Positions 1 through 64,000 of a DNA stretch of 64,000 bases are shown here, piece after piece. This stretch comes from an uncultured Bacilli bacterium. GTDB taxonomy: Bacteria > Bacillota_I > Bacilli_A > RF39 > UBA660. The notes under the pieces were generated by a model that worked only from the letters and a program-made list of their open reading frames with translations, made no database searches and had not been told where the DNA came from. Where the stretch lies: the NCBI GenBank assembly GCA_947589735.1, contig CANQCR010000002.1, forward strand, positions 1-64,000, in the 5' to 3' direction. Within the stretch, counting starts at the first letter, position 1, and the number at the start of each line of letters is the position of its first letter. The translations under genes and the position numbers were made by a program.

Positions 1-109
1 CCTTTCTTATTTAATTATAACAAAATAAAAGTAGATCACATTCTTTTTATGTGTCTACTTTTACTTTATCACTTCAAGGTGAATAAATTATTCACTTTTT
101 TTCTGCAAC

Positions 110-138
110 AAAAAAGGGTAGTCAATTGACTATCCTTT
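110..138 (-). terminator. intrinsic terminator of the PBP1 gene
   Basis: On the minus strand GGATAGTC-AATT-GACTACCC followed by TTTTTT, just after the stop codon. Confidence 0.8.
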
Positions 139-139
139 C

Positions 140-3037
140 TTATTCACTAGGAACAACTGGGTCCGGTTCTAAAGGAACGCTAGGACCACTAGCAATTGTA
201 ACATTAATACTTTTTCCAGTACTCATTAAACTTGTATATTTAGAGTAGCAACTACGGACGACGACTTCCATCGTTCCACTACCTGTAAGGGTATAACTAT
301 TAGAAGCGGTCCAACCTTTTAATTCGAGGTTACCACTACTATTTTTAACATAAACGTTATATCCTAAAGAACCAAATAACGATTGATTCTTTTTTAATAC
401 TGATTTTGAATAACTTGTGGCATCGCTACCGAGCGATGAATTAGCATTTAAATTAGTTATATAATCAAGATTTAAAGCATCTGGTGTCGCAATTGGACTC
501 CAAGATATAGTTGCTGTTCCATCACCATTATCACTAGCTGTAAGATTAGATACATCATCTAATTTTTTAAATCGGGTTGATGTCGAAGCTGCGTCTGGCT
601 CTGATCCAGCGACAAAGTAATAAGACTTTTTATATTTACTTGGCGTATTAGCGCTTGGAAGTAATGGAACGGCTGAATCTGTTTCAACGGTTACTTTAAC
701 AACCGAGCTTGGCATCTCAAAATCAGCTTTACTCTTAAATACGCCTTTGGCAACAGCTTGGAAAAGACGCTGATGTTGACTACTACCTAATCGGTTATAA
801 CCATCTTGAATCTTATCATAACCATACCAAACAGCTACAGCATATTCTGTATTATATCCAGCAACCCAATAGTCGTTAACGGCATTAGATGCTAGTTTGT
901 TTGCTTTAATTGTTTTAACATCGAAGTTAGAGGTACCAGTTTTAGCGGCATATTTAATACCATTAATGCTCCGGTAACTACCAGCATCGATACCATAAGA
1001 AGCTGTTTCTTGCAACATATGCGTTATGATATAGGCTGTAGAATCTTGCATAACTTGAGTTGATTTAGCGGAGTTAATATATACTTCTCCCGTATCTTCA
1101 TAAACAATTTTTGTAAAACTATATGGTTCATTATAATATCCACCATTACCGAATGCCGCATAAGCAGCAGCCATTGATAGAGGATTTTCACCATTATAAC
1201 CACCAATAGCGTGAGCTTCATGAAGGTTATCTGGAATTAGCATGGCATCACTTACATCGGATGGATTACTCTTATTTATACATTTATTGCGATCTCTTGT
1301 ATATCCAGCATTACAATAATAAGCTTCGGGATTTAATCCTAACTTACTAACGAAGTTAGCTATCTTTTCTCTTCCAACGGCTTTGAAAGTTTTTAAAGCA
1401 GGAATATTACGAGATACTTTAAGTTGATATTCAATTGTGTTAACGCCTTTATATTTTCCATCCCAGTTAGTGACAGGTGTACCATCACTATAGGTTGTTT
1501 TACTATCATCTATTAGGGTACCCGTATTCCAATTTAGATACTCAATAGCAGGTCCATAGTCATATAGTGGTTTAGCCGTTGAACCAATCTGTCTTTCAAT
1601 ATCGGTTGCTCGGTTAAGCTCCATAGCCCCCGTTACTTTTCTACCACCACCAACGGCCGCAATTGCACCTGTGTTAAGATCAACGACAGCAACACCGGCT
1701 TGAACCTTTTTATTTTGCCATTTGTATGTTTTACCAAACATAATATCAGATACATGCTTTTGAGCTTTCGTATTCATTGTAGTATAAATTGTCATTGGTC
1801 TAGAATAAGGTGACGTACCTGTTTTTTCTTCAACTTCTCTAATAACCATATCTCTAAAGAATTGATAATCAGGATCACCTAAACCTGTACCGATGGCTAC
1901 AGATGCAGTATCTTGAACGATTTTATCAACCGTCATCGCAGCAGCGATATCATATTCTTCATCAGATATGTAACCATGACGATGCATTAGATATAAAACA
2001 TCTTTTCGCCTAGCTTCTGTACCCTCCGGATTAGAGTATGGATTATAAGCACCAGGTGCCTGATATAATCCGGCAATCATCGCCGCTTCGGCTAAGTTCA
2101 AATCTTTAGCGCTCTTACCGAAATAAGCTTCGGATGTCGCTTCAACTCCGGCAGCAATACCAAGGGGGATAGAGTTAACATAAAACTCTAGTATTTCTTG
2201 TTTAGAATAGGCTGGTTCAATCTCAAAAACGGACATATAGATATCTTTAAACTTTCTTACGATGCCTTCCCAGCCACTGGCTTCATTACCATTATAGTAG
2301 TTTTTAGCAAGCTGCATCGTAATTGTTGAAGCGCCACCAGCATCAGATCTACCTAATACTTGCCCAATAGATGCGACAAAGAAACGAGGAAGATCAATAC
2401 CATTATGTTGGAAGAACTTTGAGTCTTCGGTTGCGACAATGGCATTAACTAAAACTTCAGGTAGTTCATCATAAGAAAGAATAACTCTATCTTCCGTACC
2501 GATTTCAGCGAATTGTTTACCTTCACTATCAAGCATAATGCTAGGTTCTCTAGTATACATTGCATCTTCTTTAAACTCTGGAACTTGTGATTTAATATAA
2601 AGGAAGAAAGCAACGCCAGCCGCACAGGCTGCCATAACACCGATAAAGCCAATAAGAAGTAGCGTGTAAAAAATGCCTTGAAGAATTTTTAATCCTGTTT
2701 TTTTCTTCTTTTTAGTTTTCTTTTTACCTTTCTCTTTAGCCATATCTTTTTTCGCTTCCTTTTTATCTTGTGTTAATTCCTCTAAATCTTTTGTAATATC
2801 ACCAATGACTTTCGTTTTACCTAATTCGTCATTTTCTTTTTCTTCAGGTGGTTTATTACTTTCAAGTTCATTAGGATTAACTTCTAACGCCCGTCTTTTA
2901 TAAATACGGGTTCTAGTTAATTTTTCTTCGTTTGCATTTCCACTTATTTCATTTGTCTCACTTACTTCATTTGTTGCTTTTTCCTCAGTCATGGCTTCCT
3001 GTTCCACTTTATTTTCTTTTTTCTTCTTTCGTGTCAT
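140..3037 (-). CDS. class A penicillin-binding protein (transglycosylase/transpeptidase) with Lys/Glu-rich cytoplasmic N-terminus and C-terminal FN3-like region
   Basis: GT51 motifs (ATEDSKFFQHNGID, GASTITMQLAKN), transpeptidase motifs (STAKP, SRN, KTGTS). Start moved to MTRKKKK, which has an AAAGGAG SD at good spacing. Confidence 0.93.
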   Translation of the reverse strand: MTRKKKKENKVEQEAMTEEKATNEVSETNEISGNANEEKLTRTRIYKRRALEVNPNELESNKPPEEKENDELGKTKVIGDITKDLEELTQDKKEAKKDMAKEKGKKKTKKKKKTGLKILQGIFYTLLLIGFIGVMAACAAGVAFFLYIKSQVPEFKEDAMYTREPSIMLDSEGKQFAEIGTEDRVILSYDELPEVLVNAIVATEDSKFFQHNGIDLPRFFVASIGQVLGRSDAGGASTITMQLAKNYYNGNEASGWEGIVRKFKDIYMSVFEIEPAYSKQEILEFYVNSIPLGIAAGVEATSEAYFGKSAKDLNLAEAAMIAGLYQAPGAYNPYSNPEGTEARRKDVLYLMHRHGYISDEEYDIAAAMTVDKIVQDTASVAIGTGLGDPDYQFFRDMVIREVEEKTGTSPYSRPMTIYTTMNTKAQKHVSDIMFGKTYKWQNKKVQAGVAVVDLNTGAIAAVGGGRKVTGAMELNRATDIERQIGSTAKPLYDYGPAIEYLNWNTGTLIDDSKTTYSDGTPVTNWDGKYKGVNTIEYQLKVSRNIPALKTFKAVGREKIANFVSKLGLNPEAYYCNAGYTRDRNKCINKSNPSDVSDAMLIPDNLHEAHAIGGYNGENPLSMAAAYAAFGNGGYYNEPYSFTKIVYEDTGEVYINSAKSTQVMQDSTAYIITHMLQETASYGIDAGSYRSINGIKYAAKTGTSNFDVKTIKANKLASNAVNDYWVAGYNTEYAVAVWYGYDKIQDGYNRLGSSQHQRLFQAVAKGVFKSKADFEMPSSVVKVTVETDSAVPLLPSANTPSKYKKSYYFVAGSEPDAASTSTRFKKLDDVSNLTASDNGDGTATISWSPIATPDALNLDYITNLNANSSLGSDATSYSKSVLKKNQSLFGSLGYNVYVKNSSGNLELKGWTASNSYTLTGSGTMEVVVRSCYSKYTSLMSTGKSINVTIASGPSVPLEPDPVVPSE

Positions 3038-3611
3038 TGCCATTCTCCTTTCTTTCAAAACTAATGTATTTTAAATAGTCGATTCTAGGCCTTAAAGAAA
3101 TAGGTATTTCTTTTCCAGTCGTTATAAAATATTCTAACGGAATCGATTTTCGATTATTAGTAGTAATAAATGCTATTAAATCATTGGCCATTAAAATAAA
3201 AATACGATTTAATTTGGTAAAAGAAACAATAATGAAACCAATCCCACCATGTTTGGTAATTCTTTTTAAATGCTCAATTTGATGCGTATGAATATTGGCT
3301 AGTGGAAAACTTGTTTTACTTATCGTTTCTTTTGCTTCAAAATCGATATAAAAACCTTTATACACACCATTATAATCCGTGGTTGAAGGTGTTAGATAAT
3401 GCGCTTCCGTGATGGTTGCGTCACACCTTGAGTGAAAATCTACTTTATTAACGGTTATAGGAGTAGGTTTTTTATAGATGATAGCGATATCATTATCCCG
3501 GTAGTAATCATTGGAAATATTGATATCTTCTTCTAATGTCATACCTCTATTTCCATAGTTTGGTGTTTCTTTAATTTGCTTTTTTATGCCGTTTGGATAA
3601 TTCACGTGCAT
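3009..3611 (-). CDS. recU: Holliday junction resolvase RecU
   Basis: RecU-type sequence (YPNGIKK, NRGMTLEEDIN, HSRCDATITEAHY, YIDFEAKET, HQIEHL); next to a PBP1 gene as in Bacilli. Confidence 0.93.
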   Translation of the reverse strand: MHVNYPNGIKKQIKETPNYGNRGMTLEEDINISNDYYRDNDIAIIYKKPTPITVNKVDFHSRCDATITEAHYLTPSTTDYNGVYKGFYIDFEAKETISKTSFPLANIHTHQIEHLKRITKHGGIGFIIVSFTKLNRIFILMANDLIAFITTNNRKSIPLEYFITTGKEIPISLRPRIDYLKYISFERKENGNDTKEEKRK

Positions 3612-3709
3612 CACCTTTTCTAATTATACTATAAAATATAATTTTTTGCGAATTGAAATTTATTTCGACAGCTTTAGCTAAAAACTTATTATAAAGTAAA
3701 CTTGAGGTG

Positions 3710-3805
3710 ATGAAAATGTTAGAAAGGCATCATATTGATGAGGTAATAAATGATATGTTAAACGATATAAATTATATTAAGATGTGCATATATAAAGAAA
3801 AGTAG
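3710..3805 (+). CDS. putative 31-aa microprotein
   Basis: GAGGTG SD then ATG; MKMLERHHIDEVINDMLNDINYIKMCIYKEK; lies between recU and gpsB with its own possible promoter upstream. Confidence 0.4.
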   Translation: MKMLERHHIDEVINDMLNDINYIKMCIYKEK

Positions 3806-3810
3806 TTACA

Positions 3811-3839
3811 TTGACAAAACACTTCTTTTTTGAGATAAT
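3811..3839 (+). promoter_or_regulatory. sigma-A promoter of gpsB
   Basis: TTGACA (3811-3816), 17 nt, GATAAT (3834-3839). Confidence 0.75.
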
Positions 3840-3862
3840 AAAAGCGTGTAAAGAGGTGGCTT

Positions 3863-4192
3863 ATGTATCAGGATCGAATTGTTCTAACAAGTAAAGATAT
3901 TCTTGAGAAAGATTTTAAAATCGATACAAGAGGTTATCGACCACAAGAAGTTGATCGTTTTTTGGATATGATCATTAAAGATTATGACGAAATGATGGCG
4001 ATTATTAATGAGTTAGAAAGTGATAAAAAAGAGCTTCTTGAAGATAACTTACGTCTTAAAAAAGAGTTGCGTAATTTACGTTCTAAACTAGAACTAGCAA
4101 CGGAGAATGATACACAAGGCGCAAGTGGCGTTAACGCCGATTTACTAAGACGTTTATCTAATTTGGAAAAAATTATATACGGAAAAGAATAA
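3863..4192 (+). CDS. gpsB: cell division protein GpsB (DivIVA family)
   Basis: DivIVA-like N-terminus (LTSKDILEKDFKIDTRGYRPQEVDRFLDMIIKDYD), followed by rnpB. Confidence 0.93.
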   Translation: MYQDRIVLTSKDILEKDFKIDTRGYRPQEVDRFLDMIIKDYDEMMAIINELESDKKELLEDNLRLKKELRNLRSKLELATENDTQGASGVNADLLRRLSNLEKIIYGKE

Positions 4193-4531
4193 TATTTTAG
4201 ACAAACGCTGCACATAGTGTAGAGGAAAGTCCAGGCTCGCACAGTCTGCGATGACTGTAGTGTTCGTGTAAGAGGAATAAATAACTCTTAGTAGCTTTTG
4301 CTAACGGCTCCGAAGTAACCTAAGTCTTTGATATGGTTATGGTAGGTATAAAAGTGCCATAGTGACGATACCCTTTAGAAATAAGGGGAGTGGAACGCGG
4401 TAAACCCCACGAGCGAGAAACCCAAATTTGGTAGGGGAGTCTTATGAGGGAATTGAACCAAAGTAAGGACCGATTGGTAGATAAATGTTTGTCACCCTTG
4501 TGGTACAGAACTTGGCTTATTAAATATTATT
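4188..4531 (+). ncRNA. rnpB: RNase P RNA
   Basis: Conserved GAGGAAAGTCC and ACAGAACTTGGCTTA elements, GAGCGAGAAACCCAAATT; P1 stem AATAATATTT/AAATATTATT is 10 bp and perfect. Confidence 0.93.
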
Positions 4532-4553
4532 ATTTTAGAATAGAGGTTTTTGG

Positions 4554-5045
4554 ATGAAAGAGATAGGAGAGCGTCTTAAGGAAGCTCGCGAAAGTATGGG
4601 TATTTCCATCGAAGAAGCAGCCGAAGATTTAAAACTCCGTCCTTCACAGCTTACGAATATTGAAGAAGGCAATCGTGATGCGTTTAAAGATATTTTTTAT
4701 TTGAAATATTTTATTCGTGATTATGCCAAATATTTAGGACTAGATTATGAAGCTGTTGTTGAAGACTTTAACGAGTTTGTTTTTGACTATACATCTAAAA
4801 TATCCATTGATGATATTAAAAAGGCTAGTAATAAAAGTAAAGAGCCTAGTGTCAAAAAGGTCGCTTCACCATATACGACTCAAAAGAAGGATAAGGGAGG
4901 TATAACCCGTTATATTATTTTTGGTATAACGGCACTAGTTATATGCATTATTGTTTATTGCGTTATTTTGTTTGTGAACAAAGATAATGATAATCCTTCT
5001 GGACGTGATATAAATAGTAAAGATGTGGCATATATCTTAAAATAA
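4554..5045 (+). CDS. RodZ-like HTH membrane protein
   Basis: Xre-type HTH N-terminus (GERLKEARESMGISIEEAAEDLKLRPSQLTNIE), single TM helix, immediately upstream of pgsA. Confidence 0.8.
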   Translation: MKEIGERLKEARESMGISIEEAAEDLKLRPSQLTNIEEGNRDAFKDIFYLKYFIRDYAKYLGLDYEAVVEDFNEFVFDYTSKISIDDIKKASNKSKEPSVKKVASPYTTQKKDKGGITRYIIFGITALVICIIVYCVILFVNKDNDNPSGRDINSKDVAYILK

Positions 5046-5062
5046 GAGGTGTGATGATTATA

Positions 5063-5689
5063 ATGAAAGGACATAAAAAGACAAGTGTTTTTAATTTGCC
5101 AAATAAAATCACTTTGGCTAGAATTGCTTTATCAGTTATTATCATTATTATATTAGTATTACCTTTAGATATGTTAGGAATTGATAGTGCAAAGTTTAAG
5201 TTTTATATCAATGAGAAATTGGTGGTTGATTTAAAATATATTATTGCTGGTACTTTGTTTATCATTGCTTCTCTAACTGATTTTATCGATGGTTATTTAG
5301 CACGTAGTCGTAATCAAGTAACAGATTTTGGAAAGATGATTGATGCGATTGCTGATAAAGTATTAGTAAACTCCATTTTGATTTTACTAGCGGCATCTGG
5401 CGATATTCATCCGATTATTCCGGTTATTATTGTTGTCCGTGATAGTGTGGTTAATTCGATTAAAATGGTGGCTGGAAGCAAAGGACACGTTGTGGCAGCT
5501 ATTAAAAGTGGTAAATTAAAAACAGCTTGCTTAATGACGGGTATTGCCCTAACGCTTTTCTACAATATGCCATTTGAGTTTTGGAACTTAAGGGTAGCTG
5601 ATTTCTTATTATTTATTGCGACAATTTTATCGTTATATTCTGGTATTCAATACTACGTTATGAATAAGGAATTAATTTTTGAAGAATAG
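5063..5689 (+). CDS. pgsA: CDP-diacylglycerol-glycerol-3-phosphate 3-phosphatidyltransferase
   Basis: CDP-alcohol phosphatidyltransferase pattern (FNLPNKITLARI, SLTDFIDGYLARSRNQVTDFGKMIDAIADKVLV). Confidence 0.93.
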   Translation: MKGHKKTSVFNLPNKITLARIALSVIIIIILVLPLDMLGIDSAKFKFYINEKLVVDLKYIIAGTLFIIASLTDFIDGYLARSRNQVTDFGKMIDAIADKVLVNSILILLAASGDIHPIIPVIIVVRDSVVNSIKMVAGSKGHVVAAIKSGKLKTACLMTGIALTLFYNMPFEFWNLRVADFLLFIATILSLYSGIQYYVMNKELIFEE

Positions 5690-5733
5690 GTTATAAAATC
5701 TATTCTTTTTTATATACTTTAATAGGTGATAAT

Positions 5734-6255
5734 ATGCTAAAATGGCTTTTCAAAGTAGGGATTGTAACCATTATTACCCTAGTTCTTTTAATATGTATTA
5801 AGAAAAGTAGTCATATTAAGAATTTTATTTATGATGAAGTGTATACCAAAAATATATCTTTTGCTAGTATTAATAATCTTTATAAAAAGTATTTTGGAAG
5901 TAATATTTTATTTGATGTTAAAGAAGATACCGCCCTTGTTTTTAATGAAAAATTAGAGTATTCAGAAAAGGTTAAAGATAAAGATGGTTTAAAATTAACA
6001 GTTGGTAAAGATTATCTTGTCCCTAATTTGGAAAGTGGTTTAGTCATATTTACGGGAGTAAAGGATGGCTATGGTAATGTTGTTATTGTTGAACAAATCG
6101 ACGGGGTTGATGTTTGGTATGGCAATCTCAGTAATATTAATGTTAAACTCTATGACTATCTTGAAAAAGGCGCTTTAATCGGTAATTGTGATGATAATCT
6201 TTATCTAGTTCATAAAAAGGATGGAGAAGTCTTGGATTATGAAAATAAGGTCTAA
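5734..6255 (+). CDS. SpoIVFA-like degenerate M23 (LytM-fold) membrane protein
   Basis: N-terminal TM plus M23-like segment (GYGNVVIVEQIDGVDVWYGNLSNINV...GALIGNCDDNLYLVH) lacking canonical histidines; directly upstream of an M50 protease. Confidence 0.7.
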   Translation: MLKWLFKVGIVTIITLVLLICIKKSSHIKNFIYDEVYTKNISFASINNLYKKYFGSNILFDVKEDTALVFNEKLEYSEKVKDKDGLKLTVGKDYLVPNLESGLVIFTGVKDGYGNVVIVEQIDGVDVWYGNLSNINVKLYDYLEKGALIGNCDDNLYLVHKKDGEVLDYENKV

Positions 6256-6946
6256 AATTTATATCCACCCCCTATATTATATCGTTTGGTTAATCGCTTT
6301 TTTAACCGGATATTTTAAAGCCTTTACGATTTATACTATCATTATTATTGTTCATGAATTAGGTCATATTTTTGCCGGATGGATTTTAAGATGGCCCATT
6401 TATCGAATAACGCTTTATCCATTTGGGGCCTTGACGACCTTTAATCATAAATTAAATTCTTCTACCCTTGAAGAATTTTTTGTTTTAATCTATGGCCCAT
6501 TATTTCAAATCCTATTCTATAAGTTATATCCCACGCCGTATCACCATTTTATTTTACTATTTAATTTACTGCCTATTTACCCTTTAGATGGATCGAAATT
6601 GCTTTTTTTATGTCTAAATAAGGTGTCAAGTTACTATACATCACACATTCTTATTTATCTATTTTCTTACCTTACTATTTTTATATTGATGGCATCTGAT
6701 GTTAATTTTCTTAATTATATTGTTTTACTTTACTTGACATATGACGTTTTTACATATTCAAAAGGTTTAAATGAAGTGATGCTTCAATTTTATTTTGAAA
6801 GATATAAAGATCCACCGCATTATCATCATTCACATCTCATTAAAGGACTTAAGATGAAGAAAATGTTTAAAGAGAAAAACAACTATTTCTTAGTTGATGA
6901 TAACTACTATTTAGAGACAGAAGTTCTTCGCCATTTTTTCATTTAA
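6221..6946 (+). CDS. SpoIVFB-like M50 intramembrane metalloprotease
   Basis: HELGH motif and NLLPIYPLDGSK motif, multiple TM segments. Confidence 0.85.
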   Translation: MEKSWIMKIRSKIYIHPLYYIVWLIAFLTGYFKAFTIYTIIIIVHELGHIFAGWILRWPIYRITLYPFGALTTFNHKLNSSTLEEFFVLIYGPLFQILFYKLYPTPYHHFILLFNLLPIYPLDGSKLLFLCLNKVSSYYTSHILIYLFSYLTIFILMASDVNFLNYIVLLYLTYDVFTYSKGLNEVMLQFYFERYKDPPHYHHSHLIKGLKMKKMFKEKNNYFLVDDNYYLETEVLRHFFI

Positions 6947-6949
6947 ACT

Positions 6950-6978
6950 TTGACTTATATAAACTCTTGTATTATAAT
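6950..6978 (+). promoter_or_regulatory. near-consensus sigma-A promoter
   Basis: TTGACT (6950-6955), 17 nt, TATAAT (6973-6978). Confidence 0.85.
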
Positions 6979-6999
6979 ATGACAAGTTCGGTGATGCTT

Positions 7000-7551
7000 G
7001 TGAACATAATTATAAACTATGATTTTTGGGAACATATCTTAGATGTTCAAGAGGGAATAACAACCTTTAAAATTGTCCGCAATAATAAAAGAAAGTGGGC
7101 TAGATGGCATTTTCCTATTTATACTTTAGTCGATGCTTTAATACTTGAATCACTTGATAAGACGATTTTATGTCTAGTTATGCAATTTGGTGGACTAACA
7201 GCTGTTGAGTATATGGCGCAAAGATATTATGATGATGACCTATATGCTAAAATAGCTAAAAAGGATTTAACTCTTTTAGCGCAAAAACTTAATGATAATC
7301 ATATTAAAACTAGTTATCCTTTGCTATTAGATTCAAAGTATTACGATAAAGAGTGGCAAATCCACATTAATGAAAATAAACTACCCGAATGGATAGAGAA
7401 AAAGTATATTCTCGTTCCAACATATGCAGGTGATGGGGACATTCATAGTGTATCTATGGTTCAAAATCATGTCGTTGGATCTGATAGTTATGTTCTAACA
7501 TTAGGTTCACCAAAGAAAAGTGTTAGACCAATTTTAGCTAAGGGGGTATAA
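7000..7551 (+). CDS. uncharacterised protein, tandem paralog 1 (INYD family)
   Basis: GTG start VNIIINYDF; the longer ORF start at 6967 lies inside the promoter. Shares motifs with the next two ORFs. Confidence 0.75.
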   Translation: MNIIINYDFWEHILDVQEGITTFKIVRNNKRKWARWHFPIYTLVDALILESLDKTILCLVMQFGGLTAVEYMAQRYYDDDLYAKIAKKDLTLLAQKLNDNHIKTSYPLLLDSKYYDKEWQIHINENKLPEWIEKKYILVPTYAGDGDIHSVSMVQNHVVGSDSYVLTLGSPKKSVRPILAKGV

Positions 7552-7553
7552 GA

Positions 7554-8099
7554 ATGAATATTATTATTAATTATGATTTACTGGAAGAAATAAAAAACGC
7601 TAAGGAACATTTAAGTCCTTGGAAGCTTATGCGATGTAAAAGAAAAAAATTTTGCTTTTACTATGTACCTGCGATTACACTATTAAATAGTTTTTTGGTA
7701 GATGGTAGTGTACTTCCATCACTTATTTGTAGTTTAGGACTTGTTAGTATCTATGAAACCCTTCCTGAGATGCTTTCTAAAAGTGACGCTTATAGAGAGC
7801 GGGCTTACCGACGTCTTCCACGTTTAGCGAGACAAATGAATGATAATAATGTTAAGACTAGTGAAGAGTTGCTTCTTCGCTCTTGCCTTGATGCTAAAGA
7901 ATATCATTTTTACTGGAATGAAAATAAACTACCTGCTATTTTAGAACAAAAATATATTTTAGTACCGACCTATAGTGATGATGGTGAGAAAGATATGCCA
8001 ATTGTCCAAGAACATACAATTGGTACGAATCGTTACGTTTTATCAATCGGTCGGTATAACCGTGGTAAACGTTTATCTTTAGCCCATAATAATGGGTAA
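7554..8099 (+). CDS. uncharacterised protein, tandem paralog 2 (INYD family)
   Basis: MNIIINYDL N-terminus; NENKLP..(I/L)E.KYILVPTY..DG and VQEHTIGTNRYVLSIG shared with paralog 1. Confidence 0.8.
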   Translation: MNIIINYDLLEEIKNAKEHLSPWKLMRCKRKKFCFYYVPAITLLNSFLVDGSVLPSLICSLGLVSIYETLPEMLSKSDAYRERAYRRLPRLARQMNDNNVKTSEELLLRSCLDAKEYHFYWNENKLPAILEQKYILVPTYSDDGEKDMPIVQEHTIGTNRYVLSIGRYNRGKRLSLAHNNG

Positions 8100-8105
8100 A
8101 TAGCG

Positions 8106-8134
8106 TTGACAAAAAAGTAAGAATGTGATAGTAT
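8106..8134 (+). promoter_or_regulatory. promoter of riboswitch copy 1
   Basis: TTGACA-N17-TAGTAT; nearly identical to the promoter of riboswitch copy 2. Confidence 0.8.
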
Positions 8135-8139
8135 ATGGC

Positions 8140-8262
8140 TTGCTTAAAGGGAGTAGTTCTCATTCTTCGGAATGTTTTAATCCGTCACTTCGGCTTTGCC
8201 CGGGTTAAAAGATACGCTAGTTATTGAACAAGACTTTTACAGAATAAGTAGGAGTCTTTTTT
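8140..8262 (+). promoter_or_regulatory. yybP-ykoY-type (Mn2+) riboswitch with expression platform
   Basis: AAAGGGAGTAGTTCTC ... CGTCA ... CCCGGGTTAAAAGAT ... GAACAAGACTTTTAC, followed by terminator-like AAGACT...AGTCTTTTTT. Confidence 0.82.
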
Positions 8263-8323
8263 ATTAAACTTCTACTTATGAGCAGAAGTTTTTCTTATTT
8301 ATATGATAGACTGGAGAATATAT

Positions 8324-9016
8324 ATGGTAACAATAAATTATGATTTAGTTAAAAAGATTAAGAAACATCGCCGTTTTTTAAAGCTTTATAATCGGGCTAT
8401 GCTAACCAAAGAAAAAAATAAAGATTTTTATATAAAGATTGATAAAACCTGCGATAATATTTTCAGTGAAATTGACATTGGAAATATCATCATTAGTAGT
8501 AAGGTTAGTGCGATAACATCACTCGTAATTTTAGTGTGCCTTATTAACAAGGTATGTTTAAAACATATCGCAAGGGAACAAATACCTATCGTTATCATGA
8601 CGGAGGGCAAAGCTATTTTGGCCATTTTAGGTGGTGTTGTAACAATTAATCTTGGTTTATCTTTTATTACTTTAACTAGTAATATCGTAAAGAAAAAAGT
8701 AGAAAAAGCGATAGTTGCCACCCAAGGAAAAACGGCTCATCCAACCTTTAAGTTAGATTTAACGAATCCTCATAGTGAAATAATGGTAACGAAAAAGAAA
8801 ATTAAATTTCAAAAAGATCATCAAAAAATTAAAACACCAATTATAGAAAAGCATCTTTATTGTAGAGTATTTGACGATAAATCAGCAAAGAGGAAGTATG
8901 CTGAAGTTATTCAAGAGCATAATTTAGGAGTAAAAAAATATAAATTAACTTTTAATGGTGTGTATGATACTTTAGAAGAATGTATAGATACTCAAAAAGT
9001 AAAAAAACTTAGTTAA
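8324..9016 (+). CDS. uncharacterised membrane protein, paralog 3 (INYD family), riboswitch controlled
   Basis: MVTINYDL N-terminus, two hydrophobic segments, C-terminal VIQEHNLGVKKYKLTFNG matches paralogs 1 and 2. Start at 8324 has a GGAG SD. Confidence 0.75.
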   Translation: MVTINYDLVKKIKKHRRFLKLYNRAMLTKEKNKDFYIKIDKTCDNIFSEIDIGNIIISSKVSAITSLVILVCLINKVCLKHIAREQIPIVIMTEGKAILAILGGVVTINLGLSFITLTSNIVKKKVEKAIVATQGKTAHPTFKLDLTNPHSEIMVTKKKIKFQKDHQKIKTPIIEKHLYCRVFDDKSAKRKYAEVIQEHNLGVKKYKLTFNGVYDTLEECIDTQKVKKLS

Positions 9017-9034
9017 CTTAATTGCCAAAAATCA

Positions 9035-9158
9035 TTGACAAACCAAGGCTTGTATGTTAAAATGTATTAATGTGTAGGACCTCATTCTACAACCGCACAG
9101 AACAGGTTTAAAACGTAAGTACCTCAATGGCGAGTCTTAGATTATAAAGGAGGATATT
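9035..9158 (+). promoter_or_regulatory. promoter and probable ribosomal protein L21 leader
   Basis: TTGACA promoter followed by ~90 nt structured 5'UTR with GTGTAGGACCTCATTCTACAACCGCACAGA before rplU. Confidence 0.55.
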
Positions 9159-9455
9159 ATGAAAGCTGTTATTGAAACAGGTGGAAAACAATACTATGTT
9201 GAAGAAGGAACTGTTCTTTACATTGAAAAGCTAGATGTTGAAGCTGGTAAAGAAGTTGTTTTTGATAAAGTATTGATGTTAGATGGTAAGGCTGGTAACC
9301 CTTATATTAAAGGCGCTAAAGTTACAGCTGAAGTATTAAAGAATGGTAAGGCTAAAAAAGTTATCGTTTATAAATACAATCAAAAGAAAAATTATCATCG
9401 TACACAAGGACATCGTCAACCATACACCAAAGTTGAAATTAAGAAGATTAAGTAG
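9159..9455 (+). CDS. rplU: 50S ribosomal protein L21
   Basis: [17 protein letters not shown]...[17 protein letters not shown]. Confidence 0.97.
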
Positions 9456-9460
9456 TTAGT

Positions 9461-9766
9461 ATGATAAAAGTAGATGTTAAAAAGAAAGATGATGTAGTAA
9501 ATTACATTAAGATATCAGGACATTCAGAATATGCTGAAGCTGGTTTTGATATCGTTTGTGCCTCAGTATCTTCAATAGCGATTACGACAGTTAATGCTTT
9601 AATTAGTATTAATGAGGACTGTCTTGTTTATAGCGAAGGTGATGGCTTATTAGAGATAGGTATTTTAATTCATGATGAAGTTATTGATAAATTAGTCACG
9701 AATATGTTAAATCTATTTAAAAACTTATCTCTAGATTATAAAGAATATATAAAACTTAATTATTAA
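9461..9766 (+). CDS. prp: ribosomal-processing cysteine protease Prp
   Basis: [18 protein letters not shown] motif (catalytic His and Cys), between rplU and rpmA. Confidence 0.95.
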
Positions 9767-9780
9767 GGGAGGTGCTCAGG

Positions 9781-10068
9781 ATGAAATTGATGAGATTGAA
9801 TATCCAATTATTTGCCCACAAAAAAGGTCAAGGTTCAACTAAAAACGGACGTGACTCAATATCTAAAAGATTAGGAGCAAAAGCTGCTGATGGTGAACAT
9901 GTATCTGGCGGTTCCATTTTATATCGCCAAAGAGGAACAAAGATTCATCCAGGTGTTAATGTAGGTATTGGTTCTGATGATACTTTATATGCTAAAATTA
10001 GCGGATATGTAAAATTTGAACGTTTAGGAAAAGATAAAAAACAAGTAAGTATTTATCCTGAAGTATAA
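9781..10068 (+). CDS. rpmA: 50S ribosomal protein L27 with Prp-cleavable N-terminal extension
   Basis: [36 protein letters not shown] upstream of the 9781 ATG. Confidence 0.97.
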
Positions 10069-10092
10069 GACTGATTAATCAGTCTTTTTTTT
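10066..10092 (+). terminator. intrinsic terminator of the rplU operon
   Basis: AAGACTGATTAATCAGTCTTTTTTTT. Confidence 0.85.
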
Positions 10093-10108
10093 GAAAAAAG
10101 AAAAGCTA

Positions 10109-11068
10109 TTAACTAACTTTTCCTTTTAATACTTTACAAATGGTTTCAATACATTTTTGTTTTTGGGATAATCTTGGATGTACATAAAGATTTAAGGTTA
10201 TATCAACACTAGCATGACCCAATAATTCACTTACAGTTTTATAATCCGTTCCTGCGCTGATACAGTTAGTGGCAAAAGTATGGCGAAGTGTATGAAACTT
10301 GAAATGATCTAGACCAATAAAATCAATTAATTTAGAAAAATAGCGACTATAAGAACGGGGTTCGATAGGTTTAAGTTTGCCAGATATTAGATAGCTATGA
10401 AGATTACTCGGTACATATTCTTTTAAAATATTTAAGATATCTTTACTAAGAGGAATATCGCGGTTGGCATTAACTGTTTTAGGCGAGGTGATGACTAATT
10501 TAGACAAAGCCTTATTTCCATCTTTAATATATATTCGCTGTATTGTTTTATTAATGGATATTGTTCCTTTTTTAAAATCGATGTCCTCCCATTTTAAAGC
10601 ACATACTTCGCCAATGCGAAGCCCTAAATATAATGATAATAAAATGCCAAGATTGCGATAATTCATATTATCAAGTAAATAATTAGTTAGAGTTACTTGT
10701 TCATCGTAAGATAATACATATAAACGATTCGCCTGTTTCTTGTTAGGATAGGCGAATGTTAAATCGATATAAGAAATGTATTTTTCACTCATCGCTTTTT
10801 TAAGGCTACTTTTAATAATGTTGGCAATATCTTTGATGGTTTTTAATGATAATCCCGCCTTTTTGTTATCAGATAAAGCTAGTAAAAAATCTTGAATTAT
10901 TTTATGGGTAATATCCTCTAAATAATATTTTCCTAGCATTGGAATAATATGGTTGAAAATATGGTTTGAGTAATTAGCATAGGTTGATTCTTTGACATAA
11001 TTTTTCTTATCTTTAAGCCATTCACATATCCAATTTTGGTAAAGTATTCTTTTTTTAAATATAATCAT
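10109..11068 (-). CDS. tyrosine recombinase / integrase
   Basis: SAM-like N-terminal core-binding domain; catalytic motifs GLRIGE, HTLRHTFATNCI, LGHASVDITLNLYVH. Start taken at MIIFKKR behind a GAAAGGAGG SD. Confidence 0.9.
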   Translation of the reverse strand: MIIFKKRILYQNWICEWLKDKKNYVKESTYANYSNHIFNHIIPMLGKYYLEDITHKIIQDFLLALSDNKKAGLSLKTIKDIANIIKSSLKKAMSEKYISYIDLTFAYPNKKQANRLYVLSYDEQVTLTNYLLDNMNYRNLGILLSLYLGLRIGEVCALKWEDIDFKKGTISINKTIQRIYIKDGNKALSKLVITSPKTVNANRDIPLSKDILNILKEYVPSNLHSYLISGKLKPIEPRSYSRYFSKLIDFIGLDHFKFHTLRHTFATNCISAGTDYKTVSELLGHASVDITLNLYVHPRLSQKQKCIETICKVLKGKVS

Positions 11069-11210
11069 ATTTCCTCCTTTCAAGGAATTTATTATATAAG
11101 AAGATTTAAAAGATTGGTGAGAGGAAAAAATTATGACATTTTTTTACAATTTACTTGTTTGCCAAATTAGAATATGTTAATATAATAATGTATAAGAAAG
11201 GAGTAAGATA

Positions 11211-14200
11211 ATGAAGAAATTATTTCGAAGTCTATTAGCTTTAGCGTTAATATTTGGTTTATATGTCCCACAAGTTTTAGCTTTCCATCCTTTATTTAAT
11301 GAACCAATTAGTATTTTAGCGGAAGCTGATAGTTTGCTAAGTACATCTTTAGAACAACCATCATTCGTTGGAACAGGTAACTTGGAACTTGATTTAAAGT
11401 TTAGTTTACCAATTAAAAATGTTGCTAATCCTAATATTAAAGTAACTCTTAAAGATAGTGCGAATGCGTCTTTTACTATCGATCTAAATGATTATCCAAC
11501 GATGACACGGGATAATTATACTTTAGGTGATCAAAAGGGCGAGTTTTCTATTCGTAAGATGGAAGTTGTTACTAAAGAAGACGGCAATATAAGCTATGAA
11601 GACGTTAAAAATGGCGTTGATAGTAGCGATGTTAAGTATTATGCGATGACCATCTATGGTTTGCGCCAAGGAACTTATAGTGTAACTTTATCTGGTAATG
11701 GTTATAAAGATTACACGGTTACTGGCATTAAACTAGATGATTACGCTAAACGTGTTACCCTTTCAAATGATCGGGGATTATTTGAAGTAGGGGATGTCAA
11801 TGGTGATAACGCTGTCGATGAAAAAGATATCGATGGTATTATTGCGCATATCGGTAGTAAAGATGCCGCAGATTTAAATAAGTATGATTTAGATCGTGAT
11901 GGCGAGATTCAAATTAACGATATGGCAATGGCAGCTTCTAGTATCAATGGTGAAGTCGAAAAAGTATCAATTGAAAATACGATGGCCATTATCAGTGCTG
12001 ATAGTTTTAGTATTGATGAATCATCAACTTCTATCGATGGCGATATAGCTGATTTATTCACGCCAGATGGAAGTGTCGGAGTTCACCCAAGTGATACCGA
12101 AGCTGAAATATCTGAGGAAAATCCGGCTGTCATTTCCCTTGATATGAAAAAGCCTGTTGAAATGGGCGAAATTAGAATTGAAACAGGACACGATAATGTG
12201 CCTGAAGAAATGACCGTTATCGTTTTAGATGAAAACGATAAGGAACACGAGTTTAAAGTTGCAAAACAACAAGTAGAAGCGATAGCGCATAAGTTTACGG
12301 ATAAGAGTAGTGAAGGTACGATTGTTGTTGACTTAGAAGGCCAAATAGCTGTTAAAAAGGTAACAATTAAAATCACGAAATCATCAGGTAAAAACTTAGC
12401 GGAAATCGCTGAAGTGGAATTCTTAAACAATGTTAAAGAAGATGTGGCTCCACCTGAAATAAATATTCCAAGTGGCTTAAAAGCTAACTTAGGTAGTGAA
12501 CAAGTAACCCTTACTTGGAATGGTATTCCAAACGTTACGGGATATGAAGTATTATTCCAAACTTTAGATACTAGTGGTAATGTCACAAAGAATGAAATCT
12601 TACAGACAACCTATACGAATTATACGGTTGAAGATTTGAAAAATTATAAAGATTATCGCGCTGCTGTAAGAGGTGTTAATGGCGATTGGAAGGGTGCCTA
12701 TAGTGCTGGAATAGATTTCCAACCCAAAGCTAGTAGAAAACCTCCAGCACCCGATATGGTTAATGTAACACCAACTTTTGCCGGTTTAGATATTAGTTGG
12801 AAAGATATGAAAGATACCTTAACCTATAATATCTATTACCGAGCTTTAGGTGCTGAAGAGTTTGAAGAAATAAGAGAATATAAAGGAACAAGTTATAAAC
12901 TACGTAACTTACTTCCATCAACAGCTTACGAAGTTTATATTTCTGGTAATAACCCAAATGGTGAAGGAGCTCGCTCATTAAAAGCTAGTGGCACGACCCT
13001 TGCTGAAGGCGCTGCTATTACCCCTCAATATAAATTAATTAATAAGCCTAATGGTGGCGATATAACTAGTCATATTAAAGAAGTTGTATCAAGTCTAGGT
13101 ACGATGTCCAACGGCGATAATACCGCTTTAGTTGATGATGATTTCCATACTTATTGGGAACATACTGATTGGCAAGTAAATGCAAGCGCTAACTATTCTT
13201 TTGGAGCACCAATAATTGTTCTAGATCAAGAATATACAATGGACCGTTTTGCTTTAACTATACCTGATTCTTACACATTTAGTTATAAGGGTGGTTCTTA
13301 TGATCCTGATAGTAGAGATTATAACGATGTTAAAGTTTTCTACTGGAGTGGTGATGATGTAAGATCAACTCAAAATAGTACAATGGTTCATGGCACATTA
13401 GAGCTAAAAAAGGATAAGAATAATCGTTCTTATTATGTTTTAAAACTTCAAAAACCAATTAAAGCTAATGCAGTTCAATTTGGTATTACCGTTGCTAATA
13501 ATAAGAGCTTAATCCAAATTAGTGAAGTAAAACTATATGAATATGATTCTATCCTTGGCGATGTTAATGCGTTATTCACGGATGACTTGCATTTAGTTTT
13601 AGCTGATGATGTTAATGAAGCTCGTCTTAAAGAGCTAGAAGAACGTCTTAATACGATTGATAAAGAAAGTGGTGAGTATCATCCAGATAAGGCTGCTATT
13701 CAAGCTGATATTGACTATGCAAGACGTATCTTAAATGATGAAGATTTAAGTAAAGAAGTTATTACGGTTAACCAAAATATAACTGCTAAAAAACATACTG
13801 GCTTTAGTCAACTTAGTGAGTTACAACCTTTAGGTATTGTTGCTCGCCCTGGTGAGACGATTACCATTTATATGGGAACTGATACGAGTGTTCGTCCACA
13901 AGTTGTCTTTACGCAGTTTTATGCCGAAGCTGGTGGATGGAATGTAACTAAAGGAACCCTTAATAAAGGCGCTAATGTTATTGAAGTACCAAAAGTAAAT
14001 TCTATGGATGTTGATAAGGGCGGCGCTGTTTATATTAAATATCCTAATCAAGCACCAACGAAAGGAACGATTAAGATTAGAGTTAGTGGTGGCGAAAGAA
14101 TACCAATGCTAGATTTATATAGTAATCTATCTGATGAAGTTGAATCTAAGGCTATTATTAGTTCTTATCTAACAGATTTAAAGAATTATGTTCAAAAAAT

Positions 14201-16391
14201 TCGGGCAACCGATGGTTTTGATGAAAATCTTAGTGTTATTAACTCAACAGAAATAGGAACTAAGAATGCGTTATTCTCTGTTCCAGCTACTAAAGTATAC
14301 GATAGTATTATAAGCGGTATTGAAGGAGATACAACCGCTCAAATTAATCGTGTTTATAATTCATTATTGGCGTTTGAAGAAATGATGACGATTTTCTATA
14401 ATCATAAGGGCTTATCTTTAACGCCAGAAGAAAGTGTTGATATGGCTCCAGCATCAAGAATTAACATTCGGGCAATGCGGATGTTTGATGGCGCATTCAT
14501 GTATGCATCTGGTGATCACATCGGTATCGGTCAGGCATCAGTACCTGGCTTAATGCAAGGTATACCAAATCAAGGTACGGGTGCTGATATGACAACAACT
14601 GGTTACTTTGGTTGGGGTATCAGCCATGAGATTGGTCACCAAATCAATCAAGGTAATTTAGCTCATGCGGAAGTTACTAACAATGTCTTTGCTTTACTTG
14701 CGCAAACAAGTGATGATAAAACCGCTCCTCGTATCGCTGATCGAATGGACCGCATTTATCAGAAAGTAACATCTAATACTTTGGGTAAAGGAACAGATGT
14801 CTTTGTTACTTTAGCAATGTATTGGCAATTACATTTAGCTTATGATGATAATTATACTTTCAGTGATACAAACTCTATCTTTGCTAAAATAAATAAAGAG
14901 AGTAGAAGAGTAAATCAAGATGAAACATTAAAGAGTATGAGTAAAGATGAACTTCTTATTGCTCTTGCTAGTAAGGCGTCTGGTTATGACCTTAGAGAAT
15001 ACTATCGTCATTGGGGCCTTGCATCAACAGAAAAAGTTGATAGTTATATTGCGGGTCTAAATCTAAAGACGGAAGAAAGACCAATCTGGTATATCAATGA
15101 TAGTGCTAGAAGATATCGAATGAATGGTGGCGCTAAAACACCAGAGACGACATCAATTACGGCTTTCTTATCTGAAGAAGATCCACAAAATAAACGTTAC
15201 ACTTTAACTTTCAATCCAATTGATGGCTCTGATAGTCGTTATATCTTGGGTTATGAAATTAAACGTAATGGTGTACCAATTATGTTTACGACGGAAACGT
15301 CATTTACAGATGTTATTGGTGCTTTAAATAATCAAGCTCTTACATATGAAGTAACAGCTTATGATATGTATTTAAAACCAACTAATACCGTTAAGTTAAA
15401 AGAAGTTAAAGTAAGACACGATGGAAGCATTAATAAAGAAGGCTTTACTATCGAGTCTAACTTCAAACATAATGGTGAAGTTGTAAGCTATGAAGATGAA
15501 AGTTTTGATAGCAAGAAATTAAGTGTTAATAATCTATTAGATGGAAAAAATAGTACCTTCATTGGTGATACGAGAATTTCTGATAAAGAAGTTGAAACAG
15601 TTGATAAGGGCGACGCTAGTATCATTATTGATTTAAATAGTGCAATGTCCGTATCAGGTATTGCTTATACGGCTGGTACTGATGAAAATGGCCTTTTAGC
15701 TAACACTATTTCTAAGTATGCTATTTATGTAAGTAAAGATCGTAATACTTGGGATAAAGTAAAAGAAGGTACATTTGTTCTAAAAGAATCTAATAATTAT
15801 AAAAATACCATTTATTTTGACAAAATAGGTACAACTGGTGGTAACCAATTATGGACTTATAATGATATATCTTATATTAAGATTGTATCTGTCGGAAATA
15901 AAAATGGTATAAGTGGTGCGGAAATAGATGTTATTGCTCCTCCAGGCGATAATGTTGAATTAGATAATGTTGGTAAATTATCCAAAGATTATAAATATCA
16001 AGGCGAAGATGGAAGTGAGAAAACAATCGAAGCTGGCTCAATTGTCTTCACAGGTAATTATCGTGGTAATCCAACTTTCAACGTTATGTTGATGGTTGAT
16101 GCTACCAATGCTGAAAAAGTCTTTGATGGTGAAAACTTCTTATTTGCTAAATTAACAGACGATGGTAGTGTTAGTGAAGTTGCTGATGGTACTTGGTTCT
16201 ATGTCGTTAGTAAAGAAACTTATGAAGATATGCGTAAAGGTAGTGTTAGAGCCGAATTATATCGGGTAAATGATCCACATACTAATGATGGTGAACGCCT
16301 TACAAGTACATCACTTTCCTTAAGTGATTTAGCAGCTTATGAAGAACTTCCAGATTTAAATATTGTTGACTCTACTAAGGAGGTTTCATAG
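11211..16391 (+). CDS. secreted M60 (enhancin-like) metallopeptidase with dockerin-like, discoidin and FN3 domains
   Basis: Signal peptide; HEIGHQINQGNLAHAEVTNN gluzincin motif; two EF-hand loops DVNGDNAVDEKD and DLDRDGEIQIND (about 11790-11955); FN3 repeats; discoidin-like segments at both ends of the catalytic region; no TM or LPXTG anchor. Confidence 0.85.
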   Translation: MKKLFRSLLALALIFGLYVPQVLAFHPLFNEPISILAEADSLLSTSLEQPSFVGTGNLELDLKFSLPIKNVANPNIKVTLKDSANASFTIDLNDYPTMTRDNYTLGDQKGEFSIRKMEVVTKEDGNISYEDVKNGVDSSDVKYYAMTIYGLRQGTYSVTLSGNGYKDYTVTGIKLDDYAKRVTLSNDRGLFEVGDVNGDNAVDEKDIDGIIAHIGSKDAADLNKYDLDRDGEIQINDMAMAASSINGEVEKVSIENTMAIISADSFSIDESSTSIDGDIADLFTPDGSVGVHPSDTEAEISEENPAVISLDMKKPVEMGEIRIETGHDNVPEEMTVIVLDENDKEHEFKVAKQQVEAIAHKFTDKSSEGTIVVDLEGQIAVKKVTIKITKSSGKNLAEIAEVEFLNNVKEDVAPPEINIPSGLKANLGSEQVTLTWNGIPNVTGYEVLFQTLDTSGNVTKNEILQTTYTNYTVEDLKNYKDYRAAVRGVNGDWKGAYSAGIDFQPKASRKPPAPDMVNVTPTFAGLDISWKDMKDTLTYNIYYRALGAEEFEEIREYKGTSYKLRNLLPSTAYEVYISGNNPNGEGARSLKASGTTLAEGAAITPQYKLINKPNGGDITSHIKEVVSSLGTMSNGDNTALVDDDFHTYWEHTDWQVNASANYSFGAPIIVLDQEYTMDRFALTIPDSYTFSYKGGSYDPDSRDYNDVKVFYWSGDDVRSTQNSTMVHGTLELKKDKNNRSYYVLKLQKPIKANAVQFGITVANNKSLIQISEVKLYEYDSILGDVNALFTDDLHLVLADDVNEARLKELEERLNTIDKESGEYHPDKAAIQADIDYARRILNDEDLSKEVITVNQNITAKKHTGFSQLSELQPLGIVARPGETITIYMGTDTSVRPQVVFTQFYAEAGGWNVTKGTLNKGANVIEVPKVNSMDVDKGGAVYIKYPNQAPTKGTIKIRVSGGERIPMLDLYSNLSDEVESKAIISSYLTDLKNYVQKIRATDGFDENLSVINSTEIGTKNALFSVPATKVYDSIISGIEGDTTAQINRVYNSLLAFEEMMTIFYNHKGLSLTPEESVDMAPASRINIRAMRMFDGAFMYASGDHIGIGQASVPGLMQGIPNQGTGADMTTTGYFGWGISHEIGHQINQGNLAHAEVTNNVFALLAQTSDDKTAPRIADRMDRIYQKVTSNTLGKGTDVFVTLAMYWQLHLAYDDNYTFSDTNSIFAKINKESRRVNQDETLKSMSKDELLIALASKASGYDLREYYRHWGLASTEKVDSYIAGLNLKTEERPIWYINDSARRYRMNGGAKTPETTSITAFLSEEDPQNKRYTLTFNPIDGSDSRYILGYEIKRNGVPIMFTTETSFTDVIGALNNQALTYEVTAYDMYLKPTNTVKLKEVKVRHDGSINKEGFTIESNFKHNGEVVSYEDESFDSKKLSVNNLLDGKNSTFIGDTRISDKEVETVDKGDASIIIDLNSAMSVSGIAYTAGTDENGLLANTISKYAIYVSKDRNTWDKVKEGTFVLKESNNYKNTIYFDKIGTTGGNQLWTYNDISYIKIVSVGNKNGISGAEIDVIAPPGDNVELDNVGKLSKDYKYQGEDGSEKTIEAGSIVFTGNYRGNPTFNVMLMVDATNAEKVFDGENFLFAKLTDDGSVSEVADGTWFYVVSKETYEDMRKGSVRAELYRVNDPHTNDGERLTSTSLSLSDLAAYEELPDLNIVDSTKEVS

Positions 16392-16392
16392 A

Positions 16393-17265
16393 ATGAAGAA
16401 AATGATGTTAACTTGCTTTGCAGTTACATCTTTCTTCCTATGCTTAATGGTTACACATGCGACAACCTTAAATCGCGAAAGTAGTAGTAATGGCGAAGTT
16501 AAATTATCCTTAACGGTTGATGAAGGATATGTTGGTGGTATTGATGTAACATTAAAAATATCAGGGGATGTAACTTATAGTAATTTTACTTGGGATACTT
16601 CATTTAGTAAGTATGTTAAGAAAAATATATATAATGAAAATAATAAAGAATTAAGCCTTTATGTCGCAACCGGTAGTACTAGTAAAAACTTAGCTAATGA
16701 TAAACGTAATATCCCACTAGGAACGATGAAAGTAAGTTCTAGTAAGGATACAAAGTACAATATTACAGTTAGCAAATTAGTTCTTACCGATATGGATTAT
16801 AAATATATTACAAAAACCGATGTAACTAATAATCCTGATAGCGAATTAACTTTTAAAAAGACGAATAGTTCTAATTCAAATAGTAACTCTAGTAGCAACT
16901 CCAATAGTAATTCTAATTCTAGTTCTAGTGGAAATAGTAGTTCTGGCTCTGGTTCTAGTTCTAGTGGAGGAACTAGTAGTGGTACAACATCAAATAGTAG
17001 TTCAACACAAAGTACAGGAAGTACATCATCTAATGCTATGAGTAGTAATTCATCATTAAATAATGATACTTTAGATGATCAAACTAGTAATACTTCCAAA
17101 GATGATACTATAACTAGTAATAGCAATAAGGAAATAGCTGAAAGTACTAAAGAAGAAAAAGATAAAAAAAGTAATAGTAACGCTATTGCGATTGTATCTT
17201 TCTGTATCTTAGTTGTCGTTGCGGCTTGTCTCATCTTATGGCGGAGTATAACCAAAACAAAATAG
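16393..17265 (+). CDS. secreted, membrane-anchored protein with probable cohesin-like domain and Ser/Asn-rich linker
   Basis: Signal peptide, ~130-aa beta-rich domain (GEVKLSLTVDEGYVGGIDVTLKISGDVTYSNFTWDTSF...), low-complexity S/N/G linker, C-terminal TM and KTK. SD AAGGAGG lies inside the end of the M60 gene. Confidence 0.7.
   Translation: MKKMMLTCFAVTSFFLCLMVTHATTLNRESSSNGEVKLSLTVDEGYVGGIDVTLKISGDVTYSNFTWDTSFSKYVKKNIYNENNKELSLYVATGSTSKNLANDKRNIPLGTMKVSSSKDTKYNITVSKLVLTDMDYKYITKTDVTNNPDSELTFKKTNSSNSNSNSSSNSNSNSNSSSSGNSSSGSGSSSSGGTSSGTTSNSSSTQSTGSTSSNAMSSNSSLNNDTLDDQTSNTSKDDTITSNSNKEIAESTKEEKDKKSNSNAIAIVSFCILVVVAACLILWRSITKTK
16860..17120 (+). repeat. low-complexity AGT/AAT-rich coding repeat (Ser/Asn linker)
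   Basis: Imperfect runs of TCT/AGT/AAT codons. Confidence 0.8.
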
Positions 17266-17297
17266 AGAAAAGGATTTATCTTTTCTCTTTTTTTGTT
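17263..17297 (+). terminator. intrinsic terminator
   Basis: AGAGAAAAGGATTTATCTTTTCTCTTTTTTT. Confidence 0.8.
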
Positions 17298-17320
17298 ATA
17301 ATAGTTAAAGAGGTGATAGA

Positions 17321-18184
17321 ATGCCAGAACTACCAGAAGTAGAAACAGTAAGAAAAGTTTTAGAGAAAAAAGTTGTTGGGGAAAAGATTAAAGAAGTATA
17401 TGTATATTATTCTAAAATTATTGAAGAACCTAGCGTTGAAGAGTTTAAAGAAAAATTAAAAGGTAAAACCATAACAGCGATGGACCGGCGCGGGAAATGG
17501 TTAATATTCGTTTTAGATGATACATACTATTTACTTACCCATCTAAGAATGGAAGGACGCTTCTTCTTTAGAAATCATGATGATGAGGTCTCACGCCATG
17601 AACACGTTGCTTTTCTTTTTGAAAGTGGTTTAGAACTAAGATATAATGATACTCGTAAATTTGGCCGAATGTATCTATTAAACAAAGATGATGCCTTTAA
17701 GGTTAAACCTTTAAATGAGCTTGGTAAAGAGCCTTGGGATAAAACATTAACTGAAGATTATTTACTTTCTTCTTATAAGATGCGACGTCTACCTATTAAA
17801 ACAGTTTTATTAGATCAAAGTATCATTACAGGTATTGGCAATATTTATGCTGATGAAATCCTTAAAATGAGTTCTTTATATCCTCTCACACCAGCTAATG
17901 AATTAACTAGGAGAGATTGCACTAATATTATTAATAATACGAAAGAGGTCTTAAATAAGGCTCTCGCTAGTGGGGGAACGACAATTCGTTCTTATGAGTC
18001 TAGTGAGGGTGTTCACGGCCGGTTTCAAAACCAACTATTAGTCCACAGTAAAGAGGGGGAGGATTGCCCTAGTTGTGGCTCTAAAATCGTCAAAATAAGA
18101 GTCGGTGGAAGGGGTACCTATTACTGCCCTAATTGCCAGCGAGAAAGGGCTAAAGAAGCAAAAACCAAAAAGGTAAAAAAATAG
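17321..18184 (+). CDS. mutM: formamidopyrimidine-DNA glycosylase
   Basis: MPELPEVETVRKVLE N-terminus; C-terminal zinc finger CPSCGSKI...YYCPNCQR. Confidence 0.96.
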   Translation: MPELPEVETVRKVLEKKVVGEKIKEVYVYYSKIIEEPSVEEFKEKLKGKTITAMDRRGKWLIFVLDDTYYLLTHLRMEGRFFFRNHDDEVSRHEHVAFLFESGLELRYNDTRKFGRMYLLNKDDAFKVKPLNELGKEPWDKTLTEDYLLSSYKMRRLPIKTVLLDQSIITGIGNIYADEILKMSSLYPLTPANELTRRDCTNIINNTKEVLNKALASGGTTIRSYESSEGVHGRFQNQLLVHSKEGEDCPSCGSKIVKIRVGGRGTYYCPNCQRERAKEAKTKKVKK

Positions 18185-18438
18185 AAAAATAAAATTTGTC
18201 AAAAACTAAAAAATTAAAAAAAGAGAAAAAAAGTTAAAATGCAATTTTTCTCTTTTTTAATACTTTTTCCTTATATTTCAAAGGAATAAAGGACTTGAAG
18301 TGTCAAAATGACACACTAGATAAAAATTTAAAAAAATTAAAAATTAAAAAATGTAAAGAAATAAAAAACTAAATTATTGAAAAAATAATACATAAAGGTA
18401 ACATCATTAAAAAACCACTCAAAAAGTGATCAAAAAGT

Positions 18439-18468
18439 ATTGCATTCTGTCTAAAATGAAGAGTATAA
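18439..18468 (+). promoter_or_regulatory. promoter of the nrdD operon
   Basis: TTGCAT-N18-TATAAT, then AGGAGG SD before the 18501 ATG. Confidence 0.65.
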
Positions 18469-18500
18469 TCAAATTAGATAGTAGGAGGTCAAGTAAGGAT

Positions 18501-27797: not shown

Positions 27798-29216
27798 ATG
27801 TTAAATAAGACAAAAGTAGTAGCGACAATCGGTCCAGCCACCATTGAAAAAGAGCAATTACGCCGCTTGATGGAAAATGGTATGGATGTTGCGCGCATTA
27901 ATATGAGTCATAGTGATTACAATTTTTGCCGTGAGGTAGCTGATGAAATTGGCGAGCTTAATAAAGAATTAGGTTTAAATGTTGCCATCATGATGGATTT
28001 AATGGGACCAGAAGTGCGGATTGGTCATTTTGTTAACGGGCAAGCACATTTTACTAAAGGTGACAAAGTTAAAGTGTATATGGATGATGTGGAAGGTGAT
28101 AATACCAAGTTTTCCGTTAGTTATCCTAATTTAATTAATGAAGTTACACATAATAATGTTATTAGTGTTTCCGATGGTAAGATGCTAATGGAAGTCATTG
28201 ATATTTTACCAGATGCTTTTGTGTGTGAAGTTTTAAATGATGCCGTTATTGAGGATCATCAGACTTTAACGGTTAAAGACGTTAAATTAAAGATGCCATA
28301 TTTAACTAACAAAGATGAAACTGATATTACGATTGCTCATAAATTAGGTTTCGATTTTATTGCCCTATCTTATGTATCCGAACCAGATAATGTTTTAGCT
28401 GTTAATGATGTTTTAATCAATCTTAAAAATAATCATATCGGGCTAATATCTAAAATTGAAACGGAAGAAGGGGTTAACAACATTGACGCTATTATCCAAG
28501 TAAGTGATGGCGTGATGGTTGCTAGAGGTGACCTTGGTGTTGCTATATCACTAGAACGGATTCCTGGTATTCAAAAGAAAATTATCAATAAGTGCCATAG
28601 TGCTGGTATTGTCAGTATTGTTGCTACAGAATTATTATCATCAATGGAACATTCTGCTAGACCAACAAGAGCAGAGGTTAGTGATGTTGCTAATGCTGTT
28701 TTAGATGGCGCTGATGCAGTTATGTTATCAGGGGAAACAACGGTTGGTAAGTATCCAATTGAAACGCTTAAAATGATGGAAAAAATCATTAATTCTGCTG
28801 AGTTAGATGTTGATTATGGTGATTTCATCAGTCGTAGCGCTAATGCTGTTAAAGAAGACATCACAGGAGTTATTTCCCTTGGTGTTGCTGATGCGGCTAA
28901 CAGGCTTAAATGTTGTGCGATAATTGCGCCAACGCAAACGGGTTATACAGCTAGAGTTATGAGTCGTTTCCGTCCAAGTTGTCCAGTGATTGCGGTTAGT
29001 CCTAATCTTGATACAGTTAAATCATTACAACTTCATTTTGCCGTTAATCCGGTTTTAATTGATGAACTTAATACCTTTGATAAGATTATTGAAGTATCTA
29101 AAAAGATAACTTTTAAACTTGTATCAACCAAGCCTGGTGATAAAATAATTATTACAGGTGGTTATCCATTTAAAGAGGTTAAGTTTACAAATTTTATGAA
29201 AATAGAAGAATTATAG
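27798..29216 (+). CDS. pyk: pyruvate kinase
   Basis: TKVVATIGPAT, MVARGDLGVAI, GADAVMLSGETTVGKYP. Confidence 0.96.
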   Translation: MLNKTKVVATIGPATIEKEQLRRLMENGMDVARINMSHSDYNFCREVADEIGELNKELGLNVAIMMDLMGPEVRIGHFVNGQAHFTKGDKVKVYMDDVEGDNTKFSVSYPNLINEVTHNNVISVSDGKMLMEVIDILPDAFVCEVLNDAVIEDHQTLTVKDVKLKMPYLTNKDETDITIAHKLGFDFIALSYVSEPDNVLAVNDVLINLKNNHIGLISKIETEEGVNNIDAIIQVSDGVMVARGDLGVAISLERIPGIQKKIINKCHSAGIVSIVATELLSSMEHSARPTRAEVSDVANAVLDGADAVMLSGETTVGKYPIETLKMMEKIINSAELDVDYGDFISRSANAVKEDITGVISLGVADAANRLKCCAIIAPTQTGYTARVMSRFRPSCPVIAVSPNLDTVKSLQLHFAVNPVLIDELNTFDKIIEVSKKITFKLVSTKPGDKIIITGGYPFKEVKFTNFMKIEEL

Positions 29217-29231
29217 AAAAAGGGTGATGCT

Positions 29232-31661
29232 ATGTACGATTTAGGCGATCAGTTTAAATTAGATTTAAATAGAGCGTTAGCTAATCCAGCCTGTGTTTTA
29301 AAAGGGGATAAATATCGTATTACCATTTTAACAGAACGATTAATTAGATTAGAATATAATGAAAATGGCCTATTTGAAGATAGCCCAACGGAATTAGTTT
29401 GGTATCGTAATTTACCAAAGCCAGATTTTGCGGTTATTAATAATCCAGCTAATTTAATTGTTGAGACTAAGTATTTTTCATTAAATTATGTTAAAGAAGC
29501 ACCATTTACGGGTAAGTCTGTCAATAAGACAAATACTTTACGGATTGATTTAAAAGGAACCGATAGAGTTTGGTATTATGGTCACCAAGAGATAAAGAAC
29601 TTTGGAGCTCCTGTTTTACAAAAAAATGGTGTAGCTGATGATGATATGAACTACAATATGCGTGGTTTATATTCCATTGATGGTTTTGCGTCTATTGATG
29701 ATTCTAATACGCCGCTGCTTAATGCTAGAGGTAATGTGGTTGCAAGAACTAATCCGGAGATTGATGTATATGTCTTTATGTATGGCCGTGATTTTTCGCT
29801 AGCACTTAAAGATTACTATATGATAACTGGTTATCCCGCTTTAATTCCACGTTATGCTTTTGGTAACTGGTGGAGTAGAAATGATACTTATGATGATGCT
29901 AAAATAGCTGATTTGATGAAGAATTTTGATGATCATCACATTCCTATTTCCGTATTGATGCTAGATAAGGATTGGCACCTACGGATAAAAGAAGAAAATC
30001 GGCATTTAATGACAGGTTTTACCTTTAATGGTAGCTTATTTAAAAATCCATCTGAACTAGTTAGTAAAATTCATGAACGAGGTATCAGAATTGGTGTTAA
30101 CATTAATCCGGTTGAGGGTTTTTATCCTATTGATGCTTTCTTTGAAACAGCTGCTAAGTATTTACCAAAAAATGAAAATGGTATTATTCCGTTTAATGTA
30201 TATGATGCGAAAACAGTTGATGTTTATTTAAAAGTCTTCATTCACCCACTTGATAATTATGGTATTGATTTCTTCTGGGTTGATTGGTATGACGAAAAAA
30301 GAACACAAGAATTAGCTATGCTTAAACATTATCATTTCTATGATATGATGCGTAATTATAAAAGAAGACCGATGGTCTATGGATATAATGCTCGTGTTGC
30401 TGCTCATCGTTATCCCGTTTTATATGCCGGCAAGAGTGTTGTGGGATGGGATACTTTAGCGTTAATTCCATATTTTAATGGCCGGGCTGCTAACATTGGT
30501 GTTAGCTGGTGGAGTCATGATATCGGTGGCTACTTTAATGGTATGGAAGATAATGAATTATATGAACGTTATGTTCAATTAGGAACTTTCTCACCAATTT
30601 TAAAATTAAGTGCTGATGAGGGTCGCTTTTATAAAAGAGAGCCTTGGCGGTGGGGTATTAGGACTTACGCTATTGCAACCGAATACTTAACTTTGCGTCA
30701 TCGCTTAATTCCATATCTATATTCAGAAGCTTATCGTTATTATAAATATGGTATACCTTTTATCCAACCGGTTTATTACCAGTATCCGGAATTATTTGAT
30801 GATGTACTATATCGTAATGAATATTCTTTGGGTAGTGAGTTCTTTATTAGTCCAATTATTACTAAAAAAGATCCAATTATGGAGCGAACAATTCATAAGT
30901 TCTTCTTACCAGAAGGAACTTGGTTTAACTACCGTAGTGGTAAAAAATACTTAGGTAGAAGAAAACATATTTCGTTCTTTAGAAACGAAGAATATCCAGC
31001 TTTCGTTAAAGCGGGAGCTATTATTCCGATGGCTATTCATTCAAACATTAATGATACAAGGCCACCAATAACGATGGAAGTTCAAATCTTCCCAGGTGAA
31101 AGTAATAGCTATAGACTATATGAAGATGATGGTGTCAGTGATTTATACTTACAAGGATATTCTATTACAACCTTAATTGAATATAACTACTTACCAAATA
31201 ACTATACGGTTATTGTAAGACCTATTGAGGGTAAAACAGGTATTATTCCAGCTAAACGTAATTATATTTTCCGGTTTAGAAATACAAGGGAATCAAGTGA
31301 TGTTCAAGCCTATATAAAATCAGCTAAGACGGCTGTTAAAACATCAGTTGATGGAACAGATTTTATTGTTGAAGTAAGAGATGTTCCAACGACGGAACAA
31401 TTGACCGTTAACTGTAAAGGTAAAGATATCGAAATCGATGCGATTCGGATTGTCTTAGATGATATTGAGGAAATCATTAGTGACTTACCAATTTTAACTG
31501 AGCAAAAAGAGATGGTTTACAATCTTCTAACAGATAAGAATATGGTAAAAGATAAAAAACGGATTGAACTTCATAAATTATCAAAGGGTAAAAATGCCTT
31601 TGATAAGAAATATATTCAGTTATTCTTACAATTACTTGAATATATGGATCAAGTTAAATAA
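29232..31661 (+). CDS. glycoside hydrolase family 31 (alpha-glucosidase-like)
   Basis: RYAFGNWWSRNDTY, FFWVDWYDEKR, WWSHDIGGYFNG; GH31 catalytic layout. Confidence 0.9.
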   Translation: MYDLGDQFKLDLNRALANPACVLKGDKYRITILTERLIRLEYNENGLFEDSPTELVWYRNLPKPDFAVINNPANLIVETKYFSLNYVKEAPFTGKSVNKTNTLRIDLKGTDRVWYYGHQEIKNFGAPVLQKNGVADDDMNYNMRGLYSIDGFASIDDSNTPLLNARGNVVARTNPEIDVYVFMYGRDFSLALKDYYMITGYPALIPRYAFGNWWSRNDTYDDAKIADLMKNFDDHHIPISVLMLDKDWHLRIKEENRHLMTGFTFNGSLFKNPSELVSKIHERGIRIGVNINPVEGFYPIDAFFETAAKYLPKNENGIIPFNVYDAKTVDVYLKVFIHPLDNYGIDFFWVDWYDEKRTQELAMLKHYHFYDMMRNYKRRPMVYGYNARVAAHRYPVLYAGKSVVGWDTLALIPYFNGRAANIGVSWWSHDIGGYFNGMEDNELYERYVQLGTFSPILKLSADEGRFYKREPWRWGIRTYAIATEYLTLRHRLIPYLYSEAYRYYKYGIPFIQPVYYQYPELFDDVLYRNEYSLGSEFFISPIITKKDPIMERTIHKFFLPEGTWFNYRSGKKYLGRRKHISFFRNEEYPAFVKAGAIIPMAIHSNINDTRPPITMEVQIFPGESNSYRLYEDDGVSDLYLQGYSITTLIEYNYLPNNYTVIVRPIEGKTGIIPAKRNYIFRFRNTRESSDVQAYIKSAKTAVKTSVDGTDFIVEVRDVPTTEQLTVNCKGKDIEIDAIRIVLDDIEEIISDLPILTEQKEMVYNLLTDKNMVKDKKRIELHKLSKGKNAFDKKYIQLFLQLLEYMDQVK

Positions 31662-31669
31662 AAGACTTG

Positions 31670-31912
31670 CAAAACCTTATTAACTATATTATAATAATCA
31701 CATAGCGATGAAGAAGAGTAGTAATAATAAAGCATTATCTAGAGAAAAAGTGGTCGGTGTAAACTTTTAATGTGATATTATGAACTTACTTTGGAGCCTT
31801 TTATATGATAAGTATAAAACGTCTGTCTGCGTTAAAGATTTAAGAGCATAATTAAAGTATTATGAAGTAGGGTGGTACCGCGTAAGACGTCCCTACACAT
31901 AATACTTTTTTG
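31670..31912 (+). promoter_or_regulatory. T-box leader (probably leucine-specific)
   Basis: GATGAAGAAGAGTAG stem I motif, AGGGTGGTACCGCG T-box, terminator AAGTATTATG...CATAATACTTTTTT; leuS downstream. Specifier probably CUU (GAA-CTT-AC), not certain. Confidence 0.93.
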
Positions 31913-31923
31913 TTGGAGGATTT

Positions 31924-32289
31924 ATGGATATATTATTATTTTTTATAGGAACGTTCCTAATAATTTATTTGTTTTACTTTATTTTTGTTATACATAAGGC
32001 TAATGCCCTTAAAAAGATGCAAAAAAGTAAAGAGGTTAAATTGCTCTGTCAATTAGGAAAAATTGATCAAAATAAAATCGAGTTTAAAAGATTAGCAACT
32101 ATTCTTTCTTTAGCCAATTCTTTTATTATTGCTTTGATGGGTAGTTTAGTAATGCTTTTAAATAAGTTTATTACCAATTTTTATGTTTGGTTAATTGTAA
32201 GTGCTCTTATCGCTTTAGTTTTATTAGTTCCTCTTATTATTGGAACATATAAAATAGCCGGCAAGCTAATTAAAAAGGAGAGAAAATAA
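31924..32289 (+). CDS. uncharacterised small membrane protein
   Basis: Three predicted TM segments; between the T-box and leuS. Confidence 0.75.
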   Translation: MDILLFFIGTFLIIYLFYFIFVIHKANALKKMQKSKEVKLLCQLGKIDQNKIEFKRLATILSLANSFIIALMGSLVMLLNKFITNFYVWLIVSALIALVLLVPLIIGTYKIAGKLIKKERK

Positions 32290-35133
32290 ATGTATAATTT
32301 TAGTGTTATTGAAAAGAAATGGCAAAAAAAATGGTTGGATGAAAAGTGTTTTAATGTTAAAGTTGATCCAAGTAAAGAAAAGTTTTATATGCTTGTTGAG
32401 TTTCCTTATCCATCAGGTGTTGGTTTGCATGTTGGACACGCTAGAGTATATACGGCATCTGATGTGCAAGCACGTTATCGAAAAGCTTTAGGATATAATG
32501 TTTTATTCCCAATGGGTTGGGATGCCTTTGGAGCGCCAGCTGAACAATATGCGATTCAAAATCATATTCATCCTAAGGAAGCTGTTAATGAAAATATCAA
32601 AGTTTTTAAAGGCCAAATGCAATCACTTGGTTTAGCTATTGATTGGTCTAGAGAATTTTCAACTACCGATCCTGAATATTATCGTTTAACGCAATGGCAA
32701 TTTTTACAATTTTATAAAGCAGGTCTTGCTTATAAAGCCGAAAAAGAAATTAACTGGTGTCCAAAGTGTAAGACCGGTTTATCTAATGAAGATGCCCAAG
32801 GTGGTGTTTGTGAACGATGTGGTTCGAAGACGACCAAGAAGTTAAAAAATCAATGGGTTTTAAAGATGAGTGCATACGCTGATAAACTTATTGATGGTTT
32901 GGATGATACGGAGTTTTTGGATAAAGTTAAAATAGCGCAAATAAACTGGATTGGTAAAAGTATTGGGGCTTCTATTAATTTTAAATTAAAAGATACCGAT
33001 GACTATCTTGAAGTCTTTACAACGCGAGCTGATACTTTATATGGTGTCACCTTTATGGTTGTAAGTCCTGAACACCCTTATCTTGAAAAGTATAAGGATA
33101 AGATTCACAACTTAAAAGAATTACAATCTTATCAAGAAGCCGCTCGTCATAAAAGTGATATTGAAAGAACGGATGCTACACGTGAAAAAACGGGTATTTG
33201 TCTAGATGGCTTGACGGCTATTAATCCTATCAATAATGAAGAAATACCAATTTGGGTAAGTGATTATGTCCTAGCGGGTTATGGAACGGGTGCTATTATG
33301 GCAGTTCCTGCTCACGATGAAAGAGACTATGCTTTTGCTAAAAAGTTTAATATTCCAATCAGACAAGTTATCATTCCGGTTTATGAAGGGGATGATGCGC
33401 CACGTCCTGGTAAAAAAGAAACAAAACGTGAAGTTGTTGTTTTAATGGTAAAACATCCAACGGAAGATAAATATCTATGCGTTAAAAACTTAAAATTAGG
33501 TTGGAAGAGTCTTCTTATGGGTGGCATTGAAGAGGGTGAAACACCAGAAGAAGCCGCTAAAAGAGAATTAAGAGAAGAATCAGGATATATTAATTTTGAC
33601 CACGATTGGACTTTTGACTTTATGTTTAGAGAAAAGTTCTATGCTGCTCATAAAGATGTTAATCGTAATATTACTAACCACATTATTGTTGGACACTTGT
33701 CAACTTTAACGCAAGGTGAGATTAGTGAGGAAGAAAAAAATACCCAAGAAGCATTCTGGGTTAGTGCTGATGAATTAATGGATACCTTAGACTTTACAAC
33801 CCATAAGAAAGTTGTCAGTGACTACTTTAATGGTGAGAATGCCTATGTTGGCGACGGTGAGATGGTTAATTCCGATATCTTAAATGATATTGATAATAAA
33901 AAAGATAGTATCGACAAAATGATTAACTATCTAGAGAGTAAAGGTATTGGTAAAAAGACGACTAATTATCGTTTACAAGATTGGATTTTCTCCCGTCAAC
34001 GTTTCTGGGGTGAGCCAATTCCAATGGTTAATTGTCCTAAATGTGGCTGGGTACCAGTTAACGAAGAAGACTTACCGGTCGTTTTACCAGATGTTAGTGC
34101 TTATGAACCAACCGAGACAGGGGAAAGCCCACTTGCTAATATTAAAGAATGGGTTAAGACAACTTGTCCAAAATGTGGTGGCGAAGCCGAAAGAGAAACC
34201 GATACGATGCCAAACTGGGCTGGTTCTAGTTGGTATTGGTTAAGATATATGGATCCTCATAGCGATAAAATAGCTAGTGATGAAGCTCTAAATTATTGGG
34301 GTAAGGTTGATCTATATGATGGTGGTATGGAACATGCGACAAGACATTTACTATATGCTAGATTCTGGAATATCTTCTTACACGAACAAGGCTTAGTTCC
34401 TAATAGTGAGCCATTCTTAAAACGTATCAGTCATGGTATGATTTTAGGTGAAGGCGGCGAGAAGATGAGTAAGAGTAAAGGTAATGTCGTTAATCCTAAT
34501 GATATGATTCGGGATTATGGAGCCGATGCCCTAAGAACATATGAGATGTTTATTGGTGATTACTCTAAAGATGCGGCTTGGAGTGAGAATGGTTTAAAGG
34601 GATGTAAAAAGTTCTTAGACCGGATATGGAAGTTACAAGATAAATTAAATAATGAAGAAGGCTATACGAAAGCCTTAGAAACAATAATTCATAAAACGAT
34701 TAAAAAGGTAACTTTAGATATTGCTAATTTGGATTATAATACAGCCGTATCAGCATTGATGATTTTACTTAATGAAACAGATAAGTGTGAGAGTATCACG
34801 AAAAGTGATTATCGAACTATCTTAGCTCTTTTAAATCCTTTTGCTCCACATATTACGGAAGAATTAAATGAGATATGTGGCCTAGGAGAACCATTCTATA
34901 ACAGTAGTTGGCCTACTTATGATGAAGCTAAGACGAATGACACTAGTTATGAAATGGTTGTTCAAGTCAATGGTAAAGTAAGAGGTAAGATTGAAGTTTT
35001 AACGGATACAACCGATGAAGAAATGAAGTCTTTAGCGCAAGATATTGATAATGTTAAAGTTCATCTTGAAGGTAAAGAAATTGTTAAGATTATCGTTGTT
35101 CCTAAAAAACTTGTTAATATTGTTGTCAAATAA
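32290..35133 (+). CDS. leuS: leucyl-tRNA synthetase with inserted Nudix domain
   Basis: FPYPSGVGLHVGH, KMSKSKGN, bacterial LeuRS core; Nudix box GGIEEGETPEEAAKRELREESGY inserted in the CP1 editing region. Confidence 0.97.
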   Translation: MYNFSVIEKKWQKKWLDEKCFNVKVDPSKEKFYMLVEFPYPSGVGLHVGHARVYTASDVQARYRKALGYNVLFPMGWDAFGAPAEQYAIQNHIHPKEAVNENIKVFKGQMQSLGLAIDWSREFSTTDPEYYRLTQWQFLQFYKAGLAYKAEKEINWCPKCKTGLSNEDAQGGVCERCGSKTTKKLKNQWVLKMSAYADKLIDGLDDTEFLDKVKIAQINWIGKSIGASINFKLKDTDDYLEVFTTRADTLYGVTFMVVSPEHPYLEKYKDKIHNLKELQSYQEAARHKSDIERTDATREKTGICLDGLTAINPINNEEIPIWVSDYVLAGYGTGAIMAVPAHDERDYAFAKKFNIPIRQVIIPVYEGDDAPRPGKKETKREVVVLMVKHPTEDKYLCVKNLKLGWKSLLMGGIEEGETPEEAAKRELREESGYINFDHDWTFDFMFREKFYAAHKDVNRNITNHIIVGHLSTLTQGEISEEEKNTQEAFWVSADELMDTLDFTTHKKVVSDYFNGENAYVGDGEMVNSDILNDIDNKKDSIDKMINYLESKGIGKKTTNYRLQDWIFSRQRFWGEPIPMVNCPKCGWVPVNEEDLPVVLPDVSAYEPTETGESPLANIKEWVKTTCPKCGGEAERETDTMPNWAGSSWYWLRYMDPHSDKIASDEALNYWGKVDLYDGGMEHATRHLLYARFWNIFLHEQGLVPNSEPFLKRISHGMILGEGGEKMSKSKGNVVNPNDMIRDYGADALRTYEMFIGDYSKDAAWSENGLKGCKKFLDRIWKLQDKLNNEEGYTKALETIIHKTIKKVTLDIANLDYNTAVSALMILLNETDKCESITKSDYRTILALLNPFAPHITEELNEICGLGEPFYNSSWPTYDEAKTNDTSYEMVVQVNGKVRGKIEVLTDTTDEEMKSLAQDIDNVKVHLEGKEIVKIIVVPKKLVNIVVK

Positions 35134-35158
35134 AAGGAGTACTAAATGTACTCCTTTT
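35131..35158. terminator. bidirectional terminator
   Basis: AAAAGGAGTACTAAATGTACTCCTTTT between convergent genes. Confidence 0.8.
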
Positions 35159-36293
35159 AGCGAACAATCCAAGCATTTGGTAAGTAACGATCACCAGCAT
35201 AGCCGTAGCCTCTTGGGTTATTAACAATTTTATTATCAATAACAAGAATTGATGATCCACCACCATCTAAATTAGCAGCGTTATAAGCGTTATACTTTTG
35301 AAATAAGGTAATCATTTCTTGATAAGAAATCCCTTTACTACCATTAGCGCCCCGGCCATCAATGACAAGGAATAAAACGATACCATCTTTTCTTTGAGCA
35401 ATAGCCGTTCTGTTAGCATCGGCACCATTACCTTTGGCGTTTGTAGCTTTACCGTTAACAATTAAGAATGGTCCAAACGTCATCGCGTTATACATACCTT
35501 TTTTTATAGCACTTTCAGCACTTCCAGATGATAGCATCAATACGTGATTTTTAGTAAAACCAATCAAGCCCCCACCATGGGTATTACGTCTACCAACTGA
35601 GGCTATCTTACCATTTTTAATAACTGTTCCATGAGGTATTAAAGCACTACCCACATGTGAAAAACCACTCGCATTAATAGCTACTTTAGCTTTAGCTTCT
35701 TTAGCCATTTGAAGCATTCCTTGCCCACCACTTTTAATTTTAGATGATGTGTATAAACTAATTCTAGCGGGATCATAAATGACCACCATATAGCCATTAT
35801 AATCTTTTTCGTCAATTGTAATTAATTTATAAATCGCATCTTTATCACGTTTTAAAATCTGTTCTTCATAGGCTGATTCATAATTGTTAGTATCAGTATT
35901 ATCAAAAGTAATTTCACTCGTATTTGTGTCATCACTAGTTTCAACGATGACACTTTCTTTAGCGATTCTTTCAATCTCAGCATCAGAATATAAAACATTA
36001 GCAAAATATTTGTGATGACCTGTTTCTAAAGCTGTGGTTATCCACCAATTTTTAAAGTTATCAAAAGGTCCATAAACGACGAAAAATAAGGTAAGCGCGA
36101 CAAAATCAGCTAAAGCGCATAAGATAGTTAGAATTGATACCTTCTTTTTCTTTTTTGAATCTTCTATTTTGGTTACATCATCTTTTTTGATGTTTTTCTT
36201 TTCTACTTTAGTGGCATCATTTTTTTTGCCACTTTTTTTCTTTTGATTGTTTTCTTTTTTTGTCACATCATTTTTTTTCTTTTCAACTTTCAT
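35157..36293 (-). CDS. phosphodiester glycosidase (NAGPA-like) family membrane protein
   Basis: AINASGFSHVGS, NRTAIAQRKDGIVLFLVIDGR, NAANLDGGGSS; Lys-rich N-terminus with TM. Confidence 0.85.
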   Translation of the reverse strand: MKVEKKKNDVTKKENNQKKKSGKKNDATKVEKKNIKKDDVTKIEDSKKKKKVSILTILCALADFVALTLFFVVYGPFDNFKNWWITTALETGHHKYFANVLYSDAEIERIAKESVIVETSDDTNTSEITFDNTDTNNYESAYEEQILKRDKDAIYKLITIDEKDYNGYMVVIYDPARISLYTSSKIKSGGQGMLQMAKEAKAKVAINASGFSHVGSALIPHGTVIKNGKIASVGRRNTHGGGLIGFTKNHVLMLSSGSAESAIKKGMYNAMTFGPFLIVNGKATNAKGNGADANRTAIAQRKDGIVLFLVIDGRGANGSKGISYQEMITLFQKYNAYNAANLDGGGSSILVIDNKIVNNPRGYGYAGDRYLPNAWIVR

Positions 36294-37651
36294 TATGAAC
36301 TACCTCCTAACATTAAAGGGGATAGATATGTTCCATTGCCACTTTTAATTTCGATATCGCCTTTTAAATAAATAGCCGGGCGAACATTAAGTTTTTGTGT
36401 TGTCATACTTTCATATAAACCTTTATTAGCATTAACTGAGAAAATGGCTGATTCATTAGCTATATCGGTTGTAAGAAGGAAGGTGTTAGGAACTTCATAA
36501 GCAAATAAATCGGCAACTGATAACATACCAACTTTAAGATTAGTAGTATTTTTTAAAACCGTTCGATAATCATTTGTACTAAGAGAATAGGTACCGGTAT
36601 AAAAAGGTCCACTAACCATTAAAGCGTTATCTTTAATGCTATTTAAATAAGTTTTATTTAAGTAATACATTAGATTTGTTTTATCTGATGTACTTATTTT
36701 ATTAGAATAATTAGAATAAGCAAGGCTAAGACATTCTTCACCATTCTTTATACATTCGGTGCTGACTAGTTTAACTTTGTCTTTATCTTTTGCAACAATT
36801 CGCCATAAAGTATCATTGAACGTTACATAATTACCAACATAGGCATCAGTTAATTTATTTAAAGAAACATTGTCAATTAAATATGGATTTTCAGATATAC
36901 CCTCGCCACCTAAGACTTCCGTTTTATCAGTAAGAGTAATGACTGGCCGAATGCCTAATTTAGTATTATTTAAATTATTACTAACTAAACCATCTGAAGC
37001 AATATACCAAACATTTTCGGAATTGTAGCGATTACTTGTCCAGAAGGATGTTTCATTAACAAGATAACTTTCATTCGCACCGGCTTTTAAATAATCATCA
37101 AGGCTTAAAAGACTAATTTTATAATCATAAGTCGTCTCATAACAACCGGCTACGCCAATATCATTAAACTTATCAAGACACGTCTTGTTTTTCGTAAGCG
37201 CACTACTGTCTTCCAAGGCTGTCTCAAAAACACCTCCCACGTCTTCCGTTTTATTTAAATAAGGAATAATTAGGGTATCAATACTAGCGCCATAAGCAAG
37301 CGAAGTAATCGTATCTTCTGATATCATTGTAATGGAATGATCGGGATTAATTCTAATAATCCGCCATAAGAATCCCTTATATTTAACATAGTTATTGTTA
37401 ACATTGCCAACGAAACGATAGATATCATTTAGTTCAATAAAATTAGCCTTAAGGTCATAAGTATCATTTTCTTCAATGACACGCTCATATAAAAGATTAG
37501 AATAAACAACCGGCTTATTACTATCTTTATAATAATGGATAAATCTTCCTATATAGTATATAGAACAACCTAATAAGAATATAATACTTATGAGGTTGAA
37601 GATTAATTGCTTTTTAATTTTTCTTCTTACTTTTTTGTTCTTTTTTTTCAT
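36293..37651 (-). CDS. membrane-anchored protein with two tandem DUF6273-like domains
   Basis: Repeated YVKYKGFLWRIIRINPDHSITMIS / YVTFNDTLWRIVAKDKDKVKLVS and LGIRPVITL / LNVRPAIYL. Confidence 0.65.
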   Translation of the reverse strand: MKKKNKKVRRKIKKQLIFNLISIIFLLGCSIYYIGRFIHYYKDSNKPVVYSNLLYERVIEENDTYDLKANFIELNDIYRFVGNVNNNYVKYKGFLWRIIRINPDHSITMISEDTITSLAYGASIDTLIIPYLNKTEDVGGVFETALEDSSALTKNKTCLDKFNDIGVAGCYETTYDYKISLLSLDDYLKAGANESYLVNETSFWTSNRYNSENVWYIASDGLVSNNLNNTKLGIRPVITLTDKTEVLGGEGISENPYLIDNVSLNKLTDAYVGNYVTFNDTLWRIVAKDKDKVKLVSTECIKNGEECLSLAYSNYSNKISTSDKTNLMYYLNKTYLNSIKDNALMVSGPFYTGTYSLSTNDYRTVLKNTTNLKVGMLSVADLFAYEVPNTFLLTTDIANESAIFSVNANKGLYESMTTQKLNVRPAIYLKGDIEIKSGNGTYLSPLMLGGSS

Positions 37652-37782
37652 AGAATCCCTCAATTACTCAACGTTACCATTATATCAAAAAAAGCCTTAG
37701 GAGACAATTAATTTGTATACAATTGTCGAATTATATAGTATAATATAGTTGTCTTTAAAATGTAAAGGAGCGTGATAGCCAT

Positions 37783-40659
37783 ATGTTTGAAAAGAAAAAA
37801 ATGAAACATCTTTTCCCACTTATTGTGTTGATGGCTATTTTAGCTCTTATTTTAATTATTATTGAAATTTTTACATCTTATGACGGATCTAGTGATAATG
37901 AAAAATTAGATAGTGACGAAATTAATATCAATGCTTTAGTTATTAATGAGATTATGACATCTAATAAAGGGGCCCTAGCAGATGAAGAGGGAAATAACTA
38001 TGACTGGTTAGAGTTATATAATGGTACTAGTAAAGATATTGATCTTACCGGTTATGGCTTGAGTGATGAACAATCCGGAAATACGAAATGGCTTTTTCCT
38101 AATGCCACAATTAAAAGTAAAGAATATTTAATTGTTTATTTAAGCGGTTCTAATAAAGATGGAATGTATGCTAATTTCGCTTTAGATAAAGCAGGTGGTG
38201 AGACCCTTACTTTAAAGAAAAAATCCGGTAAAGTCGTCGATTCGGTTAAGACTAAAGCTATTGCTAAAAATAGTGTTATGGCTAGAAACAGTAAAGGTAA
38301 ATGGATTGAAACGACAGATATTACTCCGGGTTTTGCTAATAACGATGAAGGCCGTAAGGCTTTCCTAGAAGACCTTAGTGTCATCGATGATGATCCTGTT
38401 ATTATAACGGAGTTTTTGCCACGTAATGATGGTAATATCAGTTTTGATGGTCACTTATATAGCTATATAGAAATTCAAAATACCGGTAAGGAAAGCGTTT
38501 CTTTAAACAATTATTTTGTATCTAATGACCTTAACAGGCCATATCAATATCGTCTTCCTGATGTGATGTTAAAGCCTCTTGAAACATATCTTATTTATAC
38601 ATCAAATCTAGGACATGATAATCACGCTAATTTTACTTTAAAAAGTAAAAATGGTGTTGTTATTTTAGCGCATGGCTCTAAAATTGCTGAAAAGGTTGAA
38701 TATACCGATGTCCCTAATGGAAGTGCTTACATCAAAACTTCGGGTGGTGAGTTTAAGGAGGGCGTTAATATTACGCCAGGTTACCCTAACACACCGGAGG
38801 GGATGGAGGCTTTCACTAATTATGAACGTAAAAATCCTACGGATTTAATGATTAGTGAACTTATGAACGCCAATACAAAGTATTTAGCTCAAAATGGTGG
38901 TGAATACTATGATTGGATTGAATTATATAATAATTCTGGTAAGACGATTAATCTTGCCGATTATGCTCTTTCAACAGATACTGGTAATAAAAAGATGTAT
39001 GTTTTACCAAAGAAAGAATTAAAAAGTGGTGAGTATTACGTTTTAATGGCATCGGGAGATACCGCTTTAAGTAATTCTAAATATGCTCATACTAATTTTA
39101 AAATATCCGAAAGTGAAAGTATCTTCTTATATAAAGGAAGTAATCTAATTGATTCTGTTTCTATATCCAACATTCCAAGAGGATATAGCTATGGTAGGAG
39201 TAATGTCAAAGGATTTTACTATTATGCGACACCAACCCCGGGTGCGAAAAACAATAATAGTGGCATTTTCGAAATCGCTTATGAACCCGTTTTTGTGACA
39301 AAACCAGGTATATATAATAACGTTTCTAACGTTTCTGTGGCATTAACAGGGGAAGGGACTATTTATTATACTTTAGATGGTTCAACACCAACTACTAAAT
39401 CTAAGGTGTATAATAGTCCTATTATTTTAAAAAAAACAACCGTCGTTAAAGCTATTGCTTATGAGAGTAAAAAAAAAGCGAGTGCGGTTGTGACCGGATC
39501 ATATATTATTAATGAAAATCATACGCTTCCGATTTTATCCGTCAGTTTACCACCAACCTCTTTTAAATCTGTAAGTGCAAGGACAAGTGCGAGTGGTTAT
39601 GTTGTTGCGGCCCATGCGGAATTATATGAAAAGGATAAATCTTTTTCCATTGATTGTGGATTAAAATTGTTTGGTGGATCGACAAGATATATGGCGAAGA
39701 AAAGTTTTACTTTAAAGTTTTCCAATAAATATGGTCCCGCTACTTTAAATTATAAAGTCTTCGATAACCGGGATGCGGTTAAGTATGATTCCTTGGTCAT
39801 TCGAAGTGGTTCCCAAGATAGCACCGGAACAATGATTCGTGATGAACTTGCTACATCCTTGATGAATGATTATGGAACGGTTGATGTTCAAGCTTATAAG
39901 GGTGTTATTCTATATATCAATGGTGAGTATTGGGGCATTTATTTTATCCGGGAGAAAGTTGATGAAGAGTTTGTCCGTCACCACTATGATGTTCCAGAAG
40001 AAGGAACGAATATTGTTAGGATTGATAATCAAGTTAGTGCTGGATCATCAAAAGATTACCGGTCACTTGTTAATTATGTTAAAAGTCATGATATGAGTGT
40101 CGCTAGTAATTATGATTATGTTACGAAAAAATTAGATATCGACAATTTTATTGACTATTGGATTGGCGCTATGTATACAACCAATAACGATATTGTCAAT
40201 ACTAGATTTTTTAATAATCCTAACCTTGACGGGGGAAAAATTAAAATGATCTTTTATGACTTTGATTATGCCTTCTATAATACGGATCGTAATTACATGC
40301 AATGGATGACCGCTAGTAATGGTCTTTCCGCTTATACGTGGAGTTATGATAATTCACTTCTTCGTAATCTACTCAAAAATAAAACATTTAAAAAACGTTT
40401 CTTAGAGCGAGCATCTTATAATTATAAAAACTTATGGAATAAAAATGTTGTTATGAAAAGGTATAATGAACTTATCAATTTAATCAAACCGGAAATAAGT
40501 CGTAATCAAAAACGTTGGAATAATACGATGAAGGATTGGGAAAACGAATGTAAAACCCTTAAAAACTATATTAATAACCGCGATACTTATTTTGTTAATC
40601 ACATTAAAAGTTATTTTGGCTTAAGTAGTAAGGAAGTGAAAGAATACTTTGGAACATAA
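37783..40659 (+). CDS. CotH kinase family protein with lamin-tail domains and CHB_HEX-type domain
   Basis: Three lamin-tail-like repeats (INEIMTSNKG..DWLELYNG), TIYYTLDGSTPTTKSKVYNSPI, CotH core (GLKLFGGSTRYMAKKSFTLKF..IRDELATSL..GVILYINGEYWGIYFIREKVDEEFV). Confidence 0.88.
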   Translation: MFEKKKMKHLFPLIVLMAILALILIIIEIFTSYDGSSDNEKLDSDEININALVINEIMTSNKGALADEEGNNYDWLELYNGTSKDIDLTGYGLSDEQSGNTKWLFPNATIKSKEYLIVYLSGSNKDGMYANFALDKAGGETLTLKKKSGKVVDSVKTKAIAKNSVMARNSKGKWIETTDITPGFANNDEGRKAFLEDLSVIDDDPVIITEFLPRNDGNISFDGHLYSYIEIQNTGKESVSLNNYFVSNDLNRPYQYRLPDVMLKPLETYLIYTSNLGHDNHANFTLKSKNGVVILAHGSKIAEKVEYTDVPNGSAYIKTSGGEFKEGVNITPGYPNTPEGMEAFTNYERKNPTDLMISELMNANTKYLAQNGGEYYDWIELYNNSGKTINLADYALSTDTGNKKMYVLPKKELKSGEYYVLMASGDTALSNSKYAHTNFKISESESIFLYKGSNLIDSVSISNIPRGYSYGRSNVKGFYYYATPTPGAKNNNSGIFEIAYEPVFVTKPGIYNNVSNVSVALTGEGTIYYTLDGSTPTTKSKVYNSPIILKKTTVVKAIAYESKKKASAVVTGSYIINENHTLPILSVSLPPTSFKSVSARTSASGYVVAAHAELYEKDKSFSIDCGLKLFGGSTRYMAKKSFTLKFSNKYGPATLNYKVFDNRDAVKYDSLVIRSGSQDSTGTMIRDELATSLMNDYGTVDVQAYKGVILYINGEYWGIYFIREKVDEEFVRHHYDVPEEGTNIVRIDNQVSAGSSKDYRSLVNYVKSHDMSVASNYDYVTKKLDIDNFIDYWIGAMYTTNNDIVNTRFFNNPNLDGGKIKMIFYDFDYAFYNTDRNYMQWMTASNGLSAYTWSYDNSLLRNLLKNKTFKKRFLERASYNYKNLWNKNVVMKRYNELINLIKPEISRNQKRWNNTMKDWENECKTLKNYINNRDTYFVNHIKSYFGLSSKEVKEYFGT

Positions 40660-41344
40660 ACAATATCGTTATGAGTTAAAGTTTATCTTAAATAGGAAAC
40701 AAGCTGAAGTTTTGAAACATCGTCTTTCACTTTTAATGGAAGTAGATGCTAATTCGGTTAATCCTAATCACACTTACTTTATTAGAAGCTTATATTTTGA
40801 TGATTTAGAAGATAGTGCCTACTATGAAAAAGTGGATGGTATCTATGAAAGAAATAAATATCGTATTCGTATCTACAATTTAGATGATTCTTATATTCGA
40901 CTTGAGCGTAAAGAAAAAACGCGTGATTTGACTTATAAAAAACAGGCTATCATTTCTAAAGATGCTTGCCTTAGGATAATTAAAGGGGATTTACCAAATC
41001 CGGCTTCCATTGAAAATGAACTGGTTAGAGAGTTCGCTATCAAACAAAAACTATCCAATCTTAAGCCTAGTGTCATTGTTGATTATGAGCGTTTAGCGTA
41101 TACATATCCGGTTGAGGATGTCCGGGTAACGTTTGATGAAAATATTAAATCAGGACGTTTTAGTGATGATTTGTTTGATCCTGATTTACTTACTTTTGAT
41201 GTTTTAGAACCTGATGAAGTCGTTTTAGAAGTCAAATACAATAATTATATTCCTAGCCATTTAGTTAGTGTTATTACAAGTATTCCATCATTAAGACAGG
41301 CTGTTTCGAAGTTTGCCTTATGTCGAGAGAAGAAGGAGGTATAA
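40649..41344 (+). CDS. VTC-domain (polyphosphate polymerase-like) protein
   Basis: YRYELKFILNRKQAEVL, YFIRSLYFDD, YRIRIYNLDDSYIRLERKEK; TTG start overlapping the CotH gene. Confidence 0.88.
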   Translation: MEHKQYRYELKFILNRKQAEVLKHRLSLLMEVDANSVNPNHTYFIRSLYFDDLEDSAYYEKVDGIYERNKYRIRIYNLDDSYIRLERKEKTRDLTYKKQAIISKDACLRIIKGDLPNPASIENELVREFAIKQKLSNLKPSVIVDYERLAYTYPVEDVRVTFDENIKSGRFSDDLFDPDLLTFDVLEPDEVVLEVKYNNYIPSHLVSVITSIPSLRQAVSKFALCREKKEV

Positions 41345-41346
41345 AA

Positions 41347-42000
41347 ATGGGCTTTTTAGATTTAATTAAAAAGAGTGTCGTAGCTGAGTTTAGTAATTCA
41401 TTATCGACTGTGGATGTATTTTTCTCACTACTTATAGCTTTTTTAGCTGCTATTATCATTATTACAATTTATAAGAAAACTTATACGGGAGTTTCTTATA
41501 CTAAATCATTTGCGTTATCAATTGTTTTACTTGCGATGGTAACATCTTTAGTTATTAGAACTATCAATTCTAATTTAGCGCTTTCTTTAGGTATGGTTGG
41601 TGCGTTATCAATCGTTCGTTTTAGGACGGCTGTTAAAGATCCCGTGGATACCATCTTTATGTTTTGGGCTATTACAGCCGGTATTATGGCTGGAGCTGGG
41701 CTTTATCTTATTACCTTAATTGCTACTTTAATTTTAGGTATTTTATACGTTGTTAGTTATACAACCACTTTTAAAGCCTCAAAAAAATATCTTTTAGTCA
41801 TTAAAGCTACCAAAGAAGCTGCTCCAGCGATTATCAAAATAATGGGTAAAAAGAAAAAATGCGTTTTAAAAACGGAGTCATATAAGAAAAATAAAGCCGA
41901 ACTTACTTTCGAGTTAGCCTCACGAGGTACGACGGAAGATATAATGAAACTACAAAGTATGGAAGAAATTGAAAGTCTACACTTAATAAATATTGATTAA
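41347..42000 (+). CDS. DUF4956 membrane protein
   Basis: SLGMVGALSIVRFRTAVKDPVDTIFMFWAITAGIMAGAG; SD AAGGAGG before the 41347 ATG. Confidence 0.88.
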   Translation: MGFLDLIKKSVVAEFSNSLSTVDVFFSLLIAFLAAIIIITIYKKTYTGVSYTKSFALSIVLLAMVTSLVIRTINSNLALSLGMVGALSIVRFRTAVKDPVDTIFMFWAITAGIMAGAGLYLITLIATLILGILYVVSYTTTFKASKKYLLVIKATKEAAPAIIKIMGKKKKCVLKTESYKKNKAELTFELASRGTTEDIMKLQSMEEIESLHLINID

Positions 42001-42057
42001 GAAAGAAAAGACTTTCTTTTTTTTGATTAATAAGATATAATGATAATAGGTGATAGT

Positions 42058-42594
42058 ATGAATGATATGGAAAATGAAACAAAACTAGAAGAGACACCAG
42101 AAGAAAAAGTAAGTGAAGAAAAAAAGAAGATTGATTTTGAAAAAATACTTAATAATATATGGAAAGCTATTAAAAGATTTTTCTTAAGATATTGGCCCCT
42201 TATGTTAATGAATGTAATCATCTTTGTTTTAACTGTTTTTGTTGAAGGTATTTATTTTAATAACTTAACAGCTGGATGGGCTATTCTTAATGCGGCAGCC
42301 TTTATTATCGTTCCAACCATTATCTTTAATATATGGGGTAGGGTAACATCTGAAGATATTATCTTGAGTATTCCAATGTTATACATTTTATTTCTTATTT
42401 CTTTAGGATATTGTACTTTAAGAGATTTATATTGGATTACAGATGGCGCTGTTGATATGATACCAGCTTTCTTAGATGCTTTATTTGTTGTCTTTATCTT
42501 TACTTTTATCGAGTATATTCCATCCTTCATTGTTACTAAATTAAAAAGAGTATCTGATTATAATAAACAAATGGCACATAAACACCAAAAATAA
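42058..42594 (+). CDS. uncharacterised multi-TM protein
   Basis: Acidic N-terminus and at least four hydrophobic segments; SD AGGTGAT. Confidence 0.7.
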   Translation: MNDMENETKLEETPEEKVSEEKKKIDFEKILNNIWKAIKRFFLRYWPLMLMNVIIFVLTVFVEGIYFNNLTAGWAILNAAAFIIVPTIIFNIWGRVTSEDIILSIPMLYILFLISLGYCTLRDLYWITDGAVDMIPAFLDALFVVFIFTFIEYIPSFIVTKLKRVSDYNKQMAHKHQK

Positions 42595-42609
42595 TTGGTG
42601 TTTTTTTTA
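42578..42609 (+). terminator. intrinsic terminator
   Basis: AACACCAAAAATAATTGGTGTTTTTTTT. Confidence 0.85.
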
Positions 42610-42672
42610 TATTTTTTAAAATAAAAAAGGAAATCGCTATTAAACCAATAATAATTTAATAGGAGGTTTAAT

Positions 42673-43833
42673 ATGCGAAAGATAATTTTATTTTTGTTGT
42701 TGATGTTAATAGGTACTAATGTTTATGCGAGTGGGGATACCTTCTTTTATGATAGTGAAAAAGTAAGTGATATGTGGATTACTAAAGAAAAGGGCGATGT
42801 AAAAAGATCAGCTCATCCCTATAAATTAAAAAGAAGAAGGGATAATGCTTATATTTATTGTTTGGAACCCTTTGTTCTTCTTAAAAAGGATGCGACAACC
42901 TATGTAGAAAATGCCGATTTTACAAAGTATAACTTAACTCAGGAATCACTTGATCGCATCAATTTAATCATATATTATGGCTATGGATATCGTAATCATA
43001 CTACAAATACGTGGTATGGTGTTACCCAATACTTGGTATGGCAAGAAGTTGACAAAGAAGCGGACATTTATTTTACAAGTAAAAAAGATGGTCCTAAAAA
43101 GGCACTTTATACGAAAGAAATAAATGAGATTGAGTCTTTAATTAGTGAACATAAAAAAGAAGCTAATTTTAAAGATACATATCTTTTATCTACTAATCAA
43201 ACTTTAGATATTGATAGTAATATTACTTTAGATGACTATGATATTACATCTGATATACCATATGAACAAGATGGTAATACTTTAAGAATAACTAATCCTA
43301 AAGTGGGTGAATATACTTTTCATTTAGTTAAAAAGAATAATCGTTTTAAAACAGAGTTTCAAATGTTTTATAGTAAGAATAGTCAAAATGTCATCGTTCC
43401 TGGTAATAGTCCTATTTATAATAAAGAGTATAGTTTTAAGGTTATTGTCAAAGAAGGAGAGTTAGAATTAACTAAAAAGAGTACGACAACTAATAAGTAT
43501 TTAAGTAATGCGGTATATGGCATATATCAAAACGGAGCTTTAATTACTAAAATTAAAACCGATAAAAATGGTAAGGCTAAAGCAACCCTACCATTTGGTA
43601 CATATATCATTAAAGAATTAGTTGCACCTAGTGGATATAAACTAGATAATCAAGAATACCAGATTGTTATTGGGGAGGATAAACTTAAAATAGAGCTTAA
43701 TTTATATGATGATGAAGATATCTATGAAGTACCAGATACGGGAACCAATTATGTTTTTTATAGTCATTTAGGATTAATTGTTTTAGGGGTTATAGGCCTT
43801 TTATATGTTAAGAAAAAGCATTACATGCATTAG
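42673..43833 (+). CDS. thioester-domain surface adhesin with SpaA-like domain and VPDTG sorting signal
   Basis: Signal peptide; AYIYCLEPF (Cys) and YGVTQYLVWQ (Gln) thioester motifs; SpaA-like ELTKKSTTTNKYLSNAVYGIY..GTYIIKELVAPSGY; EVPDTG-TM-KKK. Confidence 0.82.
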   Translation: MRKIILFLLLMLIGTNVYASGDTFFYDSEKVSDMWITKEKGDVKRSAHPYKLKRRRDNAYIYCLEPFVLLKKDATTYVENADFTKYNLTQESLDRINLIIYYGYGYRNHTTNTWYGVTQYLVWQEVDKEADIYFTSKKDGPKKALYTKEINEIESLISEHKKEANFKDTYLLSTNQTLDIDSNITLDDYDITSDIPYEQDGNTLRITNPKVGEYTFHLVKKNNRFKTEFQMFYSKNSQNVIVPGNSPIYNKEYSFKVIVKEGELELTKKSTTTNKYLSNAVYGIYQNGALITKIKTDKNGKAKATLPFGTYIIKELVAPSGYKLDNQEYQIVIGEDKLKIELNLYDDEDIYEVPDTGTNYVFYSHLGLIVLGVIGLLYVKKKHYMH

Positions 43834-44374
43834 TTTGTTATTTATTGGCTATGGTATTACTTTCTTTGGTATTGATTATCACGATAAATTAGAAGATATC
43901 GAAGAAAATGAATTAGAAATGGCTAAATACTTTGAAAGAAAAGTCATTCCTAAAGAAAACCCTTACGTGGCTGTTTTAGAAATACCTAAACTAAAGTTTA
44001 AAAGGGGCTTATATAAGATTAAAGATCCTAAGAGTAAGCTTGATAAAAATATTATCTTTTTAGATAAATCTGATATGCCTGATAAAGAAAATAGTAGGGT
44101 TATTATTGTAGGACATAGTGGAGCCACTAGTAATTCTTATTTTAAAAATATTCATAAATTAAAAAAGAAAGATAAAATATATTTATATTACGATAATGTA
44201 AAGTATATTTATAAAGTAACTGATCGCTATGACATTATCAAAAATGGGACTTTAGCTTTAGAGTCTAATCATGATAAGAAAACTTTAACTCTCGTTACTT
44301 GTAAAGGTAATACTAAACAATTAGTTATTATTGCAACATTAACAAAAGAAGAAAAAGAAAAAGATGCTAATTAG
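43805..44374 (+). CDS. sortase
   Basis: VIIVGHSG (His) and TLTLVTCKG (Cys); N-terminal TM; overlaps the upstream adhesin gene. Confidence 0.85.
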   Translation: MLRKSITCISLLFIGYGITFFGIDYHDKLEDIEENELEMAKYFERKVIPKENPYVAVLEIPKLKFKRGLYKIKDPKSKLDKNIIFLDKSDMPDKENSRVIIVGHSGATSNSYFKNIHKLKKKDKIYLYYDNVKYIYKVTDRYDIIKNGTLALESNHDKKTLTLVTCKGNTKQLVIIATLTKEEKEKDAN

Positions 44375-44385
44375 CATCCTTTTTA
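44357..44385. terminator. bidirectional terminator formed by a perfect palindrome spanning both stop codons
   Basis: AAAAAGATGCTAATTAGCATCCTTTTT; GATGCTAATTAGCATC is a perfect 16-bp palindrome. Confidence 0.7.
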
Positions 44386-46046
44386 ATATCCATAATGACA
44401 GGTAAAATAATAGGATTACGACCTGTTTTTTCATAGATATATGTTGATAAACTACTTACAAGTTCACTTTTTATTTCATTATAATTAACATGGCTATTAA
44501 TCTTACTTGTAATAACTTGATTACTGATATCTTCTAATTCTTTAATTAGATCAGCGCTATCTTGGATGATAACAAAGCCGCGCGATGTTATATTGACGCT
44601 TCCTAGTAATTGATTATGTTTAGTATCAATATTGGCAATAACGACAACAATGCCATCACTAGACATAAGTTTGCGATCACGCATAACAGCGGATCCTACC
44701 TCACCAATGCGGTTGCCATCGATATAAACATCACCTGCTAAGACTGATCCTTCCGCTTTAACTTTGCCTTTATACATTGTAAGAACATCGCCATTTTCTA
44801 AGACGAAAGTGTTTTCTCTTGGAATACCACATTCTACAGCTATATCAGCATGTCTTTTTAACATTCGATATTCACCGTGAAAAGGCATAAAGTATTTAGG
44901 TTTAAATAATCTTATCATCAGTTTTAGTTCTTCTTCGCTACCATGACCCGATGTATGGACATCACTTAAAGATGTACTCGTACATACTTTAACCCCTTGC
45001 AAGTATAATTTATTAATGATTTTAGAAATGCTTAGGGCATTACCCGGAATAGCTGATGATGAAAAAATAACTAAATCATCAGATTGTAATTTAATTTGAC
45101 GATGACTACCATTGGCTATTCTTGATAAGGCAGCTAGAGGTTCACCTTGTGAGCCCGTACATAATAAACATACTTGATTAGGTGGCAAGTGATTAGCTTC
45201 TTCTGGTGTGACAAAGATTTCTTTATGTTTGATATAGCCTTCATTTAAAGAAATCTCAATATTGTTTTCCATACTACGGCCAAAGATAGCAATCTTACGA
45301 TTGTTCTTTTTACAAGTATCGACAATATGTTTTAACCGGTAAATATTAGAAGCAAAGGTGGCAATAATAATGCGGCCATTATGCTCTTTAAATATCTCTG
45401 CTAAAGCTTCATCAACTCTTGATTCACTCATACTAAAACCACTATTTAAAGCATTAGTGCTATCACTAAGGAGAAGTGTAACACCTTTTGCTCCGATAGC
45501 TGCCATTTTTTGTAAGTTTGACATCGGTCCAATTGGCGTTAAGTCGAACTTAAAGTCACCGGTTGTGACAATGACCCCATTCGGTGTCGTAATAGCGATA
45601 CCATGAGAATCAGGGATAGAATGCGTTGTTCTAAAGAACTCCACGCTCATCGTCTTAAATTTAATTTTTGATTTTTCCGTATAGATAAATAAATTTTTAT
45701 AATTAATATCACGTTCTTCAAGCTTTTTACGAATTAGACTAACGGCTTGATTAGGTGCATATATAGCTGGAATATTAACTGTTTGAAGTAAATATGGTAT
45801 TCCACCAATATGATCTTCATGTCCGTGAGTAATAAAAAGTGCTTTTATTTTGCTTTCGTTTTTCTTTAAAAAACTAAAATCAGGAATAATATAGTCAATA
45901 CCTGGTAGTTCATTAGATGGAAATGTTATACCGACATCCGTAATAATAATTTCATTATCAGTCATAACGCAATACATATTTTTTCCAACTTCACCTAAAC
46001 CACCTAAGGCAAAGACTTTTGTTATTCCGTTATCAAAAAACTTCAA
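44367..46046 (-). CDS. rnj: ribonuclease J
   Basis: FALGGLGEVGKNMY, THGHEDHIGGIPYLL, GQGEP-type GSQGEPLAALSR, TSGHGSEEEL. Confidence 0.95.
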   Translation of the reverse strand: MKFFDNGITKVFALGGLGEVGKNMYCVMTDNEIIITDVGITFPSNELPGIDYIIPDFSFLKKNESKIKALFITHGHEDHIGGIPYLLQTVNIPAIYAPNQAVSLIRKKLEERDINYKNLFIYTEKSKIKFKTMSVEFFRTTHSIPDSHGIAITTPNGVIVTTGDFKFDLTPIGPMSNLQKMAAIGAKGVTLLLSDSTNALNSGFSMSESRVDEALAEIFKEHNGRIIIATFASNIYRLKHIVDTCKKNNRKIAIFGRSMENNIEISLNEGYIKHKEIFVTPEEANHLPPNQVCLLCTGSQGEPLAALSRIANGSHRQIKLQSDDLVIFSSSAIPGNALSISKIINKLYLQGVKVCTSTSLSDVHTSGHGSEEELKLMIRLFKPKYFMPFHGEYRMLKRHADIAVECGIPRENTFVLENGDVLTMYKGKVKAEGSVLAGDVYIDGNRIGEVGSAVMRDRKLMSSDGIVVVIANIDTKHNQLLGSVNITSRGFVIIQDSADLIKELEDISNQVITSKINSHVNYNEIKSELVSSLSTYIYEKTGRNPIILPVIMDIKKDAN

Positions 46047-46200
46047 TCAATTCGCTCCTTTCTTTAAGTTTAAATCAACTATAACATTATACCTTTTTTT
46101 TATTCTTTTGTCTATACACAAAAAGTGTAAAGGAAACTTGCTTCTTCATTGACTATTAACTTGGGGCGTGTTAGAATGTTTCTAGAATAGGAGTATGGCT

Positions 46201-46533
46201 ATGGAACTAAGAGATGAAGTATTAAGTTATGATCCTGTAATGCGAATTGTCCTAGCTTTTTATGATTTCGTTCGTCATAATCAAGATTGGTACAATCGTC
46301 TTCAAAATGTTGTAGCGAATTATGCTAAAAATAGTAGTGATTATGATTTTGAATATGATCGAAAGTTATATAGTTTTTTCTATAAGCATCTAGATAATAA
46401 AAATGTTCGTTGTTATGTTAGAGAGTATGATACTTTTTATGATTTGACTAAACGTTGTAGCTATATTCTTTTTGATTATAATTTAAATAATGGAAATGTT
46501 ACAAAAGTGTATCGTTACGGAGAAGAGAAATAA
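46201..46533 (+). CDS. uncharacterised protein
   Basis: ORF behind TTGACT-N17-TAGAAT promoter, followed by a terminator; no family recognised. Confidence 0.6.
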   Translation: MELRDEVLSYDPVMRIVLAFYDFVRHNQDWYNRLQNVVANYAKNSSDYDFEYDRKLYSFFYKHLDNKNVRCYVREYDTFYDLTKRCSYILFDYNLNNGNVTKVYRYGEEK

Positions 46534-46614
46534 TCTCTTTTTTTATTAAACGACTTTAATTTTACTCACTTTTATAGTAAAATATATATGTAAACAATTA
46601 GGTAGGAGGATATT

Positions 46615-47586
46615 ATGGGATTTTTTGGTAAGTTTAAAAATCTCTTTACTTCTAAAGAAGAGCAGCAAGAGGTTGAAGTTTACGATAAAGGTTTAGAGAA
46701 AAGCCGTAAGGAGTTTGTTTCTAAAATAACTTTACTTAATACACGTTATAAAAAAGTTAGTAACGAATATTTTGAAGAATTAGAAGAAATCTTGATTATG
46801 GCCGATATTGGTGTCAATACGGTTATGGAGTTTATTGATAAATTAAAAAAGCGAGTTAAACATGAAAACATTGAAGACGTTAATGATTTAAAAGAAATTA
46901 TCGTTGATGAGATGTTTATCATCTATGTTGATAATGCCATTATGGTAAATAAGATTAAATATGCGGATGAAGGACCTACCGTTATTCTTTTTGTAGGTGT
47001 TAATGGCGTGGGTAAGACGACAACTATTGGTAAAATGGCAGCAAAGCTTAAAAGTGAAGGGAAAAGCGTTTTATTAGTAGCTGGTGATACCTTTAGAGCG
47101 GGGGCTGTGGAACAACTATGTGAATGGGGTGAAAAAACATCTTGTCCGGTTGTTTATAAAGAAAATGCCGATCCTGCTAGTGTTATGTACGATGGCGTTG
47201 ATAAAGCCTTAAAGGAAAATTATGATGTCGTTTTAGTTGATACCGCTGGCCGTTTACAAAATAAAACGAATCTTATGAATGAATTAGATAAAATAAATAG
47301 GGTTATCGGTAAATTAATTCCTGGAGCGCCACATGAGACATTACTAGTTATCGATGCGACAACCGGTCAAAATGGTATTAGTCAAGCTAAAGAGTTTCAA
47401 AAAATTACCAATATTACTGGTATTGTTTTAACGAAATTAGATGGAACAGCTAAAGGTGGTATTGTCTTAGCTATTAAAGAAGAAGTGGGCATACCTGTTA
47501 AATATGTTGGCTTAGGTGAAACGGCTAAAGATTTACAAGTATTTGATATTGAAAAATATATATACGGTTTATTTAAAGATATGTGA
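46615..47586 (+). CDS. ftsY: signal recognition particle receptor FtsY
   Basis: GVNGVGKTTTIGKMAAKL, AGDTFRAGAVEQL, VDTAGRLQNKTNLMNEL. Confidence 0.97.
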   Translation: MGFFGKFKNLFTSKEEQQEVEVYDKGLEKSRKEFVSKITLLNTRYKKVSNEYFEELEEILIMADIGVNTVMEFIDKLKKRVKHENIEDVNDLKEIIVDEMFIIYVDNAIMVNKIKYADEGPTVILFVGVNGVGKTTTIGKMAAKLKSEGKSVLLVAGDTFRAGAVEQLCEWGEKTSCPVVYKENADPASVMYDGVDKALKENYDVVLVDTAGRLQNKTNLMNELDKINRVIGKLIPGAPHETLLVIDATTGQNGISQAKEFQKITNITGIVLTKLDGTAKGGIVLAIKEEVGIPVKYVGLGETAKDLQVFDIEKYIYGLFKDM

Positions 47587-47594
47587 GGTAAAAA

Positions 47595-47876
47595 ATGCAT
47601 AATGTTGAAGTAATTGAAATAAAATCTTTTTCTTTTAAAAATATCAGTTTAAAAGTTCAATTATTTTTATTAATTGTTTTAATCGGGTGCTTTATTGCCT
47701 ATTTCTTTGTCGATCCTAATATAATGATACCGATTATATATGGTGTTTTAGCGCTTATGATGTTAGTAATGGCTTATAATAATAAGGTCTATTATAAAAG
47801 AAAATATTTGGGTATTGTCTACATTATTTTAAGTATTACACTTATTATCAATTTGGTGGTTGAACTGATATGGTAG
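47595..47876 (+). CDS. uncharacterised small membrane protein
   Basis: Three hydrophobic segments; in the ftsY-ylxM operon. Confidence 0.7.
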   Translation: MHNVEVIEIKSFSFKNISLKVQLFLLIVLIGCFIAYFFVDPNIMIPIIYGVLALMMLVMAYNNKVYYKRKYLGIVYIILSITLIINLVVELIW

Positions 47877-48157
47877 ATGTTCGACTTAGTATCCTTTTTG
47901 ATTATTATGGAGACTTATTAACTAAAAGGCAACAAGCATTTTTTAAAGATTATTACTTTGATAATTTGACACTTCAAGAAATCGCTGATAACAATGGTAT
48001 TAGTAGAAATGCTGTTCATAAAACCTTAACTGCAATTAATCAAAAATTAGAGTATTATGAAAATACTTTATCCTTAATGGCTAAGGCGGAACAAATCAAA
48101 GAACTTATCAAAGATTTAAGTGAAGAAAAACGTGAAAAAATAGAAGAGTTAATATAG
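47870..48157 (+). CDS. ylxM: YlxM-like HTH protein of the SRP operon
   Basis: LFDYYGDLLTKRQQAFFKDYYFDNLTLQEIADNNGISRNAVHKTL. Confidence 0.88.
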   Translation: MVDVRLSILFDYYGDLLTKRQQAFFKDYYFDNLTLQEIADNNGISRNAVHKTLTAINQKLEYYENTLSLMAKAEQIKELIKDLSEEKREKIEELI

Positions 48158-48169
48158 ATAAGAAGGGTG

Positions 48170-49933
48170 ATGACTATGTTTGGAAAAATTGTATACATTA
48201 GTGATAACATTGCGCATGTTGAAGTTCCTAAAACGGATGAAGTTGTCGTTAATTTAATGAATCGTCATGTCGTTTTTGAGGATGAAGATAAGAAGATACT
48301 AGGTGAAGTTGAAGATATCTCTCCAGAAATTATGAAGATTCGTTTTTTAGGGGAACTTACTAAAGATAGCTTTATTGGTGGTGTTTTAAGAAAACCTAAT
48401 TTAACAGCTAAAACAAGACTTATTAATGAAGATGAACTTAAAATTATTATGGGTGATCCCGGGGAAGGTTCATTTGTTTTAGGTGTTAGTCCTTTGTACG
48501 ATGAGAAACCAATTAACATCAATATTAATGAAGTTTGCAGTAACCATCTAGCTATTTTTGGTAATACTGGTAGTGGTAAATCATATGGTGTTGCTAGATT
48601 TATTCAAAGCTTATTCTATGATCCTAAGTTTGTCCCACTACGCTCTAACTTTATGATTTTTGATGCTTATGGTGAGTATCACAATGCGTTTAAAAATCTA
48701 AGTCAAATTAATCCTAATTATAACTTTAAGTTTTATACAACTAATAAATCTCAATTAAAAGAGGGTGGCGAGCTTTTACGTATTCCTCTTTGGTTATTAG
48801 GTGTCGATGATTTTGCTTTACTTCTTAGTGCTGAAAAGCATTCACAATTACCAATTATTGAGCGAATGATAAAGCTTGTTCGGGTTTTTGCTACGGAAGG
48901 TGATATTAGTACTAGATATAAAAACCACTTAATAGCGAAAGCCATTATGGATATTATGTATACGAATCAAACATCCGCTAGTAAAAGAAATGATATATTC
49001 TCTATCTTAGCTAGTTGTTCGACACAACAATTTAATCTAGAAGCACCTGTTCAAGGTATTGGTTATGTTCGAAAATTCCGTGATTGTTTCTTAATTGATA
49101 CCGCTGGACAATTCACTGAAAGTGTTTTAGTAACACAATATATTACATCATTTATTGATGAGGAATTGGAAAAATATGAACCAACAGCTAATCATTTCTT
49201 TACCTTGGATGATGTTGAAAAGGCTTTACAGTTCACTTTAATTTCGGAAGGTTTACTTCGAAATGAAAAATTATATAATGAAGCTATTACTTTAAAAGTT
49301 CGTCTTCATGCTTTAGCTGTTGGCGAGAATAAAGAGTTCTTTAATTATCCACAGTATATAACAATGGAAAATTATATTGCTTCTTTAGTTACTTATAATA
49401 ATAAAAAAGCTCAAATTGTTAACTTTAACTTAGAGGATGCGGATGATCGCTTATCTAAAACAATTGTTAAGATTTATGCTAAGTTGTTCTTTGATTTTAC
49501 TAAACGGTTAAATGAAAGAGCATCTATTCCATTCCATTTAGTTTTAGAGGAATCACACCGTTATGTTCAAAATGATAATGATAACTTCTTACTTGGTTAT
49601 AATATCTTTGAACGTATCGCTAAAGAGGGTCGTAAGTTTGGTATGTTACTTTTCTTAATCTCACAGCGTCCCGTTGAATTATCGGAAACCGTTATCTCCC
49701 AATGCAGTAACTTCTTAATCTTTAAGATGACGCACCCAAGAGATCTTGAATATATGGAAAAGATGTTACCAAATATGAGTGCGGAAATTATGGAAAAACA
49801 AAAGAGTTTACAACCAGGTACTTGCGTTGCTTTTGGTAGAGCTTTTAGTATTCCGATGATTGTTAAAATGCCACTTCCAAATCCTGAACCATATAGTACG
49901 AATGCTGATATTGTTGGTCGTTGGACACATTAA
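48170..49933 (+). CDS. HerA-like (DUF87) ATPase
   Basis: Walker A GNTGSGKSYGVARFIQ, FMIFDAYGEYHNAF, LVLEESHRYVQ, LFLISQRPVELSETVISQCSNFLIFKM. Confidence 0.88.
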   Translation: MTMFGKIVYISDNIAHVEVPKTDEVVVNLMNRHVVFEDEDKKILGEVEDISPEIMKIRFLGELTKDSFIGGVLRKPNLTAKTRLINEDELKIIMGDPGEGSFVLGVSPLYDEKPINININEVCSNHLAIFGNTGSGKSYGVARFIQSLFYDPKFVPLRSNFMIFDAYGEYHNAFKNLSQINPNYNFKFYTTNKSQLKEGGELLRIPLWLLGVDDFALLLSAEKHSQLPIIERMIKLVRVFATEGDISTRYKNHLIAKAIMDIMYTNQTSASKRNDIFSILASCSTQQFNLEAPVQGIGYVRKFRDCFLIDTAGQFTESVLVTQYITSFIDEELEKYEPTANHFFTLDDVEKALQFTLISEGLLRNEKLYNEAITLKVRLHALAVGENKEFFNYPQYITMENYIASLVTYNNKKAQIVNFNLEDADDRLSKTIVKIYAKLFFDFTKRLNERASIPFHLVLEESHRYVQNDNDNFLLGYNIFERIAKEGRKFGMLLFLISQRPVELSETVISQCSNFLIFKMTHPRDLEYMEKMLPNMSAEIMEKQKSLQPGTCVAFGRAFSIPMIVKMPLPNPEPYSTNADIVGRWTH

Positions 49934-49962
49934 AAAAGTTATCTTTGGATAACTTTTTTTAT
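49931..49962 (+). terminator. intrinsic terminator
   Basis: AAAAAAGTTATCTTTGGATAACTTTTTTT. Confidence 0.85.
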
Positions 49963-49972
49963 ATACTTAATT

Positions 49973-50569
49973 ATGAATAATTTAATTGCGCATCGCTCAC
50001 TTGACAAACATCAGTATCCGGAAAATAGCCTTTTAGCTAGTTTGTTTTGCCTTAAGCAAGAATATATTTTGGGTATTGAAATTGATGTTCGGATGACTAA
50101 AGATAAAAAAATGATTATGTACCATAATTATTTATACAATTTTAAAAAGGTTACTAATTTAAAATATAGTGAGTTAATTAATATCGATAAGTTAGAAGAT
50201 TTATTAAAAAAGATTAACTCTTCGAAAATAATTTTGCTTGATCTTAAATGTGAAGATGATAATGATACGGATTATCTTAAGCATCTTCTTCGCCTTTTAA
50301 ATAAATATCCCTTAAATTATTATTTATGTTCTTTTAATTATGCTCTTACCAAAAAGCTTACAGCAATGACAAAATATCCGGTGGGTTTATTTATTAGTGA
50401 TTTAATCAATAAAAATAAAGATTATAAGCATCTTTCTTTTTTAGCTTTATCACGCCATAGTTATTTTGATATTCCCTTTGATACGAAAATGGCTTGGACA
50501 ATTAATGATACGAAAGAGATTTATAAATATGAGTACATTATAACCGATACGCCTTATTTATTATCATAG
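49973..50569 (+). CDS. glycerophosphodiester phosphodiesterase family protein
   Basis: IAHRSLDKHQYPENSLLAS, GIEIDVRMTKDKKMIMYHN. Confidence 0.8.
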   Translation: MNNLIAHRSLDKHQYPENSLLASLFCLKQEYILGIEIDVRMTKDKKMIMYHNYLYNFKKVTNLKYSELINIDKLEDLLKKINSSKIILLDLKCEDDNDTDYLKHLLRLLNKYPLNYYLCSFNYALTKKLTAMTKYPVGLFISDLINKNKDYKHLSFLALSRHSYFDIPFDTKMAWTINDTKEIYKYEYIITDTPYLLS

Positions 50570-51039
50570 TAAGAGGCTTTTTCCGTTATAATCATTGCTT
50601 TAGAATCAATTAGTTTAATAAGTCTGACGAGTGAAAATTTCTTTTTTCTAGGAATCATAATAAGTAGGACTTTCTTTTTATCATTTATTCCCTCGCCATC
50701 AATCGTTGTTACTTGATAATTTAAAGCTCGAAGGCCATCGATTAGTTTATTATCATCTTCAGTAATACAAGTAATCATATTTTCGCCCAAGGCTATTTTT
50801 TCTTCGATAAGACATCCTAAATAGGAACCGGTAAAACAACCTAGGGCAAATGCGACAATTTTAAGGGGTTTACTTGTAAAATTATGGAGCAGAGCAACCG
50901 TCGCATAAATCCAAATAATAGCAATAAAAATATTTAAGATAGCGCCTAATAATTTCTTTTGATTAGAAATGACAATAATTCTAATCGTTGTTAAAATATT
51001 TTCTAAAGTTTTAGCTCCAAAAATCAATATATATTGCAC
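50554..51039 (-). CDS. UPF0316/DUF5698-type membrane protein with DUF2179-like tail
   Basis: ENILTTIRIIVISNQKKLLGAILNIFIAIIWIYA; soluble C-terminal ITCITEDDNKLIDGLRALNYQVTTIDGEG. Confidence 0.8.
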   Translation of the reverse strand: MQYILIFGAKTLENILTTIRIIVISNQKKLLGAILNIFIAIIWIYATVALLHNFTSKPLKIVAFALGCFTGSYLGCLIEEKIALGENMITCITEDDNKLIDGLRALNYQVTTIDGEGINDKKKVLLIMIPRKKKFSLVRLIKLIDSKAMIITEKASYYDNK

Positions 51040-51136
51040 GCTCTCACCATTTTTATTATTTGATTAAATGGTATTTATATACAAAAAGATAGATTTTTTA
51101 ACATTTAAAATGTTATAATGAGATGTAGGTGATAAT

Positions 51137-52435
51137 ATGTTTGAAAGTTTAGGCGATCGCTTACAATCAGCTGTCAATAAAATTAAAGGCTATGGTAAAA
51201 TTACCGAGGATAATATCAGTGACGTAACAAGAGAAATCCGCCTTGCTTTACTAGAAGCCGATGTTAACTATAAAGTTGTTAAAGAGTTTATTAATAATGT
51301 TAAAGAAAAAGCTTTAGGGGAAGAGGTAGCAAAATCTTTAAAACCCGGTGAGATGTTTGTTAAGATCTTAAAAGATGAACTTGTTGATCTTTTAGGTGGT
51401 GATGATGCGCCTCTTTATATGAGTGGTCATCCATCTGTTTTAATGCTTGTCGGCCTACAAGGTAGTGGTAAAACGACAACCATTGGTAAACTAGCTCTTC
51501 GCTTACGAAAAAAGGAAAAGAAGCGTCCTTTATTAGTTGCCTGTGACGTTTATCGTCCTGCTGCTATTGATCAGTTAAAAACATTAGGACGAGAACTTAA
51601 TATTGAGGTTTATTCCGAAGGTAAGGGTAATCCTGTTGAAATAAGTAAAAATGCGATTAAGTATGCGAAAGAAAATAATTATGATTATGTTTTAATTGAT
51701 ACGGCTGGTCGGTTGCATATCGATGAAGAGTTGATGGACGAATTAAATAACATTAACTCTGAAGTAAATCCCGATGAGGTTCTACTAGTTATCGATAGTA
51801 TGACTGGTCAAGATGCGATTAATGTTATTGAGGGCTTCAATAATAAGTTACCTCTTACGGGCGCTATTTTAACGAAATTAGATGGCGACACTAGAGGTGG
51901 TGCGGCTTTATCAATTCGTCATCTTACCAATGTTCCAATTAAGTTTATCGGTATTAGTGAAAAATTAGATGGCTTAGATGAGTTCCACCCTGATCGGATG
52001 GCTTCTAGAATCCTTGGTATGGGCGATCTTATGACGATGATCGAAAAAGCTGAAGACGTGATTGATCAAGATGAAGCAATGAAAACGGCTAAAAGAATGC
52101 AGGAAGGAAAATTTGATCTTGAAGACTTTTTAAGTGCCCTAAAGCAAGTTAAAAAGCTAGGACCTTTAGAAAATTTAATTAAAATGATGCCGGGTATGCC
52201 AAAAGAAGCACGTAATTTAAAAGTTAATCCTAAAGATATGGCTCATATTGAGGCGATTGTCTTATCGATGACACCATATGAACGAAGACATCCAGAATGT
52301 CTTAAGAATAGTCGTAAAATCCGCATATCTAAAGGATGCAATCGGCCGGTTGAAGAGATTAATCGTCTTCTTAAACAATTTGAAGAGATGAAAAAAATGA
52401 TGAAGATGATGAAAAATGGGAAAATGCCATTTTAA
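51137..52435 (+). CDS. ffh: signal recognition particle protein Ffh
   Basis: GLQGSGKTTTIGKLALRLR, DTAGRLHIDEELM, M-domain with MTPYERRHPE and Met-rich tail. Confidence 0.97.
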   Translation: MFESLGDRLQSAVNKIKGYGKITEDNISDVTREIRLALLEADVNYKVVKEFINNVKEKALGEEVAKSLKPGEMFVKILKDELVDLLGGDDAPLYMSGHPSVLMLVGLQGSGKTTTIGKLALRLRKKEKKRPLLVACDVYRPAAIDQLKTLGRELNIEVYSEGKGNPVEISKNAIKYAKENNYDYVLIDTAGRLHIDEELMDELNNINSEVNPDEVLLVIDSMTGQDAINVIEGFNNKLPLTGAILTKLDGDTRGGAALSIRHLTNVPIKFIGISEKLDGLDEFHPDRMASRILGMGDLMTMIEKAEDVIDQDEAMKTAKRMQEGKFDLEDFLSALKQVKKLGPLENLIKMMPGMPKEARNLKVNPKDMAHIEAIVLSMTPYERRHPECLKNSRKIRISKGCNRPVEEINRLLKQFEEMKKMMKMMKNGKMPF

Positions 52436-52459
52436 AGTGTAGCGATACACTTTTTTTAA
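52434..52459 (+). terminator. intrinsic terminator
   Basis: AAAGTGTAGCGATACACTTTTTTT. Confidence 0.85.
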
Positions 52460-52565
52460 TGTTATTAATGTCATAAAAACTGTCAGATATTAACTTTCAT
52501 AGACGCTATAATCTTGCCTATTTACTAACTCTATGTTATCATTATTACAATAGGGTAGTGGTGTG

Positions 52566-55229
52566 ATGAACAAAGATTTTCAACTGATGACCGAAGAAGA
52601 AATTCTTCAAAGTTTAAAAACAAATATTAATGGTCTAACCGATAATGAAGCAAGTGAAAGACTATTTTCTTATGGATTTAATGAACTACCTAAAAAGAAA
52701 AAGGATGGTATCATTAAAATCTTTTTTATGCAATTTTTAAATGCCATTACAATGATTATGATTGCAGCTGCCGTTTTATCTTTTTTAATTCATGAATATA
52801 CTGATGCGATAGCCATTATTTTTATCATTATGGCGGATGCAATTATGGGTACTATTCAAGAATGGCGCGCTAATAAGAGCGCAGAAGCCTTGGCTAATAT
52901 GATTCGGATGAAAACAACTGTTATAAGAGGTGGCAAAGAAGAAGAAATCGATGCTGCTTATTTAACTTTAGGTGATATTGTATCTTTACAATCCGGTGAT
53001 AAAGTACCGGCTGATGGTCGTATTTTAGAGTGTAACAATTTAACGATTGACGAATCTGTTTTAACAGGGGAGTCTTTAGCTAGCAATAAAACTGATGATA
53101 TCCCACTTGAGGTAAAACCAGTGAGTGATGCTAAAAATATGTTATATGCGGGTACTAGTATCCTAACCGGACGGGCAAAAGCTGTTATTGTTGCCACGGG
53201 AGCAAACACCGAAATTGGTAAAATTGCATCTAAAGTAATTAATACAGAAGATACACCATCGCCACTTACTATTAGAATGAATAAGTTTACGAAACAAATT
53301 AGTATTTTAATAGTTATTATTGCGGTTTTATTAATTTTCCTTCTTCTAGGAAAAGACTATACTTTAGATGAGATTTTTATGTCTGTTGTTGGTCTTGCTG
53401 TTTCCGCTATGCCAGAAGGACTTCCACTCGCTTTAACACTTGCTTTGACAATTGGTTCAAGTCGGATGGGACGTCGTAATGTTATTGTTAAAAAATTAAA
53501 TGCTGTTGAATCACTTGGTAGCTGTACTGTTATTGCTAGTGATAAAACGGGTACTTTAACAGTAAATGAGCAAACAGCTAAGAAAATTGTTTTACCTAGC
53601 GGTGATGCCTTTGAAGTATCAGGAACGGGGTATAATGACAATGGTAAAATTATGGGGCCAAAATCTTTAATGCCTCATGCTTTAGCGATTGCTAAATTAG
53701 GATATTTAAATAATGAAGCAGGTCTTACTTATGAAGATAATATGTGGCTTAGTTATGGCGATAGTATTGATGTCGCTTTCTTGGCTCTAGGTAAAAAAGC
53801 GCATTTAAATCTTGATAACTATGATAAATTAGGGGGTATCCCTTATGAGTCAGAAAATAAGTATTCAGCTATTTATTTTCAAAATAATGATGGCGTTATG
53901 TGTACCGTTAAAGGATCTTTAGAAACGGTTTTTACGTTCTGTGATAAGATGCTTGTTGGAAACCGCGTTGTCCCAATTGATAAAGATGTTATTTTAAAAC
54001 AAAATGAGGCTTTAGCTCGTGATGGATACCGCGTTATTGCCTTGGCAGCTAGTGAATTTAAATCTTTTGTAAAGAAAGCTAATTATACGGCGGATGATAT
54101 CCCACCACTCGTTTTCTTTGGGCTTGTCGCTTTTATTGATCCAATTAGAGAAGAAGCGAAAGACTCTATTAAAAAATGTAAGAAAGCGGGTATTAGAGTT
54201 GTTATGGTAACGGGTGATCACCCCTTAACAGCTTATAGTATTGCTAGAGATTTAGGATTAACGAATACCTATGATGAAGTAGCAACCGGGGACGATATTG
54301 CTGAGGCTTTAGCGCTTGGTCATGATAGTTTTGATAAATATGTTAATACTAAAAGAGTATTTACAAGAGTAACGCCTCTTCAAAAGCTTGAAATTATTGA
54401 AGCTTATAAAAGAAATGGCGAGTTTGTCGCTGTAACTGGTGATGGGGTGAATGATGCCCCAGCGATTAAAGCTGCTAATATCGGTATTGCAATGGGTAGC
54501 GGATCGGATGTTGCTAAAGAAACGAGTAATATGATTATTATTGATGATAACTTTATGTCCATTGTATCGGGTATTGAAGAGGGACGTAATGCTTATGCTA
54601 ATATTCGTAAAGTTGTTTATATGTTAGTATCGTGTGGCCTAGCTGAAGTATTGTTCTTTAGTTTATCCATTTTATTAGGTTTACCAATGCCACTTGTGGC
54701 TGTTCAATTATTATGGCTTAATCTAGTTACGGATGGTTTACAAGATCTTGCTTTATCCTTTGAAAAAGAAGAAGAGGATGCCATGAATGAAAAACCTCGT
54801 AGTCCAAGTGAACCATTATTTGATAAATTATTGATTCAAGAAATTGCGGTATCAGGATTATTCATCGGCCTTATCGTTTTCCTTGTTTGGTTTATATTAT
54901 TAAAAGAGTTCAATATGGACACGACTCTAGCTAGAGGTTATATTATGGCTCTTATGGTATTTATGCAAAATATTCATGTCTTTAACTGCCGCAGTGAGAA
55001 AAAATCTACTTTTAAAATTAGTTTATCTAGTAACTGGTTTGTATCTGTTGCTGTCTTCTCATCAATTGGTTTACAAATATTAATTATGGAAGTACCATTC
55101 TTAAGTCATTTCTTAAGTACCGAAAGTATTCCTGTTAATCACCTTATCTTACTATTACTTGCGTCTTTACCAGTTTTAGTCATTATGGAATTATTTAAAT
55201 TACTAAAAAGAGCAAAAGAGGCATCATAA
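52566..55229 (+). CDS. P-type cation-transporting ATPase (Ca2+-ATPase-like)
   Basis: PEGLPLALTLAL, SDKTGTLTVNEQT, MVTGDHPLTAYSIA, TGDGVNDAPAIKAANIGIAMG. Confidence 0.93.
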   Translation: MNKDFQLMTEEEILQSLKTNINGLTDNEASERLFSYGFNELPKKKKDGIIKIFFMQFLNAITMIMIAAAVLSFLIHEYTDAIAIIFIIMADAIMGTIQEWRANKSAEALANMIRMKTTVIRGGKEEEIDAAYLTLGDIVSLQSGDKVPADGRILECNNLTIDESVLTGESLASNKTDDIPLEVKPVSDAKNMLYAGTSILTGRAKAVIVATGANTEIGKIASKVINTEDTPSPLTIRMNKFTKQISILIVIIAVLLIFLLLGKDYTLDEIFMSVVGLAVSAMPEGLPLALTLALTIGSSRMGRRNVIVKKLNAVESLGSCTVIASDKTGTLTVNEQTAKKIVLPSGDAFEVSGTGYNDNGKIMGPKSLMPHALAIAKLGYLNNEAGLTYEDNMWLSYGDSIDVAFLALGKKAHLNLDNYDKLGGIPYESENKYSAIYFQNNDGVMCTVKGSLETVFTFCDKMLVGNRVVPIDKDVILKQNEALARDGYRVIALAASEFKSFVKKANYTADDIPPLVFFGLVAFIDPIREEAKDSIKKCKKAGIRVVMVTGDHPLTAYSIARDLGLTNTYDEVATGDDIAEALALGHDSFDKYVNTKRVFTRVTPLQKLEIIEAYKRNGEFVAVTGDGVNDAPAIKAANIGIAMGSGSDVAKETSNMIIIDDNFMSIVSGIEEGRNAYANIRKVVYMLVSCGLAEVLFFSLSILLGLPMPLVAVQLLWLNLVTDGLQDLALSFEKEEEDAMNEKPRSPSEPLFDKLLIQEIAVSGLFIGLIVFLVWFILLKEFNMDTTLARGYIMALMVFMQNIHVFNCRSEKKSTFKISLSSNWFVSVAVFSSIGLQILIMEVPFLSHFLSTESIPVNHLILLLLASLPVLVIMELFKLLKRAKEAS

Positions 55230-55999
55230 TGTTTGATATTGAAGATTTTGTTATTGTTAATCGTGGCTTGAAAAGAGAAGTTAACCAAGATAATATCTAT
55301 GTTAATGGCTTTAGTTTACCACTTCATAATGATGGGTTTGATAATTATCAAAAAAAGATAAACAGTTCATCAGATACACTTATCTATGGCGTGTTTGATG
55401 GCGTTGGTGGATTAATTAATGGTGAGGTATCATCCTTTAAAGCCACTCATAATATCGATTTAAAAAAAGGCGTATCTTCCTTTTTAAAAGAAGCTAATCA
55501 TGCGATTATCAAAAATAATCAAGAAGAAAAAATGGCTAGTGGTTCGACCGCCTCAATTATAACGATTAAAGGACATAAACTAAATACTTATGAAGTAGGG
55601 GATAGCCCCATCATCATCTATTCTAAGGGACATTTAGAAAAAGTACTGGATGAAAAAAATCCTAAACTACTTAATAATTATTTAGGCAAGGATGAAGATC
55701 TTAAAATAACAACAAATATATATCGTCTTCACCACGATGATCGCATTATCATATGTTCTGATGGCCTTACTAATAATGTTTTAGAAAAAGATATCTTAAA
55801 GATTATTAGTTCTAGTAAAGATGCATCATATATAACCCAAAAGCTTTTAAATCTAGCTCTATTAAATGGTGGGAATGATAATATTTCGATTATTACGTTA
55901 GTCGTTAAAAGAAATTATTATATGTTAGTTTTATTTAGTATTATGCTTCTTTTAATTCTTATCATTATTGTGCAAATTGTTATTCTTCTTTCAATTTGA
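55229..55999 (+). CDS. PP2C-family serine/threonine phosphatase with C-terminal TM
   Basis: REVNQDNIYV, YGVFDGVGGL, SGSTASIITI, GDSPIIIY, ICSDGLTNNV, GGNDNISIITLVV. Confidence 0.88.
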   Translation: MFDIEDFVIVNRGLKREVNQDNIYVNGFSLPLHNDGFDNYQKKINSSSDTLIYGVFDGVGGLINGEVSSFKATHNIDLKKGVSSFLKEANHAIIKNNQEEKMASGSTASIITIKGHKLNTYEVGDSPIIIYSKGHLEKVLDEKNPKLLNNYLGKDEDLKITTNIYRLHHDDRIIICSDGLTNNVLEKDILKIISSSKDASYITQKLLNLALLNGGNDNISIITLVVKRNYYMLVLFSIMLLLILIIIVQIVILLSI

Positions 56000-56024
56000 C
56001 AAAAAGGCATAAATGTGATAGTAT
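55996..56024 (+). promoter_or_regulatory. promoter of riboswitch copy 2
   Basis: TTGACA-N17-TAGTAT; -35 overlaps the TGA stop of the PP2C gene. Confidence 0.8.
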
Positions 56025-56027
56025 ATA

Positions 56028-56156
56028 GCCTGTTGAAAGGGAGTAGTTCTCATTCTTAGAATGGTTTTGGCTCGTCATTCCGGTTTTAATACCCGGGTCA
56101 AAAGATGTGTTATCGAACAAGACTTTTACACAATGGTGTGAAGTCTTGTTTTTTGT
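56028..56156 (+). promoter_or_regulatory. yybP-ykoY-type (Mn2+) riboswitch with terminator
   Basis: GAAAGGGAGTAGTTCTC ... CGTCA ... ACCCGGGTCAAAAGAT ... GAACAAGACTTTTACACAATGGTGTGAAGTCTTGTTTTTT; same layout as 8140-8262. Confidence 0.82.
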
Positions 56157-56241
56157 CTTTTCAAGACCCGGTATTGTGTAAAAGCATTCCTATTCAAAAT
56201 ATTGCAAAGAAAGGAGTATTAAAAGGCAAATAAGAAAAGGA

Positions 56242-56820
56242 GTGAAAATTATGAAAACAAAAATTGTATTAAAAAGTGTGCATCCAGAAGAGTATGGGGA
56301 TATCGAAGTTGAATGTCGTGTTTTAGAAAGAGCTGATATACCAGCTTATATTGATACCATCCCAAAAACGGAAAAGTTTATGGGTGTTAAAGTAGCGCCA
56401 GTTGTAGCTAGACGTGCTACTCCAGGTGAAGTAATTCATACAATGCTTACTACCGAAATTGGTGGTAGATTATATTTATTATCTGAAGAATCTAATACGG
56501 CTAGAGAAGGGGATTATGTTGTAACTAATGTTGGTAGTACATCCAACGAACAATATATCGTTCGTGGTGAGAAGTTTGCCAAAATGTATGAAGCTAATGC
56601 AGATGGAACATTTACACCTGTTCCTGATCCTAGAATGTTAACAAGAGTACCAGAAAATATTATGTTTACAACATCTTGGGGTGCTCCAGCTATATGTTTA
56701 ATGGGATCATTCCTTGTTACATATAGTCCAACATCATTTAATACCCTTGAAAAAGATGCCTTTGCTAAAACTTATGCCCCTTATGTACCATCAAATCCAG
56801 AAAAGAAACTAATAGGTTAA
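56242..56820 (+). CDS. uncharacterised soluble protein (phage-type 'GDYVVTNV..EQYIVRGEKFAKMYE' segment)
   Basis: No TM segments; SD AAAGGAGTG; only gene between riboswitch 2 and its terminator. Confidence 0.75.
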   Translation: MKIMKTKIVLKSVHPEEYGDIEVECRVLERADIPAYIDTIPKTEKFMGVKVAPVVARRATPGEVIHTMLTTEIGGRLYLLSEESNTAREGDYVVTNVGSTSNEQYIVRGEKFAKMYEANADGTFTPVPDPRMLTRVPENIMFTTSWGAPAICLMGSFLVTYSPTSFNTLEKDAFAKTYAPYVPSNPEKKLIG

Positions 56821-56837
56821 ACTATTAGTTTTTTTGC
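56806..56837 (+). terminator. intrinsic terminator
   Basis: AACTAATAGGTTAAACTATTAGTTTTTTTG. Confidence 0.85.
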
Positions 56838-56901
56838 ATAGACATTCGTACATTCCTCTTTAGGGTTTTATCATATTATAGATTAGATAAGGAGGATTTG
56901 T

Positions 56902-57177
56902 ATGTTTAATCGAAATTGCTGTCAAAAAAATAATATGTTTAAATGTGGCTGTGGGGAAAGAGAAGTAGCTAATCAAGTTATTGAACCAACAATAACTAAA
57001 TGTGTTCAAAAAGATTTCTACCATGAGGTACCACATATTTGTCCAATTCATACGCATGTAATTAATCGTCACATTTATAATCATACTTATACACCACAAT
57101 ATACTTGTTCTGAAGAAAATCAAGTTGTTAACAATGATTGTGGAAAATGTAGTGGCTTTATGAATCAACGCTACTAA
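56902..57177 (+). CDS. CotD-like His/Cys-rich spore-coat-type protein
   Basis: EPTITKCVQKDFYHEVPHICPIHTHVINRHIYNHTYTPQYTC resembles the CotD repeat region (VPHIHPxHTTxVNHHxxxH); Cys-rich N-terminus. Confidence 0.65.
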   Translation: MFNRNCCQKNNMFKCGCGEREVANQVIEPTITKCVQKDFYHEVPHICPIHTHVINRHIYNHTYTPQYTCSEENQVVNNDCGKCSGFMNQRY

Positions 57178-57204
57178 GGTGTTTGGCGACAAATACCTTT
57201 TTTA
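57175..57204 (+). terminator. intrinsic terminator
   Basis: AAGGTGTTTGGCGACAAATACCTTTTTT. Confidence 0.8.
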
Positions 57205-57227
57205 TGCATAAAAAAAGGGTTACCCCT

Positions 57228-64000: not shown

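Follow-up and report, generated by a model that had tools for sequence, protein, structure and literature searches.

A membrane-anchored cohesin-like protein encoded behind an X-module-dockerin M60 peptidase as its candidate surface anchor

The window analysed here is the whole 64,000-nucleotide stretch of contig CANQCR010000002.1 (assembly GCA_947589735.1) from an uncultured Bacilli bacterium of the UBA660 lineage. A preliminary description of this DNA had placed two open reading frames in it, and both were recovered from the sequence at the positions it gave. The two genes and the signals around them, in window coordinates, are as follows.

11159..11186, plus strand: sigma-70-like promoter, TTGCCA-16-TATAAT, 5' of gene 1 (consensus scan, 11/12 matches)
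11211..16391, plus strand: gene 1, a secreted M60 metallopeptidase of 1726 aa with X-module, dockerin, Fn3 and F5/8C domains
16377..16383, plus strand: Shine-Dalgarno sequence AAGGAGG of gene 2, within the end of gene 1 (sequence)
16393..17265, plus strand: gene 2, a membrane-anchored cohesin-like protein of 290 aa
17264..17288, plus strand: hairpin resembling an intrinsic terminator, 3' of gene 2 (scan)

The ATG of gene 2 at 16393 lies one base past the stop of gene 1. The open reading frame list starts gene 2 at TTG 16363, a start that is unnecessary. No terminator-like hairpin was found between the two genes in the scan. Matches to the promoter-type consensus are no commoner than in shuffled sequence, so the promoter counts as weak evidence. 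Immediately upstream of the M60 gene, a minus-strand gene (10109-11083) encodes a tyrosine-recombinase-like protein with a counterpart in just 1 of the 80 related loci described below.

Gene 1 contains the following features.

11211..11282, plus strand: signal peptide, MKKLFRSLLALALIFGLYVPQVLA (sequence)
11373..11765, plus strand: X-like beta module, residues 55-185 (AF2 model; Foldseek X-dockerin matches; profile match spanning X-module and dockerin)
11790..11948, plus strand: dockerin module, residues 194-246, three helices (Pfam Dockerin_1; AF2; PDB profile matches)
11793..11828, plus strand: calcium loop 1, DVNGDNAVDEKD, residues 195-206 (sequence; aligned in homologues)
11886..11921, plus strand: calcium loop 2, DLDRDGEIQIND, residues 226-237 (sequence; aligned in homologues)
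14589..15017, plus strand: M60 catalytic region, residues 1127-1269 (PF13402)
14625..14639, plus strand: HEIGH zinc motif, residues 1139-1143 (motif in homologues)

The gene 1 protein matches the Pfam family Peptidase_M60 (PF13402) at 55.8 bits, with a cut-off of 25.8. The histidines and glutamate of HEIGH are invariant in homologues, as is E1154 downstream, giving the protein both the profile match and the HExxH with downstream glutamate of M60-like peptidases. Its other Pfam domains are M60-like_N, two Fn3 domains and two F5/8C stretches. The order along the chain is signal peptide, X-like module, dockerin, two Fn3, M60-like_N, M60 catalytic region and F5/8C, and there is no anchor at the end. 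Gene 1 would encode an O-glycopeptidase, presumably with mucin as its substrate. That the enzyme has no transmembrane segment, as previously proposed, was borne out by hydropathy: past the signal peptide the highest 19-residue value was 1.11 in the close ortholog L090, which is 97% identical across the M60 region and served as a proxy.

The two dockerin-type calcium loops noticed in the preliminary description are conserved at residues 195-206 and 226-237, and the second repeat is more conserved than the first among homologues. Against Dockerin_1 the whole protein reaches 21.7 bits, slightly below the cut-off of 22.9, and the genome search gives 28.7 bits, above it. A PDB profile search matches the N-terminus to scaffoldin X-module-dockerins over both modules. 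The AF2 model of this region (mean pLDDT 83.6) shows three helices after a beta module, and all 10 PDB matches found by Foldseek at E<1e-3 are X-dockerins. Gene 1 therefore carries two F-hand calcium loops with conserved ligands and a three-helix dockerin fold, preceded immediately by a beta X-module to form an X-module-dockerin dyad by both profile and fold match. Every orthologue with a complete N-terminus retains either the whole X-dockerin or, at minimum, the C-terminal part of it; because the dockerin is kept throughout this set, the loops are not a chance occurrence.

Gene 2 has four parts.

16393..16461, plus strand: signal peptide (sequence; conserved hydrophobic N-terminus)
16462..16863, plus strand: cohesin-like domain, residues 24-157 (AF2 model and PDB matches, see below)
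16864..17178, plus strand: Ser/Asn-rich linker (sequence)
17179..17241, plus strand: C-terminal transmembrane helix, then a short basic tail (hydropathy; peak 3.18 in L090)

This agrees with the beta-rich domain of about 130 residues, Ser/Asn linker and C-terminal transmembrane segment described earlier, the domain measuring 134 residues. Sequence searches of the domain in Pfam, NCBIfam and PDB yielded no informative match, and profile comparison with two other cohesin-like domains of the same genome (contigs C19 and C16, below) was equally uninformative. Among 13 homologues of the domain, none matched the Pfam cohesin family PF00963 up to E=10, a match that is a criterion for detecting a cohesin and not a structural one. 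An AF2 model built on the alignment of these 13 homologues has a mean pLDDT of 95.5. When it was searched against 350,542 PDB chains, the top 27 matches were all cohesins, and the first other fold appeared at rank 28. E-values begin at 7e-6 and TM values are moderate (0.54-0.62); the matches include type II cohesins of Acetivibrio and C. thermocellum, an Archaeoglobus cohesin and a C. perfringens module. In their order and length, the model's strands would correspond to the nine of canonical cohesins. The model and the fold search together indicate the nine-stranded beta-sandwich (jelly roll) of a cohesin, which upholds the fold previously suggested for the anchor domain.

The two proteins also lead to the same solved structures. 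In two independent searches, the gene 1 and gene 2 models converged on the crystal complexes 4wi0, 4u3s, 2b59, 5g5d, 5k39, 3kcp and 4fl4. Gene 1 matches 4wi0_B, 4u3s_B, 2b59_B, 5g5d_B and 5k39_B, while the partner chains 4wi0_A, 4u3s_A, 2b59_A, 5g5d_A and 5k39_A are among the matches of gene 2. In one relative, L110, a gene-2-type domain co-occurs with other cohesin and dockerin modules: a single chain (L110 9799-11094) joins it to a Pfam cohesin (second domain, 27.7 bits, cut-off 24.1) and a Dockerin_1 module, without a membrane helix. This fusion looks like an adaptor scaffoldin beside the M60 gene. The modelled folds point to gene-2 domains as a cohesin branch that sequence profiles miss.

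The two genes travel together. Within the family, the M60 region and gene 2 each occur in the identical set of 14 out of 196 genomes, counting G161, in which gene 2 is broken by a contig end. Gene 2 lies directly 3' of the M60 gene in the 12 non-self family loci where gene 2 itself could be read at length, and the G161 fragment is placed likewise. A wider scan of the genomes of 85,488 species yielded 80 M60 loci, in uncultured Bacilli, Erysipelotrichales, Romboutsia weinsteinii, Lachnospiraceae and other Clostridia, and gene 2 immediately follows the M60 gene in every locus with room for it (78/78). For the most distant loci, the homology of gene 2 was confirmed by an iterated profile search in which no other open reading frame of the locus matched; a single 'decoy' match, in L121, was that locus's own short gene 2 frame. 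Flanking genes are mostly unrelated between loci, falling into 49 clusters across 69 loci downstream and 48 clusters across 64 loci upstream. In a phylum-wide control, gene 2 stood beside 3/3 M60 genes with an X-dockerin and 0/23 without one, the contig stopping at the gene in a few of the 23. Five of these 23 M60 proteins have a C-terminal membrane helix of their own.

Hydropathy across the wider loci found no C-terminal membrane helix in X-dockerin M60 proteins; the L160 protein exceeds the threshold at position 60 alone, just behind the N-terminus, which is probably a long or mis-started signal sequence. A membrane helix is present in 75 of 77 gene 2 proteins, the two without one being L106, in which the reading frame stops close to where the contig ends, and L110, with a dockerin at its C-terminal end. 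Six gene 2 proteins, all from Clostridia, have an LPxTG-like motif. Sortases gave five matches in the window's own genome and at least one in 89 of 99 family genomes. They are common enough in the family that their absence does not explain the membrane helix of gene 2, and the idea that the helix is used for want of a sortase in this lineage was ruled out. One sortase is encoded in the window itself, at 43805-44374 (PF04203 match 43976-44341).

We consider it likely that gene 1 and gene 2 form a dedicated cohesin-dockerin display of one enzyme and one anchor. The product of gene 1 would leave the cell as a soluble M60 O-glycopeptidase that bears an X-module-dockerin at its N-terminus along with domains of the glycan-binding type. 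Gene 2 would be translated off the same transcript, which the two genes presumably share, and then exported, its C-terminal helix holding the protein in the membrane and its cohesin-fold domain facing outward on the flexible Ser/Asn linker. The calcium-loaded dockerin would bind this domain as in type II cohesin-X-dockerin complexes, and we propose that the M60 enzyme would therefore stay on the cell surface. We infer that this binding depends on calcium and is exclusive to the pair. The preliminary description had suggested that the two proteins could form a minimal cellulosome-like display. The folds and the linkage support this in the sense of a cohesin-dockerin display but not of a cellulosome, as gene 2 has one cohesin-like domain and is not a multi-cohesin scaffoldin carrying several enzymes.

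Which part of the enzyme gene 2 recognizes can be approached through co-divergence. Among ten domain segments of the M60 protein, the dockerin ranks first in co-divergence with gene 2, and a sliding window places an Fn3 window above the dockerin windows. The co-divergence therefore does not single out the dockerin, and for this pair the test is only suggestive. The X-module-dockerin could be a structural unit of the peptidase that does not bind gene 2, with gene 2 tethering or assisting the enzyme through another domain. In favour of this, an Fn3 window co-diverges with gene 2 no less strongly than the dockerin, and a cohesin fold by itself is no proof of dockerin binding. We nevertheless regard it as unlikely: gene 2 is missing beside M60 genes without an X-dockerin, and each of the two models corresponds to one chain of the shared crystal complexes.

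A dedicated pair also has to be weighed against the other modules that the genome encodes. The search for further dockerins proposed earlier found two more in the rest of the genome, making three in all. There are also three further weak cohesin matches, scattered as single modules, which could compete with gene 2. On contig C19, a 2413-aa chain (L009 7333-14574) contains an M26-type peptidase together with a dockerin, a cohesin-like domain and two membrane helices. On contig C16, a 382-aa membrane-anchored protein (L010 3515-4663, minus strand) combines a cadherin-like domain with a weak match to cohesins, and no dockerin gene adjoins it. Across the family, 149 of 196 genomes have at least one dockerin of some kind, and six (G187, G051, G044, G020, G180 and G181) have 8 to 19 dockerin matches each; such dockerin-rich genomes may hold larger cohesin-dockerin assemblies. 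With these modules in the genome and up to 19 dockerins in some relatives, the proteins could instead belong to a shared network, the M60 dockerin binding some other cohesin of the cell and gene 2 taking up dockerin proteins other than this enzyme. We find this somewhat less probable still, since within the family gene 2 and the M60 gene either co-occur or are both absent, even though dockerins are so widespread there. That gene 2 is an unrelated surface protein, cohesin-like by convergence and kept beside the peptidase for joint expression, accords with its lack of sequence similarity to known cohesins but is very improbable given that the fold search ranks 27 cohesins ahead of any other fold and that L110 fuses a gene-2-type domain to a Pfam cohesin and a dockerin.

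The dedicated-pair reading gains from a second pair in the family, whose dockerins often lie at the C-terminus of a glucosaminidase-type protein directly followed by a membrane-anchored protein, in many cases with an N-terminal cohesin. On contig C1 (L008 3238-6764, minus strand) the anchor is a 441-aa cohesin protein, and this arrangement recurs in most family loci read. Over 63 loci, dockerin distances and anchor-domain distances correlate with a Spearman coefficient of 0.67. With the catalytic-domain distance removed, the partial Mantel r is 0.66, a value reached in 0 of 2000 permutations (maximum 0.20). Dockerins with a DLL-type helix mostly occur with one type of cohesin, and those of the DY type mostly with a shorter Ig-like domain. 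This co-divergence supports the rule that neighbours bind, albeit in a different pair from that of the M60 enzyme. Short Ig-like anchors stand beside DY-type dockerins in L056, L059, L064, L067, L068, L070, L078, L251, L266 and L276. The Pfam cohesin family did not recognize the Ig-like anchor domain in the three DY-type loci scanned; this domain may represent a cohesin that has been reduced, or else another kind of dockerin receptor.

It is tempting to generalize from the two pairs. Gut Bacilli and some Clostridia could hold surface enzymes by private, matched cohesin-dockerin locks, encoded by neighbouring genes, with specificities that co-diverge from pair to pair and with a cohesin branch invisible to profiles among them. 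The M60 and glucosaminidase pairs would then be two examples of a general strategy independent of cellulosomes, a proposition to which we give an even chance.

The module types are already known. A literature search of open-licence papers found no description of an M60-dockerin with an anchored cohesin, nor, in the papers on the systems below (PMC3267712, PMC3413522, PMC11557425, PMC12997984), any account of the private operon, of this pairing of enzyme and anchor or of the divergent cohesin branch. The type II cohesin-X-dockerin complexes (2b59, 4wi0, 4u3s, 5k39) are matched by fold in both chains, including the X-module before the dockerin, with a sequence identity of just about 8-17%. In those complexes the X-dockerin belongs to a scaffoldin or another non-M60 protein, whereas in gene 1 an enzyme carries it N-terminally. 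The anchoring scaffoldins OlpA and SdbA of C. thermocellum and ScaJ and ScaF of A. cellulolyticus likewise hold a dockerin partner by one surface-bound cohesin, SdbA and ScaF using SLH repeats as the anchor (PMC3413522). Both of the latter also belong to large cellulosome systems; gene 2, in contrast, has a membrane helix, a cohesin undetectable by profile and the neighbouring peptidase as its sole evident partner.

Cohesin-dockerin contacts between pairs of proteins, without a cellulosome and in the context of mucin degradation, are likewise known from Clostridium perfringens glycosidases, but there both modules are on enzymes and assemble enzyme with enzyme, unlike the enzyme and non-catalytic membrane anchor of the M60 pair (PMC12997984). 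The Limousia mucinolysome also organizes mucin breakdown by cohesins and dockerins in gut bacteria, with five scaffoldins, two of them with tandem cohesins, and many enzymes, where the M60 pair has one enzyme and one single-cohesin anchor (PMC12997984). Small matched pairs of this kind are possible orthogonal protein connectors. Since profiles miss this cohesin branch, gut bacteria probably use cohesin-dockerin display outside cellulosomes more often than current counts show.

A genome survey reported single-cohesin proteins with a C-terminal membrane helix, the partners of some being unclear (PMC11557425). Their overall anchor architecture is that of gene 2, but each gene 2 anchor has an evident candidate partner encoded in its own operon, which suggests how the partner-unclear proteins may find theirs. 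Surveyed M60-like/PF13402 peptidases share with gene 1 the catalytic domain, the HExxH motif and the CBM32-type (F5/8C) and Fn3 companions; just 2 of 415 had a dockerin, and the Clostridium and Bacillus proteins drawn there are marked '?-anchor', with none evident (PMC3267712). Compared with these anchor-less enzymes, the gene 1-gene 2 pair would supply an anchor in trans, and it offers a concrete way for M60 peptidases of this kind to stay on the cell surface.
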